From Cenococcum geophilum 1.58 (lineage: Eukaryota > Ascomycota > Dothideomycetes > Gloniales > Gloniaceae), in NCBI GenBank assembly GCA_001692895.1, contig KV748221.1, positions 1,219,056 to 1,283,055 on the forward strand: a DNA stretch of 64,000 nt, in the 5' to 3' direction. The position numbers and the translations under genes were made by a program. Positions 1 through 64,000 of this stretch are shown piece by piece. Position 1 is the first letter of the stretch, and every line of letters begins with the position of its first letter. The notes under the pieces were generated by a model that was given only the letters and a program-made list of their open reading frames with translations, did not search any database and was not told where the DNA came from.

Positions 1-3000
1 TTAAGTTATTACCTAGCTCTTTCCTTCTTATAGAATAGCTTTATATAGTGCCTCTCGGGTGCCTTCAGGATGCCCTATTATTAGGAATTAATTTTATACT
101 TTAGGGATGCCTTTATTCTAAGCTTTAGTAACAATCTATATAAACGCAGTGTACTACTATAATCCCCATATATAATAAACGGGTAGTGTTCTTATAGGTG
201 CCTTATAATTCCTTAAAATTTCTAATTCTTTATAGGCTGTCCTTTTACTCCTCTTCGTACCATTAACTCTACTATATATCTCCGGTACTAGGCCAGATAC
301 TCTCCTTTTATCCCTAGGGGATCTTACTAAATCCCTAAGGCTACTTCTTATGGTGCTACTACTCCTTCTCATATAGCGTCTTCTTTAAATAGTATCCCTA
401 GTGGTTCTCCTATAGATCCCTATAGGCTTCCTCTTATAGGATTTTAGGATCCCTATTATAATAGCGAAACATTTCCGTTCTTAATGCCTGTACTTAATTC
501 TATAGTTTTAATTTATAGAGTCTTCCCTATTGTTTTACCTATAGTATATCCGGAACCATTTCTAAGTCTTTACCTTTGGTTTTTAGGAAGGTTTTAATTG
601 CGGTGTTGCATCCTAGCTAAAGGTACTCCTTAGGTTCCTAACTATTATACGCCTAGGAGTATCCTTCCTAATAAACTAAAAATTCGCGCTTCTTCTGGCG
701 CCATTTTTGGTCTAGAATGTCTTTTATATTCTATTCTAGTTCCCTATTAATTTTGCTAGGTAAGGGCGGTTCCGTACTATCTCTTCTCCGGTATAGCTCT
801 AGTAAGAAAACATAAAATATGGAATATATTAGATAAGATTTCGGTAATTCTAATTTATAGGCTTAGTTTCCTTTGGTTTTCTTAACTATCTTAAAGGGTC
901 TAAGCCACCGGTAATCCAGCTTCTTCTTAATGCGTTTTATTTGGATATTTTTTATAGATAGTAAGACTTTATCTCCTATCTCAAATTCTTTTAGCATATA
1001 TTTTTTATTATAGTACCTTTTTTGCATAGCCTAGGCGTCTAGCAAGTGCTTTTTAAGTTTCTCTCTACAAATTCTTATTTGCTTAATTCTTTCGGACGCC
1101 ACTAGTGCCTCTCTTTTGGGAATGATGTCCTTAACGTTTTAGGGGTTATTTACTTTTACCCCAAATAATGCTTTATAAGGGGTCATTTTTATACTACTAT
1201 GGATACTTATGTTATATACGTGCTGCACTAAAGCCAACTATAATGTCCAATCATCCTGTTAATAATTAATATAGCAGCGGAGGTAGTGTTCCAATAACGC
1301 ATTTAGACGCTCTATTTACCCGTCTATTTATAGGTAGAAGATAGTACTTATCCTTTACTATATTTTTAATAAGAGACAGAATAAAGACCAAAATGCACTA
1401 TTAAATACGGTGCCTCTGTTAGATATAATTCCCCTTAGCATACTAAATAAGAGCCACTATTCTAAAAACAGGTCTGCTAGTTCTGCTACTATAATCGTTA
1501 TTATAACAGCAAAGTATCCTAAAAACTTTATATACTTATCAATGATTACTAGGATAGTGTTAGCAACCTCTCCAGTTCTTATCTTAGTAGGGGGTAAGCC
1601 TATAATAAAATCTATTATTAATTCTAATATGGGTCCCTACGGAATAGGAAGCACTAATAACTCACCATATAGGCGATACCTAGATATCTATATCCTTTGG
1701 CACGTATTATACCTTAATATATAGTCCTTAACCTCTTTAGACATTCCGTCCTAAAAGTATTTCCTTTAAACAGCCTTAAGGGTTCTGTTAGCACCGTAGT
1801 AACCCCTAAGAGGGTTATTATGGAAGACCTTTAGAATTTTATCTTAAATTGCTTGGTCCTTTAGAATATATACAGCACCCTTAAAGCGTAATAAACCCTT
1901 TTAGTCTTGCTGCTATAGCTTCTTAGTAACTTTAGCTAAGTTAGTCTCTACTATATCTTTCTACCTCTCCCTAGAGGCGAAGGCGTCCCTTTATTAAGCT
2001 TAAAGAAGAAGATCTAGAAAGGTTTTATATAGATCGCTTACTTCTATTTCGCCTGCCGCTATTATAGACTTAAGGCGTAGCACGAGACGTTTTAAACCAT
2101 TAGTGCTAGCAGATTCTCCTACCGTTATATAGTATACTATGCTATAAATAGGTATCTCGCCTATCCCCCTTAAATCTAAGAACTCGCAGCTAATACGCCG
2201 TTGAGTTAAAGGTGCCGTAATACCTCCAGCACATTCTGCAGAATTTTTACTAATTCTAGGGTACGCTAACTTTGTAATGTCTACTTGGTCTATAACCTAG
2301 TCTATAACCATATCCTACGGCTCTATAATTATATTGCTTCGTAGCTGCATCACCAGGACCTCTGCCCTACCGCGAAATTCTATAGTTCTAGGAAAAGAGT
2401 CTTCTTTTTTCCTAAGCAAATTTTATAATATAGGGATTATTTCCCCTATGCTGTCCTAGATCCTCCCTATCTTATAATCCGGATGTCTTAATAACCCATT
2501 AGCAGAATTTATCTTTCCTAGGCGGTATATAATCTTAAAATCGTACTGCAATAGTGCCTCTACCCACCTAGCTTATCGACCGCTTAACACCTTCGTAGTT
2601 ATAAAGTATTTTAGGTTATTATAGTCTATAAGGACTTTAATAGGATAATTACTTTCTATATAATAATGTCGCCAGTGCTTTATTACTGCAATTATTGCGA
2701 GCAGCTCCTAGTTGTGCGTTATATAACGCTGCTTTATAGGGGTTATTTTCCTTAACTAAAACGCCACAGGATGCCATTTTCCGTCTTTTAATTAAGATAT
2801 AATTGCCCCTAGGGTAAAGCCAGATATATCCGTTTTAAGGTATATACGTAGCTCCTAGTAGAAGTATATTAGGATAGGCGCCAATATAAATAAATCCTTT
2901 AACCGGTCTATAGCCTACTTAGTAGCTTCCCTAAATATAAAGGGTCCTAACTTCCTGCCATTCTTAGATCCTTTTAGTAGATTGGTAATTAGAAGTATTA

Positions 3001-3601
3001 CTTATAAGTAGTAAACAATAAACGTTTAGTAGAAGTTCGCCATGCCTAAGAAAACCTATACTTCTCTAAATGTCATAGGGTAGGGCCATTCCCTAATAGC
3101 GTCCACCCGACTTTTCTCTATTAACACTTTATTAACGCTAATAATAAAGCCTAAAAAATTAATGCTAGTAGTATAGAATATACACTTTTTTAGGTTTATA
3201 TAGAGCTTATATTCCTATAGTCTTTCTAGTACTATTCGCACGTGGTGCGTATATGCTTTATAGTTATTAGAGTAGACTATAATATTATTAAGGTAGACTA
3301 TATATATCGTGTCTAATAGGCCCAACAATGCCTTATTAATATAGGCCTGAAATATTGCTAGTGCGTTAGTGAGCCCAAATAGCATCACTAGGTACTTAAA
3401 GTGGCCGTACTATATTTAGAACGCCGTTTTCCACTTATCGCCGGCTTTAATCCGGATTTAATAGTATATATCTTTTAGATTTAATTTCGTAAATATCTTT
3501 ACGCCTAATAGCCTGTTAATAAGCTCCCCTATTAAGGGTAATAGGTAGCGATTCTTTATAGTAATCTTATTTAGCGCCTAATAGTTAATATAGAGGCGAA
3601 G
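1..3601 (-). mobile_element. Outer Ty3/gypsy chromovirus, 3' part of pol, RIP-degraded
   Basis: Relic of a retrotransposon polyprotein read on the minus strand, so reverse transcriptase lies at high coordinates and the C-terminus at low coordinates. The reverse transcriptase core is at about 2.9-3.6 kb; its YxDD box near 3265-3290 now reads YLNNI (both Asp changed to Asn, as G-to-A RIP would give). RNase H, then integrase and a linker follow towards about 0.8 kb. A chromodomain-like stretch at about 610-720 includes the residues FLVY then EGYS. Stops are frequent (TAG in place of Trp or Gln codons). The element continues at 9495, because a second retroelement is inserted at 3602. Its 3' LTR is not visible and lies beyond the window start. 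Confidence 0.85.
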
Positions 3602-3823
3602 TGTTAGCGACTCAGTCAATCGAGGCACGAGCACGGCAAGAGGGGCGCGCAAGCCTATACGATTGGTAGTCTATAAACGAGGATCTAAAGCTAGAGAAAG
3701 GAAAGGAGAAGAAGAGTAGCGCTGGTTAAAGTAGGGTTCTTTTTATGCGGTCTTCTAGTTACATAACCGCGAAGTTCTGCCAAGTTCTGCCAAGTTCTGC
3801 CAGGTTCTACCAGTGCCGTAACA
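3602..3823 (-). repeat. 3' LTR of nested chromovirus
   Basis: This 222-bp long terminal repeat has TGTTAGCG and CCGTAACA ends and matches 9273-9494 without indels. It contains a tandem decamer AAGTTCTGCC (about four units, about 3770-3812). It is preceded by the target duplication CGAAG at 3597-3601. Confidence 0.95.
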
Positions 3824-3944
3824 TTACCCCCCCCTCCGCAAAAGCCTGCCCTTAGGCTTTATAGTCTGTATTATACTTATAGGGCGTTCTTATCTTTATA
3901 TTCTTCCGGTAGCTTATTGTCTTCGCTATACTAGCACTCCATCC

Positions 3945-4150
3945 ACTCGTCTAGGTACTTTAGGGGTCCTGGTTTATTAGGGTAGCGGTTATAGAATTCT
4001 TAAAGCTTATAGGGACTGCTAATAAAGTTCCATATAGGGTACTAGGTAGGATCTGGGTCATAGCCTTTCCAACTAACGCAGTACTTTAGCGTTTTCCTTA
4101 CTAGTTTACAGGCCAGTACTTCTTCAATTTCCCATTTATTGTCGCTATTA
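3945..4150 (-). pseudogene. Chromodomain relic at the C-terminus of the nested element's integrase
   Basis: The minus-strand reading gives WEIEEVLACK, then KYCVSWKGYDPDPT, a stop where Trp is expected, then YPIWNF and YLDEWMEC. This is the expected chromodomain pattern (V-EEIL...Y-V-WKGY...TW-P--N). In chromoviruses this module is thought to direct integration to heterochromatin marked by H3K9 methylation, which would fit the nesting in an AT-rich block. It is broken by stops. Confidence 0.8.
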
Positions 4151-6288
4151 ACTTGAATCGGTAGGGGAGGTTCGTTCTTTTATCTAGGCAATAGGTCGTT
4201 CGCAGCTTTCCGTAGCTTATCCAGCAAGAAAACGGGGTGAACCTTGATCAAATCCGGGAGCTTTACTTTATATAAGTTACCTATCTTCTTAAGGACCTTA
4301 TACGGTCCCGCCATCTAATAGTCTAGCTTACGGCTAGGCCGTTCCGTCTTCTAGTTCTTTGTTATAACCTAGACTATATCGCCTACAGTAAAGTCGGGTT
4401 CGCGCCTATACTTATTTGCCTACTATTCCATTAATTTCTAGGCCTTTTCTAGATTTATACGGGCTACCGTCTAGGCTTCCTCTAAGCGCTTAGCGTACTG
4501 CTAGGCTTCCTTATAAAACAGTTTCTTGCGTACAGTCCGTGGTCCTTCTAGTCTATCCCAATCAAAGCTTATTTGGGGTAAATACCCTATTTCTAGTTGG
4601 ATAGGTACAAATCCTGTAGAGTTATAGGGTAGGGTCGCCTAGGCGTAGTCTATTAGGGGTAGCAGTTCGCCCCAGTTGTCCTAGAAGTAGTTAACAAAAG
4701 GCCGGAGTTTCTAATCTAAATATTGATTTACAATCTCCGTCTAGCCGTCTATCTAGGGGTAGTATACTATAGAGAGCTTTAGCCTAATACCTAGGATCTA
4801 GGTAAACTCGTTCTAAAAGGCCGATATAAATTGCGGGCCGCGATCGGATATAATAGTATCTAGTAGTCCGTAAATGCGGTAGATATAATAGATATACAGT
4901 TAGGCCGCCTCCTTGGCATCAATATTCTTATAATAGGGAATTAAGAATAGGCGCTTACCAAAGCGGTTAACTAGAATTATAACTATATTATATCCGTCGC
5001 GGTCTGTTAGTAGCTTATAGAAGTCTATAGAGATATGCTACTAGGGGCGGTTGGGTATTGGGAGAGGTTTTAATAGTCCTAGGGTCTTATCTCGTGGAAT
5101 TATAGATCTACAGCAGCTATCGCAGTTCTATATATAACGGTTAATATCTATAATCATTCTGGGCCAGTAGTAGCGGTCACCAATAATCTTATAAGTCTTA
5201 TTTTTTCCAGGGTGGGCCGTAAAGACCTAGGCATAAGCTTTGGCAATAAGCCAGGTCCGTAAGTTCTGTTCCTTAGCTACTACTAGCCGTTCCTAGTGCT
5301 TAAGTAGTCCGTTTTCAAGGGACCATGGGCTAGCAACATTCTTTGCCTTTTCACAATATTCCTATAGAGAGGGGGTCATTCGGTTGGCCTATAGTAGTTC
5401 ATTAATAAGGTCAAGTTCGGAGGAGTTAATAGGACATATCTCGGCGCCTAAGGAGTCTATGCTTAGTTCTGCCTATATCTAGGGGTCAAGGTGTTCTAGT
5501 TATAGTAGCGTCTAGGTCTGTAGTGAGATCTTCATAGCCGTCTAGTCATTTAGGTCTTGCTTACGCCTTATAAGAGTATCCGCACGGTTTATAGCGCTTA
5601 GTCTATATATAATTAAGAAGTTAAACTAAGATAGGGTATCCGCCTAGCGTGCCTACCGGGCCATAAGGGCCTTAGTTATTATAAAGTATTCTAGGGCCTT
5701 ATAATCTAAAACTACCTTAATCGGCTTAGGGGTCCCCTCTAGCTATACACGCTAGTGCTAAAAGCTAGAGATAATAGCCAGCATTTCTTTATCATGGATG
5801 TAGTAATTTAGCTTAGCATCTATTATAGTCTTCAAATAGTATACAATAGGGTACCACTCTCCGTCTAGTTACTTCTAGGAAAAAACACCAGCTATCGCGC
5901 CGTCTAAGGCATCAGTTTCTAGTATTAAGGGCCGTTTTAGGTTAAAATAGGCAAGTAGGGGAGCCGATACCAGCCGTTTCTTAAGCTTATTAAAGGCCTG
6001 CCTATATATAGCGTTAAAGTAAAAGGGCTAGTCTTTTCTAGTAAGACGGTTAAGAGGCTAGGCGATCCTACTATAGTTCTTAATAAAGCGTCGGTAGAAG
6101 TTACAAAACCCTAAAAAGGATTATACCCCCTTTATGGTCCGTAGGGGTGTCTACTAGTTAATTACAGCCGTTTTCTCTAGGTTAGTTTTAATTCCGTCTG
6201 TACTAATAATAAAACCTAGGTACTTTATACACTTAACACTAAACTCCGACTTCTTAATATTAACCTAGAGGCTAGCCTCACAGAGCCG

Positions 6289-6516
6289 TTATAGGACTTT
6301 ATAGACGTGCTCCTTATATTCTAGCTCGTTCTTAGAGTAGATTATAATATTATCCAAATAGGCTATACAGAAATCGTCAAGGTAGTTAAAGAGTACATCA
6401 TTTATATACCGCTGGTACGTAGCTAGTCCATTAGTCAGTCTAAAAGGGAGCACTTTATATTTATACGTTCCGTAACAGGTCCAAAATATAGTAAGATCTT
6501 TAGACCTAGGGTCCAT
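6289..6516 (-). pseudogene. Reverse transcriptase fragment of the nested element
   Basis: A 75-codon stretch open between stops carries the central part of a Ty3/gypsy reverse transcriptase: FRLTNGLATYQ (normally FGLTNAPATFQ) and YLDNIIIYS, where the second catalytic Asp is Asn (GAC to AAC, a RIP-type change). It is the longest uninterrupted coding remnant in the element. It has no start codon of its own meaning and is not a gene. Confidence 0.88.
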
Positions 6517-8034
6517 CCTAATTCGGTAGAAGGCCTGGCGGATATTAAGCTTTATAAAGACCTTAGCTCTACTTATTTAGGCCAGAGTCTCATTAAGTAG
6601 GGGCAGCGGATAGCGATCCTTGTGGGTTATATTATTTAGCTTATAGTAGTTAATGCAGAAGCGGAGTCCTCTATTTAGCTTTTTGATAAAAAGAATAGGC
6701 GAGGCAAAAGGGGCTTAGCTAGGCTCAATAAAGCCCTTATTTAGGTTATTAATAAGATACTACTTTATAGCCTGCAATTCAGTAATAGACTGCTTATAGA
6801 GGGGGCTAAAGCTAAGGGTATTTTCTTTGCCCTGCTTAATCTCAATCTTATAGTTATACGGTCGGTGAGGTGGAAGTATATTAGACGCTACTTTAGAGAA
6901 TACGTCCTTGAATTTCTGGTGTCAATAGGGCAGCTTTTGTTCTACTAGTTCCTTATCCGTAAGCTCGCTTTCTTATCCACTAAGCTTATTTCCCTTTTCC
7001 TCAATTATTTAATTAATTTTGTATAAGCTCGTTATAAAGGCAACGGTATTAGGCTAAACTAAGTTCCGGTAGAATCCTACGGCACTAATATAGCAGACAT
7101 TAACTAGTGGGAGGTCCGCTGGTTTCCTTACAGCCGTTTTCTGGACCGTATTTTACGGTCTAGGGTTTATAATCTTTCTTAGCTCCTATTCTATCTTCTA
7201 TAGGTTATCCCTCCGATCTATTAGTTTAGTATAATATCTAACGTCCCTTACTATTCTTTATGGCTGCATAGGGCCTAAGCTCTCTATAGGGGGCTTTTCT
7301 GTGTCACTACTAACTTCCTAGGTCTTTAATGCGGGTGGCGTAACATAGGTAGTCTGGGGGCGACGTAGTATACAGATCCGTTGCGAATTAAGCTATATAT
7401 CTTTCTTAAAGGCCTAGTCCCTACGCATAGCATCGGCCTGGTAAATAGTATTAATCTAGGGCCGTATGAGGTTTTCCATTATAATACTGATTTCTTTTAT
7501 AAAGGAAGGGGTTAGGGGTAGGGTTTTAGGCTAGGTAAGCCGTTTACTCCGTATATTAAGCTGTAAGCCTAAATAGGCTAGCTATTTTCGCCCTAAGATT
7601 ATATTATAGCTACCTAGGTCCGTAATAAGGAAGGGGGCGTTATACTACCTTTATCCGTCAACACAGAGGTAAATCCGCAAGATAGTCGCAATAGGTGGTC
7701 CTATCCGCCCATTATACCCGCGGATAGGAATTAGTTTAGGTAGTTCTTTAATAGGTATATTTAGAAAGTTAGCCAGCTTTACGGCATACTAGGTGTCTAT
7801 TAAGGCGAAGGTATTTACTCTAGAGTTAGCTAAAGCAGAGGTTAAAACTTAATATCTATTGCGGAATAAAGTATAAGGGATAGTATAGCTTCTTCTACTA
7901 ACTAGCTAACCTAGATTAATATCTAACATATTAATCCCTTTTAACCCTAGAGAGGAGTCTTCCTCTAGGGTTCCTCTTTTTCCGACTCCGCGCTATCCTC
8001 CTAGATTAATAGAACCTCGTCCGCTTTCGCGTTT

Positions 8035-8080
8035 ATCGGGCAATTCTTTATATAGTAACCTTTCTATCTATAAGAGAAGC
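8035..8080 (-). pseudogene. Gag zinc knuckle relic of the nested element
   Basis: The minus strand reads C-F-S-Y-R-stop-K-G-Y-Y-I-K-N-C. The spacing matches the CCHC knuckle (C-x2-C-x4-H-x4-C) with the second Cys and the His both changed to Tyr, each a single C:G to T:A transition. It marks the C-terminal end of Gag, upstream of protease in the minus-strand order. Confidence 0.65.
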
Positions 8081-9272
8081 AAGCTCCTTAATCACTAAGG
8101 GCCTATATATAGAGGTTACTATACATAGGCTAAGCATTCGCCGGACCCATGGCAGGGCTGGCCGTATAGCTAGCTGCTAAATTGGCGGTAGGCTATATGG
8201 GTGGTGCTGCGGGGGTTGCTAATTATGCCGGGGCATTATAGGCCATTCTTATATTGCTTATAGTCTGATTTAAAGGGTTTTTGGCTTTATACTGTTCGGC
8301 GCGTGCCTTAATTCGGTAGAGGCCTTAGTTAATAGCCAAGCACTAGTCTATAAGTTCCTTTAGCGTCTATATAGTAGTAAAAACTAGCAGTATAGCTCGC
8401 TACAGGTTTAGGGTAAGCTTATTAAATAGGTCTAGTATTAGATCTTCCTGGGGAATTTAAGCCTAGCTGGCTAGGTACAGAAAGCGGGTCTAAAAGGCCA
8501 AGAAAGTCTCTATCGTTTTTATATTTAGGCTTTTATAATTAAGTCAGGCATTTTATACTTTAAAGGGGTCCTTATAAATAGAAGATAGGTAAACGATTAT
8601 CTCTTCTTTAGAGAGGAAGGGCTTTGCCAAGTCCTGTGCGTACCGTGAACGTAGGTGCGTCTATACGTCCCCGCCGGTACGGCCGAAGACATAGGCCATT
8701 TTAGCCTAAGTAGTAGGGAAGTAGTCCGCATTAACTTCAAGCTTATCCTGTAATTAAAGCTTCCAATTATTAAATATAGGGTCGGTTCCGTCTATAAGCA
8801 ACGGGGGGTCTATGACCTTTGCGGACCGCAATAATGCTAATGCTATACGTTGGGCTAGAGCCTTAAGGACTATAGTAAGTCTCTAGGTGTCTAATAATTC
8901 CTTGCTAGGCATAGGGGGTTCTCTGGCTTTAAGCAGCTCTTAAAGTCGTTTAATTTCGGCATTGGCTGCTGTAAGCTCCACTTGGGAGTTCAAGTCAGTT
9001 GCTGTTTCACTATCGGAGGTATTTAAGGGTCCTGCGGCTGCTTTGCCGGCTGCTATATTTCTTAGCATCGTGGTATAGTTATTAGGGTAACCTCTAGTAG
9101 GATTCTGCAGGGGTTTTGGTCTATACATATTCTATAGGTCTTATTATTCTTTTCTATTCTTCTAGTTCTGGTAATATTCTTTAGGTCTAATTCTATGTTC
9201 TGTTCTAGTTTGTGGTCCGTAAATATATTTAAGTTCCTTTTTAGGAAGAAAGGGTAGTTAAGCTTTAGATAA

Positions 9273-9494
9273 TGTTAGCGACTTAGTTAATTAAGGCACG
9301 AGTATGGCAAGAGGGGCGCGCAAGCCTATATAATTGGTAGTCTATAAACAAGGATCTAAAGCTAAAGAAAGGAAAGGAGAAGAAGAGCAGCGCTGGTCAA
9401 AGTAGGGTTCTTTTTATACGGTCTTCTAGTCACGTGACCGCGAAGTTCTGCCAAGTTCTGCCAAGTTCTGCTAGGTTCTGCCAGTGCCGTAACA
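9273..9494 (-). repeat. 5' LTR of nested chromovirus
   Basis: Second 222-bp copy. I count about 18 differences from the left LTR and every one is a C/T or G/A transition, as expected when RIP acts on each copy. The same decamer array is present. It is followed by the target duplication CGAAG at 9495-9499. Confidence 0.95.
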
Positions 9495-11150
9495 CGAAGG
9501 GTCCCGTCCTTCTTAGGTACAAATATAATTAGCACCCCTACCGGGCTTATAGAGGGCTAAATCCATCCTCTCTAAAGATTGTCCACTATATATTAATATA
9601 GTACCGCTAGCTTATTTTCTAATAGGTTATACAGCGGTTTAAAAGGAGGTTATTTATCCCCTATATCTATTTTATACTTAACTAATATAGGGTTAAGTAA
9701 GGTTTATGCAGCCTCTTTACTAGAAATATCCTCTAAGTCTATATATTTCTGTAGAATCTCTAGTTCCTTAACTGTGTATAGCCAGATATCCGAAAATAAA
9801 TATCCTATATCTCCATTTTTAGTATTAAGAGTGGCATACATAGCATATACCCACCCTTCTTCTTATATATAGTTTAAGAAAGTCTCTTAATCTTTAACTA
9901 TAATACGCGGTTAAAACTTCTAATGTTGATACAAGGCTAAAGGCCAATTAATATCCAGATTAACTTGGCGAAGCTATAGGTATCCCAAAATAAGGTTATA
10001 CCCCTTGATTTCTACAGCATAGAAGCGCATCTCCTACGTATCCCATAGACCATCGCGGTCCTAGCTAGCCACGGAAAAAGCCTATTCCCCGTAGTATAGA
10101 ATCCGGTGGCCTCTAATGCTTCAAATAGTGCGCACCTATAAGCCGCTAAGGTCTAAATCTAATTCTTTCACTAGTAATTAAGAAATAAACCCTATACTCG
10201 CGCCGCTGTCTATAAGGCAGTCTTATATTACCTATTCGTTATTAACTTAAATAGAGATAGGAATAACCATACGGCAGTTTACTCCCTCCTTCTCTTGCTA
10301 GCCTAATATAAGGGAGTAAAGATCTACTAGGCTGTCTCTTTTCCTAATTAGGCTAACTCTTACTTCTTCTGCTAGCAGAAGCGGCTTATATGGCCCTTTT
10401 TACTACAGTTATAACAAGTGCGTGTCTCCCAGTTCCCCTCCTACAGATTAGGTCTCTACTTATTATTATTTTAGGGTTAACTAGCGTTACTCTAGGGCTG
10501 CGAGGCCTACTTATATTGTCCTTCCATAGAGCGGTTAGGTTAGAATCTACCCCTATTATTAAAGCTAGGTCTAGTCCTACGCTCTTTATTATTAGCGTCT
10601 TATTTCTTTTACTTGCCTAAATAGTCTCTTTTAACACTCTTAATCTGAGTAGCTTCAGAGATAAGCTTTTCTTAAAAGGTAGGAATTTCGCCCTTTTCTT
10701 ATATAGCCTGTTAAATCTTAGGTTATAGCTTAGTAAGTAGCTAGTGAAGTTATATAGCGTCATCCTATAGATCTAAGTAGAGTATATTATCTTCTAGTTC
10801 TTCTAAGTAGTTTATAAATTGGACTACAGTCTAACTATCCCGCTGTTTGGCGTTATAGTATCGCTGGTTATAGTCCATCCCTTAATTAGTAGGGTCTTGG
10901 ACCTAATTAACCAACCAGGTCCTAAGTTCGCTAAATTTAAGGGGTATAGTAAGTTTCTTCTTATAGCGTGTCTATAAACTCTTAACAGTACCATATAGGA
11001 AGGTAAAAGCAATTAGTGTCTAATTATACTCATTAAAGTAACATTTCGGATCCAGCCGAAACTTAGTTTCGCATTATTAGATAAAACAATTACAGTTCCG
11101 AAGACTATTACTATAGTACTTATTAGGTTCCTTTATGCGGAATTTAGGTT
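9495..11150 (-). mobile_element. Outer chromovirus, 5' part: Gag, protease and start of reverse transcriptase
   Basis: Continuation of the element interrupted at 3601. On the minus strand the reading runs through a Gag-like region (about 11.0-10.6 kb), an intact CCHC zinc knuckle (10375-10416), a protease with LIDSGAS (DSGA codons at 10199-10210), and the reverse transcriptase entry motif VPKKDGTL ending at 9500. The next residues of that motif (RLYINY...ALNKI) resume at 3601 on the far side of the inserted element, so the two parts were once contiguous. Runs of N near 11159-11212 blur the 5' end, and I could not find its 5' LTR. Confidence 0.85.
10375..10416 (-). pseudogene. Gag CCHC zinc knuckle of the outer element (intact motif)
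   Basis: The fourteen codons read CYNCSKKGHISRFC on the minus strand, a perfect C-x2-C-x4-H-x4-C nucleocapsid zinc knuckle. Its survival contrasts with the knuckles of the other two elements, where Cys and His have become Tyr. Confidence 0.85.
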
Positions 11151-12100
11151 TTTCTAACNTTATAGNATAGTATAGNGTTACCCCTTNNAGTCCGCTTNNT
11201 ATCTAGGGTNTNTATACTTCCCCTAATTGTCCTTATAATTGTTCTTAGTAGTCTTAATATACTTATCTCAATCATATCTCTAACTCCTTTATTTTTTATA
11301 GGGTCTTATATAGCAACCGCTCTAATAACTCCCCAGCGGTAATCGTTTCTAAAGGTCTCGCAAGGTTAGACGGACCAGCCGTGGCTTCTTTATAGGAAGA
11401 GGGAATGCGCTCCTCTGGGGAAACTCTTTAAGCCTCTTATAGTAAGGGCGTTGCTTTATAAGATATAGGAGTATAGTTTATTATTATTAATTAATAGCCG
11501 TACGTTCCTAATAGATTATAAGCGATTAGAATTATAAGAGGCTAGCTTAACCAGAACGTATAATTATCTAATTAATAGTATTACCGGTAAGTAGAAGGTA
11601 AGTTAAAGGTAAATAAAAGGTAAGTTAAAGGTAGAATAAGTTTTACGTATTAAAGGACAAATGCTTCTAACCACTTCTATTTAGAGACTAATCGCTAGTT
11701 CTTCTCTAGAGGAGAACCAGCTCCCTATATAATCTTTCTAANACGCNAGTAAAACCCTTTNCCCCTTATNTNTCTNACNGTGTCTTCTNGGACGTAGATG
11801 GAACATAGGTGAGACCTCCTTCTGGAATATAAATGAGACCTCCTTCTGGAACATAGATAAGACCTCCTTCTATCTCATCTGATATGTACCTTCTAGGGAA
11901 TTCCGTTACAGTAAATTGTATTCTATAGCTGTTAGGGATATATCTCTAAGCTAATAGCATTAAGCGCCGCGTGCTTTCTGTACTCTATAGGCTTAGATTA
12001 ATTAATAGTTATACTACTCTAAATTGGCAGAAGGAGCGGGTAGCCTAGGAGTTAAGGTTTAGCCTATAATCTCCGCGGTACGGGCGTACACTAACCTATA
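11151..12100. other. AT-rich spacer with N runs and short tandem repeats
   Basis: No coding signal was recognised. The stretch has scattered N bases (about 11159-11212 and 11743-11790), a degenerate GGTAAGTTAAA-type tandem at about 11587-11640, and a three-copy 24-bp tandem at 11799-11870. It probably includes the unrecognised 5' end of the outer retroelement and assembly-uncertain sequence. Confidence 0.6.
11799..11870. repeat. 24-bp tandem repeat, three copies
   Basis: Three adjacent units begin TGGAA and end GAGACCTCCTTC or a close variant (11799-11822, 11823-11846, 11847-11870). The differences are transitions. The array lies just after a cluster of N bases, so the true copy number may be larger. 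Confidence 0.85.
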
Positions 12101-13950
12101 TATAGGTAAAAATCCATTTAATAGGTGCCGCTTCTAATACAATTATTATCTATAATAACTTCGACTACCTCTAATAAGTTTAGTATTAAACACTTAGGGA
12201 TACTAGGACGTTTTATTCGCGTATAACTAATAAGCTTATTTTTGGCGTATATATACCTAATAGTGGGCTTTAATAAAGTATGCTTTATATAGATATCCTA
12301 ATTAAGTTCTTAAATATTACAAAGGCTCTAGGTAATCTACAAAATGAGATATAAAAGCAGATCTTAACAGCTTTAATCTATAAAGCTATTATAAAAGCGT
12401 ACCCAGGCCTTAATATATTACTTAGCAAAAACCTACGGTTTAAACATCTATATATACCTACTATTAATATAATACCCGCTACGCGGACGTCTAGGCTTAA
12501 CCTAGAACCTATTATAACTAAAGAGGCTTTTATATCTAAAACCTATAGGGTACTAGACGATATCTTTCTCTATTAAATAAATCTATAACACACTAATAAA
12601 GTATTTAAGGAGTGACTGTTTCTAATCTATAGTAATTAAAAGACCGTAAAGCTTATTTAGTTGTGTTAGGGAGAACGTATTAAGTCAATATCCGCCTATA
12701 ATAGCCTATGTTAGGCTCTACCTATTCTAGCTCTTTGGCACCTAAAGCTAAACTACCTATATATAGTTATACGGTATCACTATAGTGGCGAGCAATTAGC
12801 CTAAAAGTACTCTATGCTATATACCTATATAAACCACCTAGGCTAAAGGAATATCCTAGCTAAGCGCGCGCTATTTTATTATATAGAGGAGCTAATTCTC
12901 TATAGCTTTAACGCTCGTATTATAGCGTTGCTCTATACTTAAATTAAGGACTCCTGTAATACTAAGTCGCCTATAAATATTAAGCGGTACCTTAAGAGTT
13001 TATCTCCGCAACGTTTATTAATAGTAGTTAAGGATATCCGCACAGCTATTTTCGGTTAAGAAGTCTCTTAAATAGCTAACTATACTAGCTAGCCTGCGGA
13101 ACCGCGGCAAAAGGGTTACCCTAAATAAACTAGCAGTGCTATATTCTTATAAATACTTCCTAAGCCTACTAATATAGAGTTTCTAACGCATGTCCGCTTC
13201 TTATAACTAGTAGAGATATATAAAGTCCTTAAGCACGCTATTAAGCTTGCGGATATCGGCCTGCTTAGCCGTATACTCCCCCGCATCTATATCTATTTCG
13301 TAGGTAGTTGGAATAAGAACTATCTACTAGAGATATTACGTTTTTTCTAGTTAACTTTAACAGATACCTATTCCCCTAAGCTCTAGTAAGCTATCCTAGT
13401 AAATAGTCTAGTAAATAACCGCGGCAAATAGAATAGTTACTACCTAATAGATCTTGATAATAAGTTACTTAATAGGGAGCTAAAGTAGCTTATACACGCT
13501 TATAGCAATTTAACGTTTAACCTAGACTCGCTCTTCCGCTAGAGTATTTATATAACTAATTATATAGGGCCACTACGTATAAAGTTTAAGATTATGTTTA
13601 GTAAACGGATGTCTACTTAATATACTATTAAATCTGCTACGGTGGATATTTAATCGCTTACTAATACAATTGCTATAGGCTCTATTATTCGCCATTAGGC
13701 ATAGCAAGTAAAGATAAAAGCGCCGCCTCTATTATAACTAGGTATTAAACGGCTTAATTAATCTACCCTTAACGAGTTTAATTTACGGCTAGGTAGTGAT
13801 CTTTCCGCCATATTTAATAAGCTTAATCTCTATAACGATAATAATAAGTTAAATGGCTTTATACTGCCTACCAACTTTGCTTAAACCTAGCTTTAACCTA
13901 TATATAAGCTGCTTAATAAGTAATATAAGATATTAGCTATAAGCTACTAC
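12100..13950 (+). pseudogene. DUF6589-like gene relic, RIP-degraded
   Basis: The plus-strand reading, broken by many TAG/TAA codons and probably some frame changes, shows the run of motifs I associate with the fungal DUF6589 family. They are LPILALWHLKLNYLY then RYHYSG (about 12720-12790), INHLG, EELILYSFNARI (about 12885-12920), HAIKLADIGLLSRILPRIY followed by FVGSWNKNYLLE (about 13235-13330), and LVNSLVNNRGK then YYLIDLDNKLLN (about 13400-13480). The function of this family is not known to me. In fungi it is patchily distributed and often in many copies, consistent with being a RIP target here. It converges on the RecQ-like relic at 14300-16700. The family name is from memory and needs a profile search. 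Confidence 0.6.
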
Positions 13951-14145
13951 TATAACCATTTAATATCTGCTATAGTTAGTAGCACTAGTACATATTCCTA
14001 AGTAATTAATATTATTAATTAATTAATCTATTTAGTTTCTGGGCCGCGCTTACTAGGGGTATAAGGTAGGAGGGGAAAAAAGGGTTGTCCTAATAGATAT
14101 TAGCTACTGTGGTTATAATATCCGCTTGGTGGATATAAGGTAAAC

Positions 14146-14240
14146 TTACCTAGTATTAGCTAACCCCGCCTAATATTAGCTAACCTCGCCTAATATTAGC
14201 TAACCTCGCCTAATATTAGCTAACCTCGCCTAATATTAGC
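14146..14240. repeat. 20-bp minisatellite between DUF6589-like and RecQ-like relics
   Basis: Four full units of TAACCTCGCCTAATATTAGC (14161-14240; the first has CCCC for CCTC) follow one partial unit. The unit repeats without spacers, so it is not a CRISPR array. It lies at the convergent 3' ends of the two relics. Confidence 0.92.
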
Positions 14241-14299
14241 CCGCTATATACTAATTGGCGTTGCCGTTAATTTCCTATAGTGCTCTTTATATACGTTTA

Positions 14300-16700
14300 C
14301 CTCTATTTAATCGCGCTAACCGCCTCTATAGTACTAATAAAGACGTATCTAACTGGTAGGTTGCTGGCGGTAGAGATATATCTAACGGCTGGTATAAGGG
14401 TAATAATAAAGTAGGAGCTGGAGACCTAAAAGTTAGCGAAGGTATAGGTATATCCTCTTTCTAAGTTATTAGCAAGAGGTCTATAGCTGACTGTTAACTA
14501 GCCTATAATATATTAGCGCTACGGCGAGGTGCTAATTACTACGGCGCTAATATTTTAAATCTCCTATCTAAAACCTGCGAAGCCTGTATAAGAGCTTGTG
14601 ATAAGCGCTTATCCGCAGTAGCGTGCTGCTCTAATACTTAGGAAAACCGCTCTGATATCTATATAATTAACCCAGAAGGACCTAAGAGTTGCCCTATTTT
14701 TTCCTATTTCTACTTTTATTCCTTATCTGCTAAAAGCTTAATAAGGGACGGAAGCTCCTTACTAAGGATATTAGGATCCCACTTAGGCATTACTTACCTT
14801 AATAATGCCGTATCTGGAACCTACCCTATGTTATAGAGGCGATAGAGCTACTTATCTAGTATAACGCAATTAACTATAGGCGTTTATAGTATATCCTAAT
14901 ACCTAGCCTCCGCCTATTATATAAACTACTTTTGTATATTGCTTAATATAGGCTCCCGGCGGGTTTTCGCGATATCCGTATTATGGCTAGTGTGGATATT
15001 ATACTCGCAATTTGTGAATATTATTAGGTTATAGTTACTATAACATAAGTCTTTACTAATAGTAGACTGTGGGTCTCTATAGTATATAAGTTATATCTTT
15101 TATAAGCATACCTAATCCTTATTAACTAGCCGCTATAGGGTGAACAGCAGTTTACTACGCAACTATACATTAGTTAACCGCTTCTTTAGGTATAGGGTTG
15201 GTATAATAAGCTCTTTAGGTAGGCGTACTATAGAACCACTAGGGCTTAACCTACGCTCGCTTCTTATATCTACTAACTGCTTAATACTAACTGACGCTAT
15301 AGATAAAGCATTACCTATAATATCCGCAGTCTCTGCGTTTTGTCGCCCGCGGATATTATTATACAGCGCGCTTACGCGAAGATCGCCTATACACTAAGGT
15401 TGTATATGCTTAGAACCACCTAATTTATTATAAGGACCCCGCTAGCGGCTCTTAACTATAAAGATTGCTTCGCCTAAAAGGCCTTCTTCTTAGCCTACCT
15501 GGCTAAACCGCAGTGTTAGTATATTATAGGATTTATAGCGAGGTATTTTATATTGGATTAAACGGTAGATATCTAGGATATCTATACTATATGCTACTGC
15601 ATCTAATATAACGAAAATTTAAATTCGAGACGTTGGGCGCGCGTATTCGGCGTATAAGTAGTCTTTATTAATATCCGCAAGCGTTATATAGTAGCTCTAA
15701 ACCGCTTCTCTAGCAATAGTAGTATTATAGCCGTAATAGATTAACCAGCTGCGAATAGTATCACAATAGGCAGCTATCCACTCCTTAAAATTAAAGAAGA
15801 TGATTATCTTTAGAATTAGCTGAAGTTGATTAAACTATTAGCGGTGTGCGGATATTAAGCGGCTTCTTAATTACTCGCCCTTTTCTTAGTTACTATTACT
15901 AGCAATATACAAATATACTAGAGTAGCAGCAATAGTAAAGTAAAGAGCTTAAAAGTCCTTCTTTTTTGGCGCGGTTATAACCCTCCGTATAATCTTTAGC
16001 TCTGGCCAATTAATTAGGGTTTTAATAACTTATATATTAGGTTTAAACCTAGCTAGCTTATATACAATCTAAAACGTAGAGGGGTCTAGCGTTGCGGTAT
16101 ATATAAACTAAGGCTTATTAACTAAGACCGAACGTACTTTAAAGAGTTATACGTACGCTATACGGAAGGTCTCTCCCTAATTAGCAAGTAGGTATACTTT
16201 ATTAACCACTATAAGGGCAATATAAGAACGAAATATTAGGTCTATTAGAACCTTATATAGCTTATTACTAACTAAAAGCTCTAGGGAGATAAGGATATAT
16301 GTGTAGCTGCCCGTACAGATATCCTTAATCAGCTTAGCGGATATTGTCTTCCCCTATATATAAACAGGTCAAATATAAGGTAGCTTTATAATCTTTTTTA
16401 CTTACTCTAACCTAATCGCGTTAAGTGGAAGAATAATAATAATAACTGCATTAGGTATGAGACATAGTAGTACTTACATTATTATACTCTTACTAAAAGA
16501 CGTCTTTGCCATAAGTATAAGATCTTACCGCTTAAATATTAGCACCCTTAGGGCCTTAAGCTGCTCCATATAACCGCGGTATAGATATATCTCCGTAATA
16601 GCTTTATTTAGCTTGCTTATTTAAAGCTAATAAAAGCTGTTTATAAGCTGGGGTAGCTCCCTTTATAGGCTATATAGCCATAGAGACCGCTAGGGATCCA
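14300..16700 (-). pseudogene. RecQ-like ATP-dependent DNA helicase relic, RIP-degraded
   Basis: The minus-strand reading follows superfamily 2 RecQ motifs in order. EQLKALRVLIFK comes before a degraded Walker A reading AKTSFSKSII, where T-G-x-GKS is expected (about 16.5 kb). LPLNAI (motif Ia) follows. ILISLELL precedes a DEAH box now reading NKVY (Asp to Asn, Glu to Lys, His to Tyr, all G:C to A:T changes). TATLDPSTF (motif III) is next (about 16.08 kb). Then come FFNFKEWIAAYCDTIRSWL, SIDILDIYRLIQYKIPR (motif V region) and LRFSQVG in the place of QRxGRxGR (about 15.8-15.5 kb). Every catalytic box is destroyed. RecQ genes of this kind are repeated near telomeres and in mobile cargo of several fungi; that link is an inference here. 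Confidence 0.8.
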
Positions 16701-17199
16701 TTTTAATGTAATCCCTAGCCTATTATATACTGCCAGCTTATTAATCTGCTTAACTAGCTTGTGGTTTATAACCTCTTTGCCTTATTTGCTTTAATAGAGG
16801 CATTAGTAGATAGTATTTAAAAGCAGTAAAGGGAGAGTAGAGGGTTAAATAAAGTTAGGGAGGACTTAAATACGTTATAATAGATAGATCTTAATAGGTT
16901 TTAATTATTAGATTATAGATATAATAGATAGAAAGTAGGTAGTTAAGATTAACGCGTCGTTAGTGCAAATATTACTAATTATTTACTTTAGCAAACCGCG
17001 TCACGGCTATTTTAAAATTAATATTAGGAACGGGAAGGCGGGGAGACTTCTTACGTAAACCATTCAATTCGCCGGAGCTTAGTATATAATTAATGAATTT
17101 TTCAAGCTGCCTAAACTTGTCGTAAGAATAAGAAGTGAATATCCGTAATATTTGCTATGCGGATATCGCGACGTGCGTTACAAACGTCGGCTAAAGTGT
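16700..17199. other. Edge of the left AT-rich block
   Basis: No gene was recognised. Base composition rises to normal GC between about 17.0 and 17.2 kb. An inverted pair AATATCCG / CGGATATC flanks the edge at about 17131-17166. Confidence 0.6.
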
Positions 17200-17279
17200 C
17201 TCAGACCTTACAGGGACAGATGGCCTAAACTGGTTTAGTGCCATCGGGCCGGATTTATCCGGCCTCCCTGTGGTCTGAG
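17200..17279. other. 80-nt perfect three-way-junction foldback
   Basis: The sequence pairs into three arms. The outer stem is 17200-17207 plus 17210-17215 with 17266-17279 (8 bp, a TT bulge, then 6 bp: CTCAGACC/GGTCTGAG and ACAGGG/CCCTGT). Hairpin 1 is 17219-17230 with 17233-17245 (12 bp, one bulged T, TG loop). Hairpin 2 is 17247-17254 with 17257-17264 (GGCCGGAT/ATCCGGCC, TT loop). All 34 pairs are Watson-Crick. It could be a structured RNA, a foldback/MITE-type transposon remnant or a boundary element; the sequence alone does not decide, and neither strand is favoured. Confidence 0.8.
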
Positions 17280-18534
17280 CATGCTGAGACAAGGAACGGT
17301 AAGGAATGCTGCAGCGAACGCTGACTGGACCGCCATTTTGCAAACTCTCAAGGCTGTCGCATGCACCTATAAAATATCTCTATGACGTGGTGGAGAAGCT
17401 ATTGGCGTGCTAGGGCTGCCCCTGTCGGTATGAGATATTGGGAAGTTAGTTGCATGAAGATAAAAAGGATTAGGTAAGTCTTTGAACTGATTCCTAGGTG
17501 CGAATGCCCGAGTATCTGGTCGTGCTTCGCTTTGCAGTCTAGACATTTCAGGCAGCCGTTGTAGGATGGATTCTAACCCTCGAGGGTGCAGATATATTCT
17601 GCAATATGATCAAAAATGCATCTTTCTTGAAGAGTTAAAAGAGGTGTGTGTGTGAGTGACGGAAACAAAAGTGGAAATCCGCTATTTTCTTACATCTGCC
17701 TCAGCTGGACCAGTTCGTTCTCGAGGCATTACCGAGCCTTTAAAGTCGTATTCAGTATTCGAAACGCGTCACAAGCCTGTATATATATGTAATTGAATCT
17801 ATAAGACTGAAATGCACGATAAATTGCAAATGTAATAAAGGTTGAAACGGCGGGCCGAAATTTGCATGCACGCTGGTTCTTTACAGAACAATGGAATGAT
17901 AGCTGATGATTGAACGTACCAAAGAGGCTCTGATTTGAAGAATATGGCGCTATATTAATCTTCGGCGAGTGCATCATGTATCGGGCGTCGAGGCTGTGAC
18001 ACGGGTCGACGAGTTTGTTTTGGAATCAACCCTGTCCCCGCCAACACCCAAAACGACACCCCACCTGAACCTTTTTACCTGCTCATAGCCTGTTCAACCG
18101 TCGCCCTCTACGGACCGGCTGTTCGCGCTCTCTCTCTGAACTTCTCGAAGGTAAAAGCTTTTGGCCACTCACCTCTGTAGGCAACAGGAGGCCGATCAAC
18201 GAAAACTTGGACCTATCGTGGCTCAGCAGTAGCCCTTGTTGACATCACGCGAATACCCACGGTTACCTACAGACTATTTATTTGATACCGCTTTTCACAA
18301 ACAGACCGACCCTACTGACGCAAGTCACACCGTTGCTACAAACGGCCATCTACCCTTCTCCCTTCTGCTTGGTACAACCAGCAAAGCCAAGGGCCAACGG
18401 ACTTGCGGCGCAAGCCAGGCGCGGCACTCTCAACGACATTCGTCCCCCCGGAAGGCCCGCCTACCGGCCGCTATTGTCGTCAAAGGATCTGCCGAGCGGA
18501 GTTTTCGCCGGACAGCTCCTAGCTAGCTATCATC
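17280..18534 (+). promoter_or_regulatory. Upstream region and probable 5' leader of protein kinase C
   Basis: About 1.25 kb lies between the AT-block edge and the kinase start codon. Short pyrimidine-rich tracts (TCTCTCTCT near 18130) resemble fungal core promoter or leader sequences. Two short overlapping upstream frames begin at 18236 and 18282, the second running past the kinase ATG to 18557. If the leader is transcribed from upstream of 18236 they could act as upstream ORFs. No other gene was recognised. Confidence 0.4.
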
Positions 18535-22569
<4,035 letters not shown>

Positions 22570-23475
22570 TCGCGCTCTTCGATACCTCTTCACCCAGCCA
22601 TACTTTTTATTTTCGGGACGCCTCTATGGTGCGGCGGCGCTTGGCTGCGCTAGAACCTTTGTATCTCGCTTCTTCTTCTCCTTCCTCTTCTATTTCTTCT
22701 CTTCTCTTTAATTGGCTTTTTCTTCTCCTCCTCATGCGGGCGCTTGGGGGCAGGCGTTGTTACCACTGTCGTTGAGGCCTGGTTTGCGTTTTTTTCCTCT
22801 TCCTCTTCTTCTCGCGTAGTGATGCCAGTGGAAAAGGGATGGGCTTGATGGAGTGGGGCGAGAAGGAGGTTTAGGAAGTGGTTTGGCGCGATGCGGGGGT
22901 TTAGGTTGTGTGAGCGCGGCGCGGTGGGGGAAGAGTCTGGGTTTGGCTGTTGTTGCTGTTGCTGTTGTTTCGATTACAGATGAAGCTAGGTTAGGGGATT
23001 GGAAGGGGAATGGAAGCGAATATGAATGGTGGGGAGGAAACGCGATATGACAGGGTGGGGATTGGCAAGGTGGATGGGAGGAAAACTGATATATCATAGA
23101 CGAGACGACCCAAGTTTATTCTTATCTCACATGTGGATCCTGCAGTTACTTGGTTCAGGCATTGATGTTTCCCTTCGCCTTAGTTAATCTTCTAAGAAAT
23201 AGCTTTGTTTGGACGGGTAAGTGCCCAAGTTTAATATACCGTCTATTCGGTTCTTCGTAAAGAGGAAAATTCAGGCAATGGGATGGATGGATGGATGGTG
23301 GAAGCAGCCGCTACTGCTGCTGCTCCAGCTAGATTTCCGGGGTTTGGCAAAATAGCTTTCTTTTTTTTCTTTTTCCTTAGACGCCATAAATGGCTCTATT
23401 TTAGATACCAGTAGATCATCCCTCTATCTTTCTCCATCTCTACCACCTCCTCCCTGCCACCTTCTCGCGCCATCG
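22570..23475. other. Intergenic region between PKC and the threonine synthase relic
   Basis: The two genes converge here. There is a polypyrimidine-rich 3' flank (about 22660-22730) and an ATGG tandem at about 23281-23298. I see no coding signal that resembles a protein family. Confidence 0.6.
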
Positions 23476-25343
23476 CTATGTCATCCCCTTATTCTCCGCC
23501 GCCGCTCGCTCGGCCTCCACCTCCGCAACCACAATGCGCCTCACGCCCTCCCAGCCCTCTCCTTTCTTCGCAACCGTAACCCGCCCCGGCTTATCTTCCA
23601 GCCCGCGGAACTCCTCCGGTAAGACGGCGTCGAAGCTAAAACCATACGCACCCTGCAACGCCATCTCAACCGCCCTGCTGAACTTCGCCGGGTGCGCAGT
23701 CGCAAGCGACACGTGGTGCGTCCTAGGCACCGGATTGCGAGCAGCGGAGCGCAGGGCGGCGGTGATGCCGACGGCGCTGTGCGGGTCGAGGGTGTATCCC
23801 GCGCCGGTGGTGCCGGCGGCTGCAGTCTGGGCCATCGCGGGGGACGGAGCATTGTAGACGGCGGAGGTGGTACTGAGGGTCTCTTCGTCGCTGACGCACT
23901 CGCTCTCGAAGTCGGCGCGGGCGGCAGCCACGATGGCCTCATCGACGGCGAAGCCGCCGTCAGTTTTGATGGCGGAGAGCCGGCTGCGGACGTGGGTGCC
24001 GGCGGTGGCGCGGCGCTCCGGGGTCGGGGTCGAGGGCGTGTTGCAGACGCTGTAGGCGAGGTACCAGAGGAGGCGCTCGAAGTTGGAGGATACGAGGATG
24101 TCCATAGCGGGGCTGAGCGTCTCTTTCACACCGTCTCCATGGGCCTGGGCACCGTCTTCCGGCAGCCCGCCTGCGGCATCCGCGCCGTGGAGTGCTTCTT
24201 CTTGTACTTCCCGCTCTGCCAGAAGCGGTGCAGGATGTCGTTTGCGTTGGTGGCGATGGCGAGTTTGGCGGAGGGAGGCATCCGCTTGGCGAAGTAGCCG
24301 GCGAGGATGTCCTAAATAGAAGCGTTAGTGATATATACCTATACCCTCTCGTAGGAGCTCGGATTTTAAAGGGGGGGTACTATTACGGGACTTACCCCCA
24401 AATTGCCTGTGGGCACGACGTAGCAGATTGTGGCGCCGGAGACAAAGGAGGGTGAGCGGATGGGTGAAGTAATAGGTTATTTGGGCAAGGATGCGGCTAA
24501 AATTTATAGAGTTTATGGCGGCGAGGCGGTGGGTTTTGTTAATTTTAGGGTCGGCGAAGAGGGCTTTGACGAAGTCTTGAGAGGTAATTAGCGACTTAGA
24601 GGGATGAAAGTAGGGAAGGGAGTGGGAATACCTGGCAGTCATCGAACGTGCCGTCTACGACGAGATTGTGCACATTCGCGTCCATGACCGTAGTCATCTG
24701 CGCCTCTTGTACAGGGCTAGCTTTGCCCTGGGGTGCATGATAAATACTGATACATCCTTCTTCCCTCTTAGACCGTATATAGCTGCTGAGCCAGTATCAC
24801 CACTTGTAGCTCTAATGACGGTCAAATGCTCCCTGTCTCTGCCAGTTTTCCCTGATTCCTTCTGACAAGGAAGTATTCGAAAAGATTTCCCAAGAATTGC
24901 AGAGCAACATCCTTGAATGCGAATGTGGGCCCATGGAAGAGTTCCAATAAATGTATATTTTTTTCTTTGTCCAGAGTCACAATGGGTGCAACTCCCGGAT
25001 CACGGAATGTTGAGTAGCTTCGTTTGATGAGGTCTTTTAGATCTGCGGAAGGTATTTCGGAAGGTAAAATGTAGAGGGAGAAGACCTCAAAGGCGAGTTC
25101 TTCGAAAGAAGTCTCCACTTGGAAGCCCAATCCTCTGGCAGGGAGGGTATCTATTCTGGAATGAAAAGACCGCCATCAGAAGCGAGTCCTTGAGAACAAC
25201 CTCTTCGAAGGAGAGCTACTCTCATTTCAGCCTTGGCCTAATTGGAGAGATATTGGTTTTCTAAGACAGATTACAATGCCACTAACATCGTAAGAGCCTC
25301 CTCGGGTGCTGGGGTAGCGCTGTGAAGCGGTATGTGAAGCCAT
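23476..25343 (-). pseudogene. Threonine synthase relic with several frameshifts and a stop
   Basis: Threonine synthase (PLP enzyme, phosphohomoserine to threonine; Thr4 family). Minus-strand order: start at 25343 (MASHTASQRYPSTRGGSYD), intron 25216-25286, SFEEVVLK, the PLP-lysine region HGPTFAFKD inside 24822-25130, ATSGDTGSAAIYGLRGKK, NVHNLVVDGTFDDCQ, an intron to about 24577, KINKTHRLAAINSIN, VVPTGN, an intron (about 24315-24390), DILAGYFAKRM, and an intact C-terminal part (24129-23476). The frame breaks near 25189, 25110, 24845, 24730, 24463 and 24200, a splice acceptor near 24577 needs one extra base, and codon TAG at 25151-25153 replaces Glu. Most breaks are single-base losses and are not RIP-like. 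The neighbours are intact, so decay is more likely than poor sequence, but error is possible. Confidence 0.85.
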
Positions 25344-25386
25344 TTTCGGTAAATGATTCATCCGCGGGTTCTGGAATGAAACGTCC

Positions 25387-25457
25387 AAGGGTTGGTGCGT
25401 TAAGTCGTGGCGGTCGGCGCTGCTAAATTCCGGCCACGATTTAGCGCACTAACCCTT
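25387..25457. repeat. Foldback (inverted-repeat) element upstream of the threonine synthase relic
   Basis: The 24-bp arms 25387-25410 and 25434-25457 are inverted with three mismatches, around a 23-bp loop. As RNA the mismatches would be G-U or A-C type. The outer ends read AAGGGTTGGTGCG and CGCACTAACCCTT. A second internal pairing (GCTAAAT/ATTTAGC, 25422-25428 and 25438-25444) is possible. It lies about 45 bp upstream of the start codon at 25343 and may be a MITE-like insertion. No clear target duplication was found. Confidence 0.75.
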
Positions 25458-26805
25458 AGTCTATTGTAGAGTGTAGGATAGCACAATAGTTTTATGCTGA
25501 TCGGTCAAAGCTGTAGTGCCCCACGGAGCCTTAGAGGGGACCGTGGGGAGTTGTCGAGGCTTCACGGACCATGCTCGGCCCTTGCAATTTTCTGCTCCGG
25601 TCCTCGGTCAAACTTTTTCTATTTCATTTTTTTCGGGCCTGGCTTCTCGCTTCTGCAATTAGCGCCTTGGCGCCTCCTACAAATACCCGTCGCACTCGCC
25701 CTTCTCTCTTTTTTTTCTTCAGTCGACTTTGTGAGTTCTACCCGTACCTCAATACTTTCCCCTGTCTACATTTGCTGACTGCTGCTCCCATAGACTTCAT
25801 AGAATCACTTCTATAGTAAACGTCCTCTTCTGAGTCTCCTACAAGAGCCACAGAATCTCCAACCTGGCTGATGAGCTTTATCCTCGATGTCCCAGAGTGA
25901 TACCTTATACTCTTGCTTCGGCGAGAGTGGTGATGATCTCTACCCAGCTCAGATCCTGACTTCGGTCGGTCTGACTGGGAGGACGTTGGGTGAAACCTGA
26001 CAGGCTGTTGGTAATAAACAATTGTTTGTGTGAGCATCTGGTAGGACTGGAGGGAGGATTGGATGGCCGGCTTGTCTATGACTGTAGCTATAATATTTGA
26101 TAATTTGCCTGATGCTTTTCATGCTCGCTGGTGCTGTGATTGACGATAGAATGTTATGTGAGTGATATTGTGTTTAACAACTTTGCCCACTCTTCATAGT
26201 TACCCGCCATACTGATAAAGTGTACCCTTCCAACGCGATATTGTGCTTCAAAGATGACATGATTTTTGCGCGCTGATTCTTGTGTTGGTCTTATTTAATA
26301 GTGCGGATGAGTCTTGGCGCAGCATGCTTGTATTCCCGCAGTTCTCTTTGGCAGGCTTCAGATCTATATCGGTAGCTAAGGTCCAAGCCAATTCAAAGAC
26401 ACCAGCTAGCCCAGTGCGCAGCTATCGAGGTTTTGATGCCATTTCCCTTCAAAACTACGTTACCTATGCTTTGGAGGGGACATTTTCCTGACCTGCTTCT
26501 ATGTTGACAACGCCTGCAATCCGTCTGTCTCACAGATGTAGCAATCTACCTCTATTTCCATCCTACGTGTTTTCCACGAGCATTATGTCTTACTCAACGG
26601 CACTTCGCAACTGTTTCTGTCGCCTACCAGTGTCTTACCCAACAGCCCATCAGTAGACAGACGTCGCTCCAATCCACAAGCCCAAGACAGCTACAGAACG
26701 ACAACGTGAAGTCCTGACAAACTCGCAATCCCAAAACAAAGCTACCAAACAACCATATAAAGCCTTGAAAAGTCCTTACGCTTCGGGTGGACATTAATTA
26801 GTTCG
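25458..26805. other. Intergenic region, nothing recognised
   Basis: Short open frames on both strands show no family resemblance. The longest (25738-26037 minus, 99 codons) has a plausible amino-acid mix but no recognisable motif, so I do not call it. Confidence 0.5.
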
Positions 26806-27162
26806 ATGAATTGGTGTAACTCAGATTTCCAAGATCCAGATTCACACTATCCTCGAAACCGCCAGAGACGCATTGCAGACCGGAACAAATCCAAGCAGCA
26901 AATTCAATTGCTTCAGCAGAACATAGCTGCTGCTGGTGATGATGCCGACCGGTTGTTCTTAAGATTCAAGTCGACTATTTGTGAAGAAGAATTACACTTC
27001 CTGGAAATAAAACAACCTTTCGACGTCGTGGATGAAGATCTATCTCAGCTCAGGGCAATATTGAGGAGGGCCCCCACTCAAAAGCTTTATTTGATCTGCG
27101 AGTCTGTGCAGCTTCTTGCTAGGGATTTCCGGAAATATCGTAAAGTCACAAGACTTTTCTGA
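26806..27162 (+). CDS. Hypothetical reading frame, possibly first exon
   Basis: This is an ATG-initiated frame of 118 codons rich in charged and helical residues (NKSKQQIQLLQQNIAAAGDD, then LRAILRRAPTQKLYLICESV). I recognise no family. It may form one gene with the reading frame at 27320-27736, but no splice that joins the two in frame was found: the obvious donor GTAAAG at 27141 has the wrong phase. It may equally be a decayed gene or chance. Function unknown. Confidence 0.3.
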   Translation: MNWCNSDFQDPDSHYPRNRQRRIADRNKSKQQIQLLQQNIAAAGDDADRLFLRFKSTICEEELHFLEIKQPFDVVDEDLSQLRAILRRAPTQKLYLICESVQLLARDFRKYRKVTRLF

Positions 27163-27319
27163 CTCCAAACTCACCGTAATGACAGGCTCTTCCGACAGAA
27201 AGTGATTTCTGCAAGTATTCCATCCATCATGTTCGCCGACTCTATCAATGGCTGTGCATCAACAATTAACTTACTTGAAGCAAGTACAAGAGGTACTGCT
27301 GTAGCGCAAATGCGCATAG

Positions 27320-27736
27320 TACCACGTTCACCGCTTCAAACAAGATTCACGGGCATTGACTACCTTCAAAAATGAGACTATCAACATATTTATGGCGAGA
27401 AACCGAACAAAAGATTCACGCATGTGGCTACATGATTCGCTCTTCCCCATAGTTTATGTTCTTGCGAAATCTCGCGATACCCAGAAAAGTATCAGCTCTT
27501 TCACGCAGCAAATAGCCAGGAATAAATACATGGCACTACCATGGCGTTTTATTCGGATTTTAGACCATTTCCAGGAGGGATTTGCTTTGTCTGTACTCCG
27601 GATTTCTGACTGCACGAGAATCTTGCTGCGTCATAGAATCTCAAAGCTCTCAGAAAAAGAGCTCGCAGCTGAGATCGCATCTGCGAAAGAATACATGCTG
27701 AAATGGGAAAAATTAATGGAAATGCCATGCAAATGA
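27320..27736 (+). CDS. Hypothetical reading frame, possibly last exon or gene fragment
   Basis: A frame open from after the stop at 27317-27319 to the stop at 27734-27736, with no good ATG at its start. It encodes a helical segment (LSEKELAAEIASAKEYMLKW near the end) with no family that I recognise. The absence of a start and the preceding CATAG acceptor-like site suggest an internal or terminal exon. The partner exon could be 26806-27162. Support is weak. Confidence 0.28.
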   Translation, partial: YHVHRFKQDSRALTTFKNETINIFMARNRTKDSRMWLHDSLFPIVYVLAKSRDTQKSISSFTQQIARNKYMALPWRFIRILDHFQEGFALSVLRISDCTRILLRHRISKLSEKELAAEIASAKEYMLKWEKLMEMPCK

Positions 27737-28963
27737 ACAACATAAATGACGATCCGATCGCAGCCATGCTTACGAACATGGCACCAAGAAGGACCAGAAA
27801 GGAAGGGTGGATTGTATGAGAGTCGCTTGCAGAATTGTAGCTTTGGCCCAGGAGTGAACGCGCATCATTCCACCTTCGGAATATCTTACCGAGCATGTCG
27901 ACCACCGTGTTCTATTCTAACCACCATATTTGAGATCACCGCCTACAGTGGATGGGCTGCTCCCATCAGACCAGCCCACCAAGCGGTCGTCAAACCTACT
28001 CCTATCGCCCCAATTCTATCCCTCCTTTAAGCTAGCTACGGATATCGGAGTTAAGTTTTATAAGCCTAGTGTCAATTGTTCAGCACGGGAATGCGCCTTT
28101 ATTCCGGGTCGCAAACGTACACTCGTACCTGAGACTTCACTATCACTGAAGTGGCGGACGTGGCCTTGGGCCTTTATCTTCGGTAACGTCTGTTGATATT
28201 GTGGCCTTCATATGGATAAATCTACCTTCCTGGGTCGGTGTATTGGTAGTGTTCTCCATGATAGGGCTTATGTTGGATTTAATCAGATATGGCATAGGAT
28301 ATGATATCAAGCCTGACCCGAAGATACTAGAGAAGTAAGAGTTTAGGGTTCCTCTTACGATATGGCTGCAACCTAGAAAAGTACTGTGAACGTGCGATGT
28401 AGAAGCATACTGTGATACCGGCTGAAATCTTGCGGCCGGCCCCGTCAAACGCATAGTTGTACTGGGGATAGGAATCAAACTCATCAAGACTAAGACTCTA
28501 TGAATTTTCTACGCTTTGGTTTTTCAACCTATGATATGAAGATTAGTAAATTATCACGAGGGTCCATAAGCATGGTAGTGTGTACGACGAACCTATATGC
28601 CAGTAACGTCTCAGGAAGCGCCGGTGTATGTCCCTCAACTCATCAATAGTAATGCATATCTGGTTGTGCCGAGTAAGATGTTGGAGATCGGGATGCAGTG
28701 CTAGCGGATGGATATGAGGAGTTTCAGGACGGAGGATTACCACAATTAGGAGAGCCGACGCATGGGAGTGTAGGAAGAATTAGATTCATAAAGGGTCAGA
28801 CGCTGAAATAGTTTAATCTACGGAGTTCCAGGATGCTTCATAGCATGGTCTAGTTCCGTTAAGCTCTTAGTCTTCTTCAAGTCATAGCCACCGTAGATGC
28901 TTCTCGTTCAGCCTAGTTGATGTTCTCTACCACCAGGCTTTTGGGTTGCAAATCGCAGTCCGT
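27737..28963. other. Intergenic region, nothing recognised
   Basis: No open frame here resembles a known protein, and no RNA gene was found by eye. The GC content is ordinary, with none of the RIP pattern seen outside the gene island. Confidence 0.5.
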
Positions 28964-30245
28964 TCAACACCATCCATACTTCTCATTCCCGACCCAATCG
29001 ATAGACTCTGCGACTAGCCCTTTGTGCGGCGGGTGCCACTTTAAACTGGCAATACTTTCTTCATCTCTGTTCACCACTGCAGTATTAGGATCCAATCGCT
29101 GAGCAGCAGACACCATTACTGAAGTAGGGTTCCAAGTCCCTATCTCAGCCATATTCCATTCTTGAGCCTCACGCTGCGCCATTAGCAGTAGAGAAACGAT
29201 GGCGGATTCGTGGTACGAAGACCGCCCGTCACCATTTTGTTGGTGGCTTTTTCCTGATCCATTAATGTGATTCCCACCTGAGCCTTTCCAGCTTGAAAGG
29301 CCCTCGTCTTCAATCACCAACCGAAGCACATGCAGCGTGTTGCCTTTGCTCTCTTTGGGGTCGTTGTTGTACCACATTCTTGTCCAGTAGCACCAGACAC
29401 GTTTACCTTTCTCGGACCCGACAATTGCACCTTTCACTTTCGGCGCCTTGCCGTGCAGTTCCTTACCGACATAGTCCTCTCGAGCGTGGTGCCACCGAAT
29501 GGTGTCCACATTAGGAATTAGAGCGACGGCCGTGTTGCTATCCGCCGGCCGTGCCTCCAGGCTCTTCCGGAGCATTGCCTCATCGATCTTGCACAACTCT
29601 CCAAGATCGCCTTCATACAATGGTTGAGCAGTTGGCAAGTCCTTGGTATCTATGATTCTCGAGGTTTTTGCAGGCACGGATATGTGGGAAGAATTGAAAG
29701 GCTCCCATCCATGTGCGGCATAGAATTTCTTGCTGGCGTCAGATTCTTGAAAATATCACCCACCTTCACTTGTTTAGTATACTTACCTTCCCGATATCAG
29801 AGAACAGCACGGAGAATAGACATTCCTTTCCCTCGGTTTGCCACGTGCGCAGTGCTTCACCAAGTTCTTGCATCATCCGTGCAGTGTAACCCCTCCGCCT
29901 TAATTGCGGAGGGCAGAACACACTCCCGATTCCATGAGTAATGGTCTCTTCCACTTTCCCGTTTCGTGCGACCAAGGCTTTCTTTCGGTATGTCTCACAG
30001 CCAGACAGTACAAGACGATCATTTGCGGCTGTGTCAATTAGAACCCAGTACGTCAGACCGCCGTCTTTGGTCAGGTTTTGACTGGCAAGAATCTCTTCAC
30101 GACGAAGATACAATTCGAGAGAGAGGGCCCCTCTCCAGGCAGCACCGTTCTGCTTGAACTGAGCAGTCTTCTCTTTTTCGGTTGGGTGAGCTAAAGCAAG
30201 GGTTGGCAAGCTGCTGTCTGGTAAGTTGAGAGGAGCGGATGCCAT
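28964..30245 (-). CDS. LYC1-like GNAT-family N-acetyltransferase
   Basis: Resembles fungal LYC1, described in Yarrowia as a lysine N6-acetyltransferase in lysine use. Exon 1 is 30245-29787 and exon 2 is 29728-28964, joined by a 58-bp intron (GTAAGT to GCAAG); 407 aa, close to the family length of about 400. Residues 1-155 hold the GNAT fold: a central strand YWVLIDTAANDRLVLSGCETY, the acetyl-CoA loop region VFCPPQLRRRGYTARMMQELG with an R/Q-x-x-G/A-like loop, and FSVLFSDIGKKFYAAHGWEPF across the splice. The second half (KVKGAIVGSEKGKRVWCYWTRMWY) is the C-terminal domain typical of this family. The other AG just upstream of the acceptor would break SDIGKKFY. Substrate identity is inferred. Confidence 0.85.
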
Positions 30246-31233
30246 GATTACGGAAGTGGGTTATTAGGATACGTAGCAGTAAGATGCTTCGATAAAGGGT
30301 TTGGTATTGTTCTGGGATGTAGATGGAAGTGTCGAGTTTCTTACGAAATGGATTCGATTTGTCGCCGTAATGGCTTCAACGACCTTTATATACCTGCCCT
30401 GTGGTTCCCACTAAATACTTGTACGAAAGTTTGTATATCGACGGCCCGATGCAATCCGGCGGAAAGCGAGCCGTTCGTCACACGTTTGCGTCAAGTAAGG
30501 TCATGCGCAAGGCAGGCTGTAGTAAATGCTTGGATCGATCGGTGAGCCTAATGCTGACATAGTGCAGCATCGTCTCTGTTCGCAGTTTCGCGGCGAAGTT
30601 AACTGAGACCAGACCTGAGCCTCGAGTCTGATCTAGACGCCTGGCGGCCCTTGTTGAACTACTGGTCGCGCCACTAAGCATTGCGGGTTTCCGGATTGGG
30701 GAAGGTGCTAGGGGGCGTGGTGGGGACGTCGGCCTTTCCTCGCAGTGATGATTGAAGGCCAGGTCATTCTGCGAAAGACGGAAACAACTCATTCACACCT
30801 ACCTACCACCTACTCCTTGAATGCTTTCACGCTTTACCTCTCGTTGCGGCCTCAGCCATCGCACCATTCATTCGTTATTTGTAGATTGCCAGCAATGTTC
30901 CGCCTGCCCTTGACTGGGGGGACATCACGCCAGGGCATCAACTAGAGCCGTGAGCATCAAGGACGATTGATTTAAAGTCTAGAACACTACGTGGCCTTCA
31001 CTTCCACCCCAAGCTGTTCGGGGTAGTCTTTGTACTCATGCTCTGCACTTGTAATACTCACTCGCTATACCCTTCTACCTCTGTCAACGAGCTTCAGTCG
31101 GCGCTTCCTAAGACATCCTTCTTCTCCGCATCCCTGCACATTATGCTGCAATAGTCCCTTACGCATATTCTAGACCGCACTTCTAAACAAAACACCAAAT
31201 TTCAACCTTCAACCTTTTGATCTGGACCGAACA
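30246..31233. promoter_or_regulatory. Divergent intergenic region between LYC1-like and RBR E3 genes
   Basis: The two flanking genes point away from each other, so this 988-bp stretch must hold both promoters. No specific binding site could be identified and no extra gene was recognised. Confidence 0.5.
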
Positions 31234-34225
31234 ATGCCCGATCATGTGACCACTGGGTCTACGGAGATTATTGTTCTGACCGATAGCGAGAGCGACGATG
31301 AAGACGACATCACCCTTAGACACACCCCTATGGAGGATCCCTACCATCCTGATGATCTCTATGATTTTGATGCGGACTGGGCTTTTGCCTTTAACGACCC
31401 CGAGGTAAACTTTCCAGATCCGGAGCCCGCATTCAGTCCAATGCCGGAGGTTTTCACCGAGCAGCAATGTCTCCAGAAGGTGTTAGACATATTCCCGGAC
31501 ATTGCACACGACTATGTCCTCAAGCTTTTCAAAGACGGTTCCCAGGAATGCATAACCGGTTCAGCATGGTGTGACAGGCTCATCGTTCAAATCCTTGACT
31601 CTGGTGCGTATCCTAAGGAGAGGGATCGTCGGCAAGAACTCAAGCGTAAGAGGAGGGACAGCCAAGAGGAAGATGGGATTGCAGAGTTTGAGAAGGCGGA
31701 TCGGGAGAATGCTGGCCACGCATACTTTCTGCAAGCGTAAGTCCGATCTGTCTTGGATTATTTCGTTTGCTCTAGCTATACGAATACTTCATTGCATTGA
31801 GATGTGTCTCATTCACGATGACACCGTGTTTCGCGCGCAAGAGCAGAGCCGCCGACCTTTTTACCCCTTACTTCAACAACCTTTTTGGCTATCATGACTC
31901 CTAAACGTTCCACTACGAAGTCTCTCATCGCCTCATCAAAAATAGATGTCAAAACGACATACTGATATTCGCTTACCCAACACAGTGCCAAAATTCTGGG
32001 AGAAGAGTTCCCCGATATCCCCGTGAAACACATCCAAGCGATACTGAGAGCCGACACTACTCTCTTTAAAGCATTTCACACTCTCGACACCCAGTTAAGA
32101 AACTACGATCCCGCAAAAGAAAACCCATTTTCTAAAGTCAGAAGTCGCACCAAGCGAACACTAACGAAGACGCCTGCGGATATGACCAAAGACCACCTTC
32201 TTACTGATCTATGGAAGGAAGTCCAGGCCGCAAAGAAAAAGCGGGAAAAAGAAGATGGTCGGTTCCTCTTTCTCTTGTCCTTGTTTCACCACAACCAGCG
32301 CGGTTTTAGGTCGCCTTATACTTTTTCTACTATGAGTTAAACTCCAAGTGCTAACCCCTGATTTACTAGCTAAACGCAAGAAAGAGGCTCAAAAGGCGAT
32401 GTCGGAAGCGCAAAATCTTAAACAAGCTCAGAAGAATAAAACTATGACTCAATGGTGAGTCCCAAGCTATGACGGGAATAATGCTCTGTCATTATCTTTG
32501 TGAATTAGCATGCCTTCAACAACACTTGGCAGGATTTTTGGAGATGAAGGCTGATCTAGTTGTAGTGGCTGTTGCTTTGACGACTATCCCGCCAACAGAA
32601 TGACGTACTGCAATGGCCCCACGGCTCATTTCTTCTGTTGGGACTGTGCTCGCCGGTATATCGAGACTCAGATCGGCATGTCCAAATGCCGGCCCGACTG
32701 CATGTCCCAAGATGGATGTGACGCCGGATTCACCCGCCATCAGCTCCAGATTTTTCTTGACCCCAAGACATTTGATCGGCTAGAGCGTATGCAGCAACAG
32801 GAAGATATTAGACTTGCTGGGATTGAGAATCTTGATGAATGTCCCTTCTGCGACTTCAAGGCCGAATGTCCGCCTGTGTCAGAAGATAGGGAGTTTCGGT
32901 GCCGCAACCCGGATTGCGAGAAAGTTAGCTGTAGACTTTGTCAAGCGGAAACTCACATCCCACTATCTTGTGAGGAGTTTGCAAAAGAGAATAAACTTAA
33001 CGTACGGCATGCAGTCGAGGAGGCCATGACGGAGGCGTTGGTAAGGAAGTGCAAGTATGTGACCACCGTTCTGAAGGGATACCGTCTATAACTATTATGC
33101 TGACGGTAATAGTAAATGTTCACACCCTTTCGTCAAGGAATTTGGCTGCAATAAAATGACCTGCTCGCATTGCAGGAATACGCAGTGGTATGTTTCAACT
33201 TCACCTCCCCTCCCAATCACAACTCTTCCCCCCAGTATCTAAAAATCTACAGCTACGTCTGCTCCACCAACGTGCAAAACTACGACCACTTCTCCAGCGG
33301 ACGCTGCCCCCTGCATGACAATACGGAAGCGCGCCATGACGAAGAAGTCAAGAAAGCCGAAACGGCTGCCCTCGCCAAAGTCCGCGCCGAGAACCCCGAC
33401 CTCACAGACGACGACCTGAAGATCAAAGTCTCGGAGACAGTCAAGCGCACCGAGCAGCGCCGCGCGCAGCGCGCACAAGCCGAGCAGCACCCGCTGGCTG
33501 GCATCGCGGTCCTGGGCGGCCCTCCCCCACCGCCACCGCAAGGGATTCACATGCAGCCGATGCAGCAGGTACNCATGCAGCCGATGCCGCAGATGGCCGT
33601 CGCGATGGCAATGGGCCAGCCGCAAGGTGGTGGTGGTGGGGGAGAAGGAGGAGAAGGAGGAGACCAGCCCGCCTTCTTCGCCGGCGCCGGCGCGCCCGCG
33701 TATCATCACTACCACCAGCATCCACACCAGCGCCCACACCAGCACCCACACCAGCACCCACATCCGCACCCACATCCACACACACATCCGCACACACATC
33801 CACGCACACATCCGCTCCCAAATCCGCACCCACATCCGCCACACCTCCACCTGCACCCGCAGCAACAAATGCAGCTGCAGCTGCAGAACATCCAGCCGCC
33901 GTACGTCCCCGCCCCGAATTACCATTTCCAACCAGCAGCTCCAGGCTTCGAGCCTCCGCGCGGCTTCCAGGCCATCGGCGGCCCGCTCGGCGGATTCCAG
34001 CCTGTCGCGCTGCCTGGCCCGTATCATCCTCCGCCGCCGCAGCTGCAGCAACAGCAGCAACAGGACCCGATGCAGCAGGTTTTTCCGGTGCAGCAGCAGC
34101 ATCAGCAGGTGTACCAGCCGCGGGTCGTGCCGGTGGAGGCGCAGACCGGGGAGGCGATGAGGCAGGCGAGGCGGGAGGTGAGGAGGCGGCGGTATGAGGG
34201 GGAGGGGGGCATGGGGTATTACTAA
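31234..34225 (+). CDS. RBR-type (RING1-IBR-RING2) E3 ubiquitin ligase, RNF216/TRIAD3-like
   Basis: Transfers ubiquitin through a RING2 cysteine thioester. Exons: 31234-31736, 31986-32257, 32370-32454, 32560-33054, 33113-33187, 33253-34225; 2403 bp, 800 aa. The acidic N-terminus (LTDSESDDEDD) resembles a SUMO-interacting motif. A helical region comes before RING1 (CCSGCCFDDYPANRMTYC then HFFCWDC, about 287-345). IBR (CPFC...CRNPDCEKVSCRLC, about 370-420) and RING2 (RKCNKCSHPF then GCNKMTCSHC, and CYVCSTNVQNYDHF, about 450-495) follow; the Cys of KMTC is the expected catalytic residue. The tail is Gln/Pro-rich with a striking His-Pro block at about 630-680. One N at 33573 leaves a residue unknown. 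Intron 1 (249 bp) is the longest here; the last acceptor was chosen because the nearer CCCAG gives an immediate stop. Confidence 0.9.
33712..33860 (+). repeat. His-Pro repeat tract in the E3 ligase tail
   Basis: A near-periodic CAYCCRCAC-type tract encodes repeated HPH/HTHPH units. It includes about two dozen histidines in roughly 50 residues. It lies in the predicted disordered C-terminal tail. Confidence 0.9.
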
Positions 34226-35158
34226 GGGAGTTTGTTATTGACAAGACGAGACGAGACACGATTTATGACTAGCTACCTATGGGTGAGGTGAGAGGGCCTT
34301 CTCCCCGCCCCACCCCGATTTAGCTCCGATTTATTTATTTATTTCTCTTTGGCATTTTGGCGTTTGCATCGTATGTGTACCTGATAGCGTGGCACTGGGT
34401 TGGCGTTTTTTGGCATCTGGATCTTAAATTTTTGTACGTGTGCTTTGGGACTGGCATTTGGGTTGAAGGGGTCTTAGCATGGGCGTTGGGTACAGCGGAA
34501 GCTTTTATATTGCTGCGGTTGCGGATTGGGAAGTGAGCGAAGGAGAGAGAGAGTGAGGGGTTGGGGATGGGGGGGATGCTTGAAAGCTGGATTTTGCTCG
34601 GCGGGGTTGAGGGGAGGAGAAAGGGGTGCCCCGGGGGTTGAGTCGACGGACGCTTTTGATACCCTTATACTTTAGCATTTTATGAAATATAAAAGATAGC
34701 TTTCATGACGATCATATGAAGACCTTTTTTTTTACTAATTTGATTCTATTTTAAGTGTATCTTTTCGTCCTGGGAACCCATTTGTGGCTCTTTAGGCGGC
34801 TCTGAGCTTTCTGTACCGTTGGCAGAGGCGAAAGGGAATCATGTCTGTGCCCGTCCTACTTTGCGGGAGCGCCTGGGTTTGGCACAGAGAGCTATCTCAT
34901 GGAACCTAAGTGCTATCAACTTCGGGAAAATGCCTTGAGACCACATGTGGCTGGCATGGGAGGACCCCAGCAATTGCATTAGCCCTCGGCTGATACCACG
35001 AGAGCTGGGCGTCGGCGGCATATCCGCTCTCGTGAAGTTATGCGGACCACATTTCCCATTCCTAAGTGGCAGAGCTTGATCCTGTTATCATCTGCAGCGT
35101 TTGGTGCCTGGTGCCTGGTGCCTGTAATTACAGGTCTGAACGCTCTCCCACTGCCCTC
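34226..35158. other. Convergent 3' flanks of the E3 ligase and Rev7 genes
   Basis: Both genes end into this interval. It contains T-rich stretches and a poly-T run near 34724 that could belong to 3' ends. No coding signal was recognised. Confidence 0.5.
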
Positions 35159-35643
35159 TCATCCCCCCGAACTCTCCACACTCCTACTCCCCTGCGCTTG
35201 CATCTCGAACTTCGCCTTCCCCTCCTCAACCCACATCTCGAACCTCAACACACCCGCCTCGACCGCACGAATAGGCGTCGTGCGCGCGCCACCCAGATCT
35301 GCCCCCTCCGCAGGCCCGCTGCTGCTGCTGCTGCTGTTGCTCCGTCCATTCTCGTCCGTCTCCGCGCCCGCGCTCCCGCCAGCCGCCGACCCCGCTTCCG
35401 TCCCCCGCGTCTTCTGCAGCGACGGCTGCACCGGGATCCACGGCTGCGGGTGCCCGACGGGCGGGTCCGCGTCGTCCTTCAGCTCCAGCGCGAGCGAGAA
35501 GGAGCAGTGCGGTGGGAGCGGCGCCAGGCGGCCGCAGCGCGTCGTCAGCTGGATGAGCGCGGCGCGGAACTGCTCGGCGAGGTCGACGGGGGTGTCGGCG
35601 TCAAGGGGCTTGGGTTTCGTCTTGGTCTTTCCTTTTGTCTGGT

Positions 35644-35681
<38 letters not shown>

Positions 35682-36085
35682 GGCTCGGCGGGAGCGAAGA
35701 CGATGTCGGTCTCCCAGTCCTGCTTTGGCACGGCGGGGAAGCGTGACACGTCGATGAGGTGGCGCTCGAGCACTTTTGTGGCGCCGGATGGGGAGGATGG
35801 GGGCAGGTGGTATATCACGACGGCGATGCGGGCGACGGTGCCGGCGAGTAGCTCAGTGCGCACGGCGGAGACGGCGTCGGTGATCCAGGTGCAGAGGGTG
35901 GGATGGCGCGATTGAAAGATGGGCGTGTTGTGGAAGCGCGCGGTGAGGAAGGTGGCGCGCGGGTAGAGGTCGCGGAGGGCGAGGAGGGTGTGGATGTAGG
36001 CGGTTAGGAAGGTGAGGAAGTGGTGGAGATGGGAGAGGTAGCTTTGCGGCATGCTGTGAGGCGGTCGGGTCGGCGGGTTTAGCAA
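35159..36085 (-). CDS. rev7: HORMA-domain protein Rev7 / Mad2B (MAD2L2)
   Basis: Non-catalytic subunit of translesion polymerase zeta, binding Rev3 through a HORMA domain. It is a single open frame of 308 aa. The N-terminal HORMA part is clear: LSHLHHFLTFLTAYIHTLL then LRDLYPRATF, FHNTPIFQSRHPTLCTWITD, VARIAVVIYHLP, and LERHLIDVSRFP. The second half contains RAALIQLTTRCGRLAPLP and CSFSLALELKDDADPP, then ends with a seatbelt-like segment AVEAGVLRFEMWVEEGKAKF. Two low-complexity insertions interrupt it: an Ala-Pro repeat (about 135-147) and a Ser/Gly-rich stretch near 250. Start at 36085; the internal Met at 36052 is equally possible. It is longer than human Rev7 (about 211 aa), mainly because of the insertions. 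It is divergent from the importin gene, about 0.5 kb away. Confidence 0.85.
35644..35680 (-). repeat. GGCGCG hexanucleotide repeat encoding Ala-Pro in Rev7
   Basis: Six tandem GCGGGC/GGCGCG units in frame give an (AP)n linker between the first HORMA half and the rest. The hexamer length keeps the frame if copy number changes. Confidence 0.9.
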
Positions 36086-36591
36086 TTTGCGGTGGGATTG
36101 GGGCGGATTGGAGGAGCGGAGGGCATGGTAGGAGAGGCGGAGGGCGGAAAGTGGTGGTAGTCTGGTGGGGGTAACGACGGTGATGATGGTGTTGATGGTG
36201 GTGATGTTGGTGGAGGGACATCGGAGAAATATTCCTATCCTATCGATAAAGCAGCAGCAACAACAACGCGCCTACCAATTTTGATAATTACTGGGAAAAG
36301 ACGTCGACATCGACAGCTTGCCTTTCCTCAGTATCATCTCACTAAGTTCCCCAACGCCTATCCAATCCCGTCCTCTGCCTCCGCAGCGCATCTATCGCGA
36401 CAAACAAACCAACACCCCGCCCTCATCCTTGTACCGTTTTCCACCCCTCCATTGCCATCGTCATTCGAAAAAAGACTCCTTCCTCCCACCGCAGCCTCCT
36501 CAGCGAACCACGCGTCGACGTGCCAACCCCTTCTCCACTCGAATTCAATTCCCCGCCGCCACCACCAGGCCCACCGACTGTCTTGTCCGCC
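36086..36591. promoter_or_regulatory. Shared divergent promoter of Rev7 and importin-9 genes
   Basis: A 506-bp interval between two start codons on opposite strands. The part near the importin gene is pyrimidine-rich (CCACCCCTCC-like), as expected of a fungal leader. An upstream in-frame ATG at 36520 exists, but 36592 fits the family N-terminus better. Confidence 0.6.
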
Positions 36592-39500
36592 ATGGAGGAG
36601 CAGCTAGTGCAACTACTCTCGGCAACGCAGTCGTCATCCGAGGGCCCGCGCAAGGCGGCCGAAGCACAGCTGCGGTCGCTGTACGGGCACTCAGATTTCG
36701 CCATTGGGCTGGTGGCCATCGCCTCGCACGACAGCGTGCCGCTGAACACCCGGCAGGCCGCGCTGCTGTGCCTGAAGACGTTCGTGTTGGCCGCATGGTC
36801 ATCGCAGCTGGACGAGTTCAAGGGCCAAGTGCTAGTGCGGGATGAGGAAAAAGCGCGTGTACGCGCCGCGCTGCTCGACCTGGCCACCAGCGAGCGCGAG
36901 GATAGGAAGGTCAAGAGTGCTGCTAGCTATGTCGTCTCCAAGATCGCCAACGCCGATTTCCCCGACGAATGGCCCGACTTGCTGCCCAAGCTGATGCATC
37001 TGATTCCCAATGGGACGGATGGGCAGCTGCACGGCGCGCTGAAGGTGCTGGATGAGCTAGTGGATGACTGCTTCAACGAGGAGCAGTTCTTCAACGTCGC
37101 TAGGGATCTGGTCAAGGTTGTTTACGATGTTGCCGTCAATGATTCGAGGAAGACAACGCTGAGGGCTCTAGCTGTTTCCGTGTTTAGGGGATGCTTTGAT
37201 ATTCTGGAGATGGTCATGGAGGATCATAAGGCGGCGGTCAAGGCGTTTGCAGACGAGGCGTTGAGTGCGTGGACGCCCTTTTTCATCCAGGTTATGAAAT
37301 CGAGACTTCCATCTCCGCCGTCCGAGGACGATGAAAACCAGGACACGGGATCTGCGGAGGCGTATCGAGGACTTGTCGCGCTGAAGCTCCAGGTTGTGAA
37401 GGTATGCCGTTCGACTGTCATGGATTTAAGACGACGCTTACTCAAATCCATTTTAGGTCCTCATGAGGATACGGTCAGTGTTTCCAGCAATGCTATCACC
37501 GCAAAGCCCTGTCTTATTCACTGCAACATGGGAAGAATTATCGTCACTGCAAGGCGCCTACCATCAAATGTATATAGAAGAGGAGCGTCAGAGCCGTCTG
37601 GAAGATGCGGATGGCCTGCCATATACCCTGGATTTCCTCGTTCTGGAAGAGTTGGACTTCATGCAAGCGTGTCTCCGAGCGTCTCCTGTGCGAGTGGAGC
37701 TGGAAAAGCAACTGCAATCTCAAAATGGTACCGAAGGCACTTGGGTTACCGAAGTTATGAAGCTCGCTGTGGCATACGCTCAGATAACCACGGAAGAAGA
37801 AGGTCTATGGAATGTAGATGTAAACATTTTCCTTTCCGAAGAAACAAGCGTCACAGCAAACTATACCCCAAGGACAGCCTGCGGGGATCTAGTCATCAAA
37901 CTAGGAGAGTGGCTGAACGCGGCTACGGTGGAGGGTTTGCTCTCCTACACACGGTCACTGTACTCAACAACTCAAAGCTGGAAAGCTAAGGAAGCAGCGT
38001 TGTATATTCTGAACCAGCTCCTGGGCGATTTCCAAGATGTGGATAAGCAGATCGGCCCGGAAGCCGCTAACGGATTTATCGATTTCATCCGCTATGCTAT
38101 GCAGCAACAGGACATCTTCCTTAGGGCACGGGGATACCTAGTTGCGGGTAGTCTGACGAGGACTTCTGGTGATGCTCTGCAGCAGGTTGCAGCATCTTTC
38201 ATGGAGGCATCGCTGCAAGCTATTACGAATGACGATTCCGATGTTGTTCAAGTCTCCTGCATCAGAGCACTACAATACTATCTACAATCAATTCCGCCGG
38301 CCGCCACTCTCCCAATGCAGAGCTCAATCATCTCTGCGCTTTCAAACTACCTCCAAACCCAGGATCTCCAGGAGCTTGCTGAAAGCGATGATCTGATGGT
38401 CACGCTGGTGGAGACTCTAAGGGATGCTATTCTGCTTGATACAAGAATATGCCTTACGGGTGCTGGCCTGGATCTCCTTTTCACCATTGCCAGTCACGGC
38501 GCTAGTAACTTTCAGTTGACTATGTTAGTCAATGAGACCTTTGAAGAGGCTACGAGCACCATTTCTGCGTTAGGAAGTGATGCATACGTGCAGCTGTGCG
38601 AAAAGGTCCTCCCATCCCTGACGGGAGCTTTTGATATTGGGAATCTAACGGAAGAGAATGCCCTAACTAACGTAAGTTCATCGATTATCGCCTTATATTA
38701 GATTAGTATATGGCAAAGATGTTTAGATTGTTAACATTCCTTCACAGCTCGCTGCCGAACTCCTCTCCGTCCTCGCGGAACACGGCTCTGAGCCTCTGCC
38801 GCAGGGCTTCGTGCAAGCTGTAATGCCGAAACTAAACCGCCTCCTCCTCGGCTCCAATGACGAAGAGCTGCTCAAAGCGGCCACAACTGCCGTCAAAAAC
38901 ATGCTCATGCACGACTCCAAACAGCTTTTCGACTGGCGCGATGAAACCGGCAAGGGCGGCCTCGAAGTCGTCCTCGTGATCATTGACCGGCTGCTCTCTC
39001 CTGCTGTCGACGACAACGCCGCAGCCGAGGTGGGTGCGCTGGCGGCCGAGGTGGTCGAGAAGGCCGGCAGCGAGCGACTGGGCCCGTACCTGATGCAGCT
39101 GCTGCGCGCGGTGGCGGTGCGGCTAGGCAGCGCGGCGCAAGCGCAGTTCATCCAGAGCCTGACGCTCGTGTTCGCGCGTCTGAGCCTGGTCAACGCGCAC
39201 GAGGTGGTGGATTTCCTGGCCCAGCTGCAGGTCGGCCAGGATACCGGGCTGCAGGTCGTGCTGGCCAAGTGGCTGGAGAACTCGGTCACGTTTGCCGGGT
39301 ATGATGAGATCCGGCAGAAGTAGGTGCCCCCTTATCCGTTTTCCTTTATCTATCTTTCTTTAGGCGTGTATTAGAGCGAAGTATGTTTGCGTTTGTGGAA
39401 GGATGCTAATAGCTCTGACAGTGTCATCGCCCTCTCCAAACTCTACGACCTCAAGGACCCGCGCGTGGCACAGACCATGGTCAAAGGCGACCTCATCGTC

Positions 39501-39974
39501 CCGCAAAGCGACCGCATCATGACGCGCTCGCGGGCACGCAACAGTAAGCACTTTGTTCTTACTTCCAGCTCTGTTCCCCTGACGCCGTACCCCACAGACC
39601 CAGACCAATACACGCTCGTCCCCGCGCCCCTCAAAATCCTCAAAGTCCTCGTCGAAGAGCTCCTCTCCGCATCCGGCGCCTCCCGCGCCATGGATGCCGC
39701 CGCAGCCGCCGAGCTCGCCGAAGAGGGCTCCGACGACGGCGACTGGGAGGACGAGCCTAACGTGCTGGACCTGGGGCTGGGGACCACGAAGGCGGACCTG
39801 ATGGCGCTCACGGAGGATGGGGTTAGCGGCGTGGGCGGGTTCCGCCAGCGCGACGACGAGACGCAGGCGTATCTGGTGGGCTTCTTCAGGGATGCGGCGG
39901 CGAAGCCCGGGTTTGCGGAGGAGTTTGCGAGTCTGACGCCCGAGGAGCAGGAGAAGTTGAGGGCGATGAGTTAG
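36592..39974 (+). CDS. kap114: Karyopherin Kap114 / importin-9
   Basis: Importin-beta family nuclear import receptor; in yeast Kap114 carries TBP and histones. Exons: 36592-37401, 37457-38671, 38748-39319, 39422-39543, 39598-39974; 3096 bp, 1031 aa, the family's usual size. The N-terminal importin-beta domain is clear (LLSATQSSSEGPRKAAEAQL, ASHDSVPLNTRQAALLCLK, IANADFPDEWPDLLPKLMHL), followed by HEAT-repeat helices throughout. The C-terminal part has a conserved ending: VMTRSRAR-type basic segment, NPDQYTLVPAPLKILKVL, an acidic stretch (EEGSDDGDWEDE) and QAYLVGFFRDAA. Intron 4 is 54 bp with no stop in frame, so keeping it would add 18 residues. Start at 36592 (MEEQLVQLLSATQ) rather than 36520. 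Confidence 0.93.
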
Positions 39975-42600
39975 GAGGGGGTGAGGGGCTAGTGGGCTCT
40001 GGGCTGGGACTAGGGTTGGGGCTGGCTGCTGCTGCTGCTGCGATCATGACTTGGGCTAGGGCTGAGGTTGCGAGGGCGAGGAGAGACAGATGGATGGGTG
40101 CGGTTGCATGGTTTCGCTTCATCAGCTTTTTTGTTTTTCCTGGACGGCACGTCGTTCGTCGCGTTTCAGCGCTTTTTTTCTCTTCGTTCCCACATTTACT
40201 CCCACCACCTTCACCGCCACACCAAGATGTTTCTGCGTTTTTGCATACTGAGGAGTTTTGTGGATGCTGCTACAAGGCAGAGCGAGGTGGAGTGGGTGGA
40301 GCGGTAAAGAGCGTGCATAGTTGGGCTATATAGACTGGGCGAGTAAGAACGAGGGAAGGGGGGCGGGGTGTGTGGCGAGAGTGAGAATCAAAACCGGAGT
40401 TTGATTTGTAGGCTTAGATTGGTTGTAGGGATGTGATAGTGTTCTACGCCGTGCTGTGGTGTTAGAGGTAGAGCTGGTTATTCAAGTATCCGGGAGCATA
40501 TCTGCGCAAGATGCAGTTCAGGGTGTGGATCTGGCGAAAAGGTCTGCGAATTCAGGGGGCCGTAGAAGCAGATATCAACCGTGATACGCATCGATCAAAT
40601 GTAGACGTCGTTTCGCGAACACTAGATGAGATGTATCCCTGGATCTGAACCAGTATATCACCAGAGTTAGTCTTGGACTTTGTGAGGTAGATAGGAGAGC
40701 TAAATTTCAATGCAAAGAAGCCTTTCATTGACTTCAGCGAGCTAACTAATCAAAGACTCATTAATAGTCCACCGATTGAAAATTTGACGGCTGCCTGAGG
40801 TGTGAATCACAACCGGGGGTTTCTGATCGGAGCATCCGCACAGAAATTCGACCGTTTTACAGATATATGATCGAGATATCAATAGCAAAATCAACCATTT
40901 ATTGGAGCGGTGTGAGTACGGGGCAGTCGGCGCCCTCGTAGCGTATTTTCAACTGCGAGACATCAACTCTAGCCCGCAAGCGCACGGAGCGAATGATGGC
41001 GGCTCCAAAGGGCCGGGACGCGTTTCCTATGTCAAGGAATCGCGTGAAGATGAGCTTAGTATGCTTGAGACGGTCTCAATGGAGGACTGTCAAAGCTGAT
41101 ACGCGATCATAAGCGCTACCTGCCGCAAATAGGAGGTCGGAGAGAAAAAGAGACATGGGTATGGGCATGATCAAGATCTTCTCCTCTGTGCGACGTAAAG
41201 GGAAATATTAGGCAGCAGCAGCGGTGAAGGTAGCGTAAATGGAAGAATGAAATGAAATGTAGTTATTGGACCTGGGTGTTATGAGCACAGGGCAGTGTGG
41301 CTTGAAGAAACGAGGAGATAATTTTCAAGACCATGTTCAACCAATCCAGAGGGACGAACCCCACGAACGTGCTCGAGCAGGGAATACGAGTGTGCCCGAT
41401 GGGCAGTTATCAGTTGTTGGGAAACATTTTACTAGGCGGAAAACTTGATTTGGGGTGTTTTGGTAGTTCTTGAATTCAATACGCGGTCAATCAAAGAGAA
41501 CAGCTTCCAAATAAAAGTTATGAAACTTTAGGAAAATGAGGCAGCGGCAATAGCTGAAGGCAATGACGTTAAGGAAGCCTGATTGTCCTTCACTGCGCGT
41601 TTCGATAGAGCTGAGCCAAGCCACTCGACGTGGACTCATCGAACCAAAACAGCCGCGCCCAAGGCTGAATCCGGTGAACGCCACCGAAGAATTGAGATTC
41701 GCATTCAGCGCAGGACTTCTCTTCAGGCTCCTTCGAATGACTGATTCTCGAGCAAGGTGCACCCTAAAACAGCCTGTGACTCAAAGCATCTGAGTCCTAC
41801 AAGAGAGATATCTGGGATATTCGTCGTCATCCACGGCGTATCCGTCCGAAGTGTTTCTGGACGTTCACGCATGAGGGACCTATCGGTCTGAAAGGTCACC
41901 GGACAAGATTTCTACTGCCCCTGACATTAGAGAAAGTGGGAAATGCATCGAAAGCGAAGGAGCAGACTAGAAAATGACCGAAGATGTTCAGTTCCTTTGA
42001 TTTGATGCTGTCACATGTGGTTTAGCCGAATGAAAATTGAAATATGATGGCGTGTCACTTTACGTTAACACTCGCTTGCCTTTCTAATGTGACTGGACGT
42101 TACAGGAAGCCCTGCGACAAAGGTCGACTTCCTTTGAAGAGGCGTCCGGAGAGGTTATAATCCGTGATTCGCACCGGATCCCCTCAACAGACTCGTCGTA
42201 ACCAGTGTGAAGTCGAGATAACTGTCAGGCAGTGGATTGCCACCGGACTTGCGCAAGATCGCCACCAGCGACGCCTCTTTGTTATCCCAATGAAGGACAA
42301 AAATCGGTGGGCCACGTGATCGCGATGCTGCCCGAAAAAAAGTATGAGTCAACACCTGAACACAGCCACAGTCGATTTGAAAGTTTCACCTTTAATTCGA
42401 CATCTCTGAATTATTTTGGGCGACAACCGAAGAGCGCACGCAGGCTAGCAGCCGAATGCATGCTCAGCCTGCATCGTCATGGCCGAGCAAACGTGGCCTG
42501 CCGGATCTTCCGCTATGGACGCAGCTTGCTAGACGCAGCGAATGCCTGGCCAAAATTTCCAAGATTCCGTCATTGCGCCTCGTAGGGCTTGGTCAGTAGA
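39975..42600. other. Long region without recognisable genes (first part)
   Basis: It starts with the importin 3' flank (a CTG-type run near 40028-40040). All open frames are under 120 codons and lack family motifs. Base composition is moderate with no RIP signature, so this is not part of the AT blocks. Nothing else could be supported. Confidence 0.5.
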
Positions 42601-44793
42601 TAGCGGTAGACCAATAGAAACAGTATGCAGAGGAAGCACAGCAAAAAAGAATGGGGGATCAGATACAGGTTGACCGGGAGCAATGCGCAAGATGAGTTGT
42701 CTTTTGTTGTGGTATGGGATTTGAAAATTCCAAAGTGGGCGGTGGTGGACGGTGATGACCATCAGGCTGGGTGCGCTGGGACGGAAGTAAGAAGAAGGTT
42801 CCGCGGATGGGTTTTGGTGGGTTTGGGCCAATGACAACAAAATGGAAGCCAGCCAAGTGACAATATTGTTGTGCGTAGCCAAGAATTACAGTGCAGCAGC
42901 GTTGAGCGCTAGTTGGATAGGCTTAATGCAGCGATTGATGGCGCTCCGTTTTAGCCAGTCAGACGTCCGGTTACTTGCAGTGCGGTTCAATATTGCTCCT
43001 TCAAGGATAGCAGCTTGACTCTGCGGGAAGATCAAATCCCTGCAAAAGCATGCGTCGTTGCGTTGTCCGTGTGCATCGTCGAATCACCATCGCGCGTCTG
43101 CACGACGAGACGCAGCGGTGGGCCTTGTCTACCCCTCCGTCGCTGCTGGTAGAGTTGAATTGAGAAAACCGCGAGATGAGAGGGGATGGCGCTGTTCAAT
43201 GCAGAAATGCGGTAAAGAAACACAGCATGAACCAAGCAAATATCACAGCAGATCCTGAGACAGGTTGAGAAAAAATTTTCGCTCCCGGAAATTGCTGGCC
43301 CCCATACGAGCAGGATGCGACGCCGCGACAAGACAGAGTGCGGCTCAGTTTAAACGGTGACAGGGCTTCCCTAGAATCCCGTCCGTGCCAGGTGAGTCCT
43401 TAACCTTGGGGACGCCATCTTCATTCCAGCGTTTCGGACAAGAACTCTAGGCGGCCGCTTGCCGCAACGACAGTGCCAGTGTAGATGGAGCGCTTTGACT
43501 CTCAACAGCGCTGGTCTTCTCGATCCGTTGGAATAAGTGGCTCGTCCGGAGCAACTCGTCCAAGCTGAGGAAGCCCCCCGCTTGCGAGCGCGGCCACTCA
43601 AATTGTCCCTCGGCTCCCGGAGAGCATGTCAAATGGATGCAGGGACCAAAGTGCGACCCCCAAAGTGCGACCCCCAGCAAGAGAGGTGGGTCGTCGCATG
43701 GACGAAATAGATAGCATGACGGTCGCAACGAAGCACTTTCCTAGAGCGTGCTGAAGGAAGGCCTCGCCGCGCAAAGGGGGGACCAGAGGCAAACCGTAGC
43801 ATGAGTCGTTCGCAGCTGGAGTCCCCCTCGTTAATATTGGCCGGGTGGCACACGGCGAGGAGCTTGGGGGAGTACAGCAGTACAACGGAGGTAACGCTTA
43901 CAAATTACCTATCAGGGAGAAGTAGCGAGTGGGAACCAGAAGACCCTGGAGTGCGCCAGAGTGCACCAGAGCGTTCTGCCACCTTCCACTAGGGGACTGT
44001 TGTGCCTATGGGAGTGCGTGTATAAAAATAATAGCGAGGGATTGTTTCGTACTTTACGCACAAACAGAACGAGAATATAACACGGCACGTAACAGGGTGG
44101 GCGTAAGGCATCCTTTCAACCCAAATAATTTCGCTTGGCCCTGGGCCACACACGCGGCAGAGTCAGAGCCTTCTCTCAAATGACGACGACCAGCAACAGC
44201 GGCCGCAAATCTCGGTCTCTGACTGCGCCGACTTATGAATAGAAGGGCCAATTTGGAGTCACCTTTTAGTCCGCCCCATAGATTAGGCTTTGCGATCGAG
44301 AGTGTCAGGGGTAGGGGGTCGTCGGTGAGGTTGTGGCTTGTTTGTGAGCACAGGGGACTTTCCACCAATAGCAGGGCTGAGTGTGGGTACCGCCGTCGCT
44401 TGCGCACACCCAAAGACTATTTGTACCCTCTCCCTCCCTGCCCTCCTGTGCCCTCTTCGAGCGAGCAACTTTCAACATTGTATTAGCAAGCATTTGACCA
44501 ACGACTTCGTTCACCACGCTTTCTAGGATCTAATCACGGATCCTTCCAGCAATTTCCAGTTGCCATAAAAACGAACAACAAATGTGTGGAAGACAGAAAC
44601 AGATTTTCCCTTCTTCCTCCGCGACAGAACCGCCCTCTTCTACCTTCACCTTCACCCGCGCTCAAAGACACACCCACTGTTTGCAGTCGCCACGGTGACA
44701 GGGCCGCGCTGCCTGATCGAGTTTCGTCTTTCTCATCTTTTTTTCGATATTTCTCAATATAATTTTAAGGCGCCGCGTGGTGCCACCGCATAG
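42601..44793. other. Long region without recognisable genes (second part) and leader of the 44794 gene
   Basis: No coding family was recognised. A 14-bp unit CAAAGTGCGACCCC is tandemly duplicated at 43647-43674. The last 200 bp before 44794 are pyrimidine-rich (about 44610-44760) and probably form the promoter and leader of the next gene. Confidence 0.5.
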
Positions 44794-46023
44794 ATGAATT
44801 TCCCACCTCAATACCCCACCGCTCCTCCGGGCTATATGCCCTACGACTACATGCGAACTCCTCCAGTGTCTCCTTCACCCGGAGCACATGGCTACTACTC
44901 GCCTCGATACTCTGTTCATACCGCGACACCATCACCTCGAGGCTCACCGAAAACACACGCACGACGAGCAAGCCAACAGGAACCCACATATCCCTTCACG
45001 TCACCACGCATGCCTCAGTACTATCCGGGCTACTCGTCACCGCGATACTATCCTTCGCAACACGCTACGCCGCAGCGCAACCCCGACTATGTAAGTAATT
45101 TCGATCGTACTCGAACCAGAAGTCGGCGTTTTCGCGATGTGGACGGCACGCCTCTCAAGCACCGCTCCTATTCAAGCAGCAAGCATCGTCCCTCGCAATC
45201 GCGACACGTGCATGTCGTTTTCGACGACGATTACGACTATGTCTATGACAATCATGTCTATGACAGCCCGCCGCCGCCGTACGAACCGTACGAATACTAT
45301 GAAAACTACGGAGGTGCTGATCACTATTATTCTTACGATCAGGTCCCAATCTACACCGAAGCAGAGCCTACGCCACACCGTTCCCGAGCCCGTCGCGCCT
45401 CCCACTCGAGCCGACCTCAACCTTCGCCACCCAAGCAGCGACCAGCAACGGCGAAACCGACTCCAAAGGCAACAGAGGAGGACGCGCGTCGAGCCGGTAT
45501 TCCAGCAGGCTACTCCTACAAGAATTGGGACCCGACCGAGGAGCCTATCATGCTATTGGGTAGCGTCTTCGACGCTAACTCTCTAGGCAAGTGGATCTAT
45601 GACTGGACCGTCTTCCATCATGGACCCGCCACACCGCTATCCGAGATGGCGGGCGAACTATGGCTTCTCCTCATCCAGCTCGCTGGCAAAGTCAAGCGTG
45701 CAGAAGAGTGTATGCCGAAGATCCGAAAGACCGAAAGCAAGGAAATGGTGGAGGATTTCCTGGACAGCGGCGAACGCCTGTGGGTTCGCTTCGCTAAATT
45801 ACTCAAAGTCTGCGAAGACTACATGTGGAAGGCCGCTAAGAAGGAGAGCGGCGAGAAGAAGCCCGTGAGCATGGGCAAGAACAGTGGATGTGAGTTTGTT
45901 GACTCAATCTTCGGAAGAGACCGGGAGTTGGAGAAGACGGAGAAGTTGATGACTGGTATGCGTCTTTGGAGCATGCGGTTCGATGCGAACTGCGAGGAGA
46001 TCTTGCGTTATCCTTCTGCCTAG
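44794..46023 (+). CDS. Conserved fungal protein of unknown function
   Basis: Intronless, 409 aa. Residues 1-235 are low-complexity and probably disordered: Pro/Tyr/Ser-rich with SPR repeats, a Tyr/Asp-rich patch (DDDYDYVYDNHVYDSPPPPY), and basic Arg/Ser stretches. From about 235 a compact domain follows: AGIPAGYSYKNWDPTEEPI, LLGSVFDANSLGKWIYDWT, ELWLLLIQLAGKVKRAEECM, ERLWVRFAKLLKVCEDYMW, and SMGKNSGCEFVDSIFGRDRE. I know this C-terminal region as widespread in ascomycete proteins, often labelled 'vegetative cell wall protein gp1', a name taken from low-complexity similarity. There is no signal peptide or membrane segment, so a cell-wall role is not supported. Function unknown. Confidence 0.85.
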   Translation: MNFPPQYPTAPPGYMPYDYMRTPPVSPSPGAHGYYSPRYSVHTATPSPRGSPKTHARRASQQEPTYPFTSPRMPQYYPGYSSPRYYPSQHATPQRNPDYVSNFDRTRTRSRRFRDVDGTPLKHRSYSSSKHRPSQSRHVHVVFDDDYDYVYDNHVYDSPPPPYEPYEYYENYGGADHYYSYDQVPIYTEAEPTPHRSRARRASHSSRPQPSPPKQRPATAKPTPKATEEDARRAGIPAGYSYKNWDPTEEPIMLLGSVFDANSLGKWIYDWTVFHHGPATPLSEMAGELWLLLIQLAGKVKRAEECMPKIRKTESKEMVEDFLDSGERLWVRFAKLLKVCEDYMWKAAKKESGEKKPVSMGKNSGCEFVDSIFGRDRELEKTEKLMTGMRLWSMRFDANCEEILRYPSA

Positions 46024-49000
46024 ATGGTTGAACTGGCGCTGGCGCTGGCGTTTATGGTTGGCTTGTTTGGTCGATTTTACTGGACTCTCACCTTTCCTGC
46101 TTGTTTGCTTACTTGCTTGATTGCGAGATACCACTTGCTGCGTTTTCGTTTCTTGCTTAATTGTAATTCTGCAATCCTTTTTTTGCTTTGGGAAATGATC
46201 AAGACTGTACTACTAGGTTCCGATGACTGGGAAAAGCATATGCATTGGGCGGCGGCTCTCTAGCCATCACATCACAGGGTCACTTGGAGCATGGATCGAT
46301 GAGGTTTTTTCACATGATTGTCTCTTTCGAGTCATCGTTCAAGCGGTCCTTGCATTTGCGAAACGCTGGGTTTACGACGGTCAGGAAAAGTTTTCACTGC
46401 GAAGGATATTCCCCCTTTTTTTTCTCAACGGTGGTGCGTCTGGGCTGGATTCAGATTGGTTTTTGGGGGTGTGTGGGAAATGGGTTTGACATTTCAGAAT
46501 TACCTAGAACTGGATTTCAATACATCCATTGGGGCTGCAAAGCCAAAAATCTACACTTCTATTCGTTACAATACTTTGAAAGCTGCCTACTAGTGACTCC
46601 TATCTTCAGTGCTTTTTTGATCCGTTGTGTGAACGATACGTTTTTTCCCTCACCCTTTTTTCGCCGCCCCCATCTTACCAAATTTTTGACTCTCCCTTAC
46701 GCCCGCCGCATNGCATGCGAAACACGTTAAGGAACAGATGGAAGGTGAATCTTCACCGTGCGACCCACCCATCACGATACGGCAGTTAGGCTGCAGCAAC
46801 TGAGATTCGCGGCCCCTACACCCTCAGGGCCAAGCCCGGTGCGTGCTCCGACAGAGAGACATCTTCACACTTTCTGCGCGCGCCAGCGGTGTCACCAGCG
46901 CCCCGACCTCCAGTCACTCGAAACATATCCAACAGCACCTCGGCGGCGCTTCTAGGCCGCTCGCGAGGCTCTACTGGTGCGACAGGGTCTCAGAGGAGCT
47001 CAGCCCCCAGCAATCAGCCCTACCATTGCCGCGCTGAAAGAAGGCAGCCTGCAAGTGCGGTCCCGCGCGCATGGAAGCACGCATGGAAGGATACGCAATA
47101 CGATTATGAAGGCTTATGCGGCGGGCGGATGGGCGGGCTGGCTGGCGGCTCGGGTTGTCAGCTGCAAGTCACGACGATGGTGAGGAAAGGGATCAGCCTT
47201 TCGGGGCTGGAGAGAGCGCGGCACAGAGCGAAGCAGAGACGCGAAACGAAGCAGAGCAGAGAGACGATCAGGGCGATCGATACGGTGCGCGTTTTTGCCA
47301 TTCGCAACACATTAATGTCAGTGCAACGATGATGCCCGTGGGGAGTTAGTCCAGTAGCAGACGTTACTTTTTTCAGGATTGGGAGGCCTCCCACGCCGTT
47401 GGTACTACTCCGATACACCATGCTCTGCCATAACTTGCTTTCTAATCTTGGGACGGGCTGGGCATGGTGGTGGGTCACTCCACGGACTTTGTGGGAATCG
47501 ATATGTCACTGCATGGGGCTCCAATATTTCTGGGTCATTACTAGGATTGGCATTGACGTTGGTGGTGTGTGGCTCATTACAAAGCCCGTCCAGTTAATAA
47601 TTGCCTGGCATTCTCCGACACCATAGGAAATTTATATTAATGGAACCAGTGAGCAGGTTTTGACAGCTTGCTTGGCGATTGTTCTGCTTACGGGGGCCCT
47701 TGCATGAGCGTGCAGGCAGCAACACGGCAAATGCATTCCAAAGATATTTTGGCCCTCCACCGGGGATCTTGCGAAACGCGAGGCAGAAAAGGCAGATTGG
47801 CCGTCACAGTCGCACGCGGTACCCCTGGGGCGAGCAGCGCAGCAGGCAACAAGCGGGAGAGCACGAGCCGATCAGTGTTGCCCGGCGTCCGCGCTTCTTT
47901 GCATTCTGCACACGCCTCTCCCGGCCTCGTCTGGACCAACCCCCTGCGCACGCTGCTGATTCGACAATTCCAGATTCCTGTTTGAACGGCGTGAGAGATT
48001 GTGCCCTGTGACATCTCCAACACCAGATGACTTAGCTGTGCCTTGAAGTGACAGTCTTTGCGACCGTGGGTGCCCGGCCCAAATCCCAGTATACAACTCT
48101 ACCTCGCGCCGAGGGAACTGGCAGCCCGCCAGGACCCGGCCTGACTCGCCTGTAGGTCTGACTCGCCTGTAGACGTTCCGGAAACTACCACACCCTCACG
48201 ACTCGTTCTGCGTTGTTTTTAGACGGTAACAGGCGATCACCGCCTACCCCTCCGCCCTTGGTCCTGCATTCGCGGTCGCCGCTTCCGGCGATTCGCAGCC
48301 GTTCGCATGATACCCGCCCTGGGGGACCAATTACGAGCGAATTGTGTTTCAAAACGCTTTCTTGTTCCCTCCATCGTGATTCACGCAGGCAACATCACAT
48401 CTCGCCAACCACCGCCCTCCGTCCTCGATACCTCCCAGCCCCTCACACCCCTCCTTCTCAGCCCCCAAAATAGAGTCCGCACGCTCCGCGAGCCGCCGTG
48501 CCCGCGCCTCCCATGTGCCAAACACCCCTCCCCCCTCCTTCGCTTCACGCACGAGTAATCAGCGCGAGAGAGCAAGATGGACGGCCGAAAAGCTGTTCCG
48601 GCTCGGCCCTACAGGCCGAAGAAACGGTCAGGCGGACAACCTCGCTCTTCTTTTTGCGCGCCCATCGAAGCGCCCATCGCCGTGATGCCAAAACACCGAG
48701 CAAAGGAAGCGCCATGTGCAGTCCCCAATGGCCAGCGGGCGCCGTCAATTGGGGGGGGGCCGCACGGCAGGGCAGCGAAAAACCGGGCAGCGAAAAGCAA
48801 AGGTATGGCTCACACCAGCAGCAGCAACCAGCCAGCACCAGCACCAGCAGCCAAAAAAAAAAGCACGCAAGAAAATGCTCCGGAACCTGCCTGTCATAGT
48901 TACGCGAAGACGGTGCGGGCAGTTTTGACGACGCCAGGCCACGCCCCTCTGCTGCGGAGCGTGCCAGTATCGGGCGAGGTGCTTAGGCGAACGGGAGGTT

Positions 49001-49750
49001 TGCTGGGGGTTGGTCGAGCCCCGGCGGGGTTCGTGGGGCCCGGGGTAACCACGTGTGGCGGGGGCGCTGATCTGAGAAAGGTCGGCAGCAAACTGCTTGC
49101 GTGCAGCGGGAGAGCAGGCTGCGCAAGTGGGTGTGCGATGGGCGCTTCTGCGGGGCGTTTACAGGCAGAAGTCGGTAAAAATGGTAAAGTCCGTGAACCC
49201 AGGCCCGTTTGGGGTTGGTGGATGCGGAGCGCTCAGCGCCCAGCGCTGAGCTTGCATGGGGTGTGCCTTTTTTAAGCTTTGGTTACCATTACGGACTACA
49301 CGATTACGGCATGCAGGTATTGAACGCGGTGTTAGGAATGGTTGTCAGCTTTTGCGACCAGCCTCAATCTGTCGTTGCTGCATCGGGAAGTGAGGCGAGA
49401 GGGGCGCTGATGTAATGGCGGCTGACGCTCAACGTCGAATGGTTGTGGCGTCTTGCCAGCGAATGCGTGTTCTGTACGATACATTAATCTTCGGTGAGCG
49501 AGATGCTGGTGCTGATGCTGATGCTTATGTTGGATCGATATGTGGCTTGATTTCGAGAAATGGGCCCAGATCTACTTCCAAAATGGGCACGACGTGATTA
49601 CTTTTATGGGAAGGAGACTCACGCAACGACCGCAATTGATGAGATAATCCTGTGGGCGGCCACTGGAGTGTCTTGCTCCTAGTTACCATATTGTAGGATT
49701 CTAGCTGCAGGAATCGGGGTAATATCAAACATGTCCGGGCATTACCAATC
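46024..49750. other. 3.7-kb region without recognisable genes
   Basis: It starts with the 3' flank of the preceding gene. Several GC-rich frames of 60-230 codons occur on both strands (the longest is 48577-49275 plus), but they are Ala/Gly/Arg/Ser-rich, overlap each other and resemble no family. It contains one N at 46712 and a perfect 9-bp hairpin at 49231-49251. The right edge changes to AT-rich sequence at about 49.75-49.95 kb. Confidence 0.5.
49231..49251. repeat. Perfect 9-bp hairpin
   Basis: GCTCAGCGC and GCGCTGAGC are separated by CCA. No T-run follows and no gene ends here, so a function is not supported. Confidence 0.7.
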
Positions 49751-50230
49751 TTATAGAGAACTCTATTTCAATTGCTTTGTGCGTTCTCAAAATCATGTTA
49801 GGCGTGGGTTGGTCAGCCCCCAGCTTGTATTAGGATTAATAATTTGCATGTAGATGTCAAATAAATTGTCAATGCCATTTTGGTAGTCCTCCAAAACTGG
49901 TGTGTGATTAATACAATATGTTAGATTACATCGAGCATTGGTGTAAACTATATCTAGGTGCGCTACCTCTTTAAGTTTAGCGGGGCCCTAGTACCCGTTT
50001 TTAGATCACTCCTTCGCTTAGCCAACCGCCGCTTTTAACGTCAATAAACTTCTGCCTCCATTATATCCTTGCTGTAAGGTCCTACCCTTTATACCCTATA
50101 CCCGCTCCTTAACACTAAACTTCTAATTGTAACTAATACTAGGAAGCCTTTTATAGAGGCTCTAAATTGTTAATTAATAGTATTTCTAATAATCTACTAA
50201 TTGTATACTAATTTCCTAACTAGGTATAAT

Positions 50231-50310
50231 ACCTACCTACCTACCTACCTATCTATATCTACCTGTCTATACCTACCTATCTATACCTACCTATCTATAC
50301 CTACCTATCT
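50231..50310. repeat. CTAC/CTAT microsatellite at retroelement target site
   Basis: The ACCTACCTAC run degrades into CTATCTATACCTAC units. The repeat resumes after the retroelement (58287-58320), so the element inserted into it. Confidence 0.9.
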
Positions 50311-50315
50311 GTGCC

Positions 50316-50736
50316 TGTTACGGACGCTTTAAGTACAATATTACGACTACTTGGAGAAGAGTTAGAAGAAGCTAGTTGGTTAATATAAGCACGGTCTAGA
50401 ATAGAGCCGGTAGAGCCATATGACGAAGAATAGTAAGCGAGTTATATGACATGCTATGTATTAAACGAGAGGAATAAGAGGAACTTACGTACCTTATATA
50501 TAATACGTATATTATATATAAGAAGGATTTTATAGGAGTACGGTTGTGTATTTAAAGGACTATAGTCCCTACCTAGATAGTTCCTTCCTTATAGTAATTC
50601 TTAGAATATAATTAAAGTTAATCTATTAGGCAACCACTCCATTAGTTATTATTACGTTGTTAACTTAATTTGCATTACCTACACATCTAGCCTATTAACA
50701 AGCCTATTGTAGTACTTACTATAAGGTTTCATTACA
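50316..50736 (+). repeat. 5' LTR of the right chromovirus
   Basis: This 421-bp LTR is preceded by the target duplication GTGCC. Its sequence matches 57861-58281 with transition-type differences. The bases after it (from 50737, TAATTACTACC) are where the primer-binding site should be, but RIP prevents naming the tRNA. Confidence 0.95.
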
Positions 50737-51782
50737 TAATTACTACCTAGTTATAGTATTAAATACAAGAAGTTAAATAACATGCTACCAAAAGCAGCCA
50801 CTATAACGCTATTAACGGCGGCAACTACTTTAAGGTTAGGAGGTGACACCAATATAGCAGATACTGACTTATAATAACCTGTGACGGTTAGACAACTATA
50901 AGAGATAGTTAACCAGTTAATAGAAAATAATATAATACTTAAATAAAGGATTAACGGGATAGGGGTAGTAAAGATTAAATTACCTTTAATCGAGAGATTC
51001 TTAGGAAAGAGATTAAAGCTTAAGGGATTTCTTATATAAATGCACTTTAAGGTAATATAAGAAGGAGCAAAGCTACTAATATCTATAGATCGAATAGCGT
51101 ACGCAGGGCTATTCCTGTTAGGAAGGGCGCTTAAGTGGTTTAAGCCCTACCTTATAGAAATACAGGCGAATGGAATAACAACCACTAACTAAGAGGTGCA
51201 GTTTATGTTCTTAAGTTAGGAAGGATTTATAGAGCGACTTATATAAATGTTTAGAGATTTAGAGGCAGTAACCATAGCGGAAAGAAAACTCTAAGATATT
51301 ACGCAACAAACCTTAGTAATTAAGTATATAATATAGTTCTAAACGCTAGCTATATAAGTTAAGTGGAATAATAAGGCTTATAGCATAGTATAAATAAGGA
51401 CTTAAGGCTAAAGTCTAAAACGTAATTATCCTAATAAAAGATGCGGATACCCTAAAAGATTTAATAGATTAAGCGATAAAGATTAATAATAGGATCTACT
51501 AAAGGGAATAGGCCAAGCAAGGCTAGGATAGAGTTCTATAGTTATATAAGACGCAAAGTACGTAACAACTAAAGCTAAGTTAAAAACTATGGTATGGCGT
51601 AGAGCTAATAGACCTAAGTAGTATTAAAGAAACCTATAAAAGATGGAATAAGAAATTATAAAAACCTAGAGGTTAAGGATCTAGTAATTATAGGACTAAG
51701 GAACAAAGGCTAAACCAGGGATCTTAGTAGTAGAAGATGTTTAGGCGGACTTTATAGTAAAGTTAGTGGTTTAGAGACGGAG

Positions 51783-51830
51783 CTTATATAAATTGTGGGA
51801 AATAAGGTTATTTCGCGAGGGATTATAAAG
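51783..51830 (+). pseudogene. Gag zinc knuckle relic of the right chromovirus
   Basis: Reads A-Y-I-N-C-G-K-stop-G-Y-F-A-R-D-Y-K. The frame of the CCHC knuckle is clear, with first Cys, His and last Cys all changed to Tyr by single transitions. Confidence 0.8.
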
Positions 51831-52329
51831 ATAGTCGGAGTTACTATATAATAAAGGGAACTAGACTAGTAATAGAAGACATATGCGTATAAAAGGATAA
51901 TAGTATACTATAAGGAACAAAAGAGTGTTCAATTAAAAGTTTCGCGTTTTACTATAATAACGCATGCCAAATTTATAAAGACGCTAAGTACGGCGTAAGC
52001 TATTAGCTATAGGAGCTAAACCCTATAAAATATAGAGGGACTAACGAACCATTACGTAGATTAGATATTAAAGACGATAAGTTTAATATAGGCGAAACAT
52101 TTACAGACAATAAGGTAATAAGGGCAGCTTACTAAAAGCGTGTAAACCTCAGAGAAGTTATATTAGAAGTAGAGACTAAAACCGCTATAGAGCAAGGTTT
52201 AATAACGGGAATTATAACACCGTTAGATACAGCATCCATCGCTTTATAAGACGGAAGGAAGAGCATTTTATAGAGATTAAGTAAGCAAATGACTGCTAGT
52301 GCTAATTCACTACTTAATAAAGGCAAAAG

Positions 52330-52560
52330 GCCAAAGGCTTAAGATTCTTAAGATAAGATAAGAAATAACTAAGATTCTTAAGACGAGATAAGGCATACCT
52401 AAGGACCTATAATAGATAAAAACTAATAGAGTAGGGCAGTAGCTTAGTTTAAAAACATATAAATAAGCTTAGGATAAGAGTTCCTAACGGTATAAGACTC
52501 TTAAAATGAGATAAGTAAGATTTAAGACTCTTAAGATAAGATAAGAACACCTAAGCCTAA
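52330..52560. repeat. Degenerate AAGATTCTTAAGA repeats in the Gag-protease spacer
   Basis: The palindrome-like unit TAAGATTCTTAAGA or a close variant recurs about four times with GATAAGATAAG. It lies inside the unusually long spacer between Gag and protease of the right chromovirus. Confidence 0.6.
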
Positions 52561-55500
52561 TTAGACTAAGGCAGGAGCTAAACTTAAGTTAGTAAGCTTA
52601 GAATTAAAGAATCTAAGGGACTAAAGATTTAGAGTATAAATAAGGGAACCTATAGGCAAGAAGTAAGGAGCTTCTCTATAGATTAGAGAATCTATAATAT
52701 AAACAGTAGTTAAACTAAGAGATAAGTATATAGACCTAGAAGACTTACTAGGTAAATATAGTATTTAGCCTAAAGATTAAAAAGTTAATATAGAGATTAA
52801 GAAGTAAGAAGACTTTAAGGATCTACTTATAAGACGCAAAAAGAAAGAAACCATAGAGGAATTTAGAGCAAGAATTACCTCATAGTAAGAATAGAAACTA
52901 GATAAGAGATCTAGCACATTAGGACATATAAGGGATAGAGCACTTATATAAAAGATTACTAATAGGCCTAGAGCAGGTATATTAAGAGCTAAGTAACTTA
53001 CTAAACTAGAATAAGAGGAGGATTTAGAGATTTTAACTAGATTCGAAGAACGATATATAAAAGGCTGTTATAATATAGTAATAAGAAGATACTTCCTTAC
53101 GGACGAACCGTATATACTTAAGGGGTTATACTAAAAGTGGTATAGACAATAACACAACGACGAGTAAGAAGATTTCTATATATAGTTGGACGAAAAAGTT
53201 ATCTAAGACCACCCAATTATAGAAAAGGCTATAAATCACATTAAAGGAGCCTTAATTATAATATTAAAGGATCTAAAGGAGTAATTAGAGGACTAGAGAA
53301 GTAAAAGACAAATCTTAGTACCTATAAATAAAGTTACAATGCTTAGATTAACATAAGAGAGGTTTAAACTTAAGGACGAAGATAAGCTAAGGGTTAACCT
53401 AAGACACTAAGCACATTACACGTTAGTATAAATTGCATATGTGGATAATATATATAACATATATAGAGCACCTAAGGATAAGAATCGGAAATATCTAGTA
53501 AGGATATATTAGTTAATAGATAAGGCAAAATATCAAAACGCTAAGTATATACATAGTTGGTATTTAGTAGAAGTTTAAGAATAAAGGGACTTAATACTTT
53601 AACCAGGAAGATTTCTTACGGAAGAATACCTAGATAGACGATAATAGTGGGAATATCTAGAGAATACCTATCTATGGTATATTAAAGACAAAAAGCGAAC
53701 TAAGTATTGGCCTAGGTTAGACTAAGTATAAATAGGATCTAGCAGCTAATAGTTAGGAAAAGTAAAGACCCACGGGACTAAAGGGAGCTAGTAGTAAAGC
53801 CTTAGACCCTTAAAGGAATTTAAGGACAATACCTAAATTTATAAATTAAATGGTAAGATTAGTAGTTTAAGGTACTAATAGATAGCAGAGCAATAAGGAA
53901 CCATATCTTGCTAATAGCAGTTAAAAGAATAGGGTTACCATATAGGAAGAAAGAACATCCTTACCTATTAATAATAATTTCAGGAGATCTAATAGCCTAT
54001 AGAGAAGGTATTATTAATCTTAAAATAGGACCTATTTAGTTAACCATTAAAGGAAGATAAGTTAAAATGTCTTTTAATATATTACCATTAGGGAATAATA
54101 AGGCAGTATTAGAAATACCTTAGTTATAGAAATACAATCTAAAGATCAATTGGGTTATAGGTTAAGTTAATATTAAGGATACTTAATAATATAAGATGCG
54201 ACAACAAGCTAAGATGGTATAGTACTAAGTAGGGGCGACCTACAAGGAAATAGAAAAAGGGCTAAGTTATATATTAAAGAGATACTACAAGTACGGCAAG
54301 AAGCTGTAGTCACTAGAAAGTGAAAAGCTATTAAAGTATACGGCATAGGACTATAAAATAGAATTAGAACTAGGAATAAGTCTAAGGTTCTTTCCAATCT
54401 ATAAGCTTACTAAAGAAGAAGGTAGAGTACTAAAAGAGTTTATTTAAGAGAACTTATAAAAGGGATATATTAGACTATTATAGTTATTAGCGGGTTATCC
54501 AGTACTGTTCGTACTAAAGAAAAATAGTAAACTAAGGCTATGTATTGACTATAGATAGTTAAACAGCATCACTAGAAAGGATAGGTATCCTTTACCCTTA
54601 ATTAGTGAAATCTAAGACAGGATAGGTAATACGTAAATCTTTATAAAGATAGATCTAAGATAGGTATACTATTAGATTAGAATTAAGAAAGGCAACAAAT
54701 AAAAGGCAGCCTTTAGGTTAAAGGAAGGACTATATAAACTATTAGTTATATAATTTAGGCTTATAAACGCACCAGCAACGTTCTAGAAGCGAATTAATAA
54801 TATATTAGGAGAATACTTGGATGAATTTATTATAGTATATCTTAATAATAATATTATTTACTTAATAACTAAGGAAGAATACGAAGAATATATTAAATAG
54901 GTTTTAAGGAGACTACAAGAGGAATAGATGCTAGTAGCAATTAAAAAATGCGAGTTCTTTACTAGGAAGACCAATTTTATAGGATTTATTATTAAACTAG
55001 GCTAACTTAGTATAGATCTAAAGAAGATCGAGGCTATAGTAAATTAGCAAGAACCAGAGAACGTTACGCAGTTAAGATTGTTTTTAGGGTTTTATAATTA
55101 CTATAGAAGGTTTATAGCGTAATGGTTAAAGGATATTAAACCATTTACGCGGCTAATAAAAAAAGAAGAACTATAGGTATAGGGAAAGGAATAATAAAAA
55201 CTATTTAAGGAAGTTAAAAGGTTATTTACCTAGGAGCTAGTTCTTAAGATCTATTAACCAGGTCTAGAGACGGTTATAGAAATGGACGTATTAGACTTTA
55301 TACTAGGGGTATGCTTTATATAGAAGTATCTAGATAGATAGCATCTAGTAGCATACTATAGTTAGAAGATAATACTACTAGAACTAAACTACAACATCTA
55401 TAATAAGGAGTTGTTAGGTATAATTATAGCACTAAAGGAATAGAGAGCATTCTTATAAGGTATAGAGAAACTATTTATAGTTAAGACGGATTATAAGAAC

Positions 55501-57035
55501 TTAATAAGATTCCTAATAATAAAGGAACTTAACTAAAGATAGGTTAGATAGGCGGAGATACTTATAGAATACTATTTTGAGATTTAGTATACTAAGGGTA
55601 TAGACAATACGCGAGCCGACGCGTTAAGTTAAAAAGCTAAACTGCAAAATAATAAAAAGCCATTAGGGGCTTTACTGCGAAAAGATATAGATAGATTAAT
55701 TAGATACAATCATCTAAAAATTGCAGTAACTTAGGAAAATAAGTTAAAAAGAATCTATAAGATACCGGAAAGCTTTTAGGCATAAAGGATTCTAAAAGTA
55801 TAGCTAGAAGATCTATAGATGGATATATACAAAAACCGAGAAGTAAAGTATATTCTAAGAAGCATAGCAGAGTAGTTTATAGAAGATTTCTATAAAGGAT
55901 TAACTTAAGGACATAATAGAGCTACGGGCTTAGTGTTAAGACTCTAGGAGGAGTATATTATTAATAGAATCTAGAACCTAGCTAGAAGGGTTATAAGAGA
56001 ATATCTAGATTGCTAAAGAAATAAACTAACGAGGTATAAGCTATATAGAGGGCTATAACCTATTAAAATACCAGAAAGACTATAGGAGGTTATATTATAG
56101 GACTTTATTATTAAGCTACCAAAATTAAGAGATCCTATTACTAGATAAGATTATAACGTAATCTTAGTAATAGTAGATAAGCTTATAAAGTAGGGATACT
56201 TTATAGCGTATACAGAAGAGATATTAGCAGAAGATGTTACTAGAATCTATATTAAAGAAGTATTCGCAAGATATAGAGTACTAAGTAAGATTATATTAGA
56301 TAGAGATTTAAGATTTATAGTAGTATTCTAAGAGGTATTTTTAGTAAAATAAGGAGTTAGAGTAGTAACTTCTACTATATATTATCCGCAGACGGACGGT
56401 AAAACGGAAAGATTAAATTAGACACCAAAGTAGTATTTAAGGCACTATATTAATCACGTATAGAATAATTAGGTATTATTATTACCAGTTATATAGTTTA
56501 TATATAATATAATACTATAGGAAGGAATAGGTATATTACTATTTAAGGCGAATTACGGGTACGAACTAAGAACATCGTTATTGCTACGTTAAGTAAAGAA
56601 AATAAGTAGTATAGCTAAGTAAAGAATAGAGATATTAATAAATCTTTATAAAAACCTTATAAAAACAGCTAAGGTAGTATAATAGAGAATAAAAAAATAC
56701 TATAACGTTAAGAGATCTGAGGGACCAGATCTTAAGGAAGGAGATAAAGTATAGCTACTATATAAAAACTTTAAGAGTTAATAACTAAGTAAGAAGTTAG
56801 ACTATGTTAAACTAGGACCTTTTAAAATTATATAGAGGATTTTACCGGTTATATTTAAGTTAAACCTACTAGCTAAGATAAAAATCTACCCTATACAGTA
56901 TATTGCAATACTAGAGCTAGTATATAGGAATATTAAGCTACTAGTTTACAAGACAGATATATATAAAGGGTAAGAAGAGGATAAATAGCAAGTTTTAAAG
57001 ATTATTAGTTATAAGAACGTTAATAATAAAATATA

Positions 57036-57130
57036 ATACGAGGTTAAGTAGATAGGCTACAATAAGACTACCTAGGAACTATTAGAAAATCTAAAGAACG
57101 CTATAGGAAAGGTATAGGAGTATTAGAAGA
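57036..57130 (+). pseudogene. Chromodomain relic of the right chromovirus
   Basis: Reads YEVK-stop-IGYNKTT-stop-ELLENLKNA. This fits the chromodomain ending Y-V-W-GY...TWEP-ENL, with both Trp codons changed to TAG. Confidence 0.85.
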
Positions 57131-57860
57131 AAATAGGTTAGGCAATATTAATAAAGAAGGATCGCTAAAGAATAAGTTACCTAAGGGGGACCTAGGAAGA
57201 GCGACTACTAAACTACTTAGAGTTGTTCCCTTTACTATAGGAAGAAAGTTAGTTCTTTTATTACCAAGTTCCTATAGACCTTATTCTACTAGCTTCTACT
57301 CCTTAAAATAGACCTTCTTACGCACTTTCTTAAAACAAAGTAGCTGAATAAACGCCACAATGCGAGCATCTAGGGTCTTCTGTTCTATATCTTAAGAACG
57401 CTTAAGCTTAATAAGGGCCTACGCTAGGTTACCATCTAGCTTTATAGTAATAGTTTAAACACGAGACCCTATAATAAATTACTTAGGGAATTTAGAGACT
57501 ATTAAGAGTTATAGGACGCGTATACTTAGCGTTAAAAGTAGAATAAACGTTATAGGAGGAATAAATGTTTGCTTTAGTACACTCTAAACATAAAGAGGGT
57601 TGCCGGGAGGAAGGACTTACCAACGTAATATAAACTAACCCCTCTTTTATATAACGAGAATATAGAGACGGTATTATTTTACTAAGCGATAATATAGCAG
57701 TAATAGTACGGGTATAACGTTGCGCGTATAAAGAAGAAGAAGCTTTAGGTATAATAAGTAACGATATTAACTAAATTAATTAGACGGATATTATACCTTT
57801 AGTAAATAACTTAGAGATGCTAGGAATCTTTAAAGATAAAGATAAAGAGGAGGGAGATAG

Positions 57861-58281
57861 TGTTACGGACGCTTTAAGTACAATGTTATAACTACTTAAA
57901 GAAGAGTTAGAAGAAGCTAGTTAGTTAATATAAACACGGTCTAGGATAGAGCTAGTAGAGCTATGTAATAAAGAATAGTAAGCGAGTTATATAATATGCC
58001 ACGTATTAAACAAGAGAAATAAGAGGAACTTACGTACCTTATGTATAATATATATATTATGTATAAGAAGGATTTTATAGGAGTACGGTCGTGTATTTAA
58101 AGGACTACAGTCCCTACCTAGATAGTTTCTTCCTTATAGTAATTCTTAGAATATAATTAGAGTTAATCTATTAGGTAACCACTCCACCAGTTATTATTAC
58201 GTTATTGACTTAATTTACATCACCTACACACCTAGCCTATTAACGAGCCTATTGTAGTACTTGCTATAAGGTTCCATTACA
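57861..58281 (+). repeat. 3' LTR of the right chromovirus
   Basis: Second 421-bp copy, preceded by the polypurine tract and followed by the target duplication GTGCC at 58282-58286. Confidence 0.95.
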
Positions 58282-59950
58282 GTGCCTACCTATTTATACC
58301 TACTGTCTATATATATCTATAGAATTTAAGAAAAAGGTCGGCCTAATTAAAGGCTCTAATTAATTTAATTAATTGATTAATTATATTAGTTCAAATTGTT
58401 CTCTATAGGCGTTAGCTGGCTATATATTTAAATAGTAGTTATCTAGGGTACCTCCCTAGAAGGCCTTAATTTAGTTCAGTTTAGTAGCGGGCTAATATTA
58501 AGGCTCTAGTTCGATTTAATCGATCGATTTAATCGTTTATAATATTCGCTAGCTAGTTATTAGAACGGTCGTTATCTAGTTCTAGTAACAGTCGTCTAGT
58601 TTTAGCGACGATTGTCTAGTTCTGGCAACGGTCGTCTAGTTCTAATAACAGTTATCTAGTTCTGCGACGGTCGTCTAGTTCTAATAACAGTTATTTAGTT
58701 TTAGCTATAGTCCTCTACTAGCTGCCGTTCTAATACCTCCCTAGGTAGGAAGAATATAAGGAAAAAAGGGTAAAAAAATAAGGTAGTATTTAGGTATATA
58801 AGGGGTATATAAAAGTACGTATAGAGGCTATTAGGAATATAGTAGGGACTTAATAGGCTAGGAGGACGATTTGGATAACTAGGAAAATTAAAGTCCTACT
58901 AAAAGCCTGCTAAAAAGCCTACTAGGAGCCTACTAGGAGGCCTTTAGGGTCTTAATACCCTAATAGCAATAAATGTAATAATAATAACAATATTTATTTT
59001 ATAACTATAAGCTAGCTTATTACTGCAATATATATAATATTATGCTTTACCTAATATACGATTACCTAGCTTATAGCTAAGCTTGAAACTAGCCTTATCT
59101 AGCCAGTTAATATAGACGCCCTAGGCGTATAATAGGACACCCTTAGGCTTATACTAGCTCTAAAATTATAGGGACGTAGCGAGGGTATAGGGAACCTCTT
59201 TTTATAAGAACTTGTTAAGGTTAACGCATTGCAGAATTATATAAAACTTATTAAGGCCCCTTTATAAGAGCCTATCTAGTATACCTAGGTAACTTAGAAG
59301 AGGGTCTTAATAGGCATAGTGCGCGCAACCTAGACGATAGTGACGCGATAGTGACTAGACGGCTTAATAAGGTAGAAATACGGGTAAAGCTCTAAGTAGT
59401 GGAAATATAGGCTAGCTTTAATAGCTCTATAGCATTTAATCTATAGTTAACTTATAGGCGACTTATAGGAGGGCCTTAATAGGCGTAGTGTATATAACCT
59501 AATATATGCGTATATATATATATATAGGGGAGGCTTTAGAGGAAATATAGGCTAGTTATATAAGGACTTAATAGTTAGAGATATAGGCCAGCTTATAAAA
59601 AGGGGGGATATAAGCTTAGTTAGTAAAATAGGGTAGGTGTTATAGGACATCCCTATAATACCTTATGCACGTCTACCTATTTCTACTAACTTAGTAACTA
59701 AAGACTAACCACAAAACAGTAATCTAATAGCAATTTACGGCAATCTAACGGCAATCTGCTATATTCTACTATATTCCGCTAGGTTTTACTAAATACTGCT
59801 AAGTTCTGCTAGGATTACTACCTAAATCCTATTCTGCTCTATATATATATTAACTAAGTAACTAAGCTAATAATATATACCCTTTCTTCCTATTTTCTTA
59901 CCTTCTCTCCTTACGTAATGTTTTAATTTTATTATACAGTTTATATATAT
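58282..59950. other. AT-rich spacer with degenerate repeats
   Basis: No coding signal. It contains the microsatellite remainder, a 20-bp minisatellite (58568-58711), a roughly 165-bp degenerate duplication (about 59301 and 59468), a TA run at about 59508-59525, and a decamer-like array (59745-59825). It may include the 5' LTR of the element downstream, but no pair could be tested. Confidence 0.55.
58568..58711. repeat. 20-bp minisatellite, about seven units
   Basis: The units are variants of GTCGTCTAGTTCTAATAACA, nearly all differing by C/T or G/A changes, with one 2-bp deletion in the fifth unit. There are no spacers. Confidence 0.9.
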
Positions 59951-59999
59951 AGCTTAATAATATCTACTTTGCTATATATTATCGTCGTTTATACTTACT

Positions 60000-62900
60000 C
60001 TATAATACTATATTACGTTAAATCTATACTTTATACCGCTATAACTAGCATATAAAATAACCTAAAAGCCCCTATATTTATAAAAGACCTATATACTATA
60101 TTTACTAAATAAATAGAAACTCTATAATAGGCTTTTATAAATACCCTTGCCTATTAAAAAGCCTAATATTATAAGTTAATTAAATCTCTAAAAAAAGAAA
60201 TTAAAGAGATTCGCCGAAACCCACTATCTACTACACTATTACCCCTACTTACCCCTACTGGTATTAACCTATAAATACTAGGTAGAAAGAGCATATTTAA
60301 AACTAGCTTAACCCCAAATTTGCTAACTAGTTATTAGGTAAAACCTGAGTAAATAGTTATATAGCTATAAGGTATGGGCGACCCTGGGGCAACCTAGGGG
60401 TAACTCGCCCGTAAGGCATGTGCGCTATATATGCCTAGGGAAAACCCTTCCTACCTCGCATATAGACTCCTCCTTTTCCTTAAGGATTCGTCTCTATATA
60501 TATAATATACCCTATTATTCTATTATTAAACTCCCTATCTATATCCTTACCTTACATTTAAGTCCTTACTAATCCCCTTAAGAGGATAGCCGGTTTAATT
60601 TTTCTATAATACCTCTAAAAAGAAAACTAACGCCTATACCTAATAGTAATACGCTAGCAATATAACCGCAGAACGCCTTAAGATCTAGTATAGATAAAAC
60701 CGCTAAAAGCATACTAGTAGCATCTAAGCCACCTTCTAAACCTTAAAATAATTAAATATCTATAAACGTTAGAGACTAGTTTAACTTATATACCTAGGCT
60801 TAATAGGAACTTAGTAAAGTTATTAGCGTTCTATCTAATACCACTAATATAAAGGAGCTAGATAAGCTAGCTAAGAAAATAGCTAACTTACGGAGCATTA
60901 TTAATTTAATAAAGCCCTTTTATCGCCTCTCTAATAAAGAGTATAAGTTATATAGCAAACGCATACGCCGATTAAATCTTAACGCCCTAGTTAAGAAGTT
61001 ACCACCTAATATTAGTAGTACTACTTAATAGCATTTTAACCGGCAAATTGCTATAGTTAAGAACCGATTTAAAGTTAATAACGCTAACTACAACTATAAG
61101 CGACGCACGCGCTAGGCCATTAAAGGTCTTATAAAAGAAAAGATAATCGCCCAACTAGTTTATTACTAGTTAGGTATTAAGGGTAAGGGTCCTTTACTAT
61201 AGGATAAGTTTAAAACTATAGTCTAAGACCAGATTAGGAACCCTATAGTAAACCGCTTTAATAACACTATAATATACTATACGGCTGTTATAAAGGAGAA
61301 CTAAAGGTTTAACGTCTTCCTAGCCCGTATATATAGCTTAAAGTACCTCTTCTCTTATACCCCTTTTATTAATCCTAAATAATAGGTAGACTTTTAGTTC
61401 TTATATCTCCTAGCCTACCTATAAGCAAAGCTCTTTTACTAGAACTTTGCCTAACAGGTAAGAACTAATAAAGACCTCTTTAACAAAATCCGCTATATAG
61501 AGCAATTACTTAATACTATAAAGCTCGCGGAAGATTGCGTAAGTAGTAGCGGCAAATTATCGCGTATAAAGCGCGGTTACAGTATAGGCTCCGTAGAGTT
61601 AGGCTTAGGAAATAGAACCTAAAAAGAGCAACGCTTTTCTAAGTAAACTCCTAGGGAGACCACCTAAAAGCTAGATGGCTTAGGGGACCCCCTAGTCGCT
61701 AGTGCTATATAGGTAAGTTAAAGAACCGTAGGCAGCTACTATAAGGAATACTAGAAGCAGGCTAATAAAGAGAAGTTAGCTTAGCCTTCGGAAAACCTAA
61801 AGCCCTAGTAGCGTATCTCTTTTAACTATAACTAGGGCCTAATATAGAGGGAGAGAAGAAACGCATTATGGTATATATTGCGATGGATACGCCCTAGGGT
61901 AAAGTCCGCCTACGTACTTTATATAACAATAGGTACTAAATTAACCTTATTAATTAAGACGTTGTCTATAGGTTTAACCTACCTATACACTACGCGCTAT
62001 ATTTACGTAAACCTATTATATATTTCCTTAATAGCAACCGGATAATAATCTAGGATACTTATAATCTAATAGTTACTACTAGTAACTCCTAGGGTACCTC
62101 TCGCACTATTAGCCCGCAGACCTTTTAGGGCAGCTTATTTAATAGTTATAATATAATTCTTAGATAGGATTAGCTCGCGGAAGTAGATCTATTAATTAGC
62201 TTCCGTTTTAGATAGTTTATCTAGGGTACTTTAGACCCTAGATACCTCTAGATAGTTACCCTTAACGCTCTCCTAGCAGATATTAAGGCTGGTAAAATAG
62301 TCTATTCGCTATAGTTAGAAGACTCCTTTTTTACGCCGGTTATAAATATAATAGAGGACCTATTATTACTAGCAGTAAGTACCCGTGTAGACCCTTTAGA
62401 TATAAAGACACCGGTTATAAATACAGTAAAGGACCTGCCGTTACTAGCAGCGAGTACCTATAAAGACCCTCTGGTACTGGTATAGATTACCTATATATAA
62501 GGGGAAGGTAATTAAAACCCTGAAACTATTAAGTATACTATAGCAGAGCTATATACACTCTTAGTGCGAGTATACCTATAAAACGTATATTAGCTGCACC
62601 CTTTTCTTTACTAGCTCCTAAAAGTATACTACTATATAATAGTCGCTTTGACCTCCGTAGCCCCTAGCTTACCAAATATATATAAGGAGGAAATTAATGT
62701 CTTTTTTAATAAGCTAGCAAGTATGCTACCGTAGAACTCTAAGTATAACTATATAATCAACTTAGAAGAAGGTAAAATATTACCATAAATACCCCTCTAT
62801 AACCTCTTATAGAAAGAGTTATAGATCTTATAAAAGTACCTAGACAGTGCTCTTAAAAAGGGCTAAATTAGGCCCAGTAAGTCGCCTACTAGAGTGCCTA

Positions 62901-64000
62901 TCCTATTTGTGCTAAAAGTAAACGGTATAATGTGGCTATACGTTAACTATAGACGCCTAAATAAGATTATAATTAAAAATCGGTACCCCCTACCGCTAGT
63001 CGGCGAGCTTTTTAATAGGCTTAGCTATATAAAGATATTTATAAAGCTAGATCTTTATAATGCGTACTATAGGATTTATATTAAAAAGGGAGATAAATAG
63101 AAGACTGTATTTAAGACACGTTATAATTACTTTAAGTACCTAGTAATGCCCTTTAGTCTTACTAACGCCCCTATAACTTTTTAGAGCTATATTTATAAAG
63201 CTCTAGAAACCCTAGTAGATACTATTTATATAGTTTACCTAGATAATATTCTTATCTACTTAAATAATAAGGATAAGCACGTTAAGCATGTTAAGTAGGT
63301 ACTATAATAGCTCCGCGCTTAGGGCCTATATGCTAAACTATTAAAATATATCTTTTATACTAAGAACGTTAAGTTCCTAGGCTTTATTATTACCCCTAGG
63401 GGTATTATAATAGACCCTAACTATATAAAAGCTATTAAGGAATGGCCTAAGCCTAAGTCCTATAGGGACATCTAAGTCTTCCTTAGCTTTACTAACTTTT
63501 ATAGGCAATTTATCTGGAACTACTTGGATACTATATACCCCCTATATATATATCTTGCATAGGTATATTATAACCTAATATTAGATAGGGAGAAGAAGTA
63601 GAAGCGTAAGTTAAAAGGGCCTATTAAATAGTATTAACCTTAGTCCTGGCCTAATAACGCTTAGTAGGCGTTTTATAAGCTACGCGCTATATTTATATAG
63701 GCTCCGCTACTTTGCTACTTTAACCCTAATCTACCCTTAATAGTAATTACTAACGCTTCTAACTATACCTATAGCGGTATACTTCTATAGCCCTTAGGAT
63801 AGGGAGATTAACTCCACTAGCACCTAATTGCCTATTATAATTAGAAACTTACTAGCCTAAAAATATGATATAATACGTATAATAAGGAACTGCTTGCTAT
63901 AGTACAATACTTTAAGATATGGCGCCACTACCTTAAACACGCCGCGTATATAACGCGCGTACTTTACGATTATAATAATCTTAGGTATTTTATAACCACT
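60000..64000 (+). mobile_element. Third gypsy-type retroelement, 5' part, RIP-degraded, cut by the window end
   Basis: On the plus strand a protease-to-RT linker (about 61.87-62.3 kb, YNIILR then DLLISFRFR) leads to a reverse transcriptase (62.88-63.35 kb: VNYRRLNKIIIKNRYPLPL, LDLYNAYYRI, and a YLDN box for YLDD at about 63236-63247) and RNase H (about 63745-63900: TNASNYTYSGILL, YNKELLAIVQ). The Gag part should be at about 60-61.6 kb, but no convincing zinc knuckle was found. It looks different in sequence from the other three copies. It continues past 64000. Confidence 0.8.
62894..63100 (+). pseudogene. Reverse transcriptase fragment of the third element
   Basis: The longest open remnant of the element. 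It reads FVLKVNGIMWLYVNYRRLNK, then RYPLPL and IKLDLYNAYYRI, which are reverse transcriptase blocks before the YxDD box. The Asp in VDYR has become Asn. It is not an independent gene. Confidence 0.88.

Follow-up and report, generated by a model that had tools for sequence, protein, structure and literature searches.

The window, a 64,000-nucleotide stretch of the genome of Cenococcum geophilum 1.58 (contig KV748221.1), contains an AT-rich, RIP-mutated block that carries the remnants of two genes on opposite strands, one for a DUF6589 protein and the other for a RecQ-like helicase (Table 1). At the border of this block, where the first-pass annotation had rightly placed it, an 80-base sequence folds into a three-way junction, which is very probably the right terminus of a two-gene DNA transposon of the cut-and-paste type. 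The copy in the window is without its left ~1.1 kb, and its truncated side adjoins part of another repeat, of which at least 39 other copies exist at 89-93% identity (39 scored among 581 candidates). Further to the right, ORFs recognised by eye as protein kinase C-like occupy 18523-22494 (+), starting about 1.2 kb from the transposon end, and a fungal U3 snoRNA gene (Fungi_U3, E 6.3e-32) lies at 25790-26005 (+).

Table 1. Features of the transposon copy and its immediate surroundings, in window coordinates.
Feature	Position	Strand	Basis or remark
Part of another high-copy repeat, adjoining the truncated left side	11300..11900	.	39 other scored copies
Left-truncated, RIP-mutated transposon copy (element ~1089-6443)	11913..17292	+	~80-94% identity to other copies
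Remnant of DUF6589 gene (putative transposase)	11905..13920	+	31 stops in last 515 codons
Remnant of RecQ-like helicase gene	14254..16890	-	56 stops in 879 codons
Inner repeat	17190..17208	-	18/19 positions identical between ends of unmutated element
Three-way junction of right terminus	17198..17290	+	DNA and RNA folding
CTCAGACC, inner arm of basal stem	17200..17207	+	8-mer count in element
Basal and distal stem, 8+7 bp with TT bulge	17200-17216 with 17265-17279	+	DNA fold
Arm 1, 11-bp hairpin with bulged T	17219..17245	+	DNA fold
Arm 2, 7-bp GC-rich hairpin	17247..17264	+	DNA fold
Outer terminal inverted repeat, read inward	17271..17292	-	22 bp, 21/22 positions identical between ends
Expected place of 9-bp target duplication	17293..17301	.	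Analogy with other copies; left partner lost

The three-way junction had been described from the letters as an 80-nt structure at 17200-17279, and folding as DNA and as RNA recovers it there. The arm lengths first given (14, 12 and 8 bp) are correct to within about 1 bp, the exact counts varying between the two types of fold: in the RNA fold the register is slightly shifted and the second hairpin has 8 bp. Such nested pairing had been judged very unlikely to arise by chance. None of 200 shuffles reached the native stability in any of the fold tests, whether the 93 nt of 17198-17290 were folded as DNA (-30.1 kcal/mol, z -8.63) or as RNA (z -6.85), or 111 nt were folded as RNA (z -5.78 on the + strand and -6.10 on the - strand). 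The lowest energy among 2000 further shuffles was -19.8 kcal/mol, against the native -30.1. Branched folds appeared in 882 of these 2000, so that only the stability of the fold is exceptional, and not its branching. The alternative 7-bp pairing of GTCTCAG with CTGAGAC (17198-17204 with 17284-17290) also exists, because CTCAG occurs twice in the terminal repeat.

Shuffles thus do not fold as well, and the host genome has other copies: on these two points the first-pass annotation had staked the fold. The 177-Mb assembly contains at least 40 copies including that of the window (131-base query; 102 candidates, 40 scored), and the 39 others were fetched for a comparison of their ends. BLAST homology to the window stops at 17292-17300 in all 39. 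By eye, the copies end after ...GCATGCTGAGACAA (...GACAA) at 17292 and are followed by unrelated DNA, two of them ending in ATAA. From this sharp common end and the unrelated flanks, the fold is identified as part of a repeat, at its right terminus, and the AT/GC edge as the place where the repeat stops. A left end beginning TTGACTCAGCATGCTCAGACC... was also found, and the full element measures 6443 bp, a length obtained from two copies that are identical over a 4184-base overlap except at two N positions. Among the three readings offered initially, that of a foldback transposon came nearest: the fold does belong to a transposon end, but the element is a 6.44-kb two-gene DNA transposon, the opposite end of which folds likewise. 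The RIP indices of the window copy (0.483 and 1.656; those of the unmutated element are 1.251 and 0.963), together with its stop codons, indicate heavy RIP. Towards the right end, RIP-type mutation becomes rarer: deeper in the element it affects ~63% of CpA/TpG sites, but across the final 200 bp (17092-17292 and the same stretch of other copies) the share drops to 34%, then 13% and lastly 8%. This gradient was taken from 15 copies, the window's and 14 found by similarity to the right end, a selection that biases the figure down; one of the 14, L021, is unmutated.

Each terminus has a short inverted repeat and, after it, a T-shaped palindrome built on an 8-bp basal stem, CTCAGACC/GGTCTGAG. Counted on both strands, the 8-mer CTCAGACC occurs four times in the 6443-bp element, and these are the four basal stem arms only. 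In the genome, a 17-bp core of the outer repeat is matched exactly at 89 places, and the same pattern read backwards at none. Between the outer and inner repeats lie 76 bases at one end and 63 at the other, which share only short matches; each of these dissimilar inserts nevertheless forms a distal stem plus two arms, the letters of the distal stem differing between left and right. As DNA, the left end folds with a z of -9.04 and the right end of an unmutated copy with a z of -7.74. The minimum-energy fold is branched in all 37 aligned right ends (37 of the 40 in hand, with L013, L015 and L016 left out) and in 12 of 14 left ends, the exceptions being L028 and L050.

Insertion generates a duplication of 9 bp, observed in 23 of the 24 insertions with both flanks: 20 are exact and three have one mismatch. 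This count combines two sets (18 of 19 pairs, then 5 of 5); it retains the one pair without a duplication, C26, and excludes L012 and L043, whose left ends are degraded. The duplicated bases have no fixed sequence. Thirteen of the pairs are 1.1-1.6 kb long. In five of these, compared with the full element, the left side retains 313-449 bp and the right side 316-979 bp, and these retained ends place a bound on the sequences needed in cis.

The insertion sites have a further property, namely a fixed distance to the word TCACGTGA. Of 74 flanks, 28 have a site that starts at +23 to +26 and matches the word at six or more of its eight positions. In 2000 mononucleotide shuffles the mean number of such flanks was 1.1 and the maximum 6, and non-overlapping four-position blocks outside this interval hold 0 to 4; the 74 flanks are not all independent, since those of L019 and L066 are alike. 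The 28 sites have the consensus RTCACGTGAY, and we take TCACGTGA to resemble the site of the yeast bHLH protein Cbf1. When only duplication-verified insertions are considered, 21 of 23 have a TCACGTGA-like site at +23 to +26 (16 of 18 and 5 of 5 in the two sets), on the left in 12 cases, on the right in eight and on both sides in one, and 17 of the 21 sites match at 7 or 8 of 8 positions. The +23 to +26 rule had been set on the earlier flank data; four later insertions are wholly out of sample, and all four have the site, while a fifth, C5, is only partly new, its site lying in a left flank that the 74 had included. In the two misses, a perfect site lies at +34 (L041) and a 7/8 site at +45 (the C14 pair, L062/L040), which is roughly one and two helical turns beyond the usual interval, although two cases prove nothing. 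The copy in the window has no TCACGTGA site on its surviving side.

Several observations can be added on individual sites. The site of L055, at +31, falls outside the one-or-two-turn pattern. In the left flank of L066 (C3:4159191-4159290), the right end of another copy is seen by eye just past the same CACGTG, and the two copies appear to face this site from both sides, each at about 23-26 bp. The unmutated 6443-bp element contains no CACGTG, which might limit self-insertion, or might be due to chance.

Unmutated copies of the element encode a 939-aa DUF6589 ORF at element positions 280-3099, which matches PF20231 with an E of 1e-68 (232.4 bits, for a gathering cut-off of 27). DUF6589 is listed in Pfam as a domain of unknown function. 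The helicase is encoded by a separate gene on the opposite strand: its DEAD and Helicase_C domains score above the Pfam cut-offs, its best PDB match is RecQ (E 8.7e-20), and it matches a RecQ family model with an E of 5.4e-30, under the curated cut-off of that model. Stop-free DUF6589 ORFs were found in seven of 49 scored protein matches (533 candidates), two with the full 939 codons and five partial. All seven run off a contig end, as is expected if the assembly breaks in identical young copies; the five seen at their right ends have differing flanks and are therefore separate insertions. The DUF6589 protein is likely the transposase. Blocks YDNFD, GDQ and NY..EM, common to the DUF6589 proteins of this and a second family described below, fit a DDE enzyme by eye only. 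Searches with this protein gave two matches in PDB sequences (best E only 0.11), one in PHROGs (E 0.36) and none in NCBIfam. Patterns for DUF6589 relatives matched 3 stretches in viral contigs and 27 in prokaryote genomes, among which tblastn found no relative, and PF20231 had 0 matches in 14 control genomes.

PF20231 is found at 102 or more scored places of the host genome (274 candidates), and one of them led to a second family of elements. Its DUF6589 protein, on contig C75, has 52% identity with the first across 604 aligned positions and 39% across a further 230. Upstream of the gene, an inverted-repeat search identified the arms CTCAGACCATAGAATCAA and TTGATTCTATGGTCTGAG, 56 bases apart. 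They belong to a left end that starts TTACCTCAGCAAGCTCAGACC and has the same basal stem with a new distal stem and new arms (z -9.75). This second-family element is inserted in the left end of a family-1 copy (family 1 being that of the window). The place of its right end could be expected from the interrupted sequence, and the right end was found there, at L082:406. This end, ...GCTTGCTGAGGTAA, is associated with a perfect 9-bp duplication, CAAGAAACA, both read by eye; the element is 10,887 bp long. The right end also has a branched DNA fold (z -6.39), with a centroid fold less sharply branched than at the three other ends, and its basal stem, CTCAGACG/CGTCTGAG, contains a C:G to G:C swap. 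With similar folds at both ends of both families, the four ends share one architecture built with different letters. The single insertion known for the second family has no TCACGTGA site, and L081, a stretch with 6.6 kb of this 10.9-kb element, gave no match to the helicase. A direct duplication of 1.65 kb, 76% identical, occupies L081:5005-8501; ORFs on its opposite strand have a cysteine pattern weakly resembling fungal Zn-clusters, below cut-off.

The shape of these termini might be a by-product. The transposase would then bind inverted copies of the word CTCAGACC in duplex DNA, and the additional pairing would be incidental or inherited, and never extruded. Consistent with this, it is in the basal word and the outer repeat that the sequence is conserved. 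The compensatory base changes for which a search had been suggested do not amount to significant covariation within family 1, where one pair has changed on both sides, a number reached by 481 of 500 shuffles. Moreover, the distal stem is mismatched in the nonautonomous left ends, and one whole arm is gone from L028, although its 9-bp duplication is perfect: this loss could be due to slippage after insertion, or be the sign of a dispensable arm. Given the null covariation, the mismatched stems and the L028 arm loss, we consider a by-product quite possible, while leaning against it. What speaks against it is that the distal stems and arms of the four ends differ in their letters and yet all pair, with z-scores of -6.39 to -9.75, more than inverted binding words would account for by themselves.

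The other readings concern what the fold belongs to. A chromatin boundary element halting the spread of RIP or heterochromatin, as first suggested, would account for the fall in RIP-type mutation to 8% in the last 60 bp, but this fall sets in ~200 bp before the terminus and coincides with where the repeated sequence stops; as the AT/GC edge is that of a RIP-mutated repeat present elsewhere in the genome in at least 39 copies, we find a boundary highly improbable. A structured RNA, also suggested initially, would in this setting be a gene lying at the repeat edge by chance. The RNA fold is strong on both strands; the fold is nevertheless part of the repeat unit, beside its terminus, with a second and different T at the other end, and the only window match listed by Rfam at gathering score is Fungi_U3, none being at the fold. 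An RNA gene therefore seems extremely improbable. Lastly, a hairpin near the end of an element that encodes a helicase recalls the 3' hairpin of Helitrons. Helitrons lack terminal inverted repeats and target duplications (PMC4522978). The 22-bp terminal inverted repeats and 9-bp duplications observed here contradict these defining features, the Pfam scans listed no Rep or Helitron domain, and we rejected a Helitron identity, to which we assign a negligible probability.

For a cut-and-paste transposon with T-shaped termini, the following mechanism can be proposed. The transposase would recognise the terminal repeat and the basal stem, the T being probably extruded, or held as inverted half-sites, during recognition. 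It would then cut both ends and insert them with a 9-bp stagger, into a target 23-26 bp from RTCACGTGAY to which it may be guided by the site or by a protein bound there. The RecQ-like SF2 helicase would act as an accessory protein. Transposases of the cut-and-paste type are usually assumed to recognise double-stranded ends by their letters. More speculatively, and with low confidence, we suggest that ends in the DUF6589 clade may be partly recognised by shape, as extruded three-way junctions in which pairing is kept while letters drift, and that this may be combined with an offset of about 2 1/4 turns from RTCACGTGAY, set by a bHLH (Cbf1-like) tether. If the T fold is kept across families with different letters, it provides a eukaryotic DNA transposon in which recognition of the ends by shape can be put to the test, and the helicase carried by such elements might have these T-shaped ends as its substrate. 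Insertion at a set distance from a single 8-bp word amounts to precise target choice, for which a tethering factor is directly testable. DUF6589 itself gains an element anatomy.

Our literature search, in which AcademH was seen through citing papers, found no description of T-shaped ends or of a TCACGTGA offset in such elements. Both the T-shaped termini with dissimilar arms, present at the two ends and again in a second family, and the fixed offset from a TCACGTGA-like site appear to be new. The inverted terminal repeats of adeno-associated virus look alike, with a T-shaped palindrome at each terminus. They are origins for a single-stranded genome and work with an HUH nuclease; here, in contrast, insertions have 9-bp duplications and no HUH nuclease domain appears in Pfam scans.

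Among DNA transposons, Kolobok elements insert at TTAA, and no TTAA duplication is found here, where the duplications are 9 bp long and of varied sequence. KolobokH is, like the present element, a fungal DNA transposon with a RecQ helicase; that of KolobokH is located downstream of the transposase domain (PMC9587614), whereas here the helicase has its own gene, encoded on the other strand. Strand alone does not separate the two, since a red-algal Kolobok has RecQ on the complementary strand (PMC9587614). As regards target choice, Tf1 of fission yeast works alike: its integration is linked to the binding site of a host protein, Sap1 (PMC5371812, PMC7175516). Tf1 is an unrelated LTR retrotransposon with an integrase, and for the DUF6589 element the binding protein is only putative.

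The closest known system is AcademH, of which the element is not a proven member. AcademH elements have duplications of 9 or 10 bp, linked to their helicase (PMC10045372), and are present in Basidiomycota, Ascomycota and Mucoromycota (PMC10799480). The likeness lies in a helicase beside the transposase, the 9-10 bp duplication and the fungal host (PMC10045372, PMC10799480). The features compared for membership were the helicase, the duplication and a DDD/E transposase of the Academ superfamily, a role for which the DUF6589 protein is only a candidate. Two of these three are found in the DUF6589 element: a helicase gene beside that of the putative transposase, and target duplications of 9 bp in 23 of 24 pairs.
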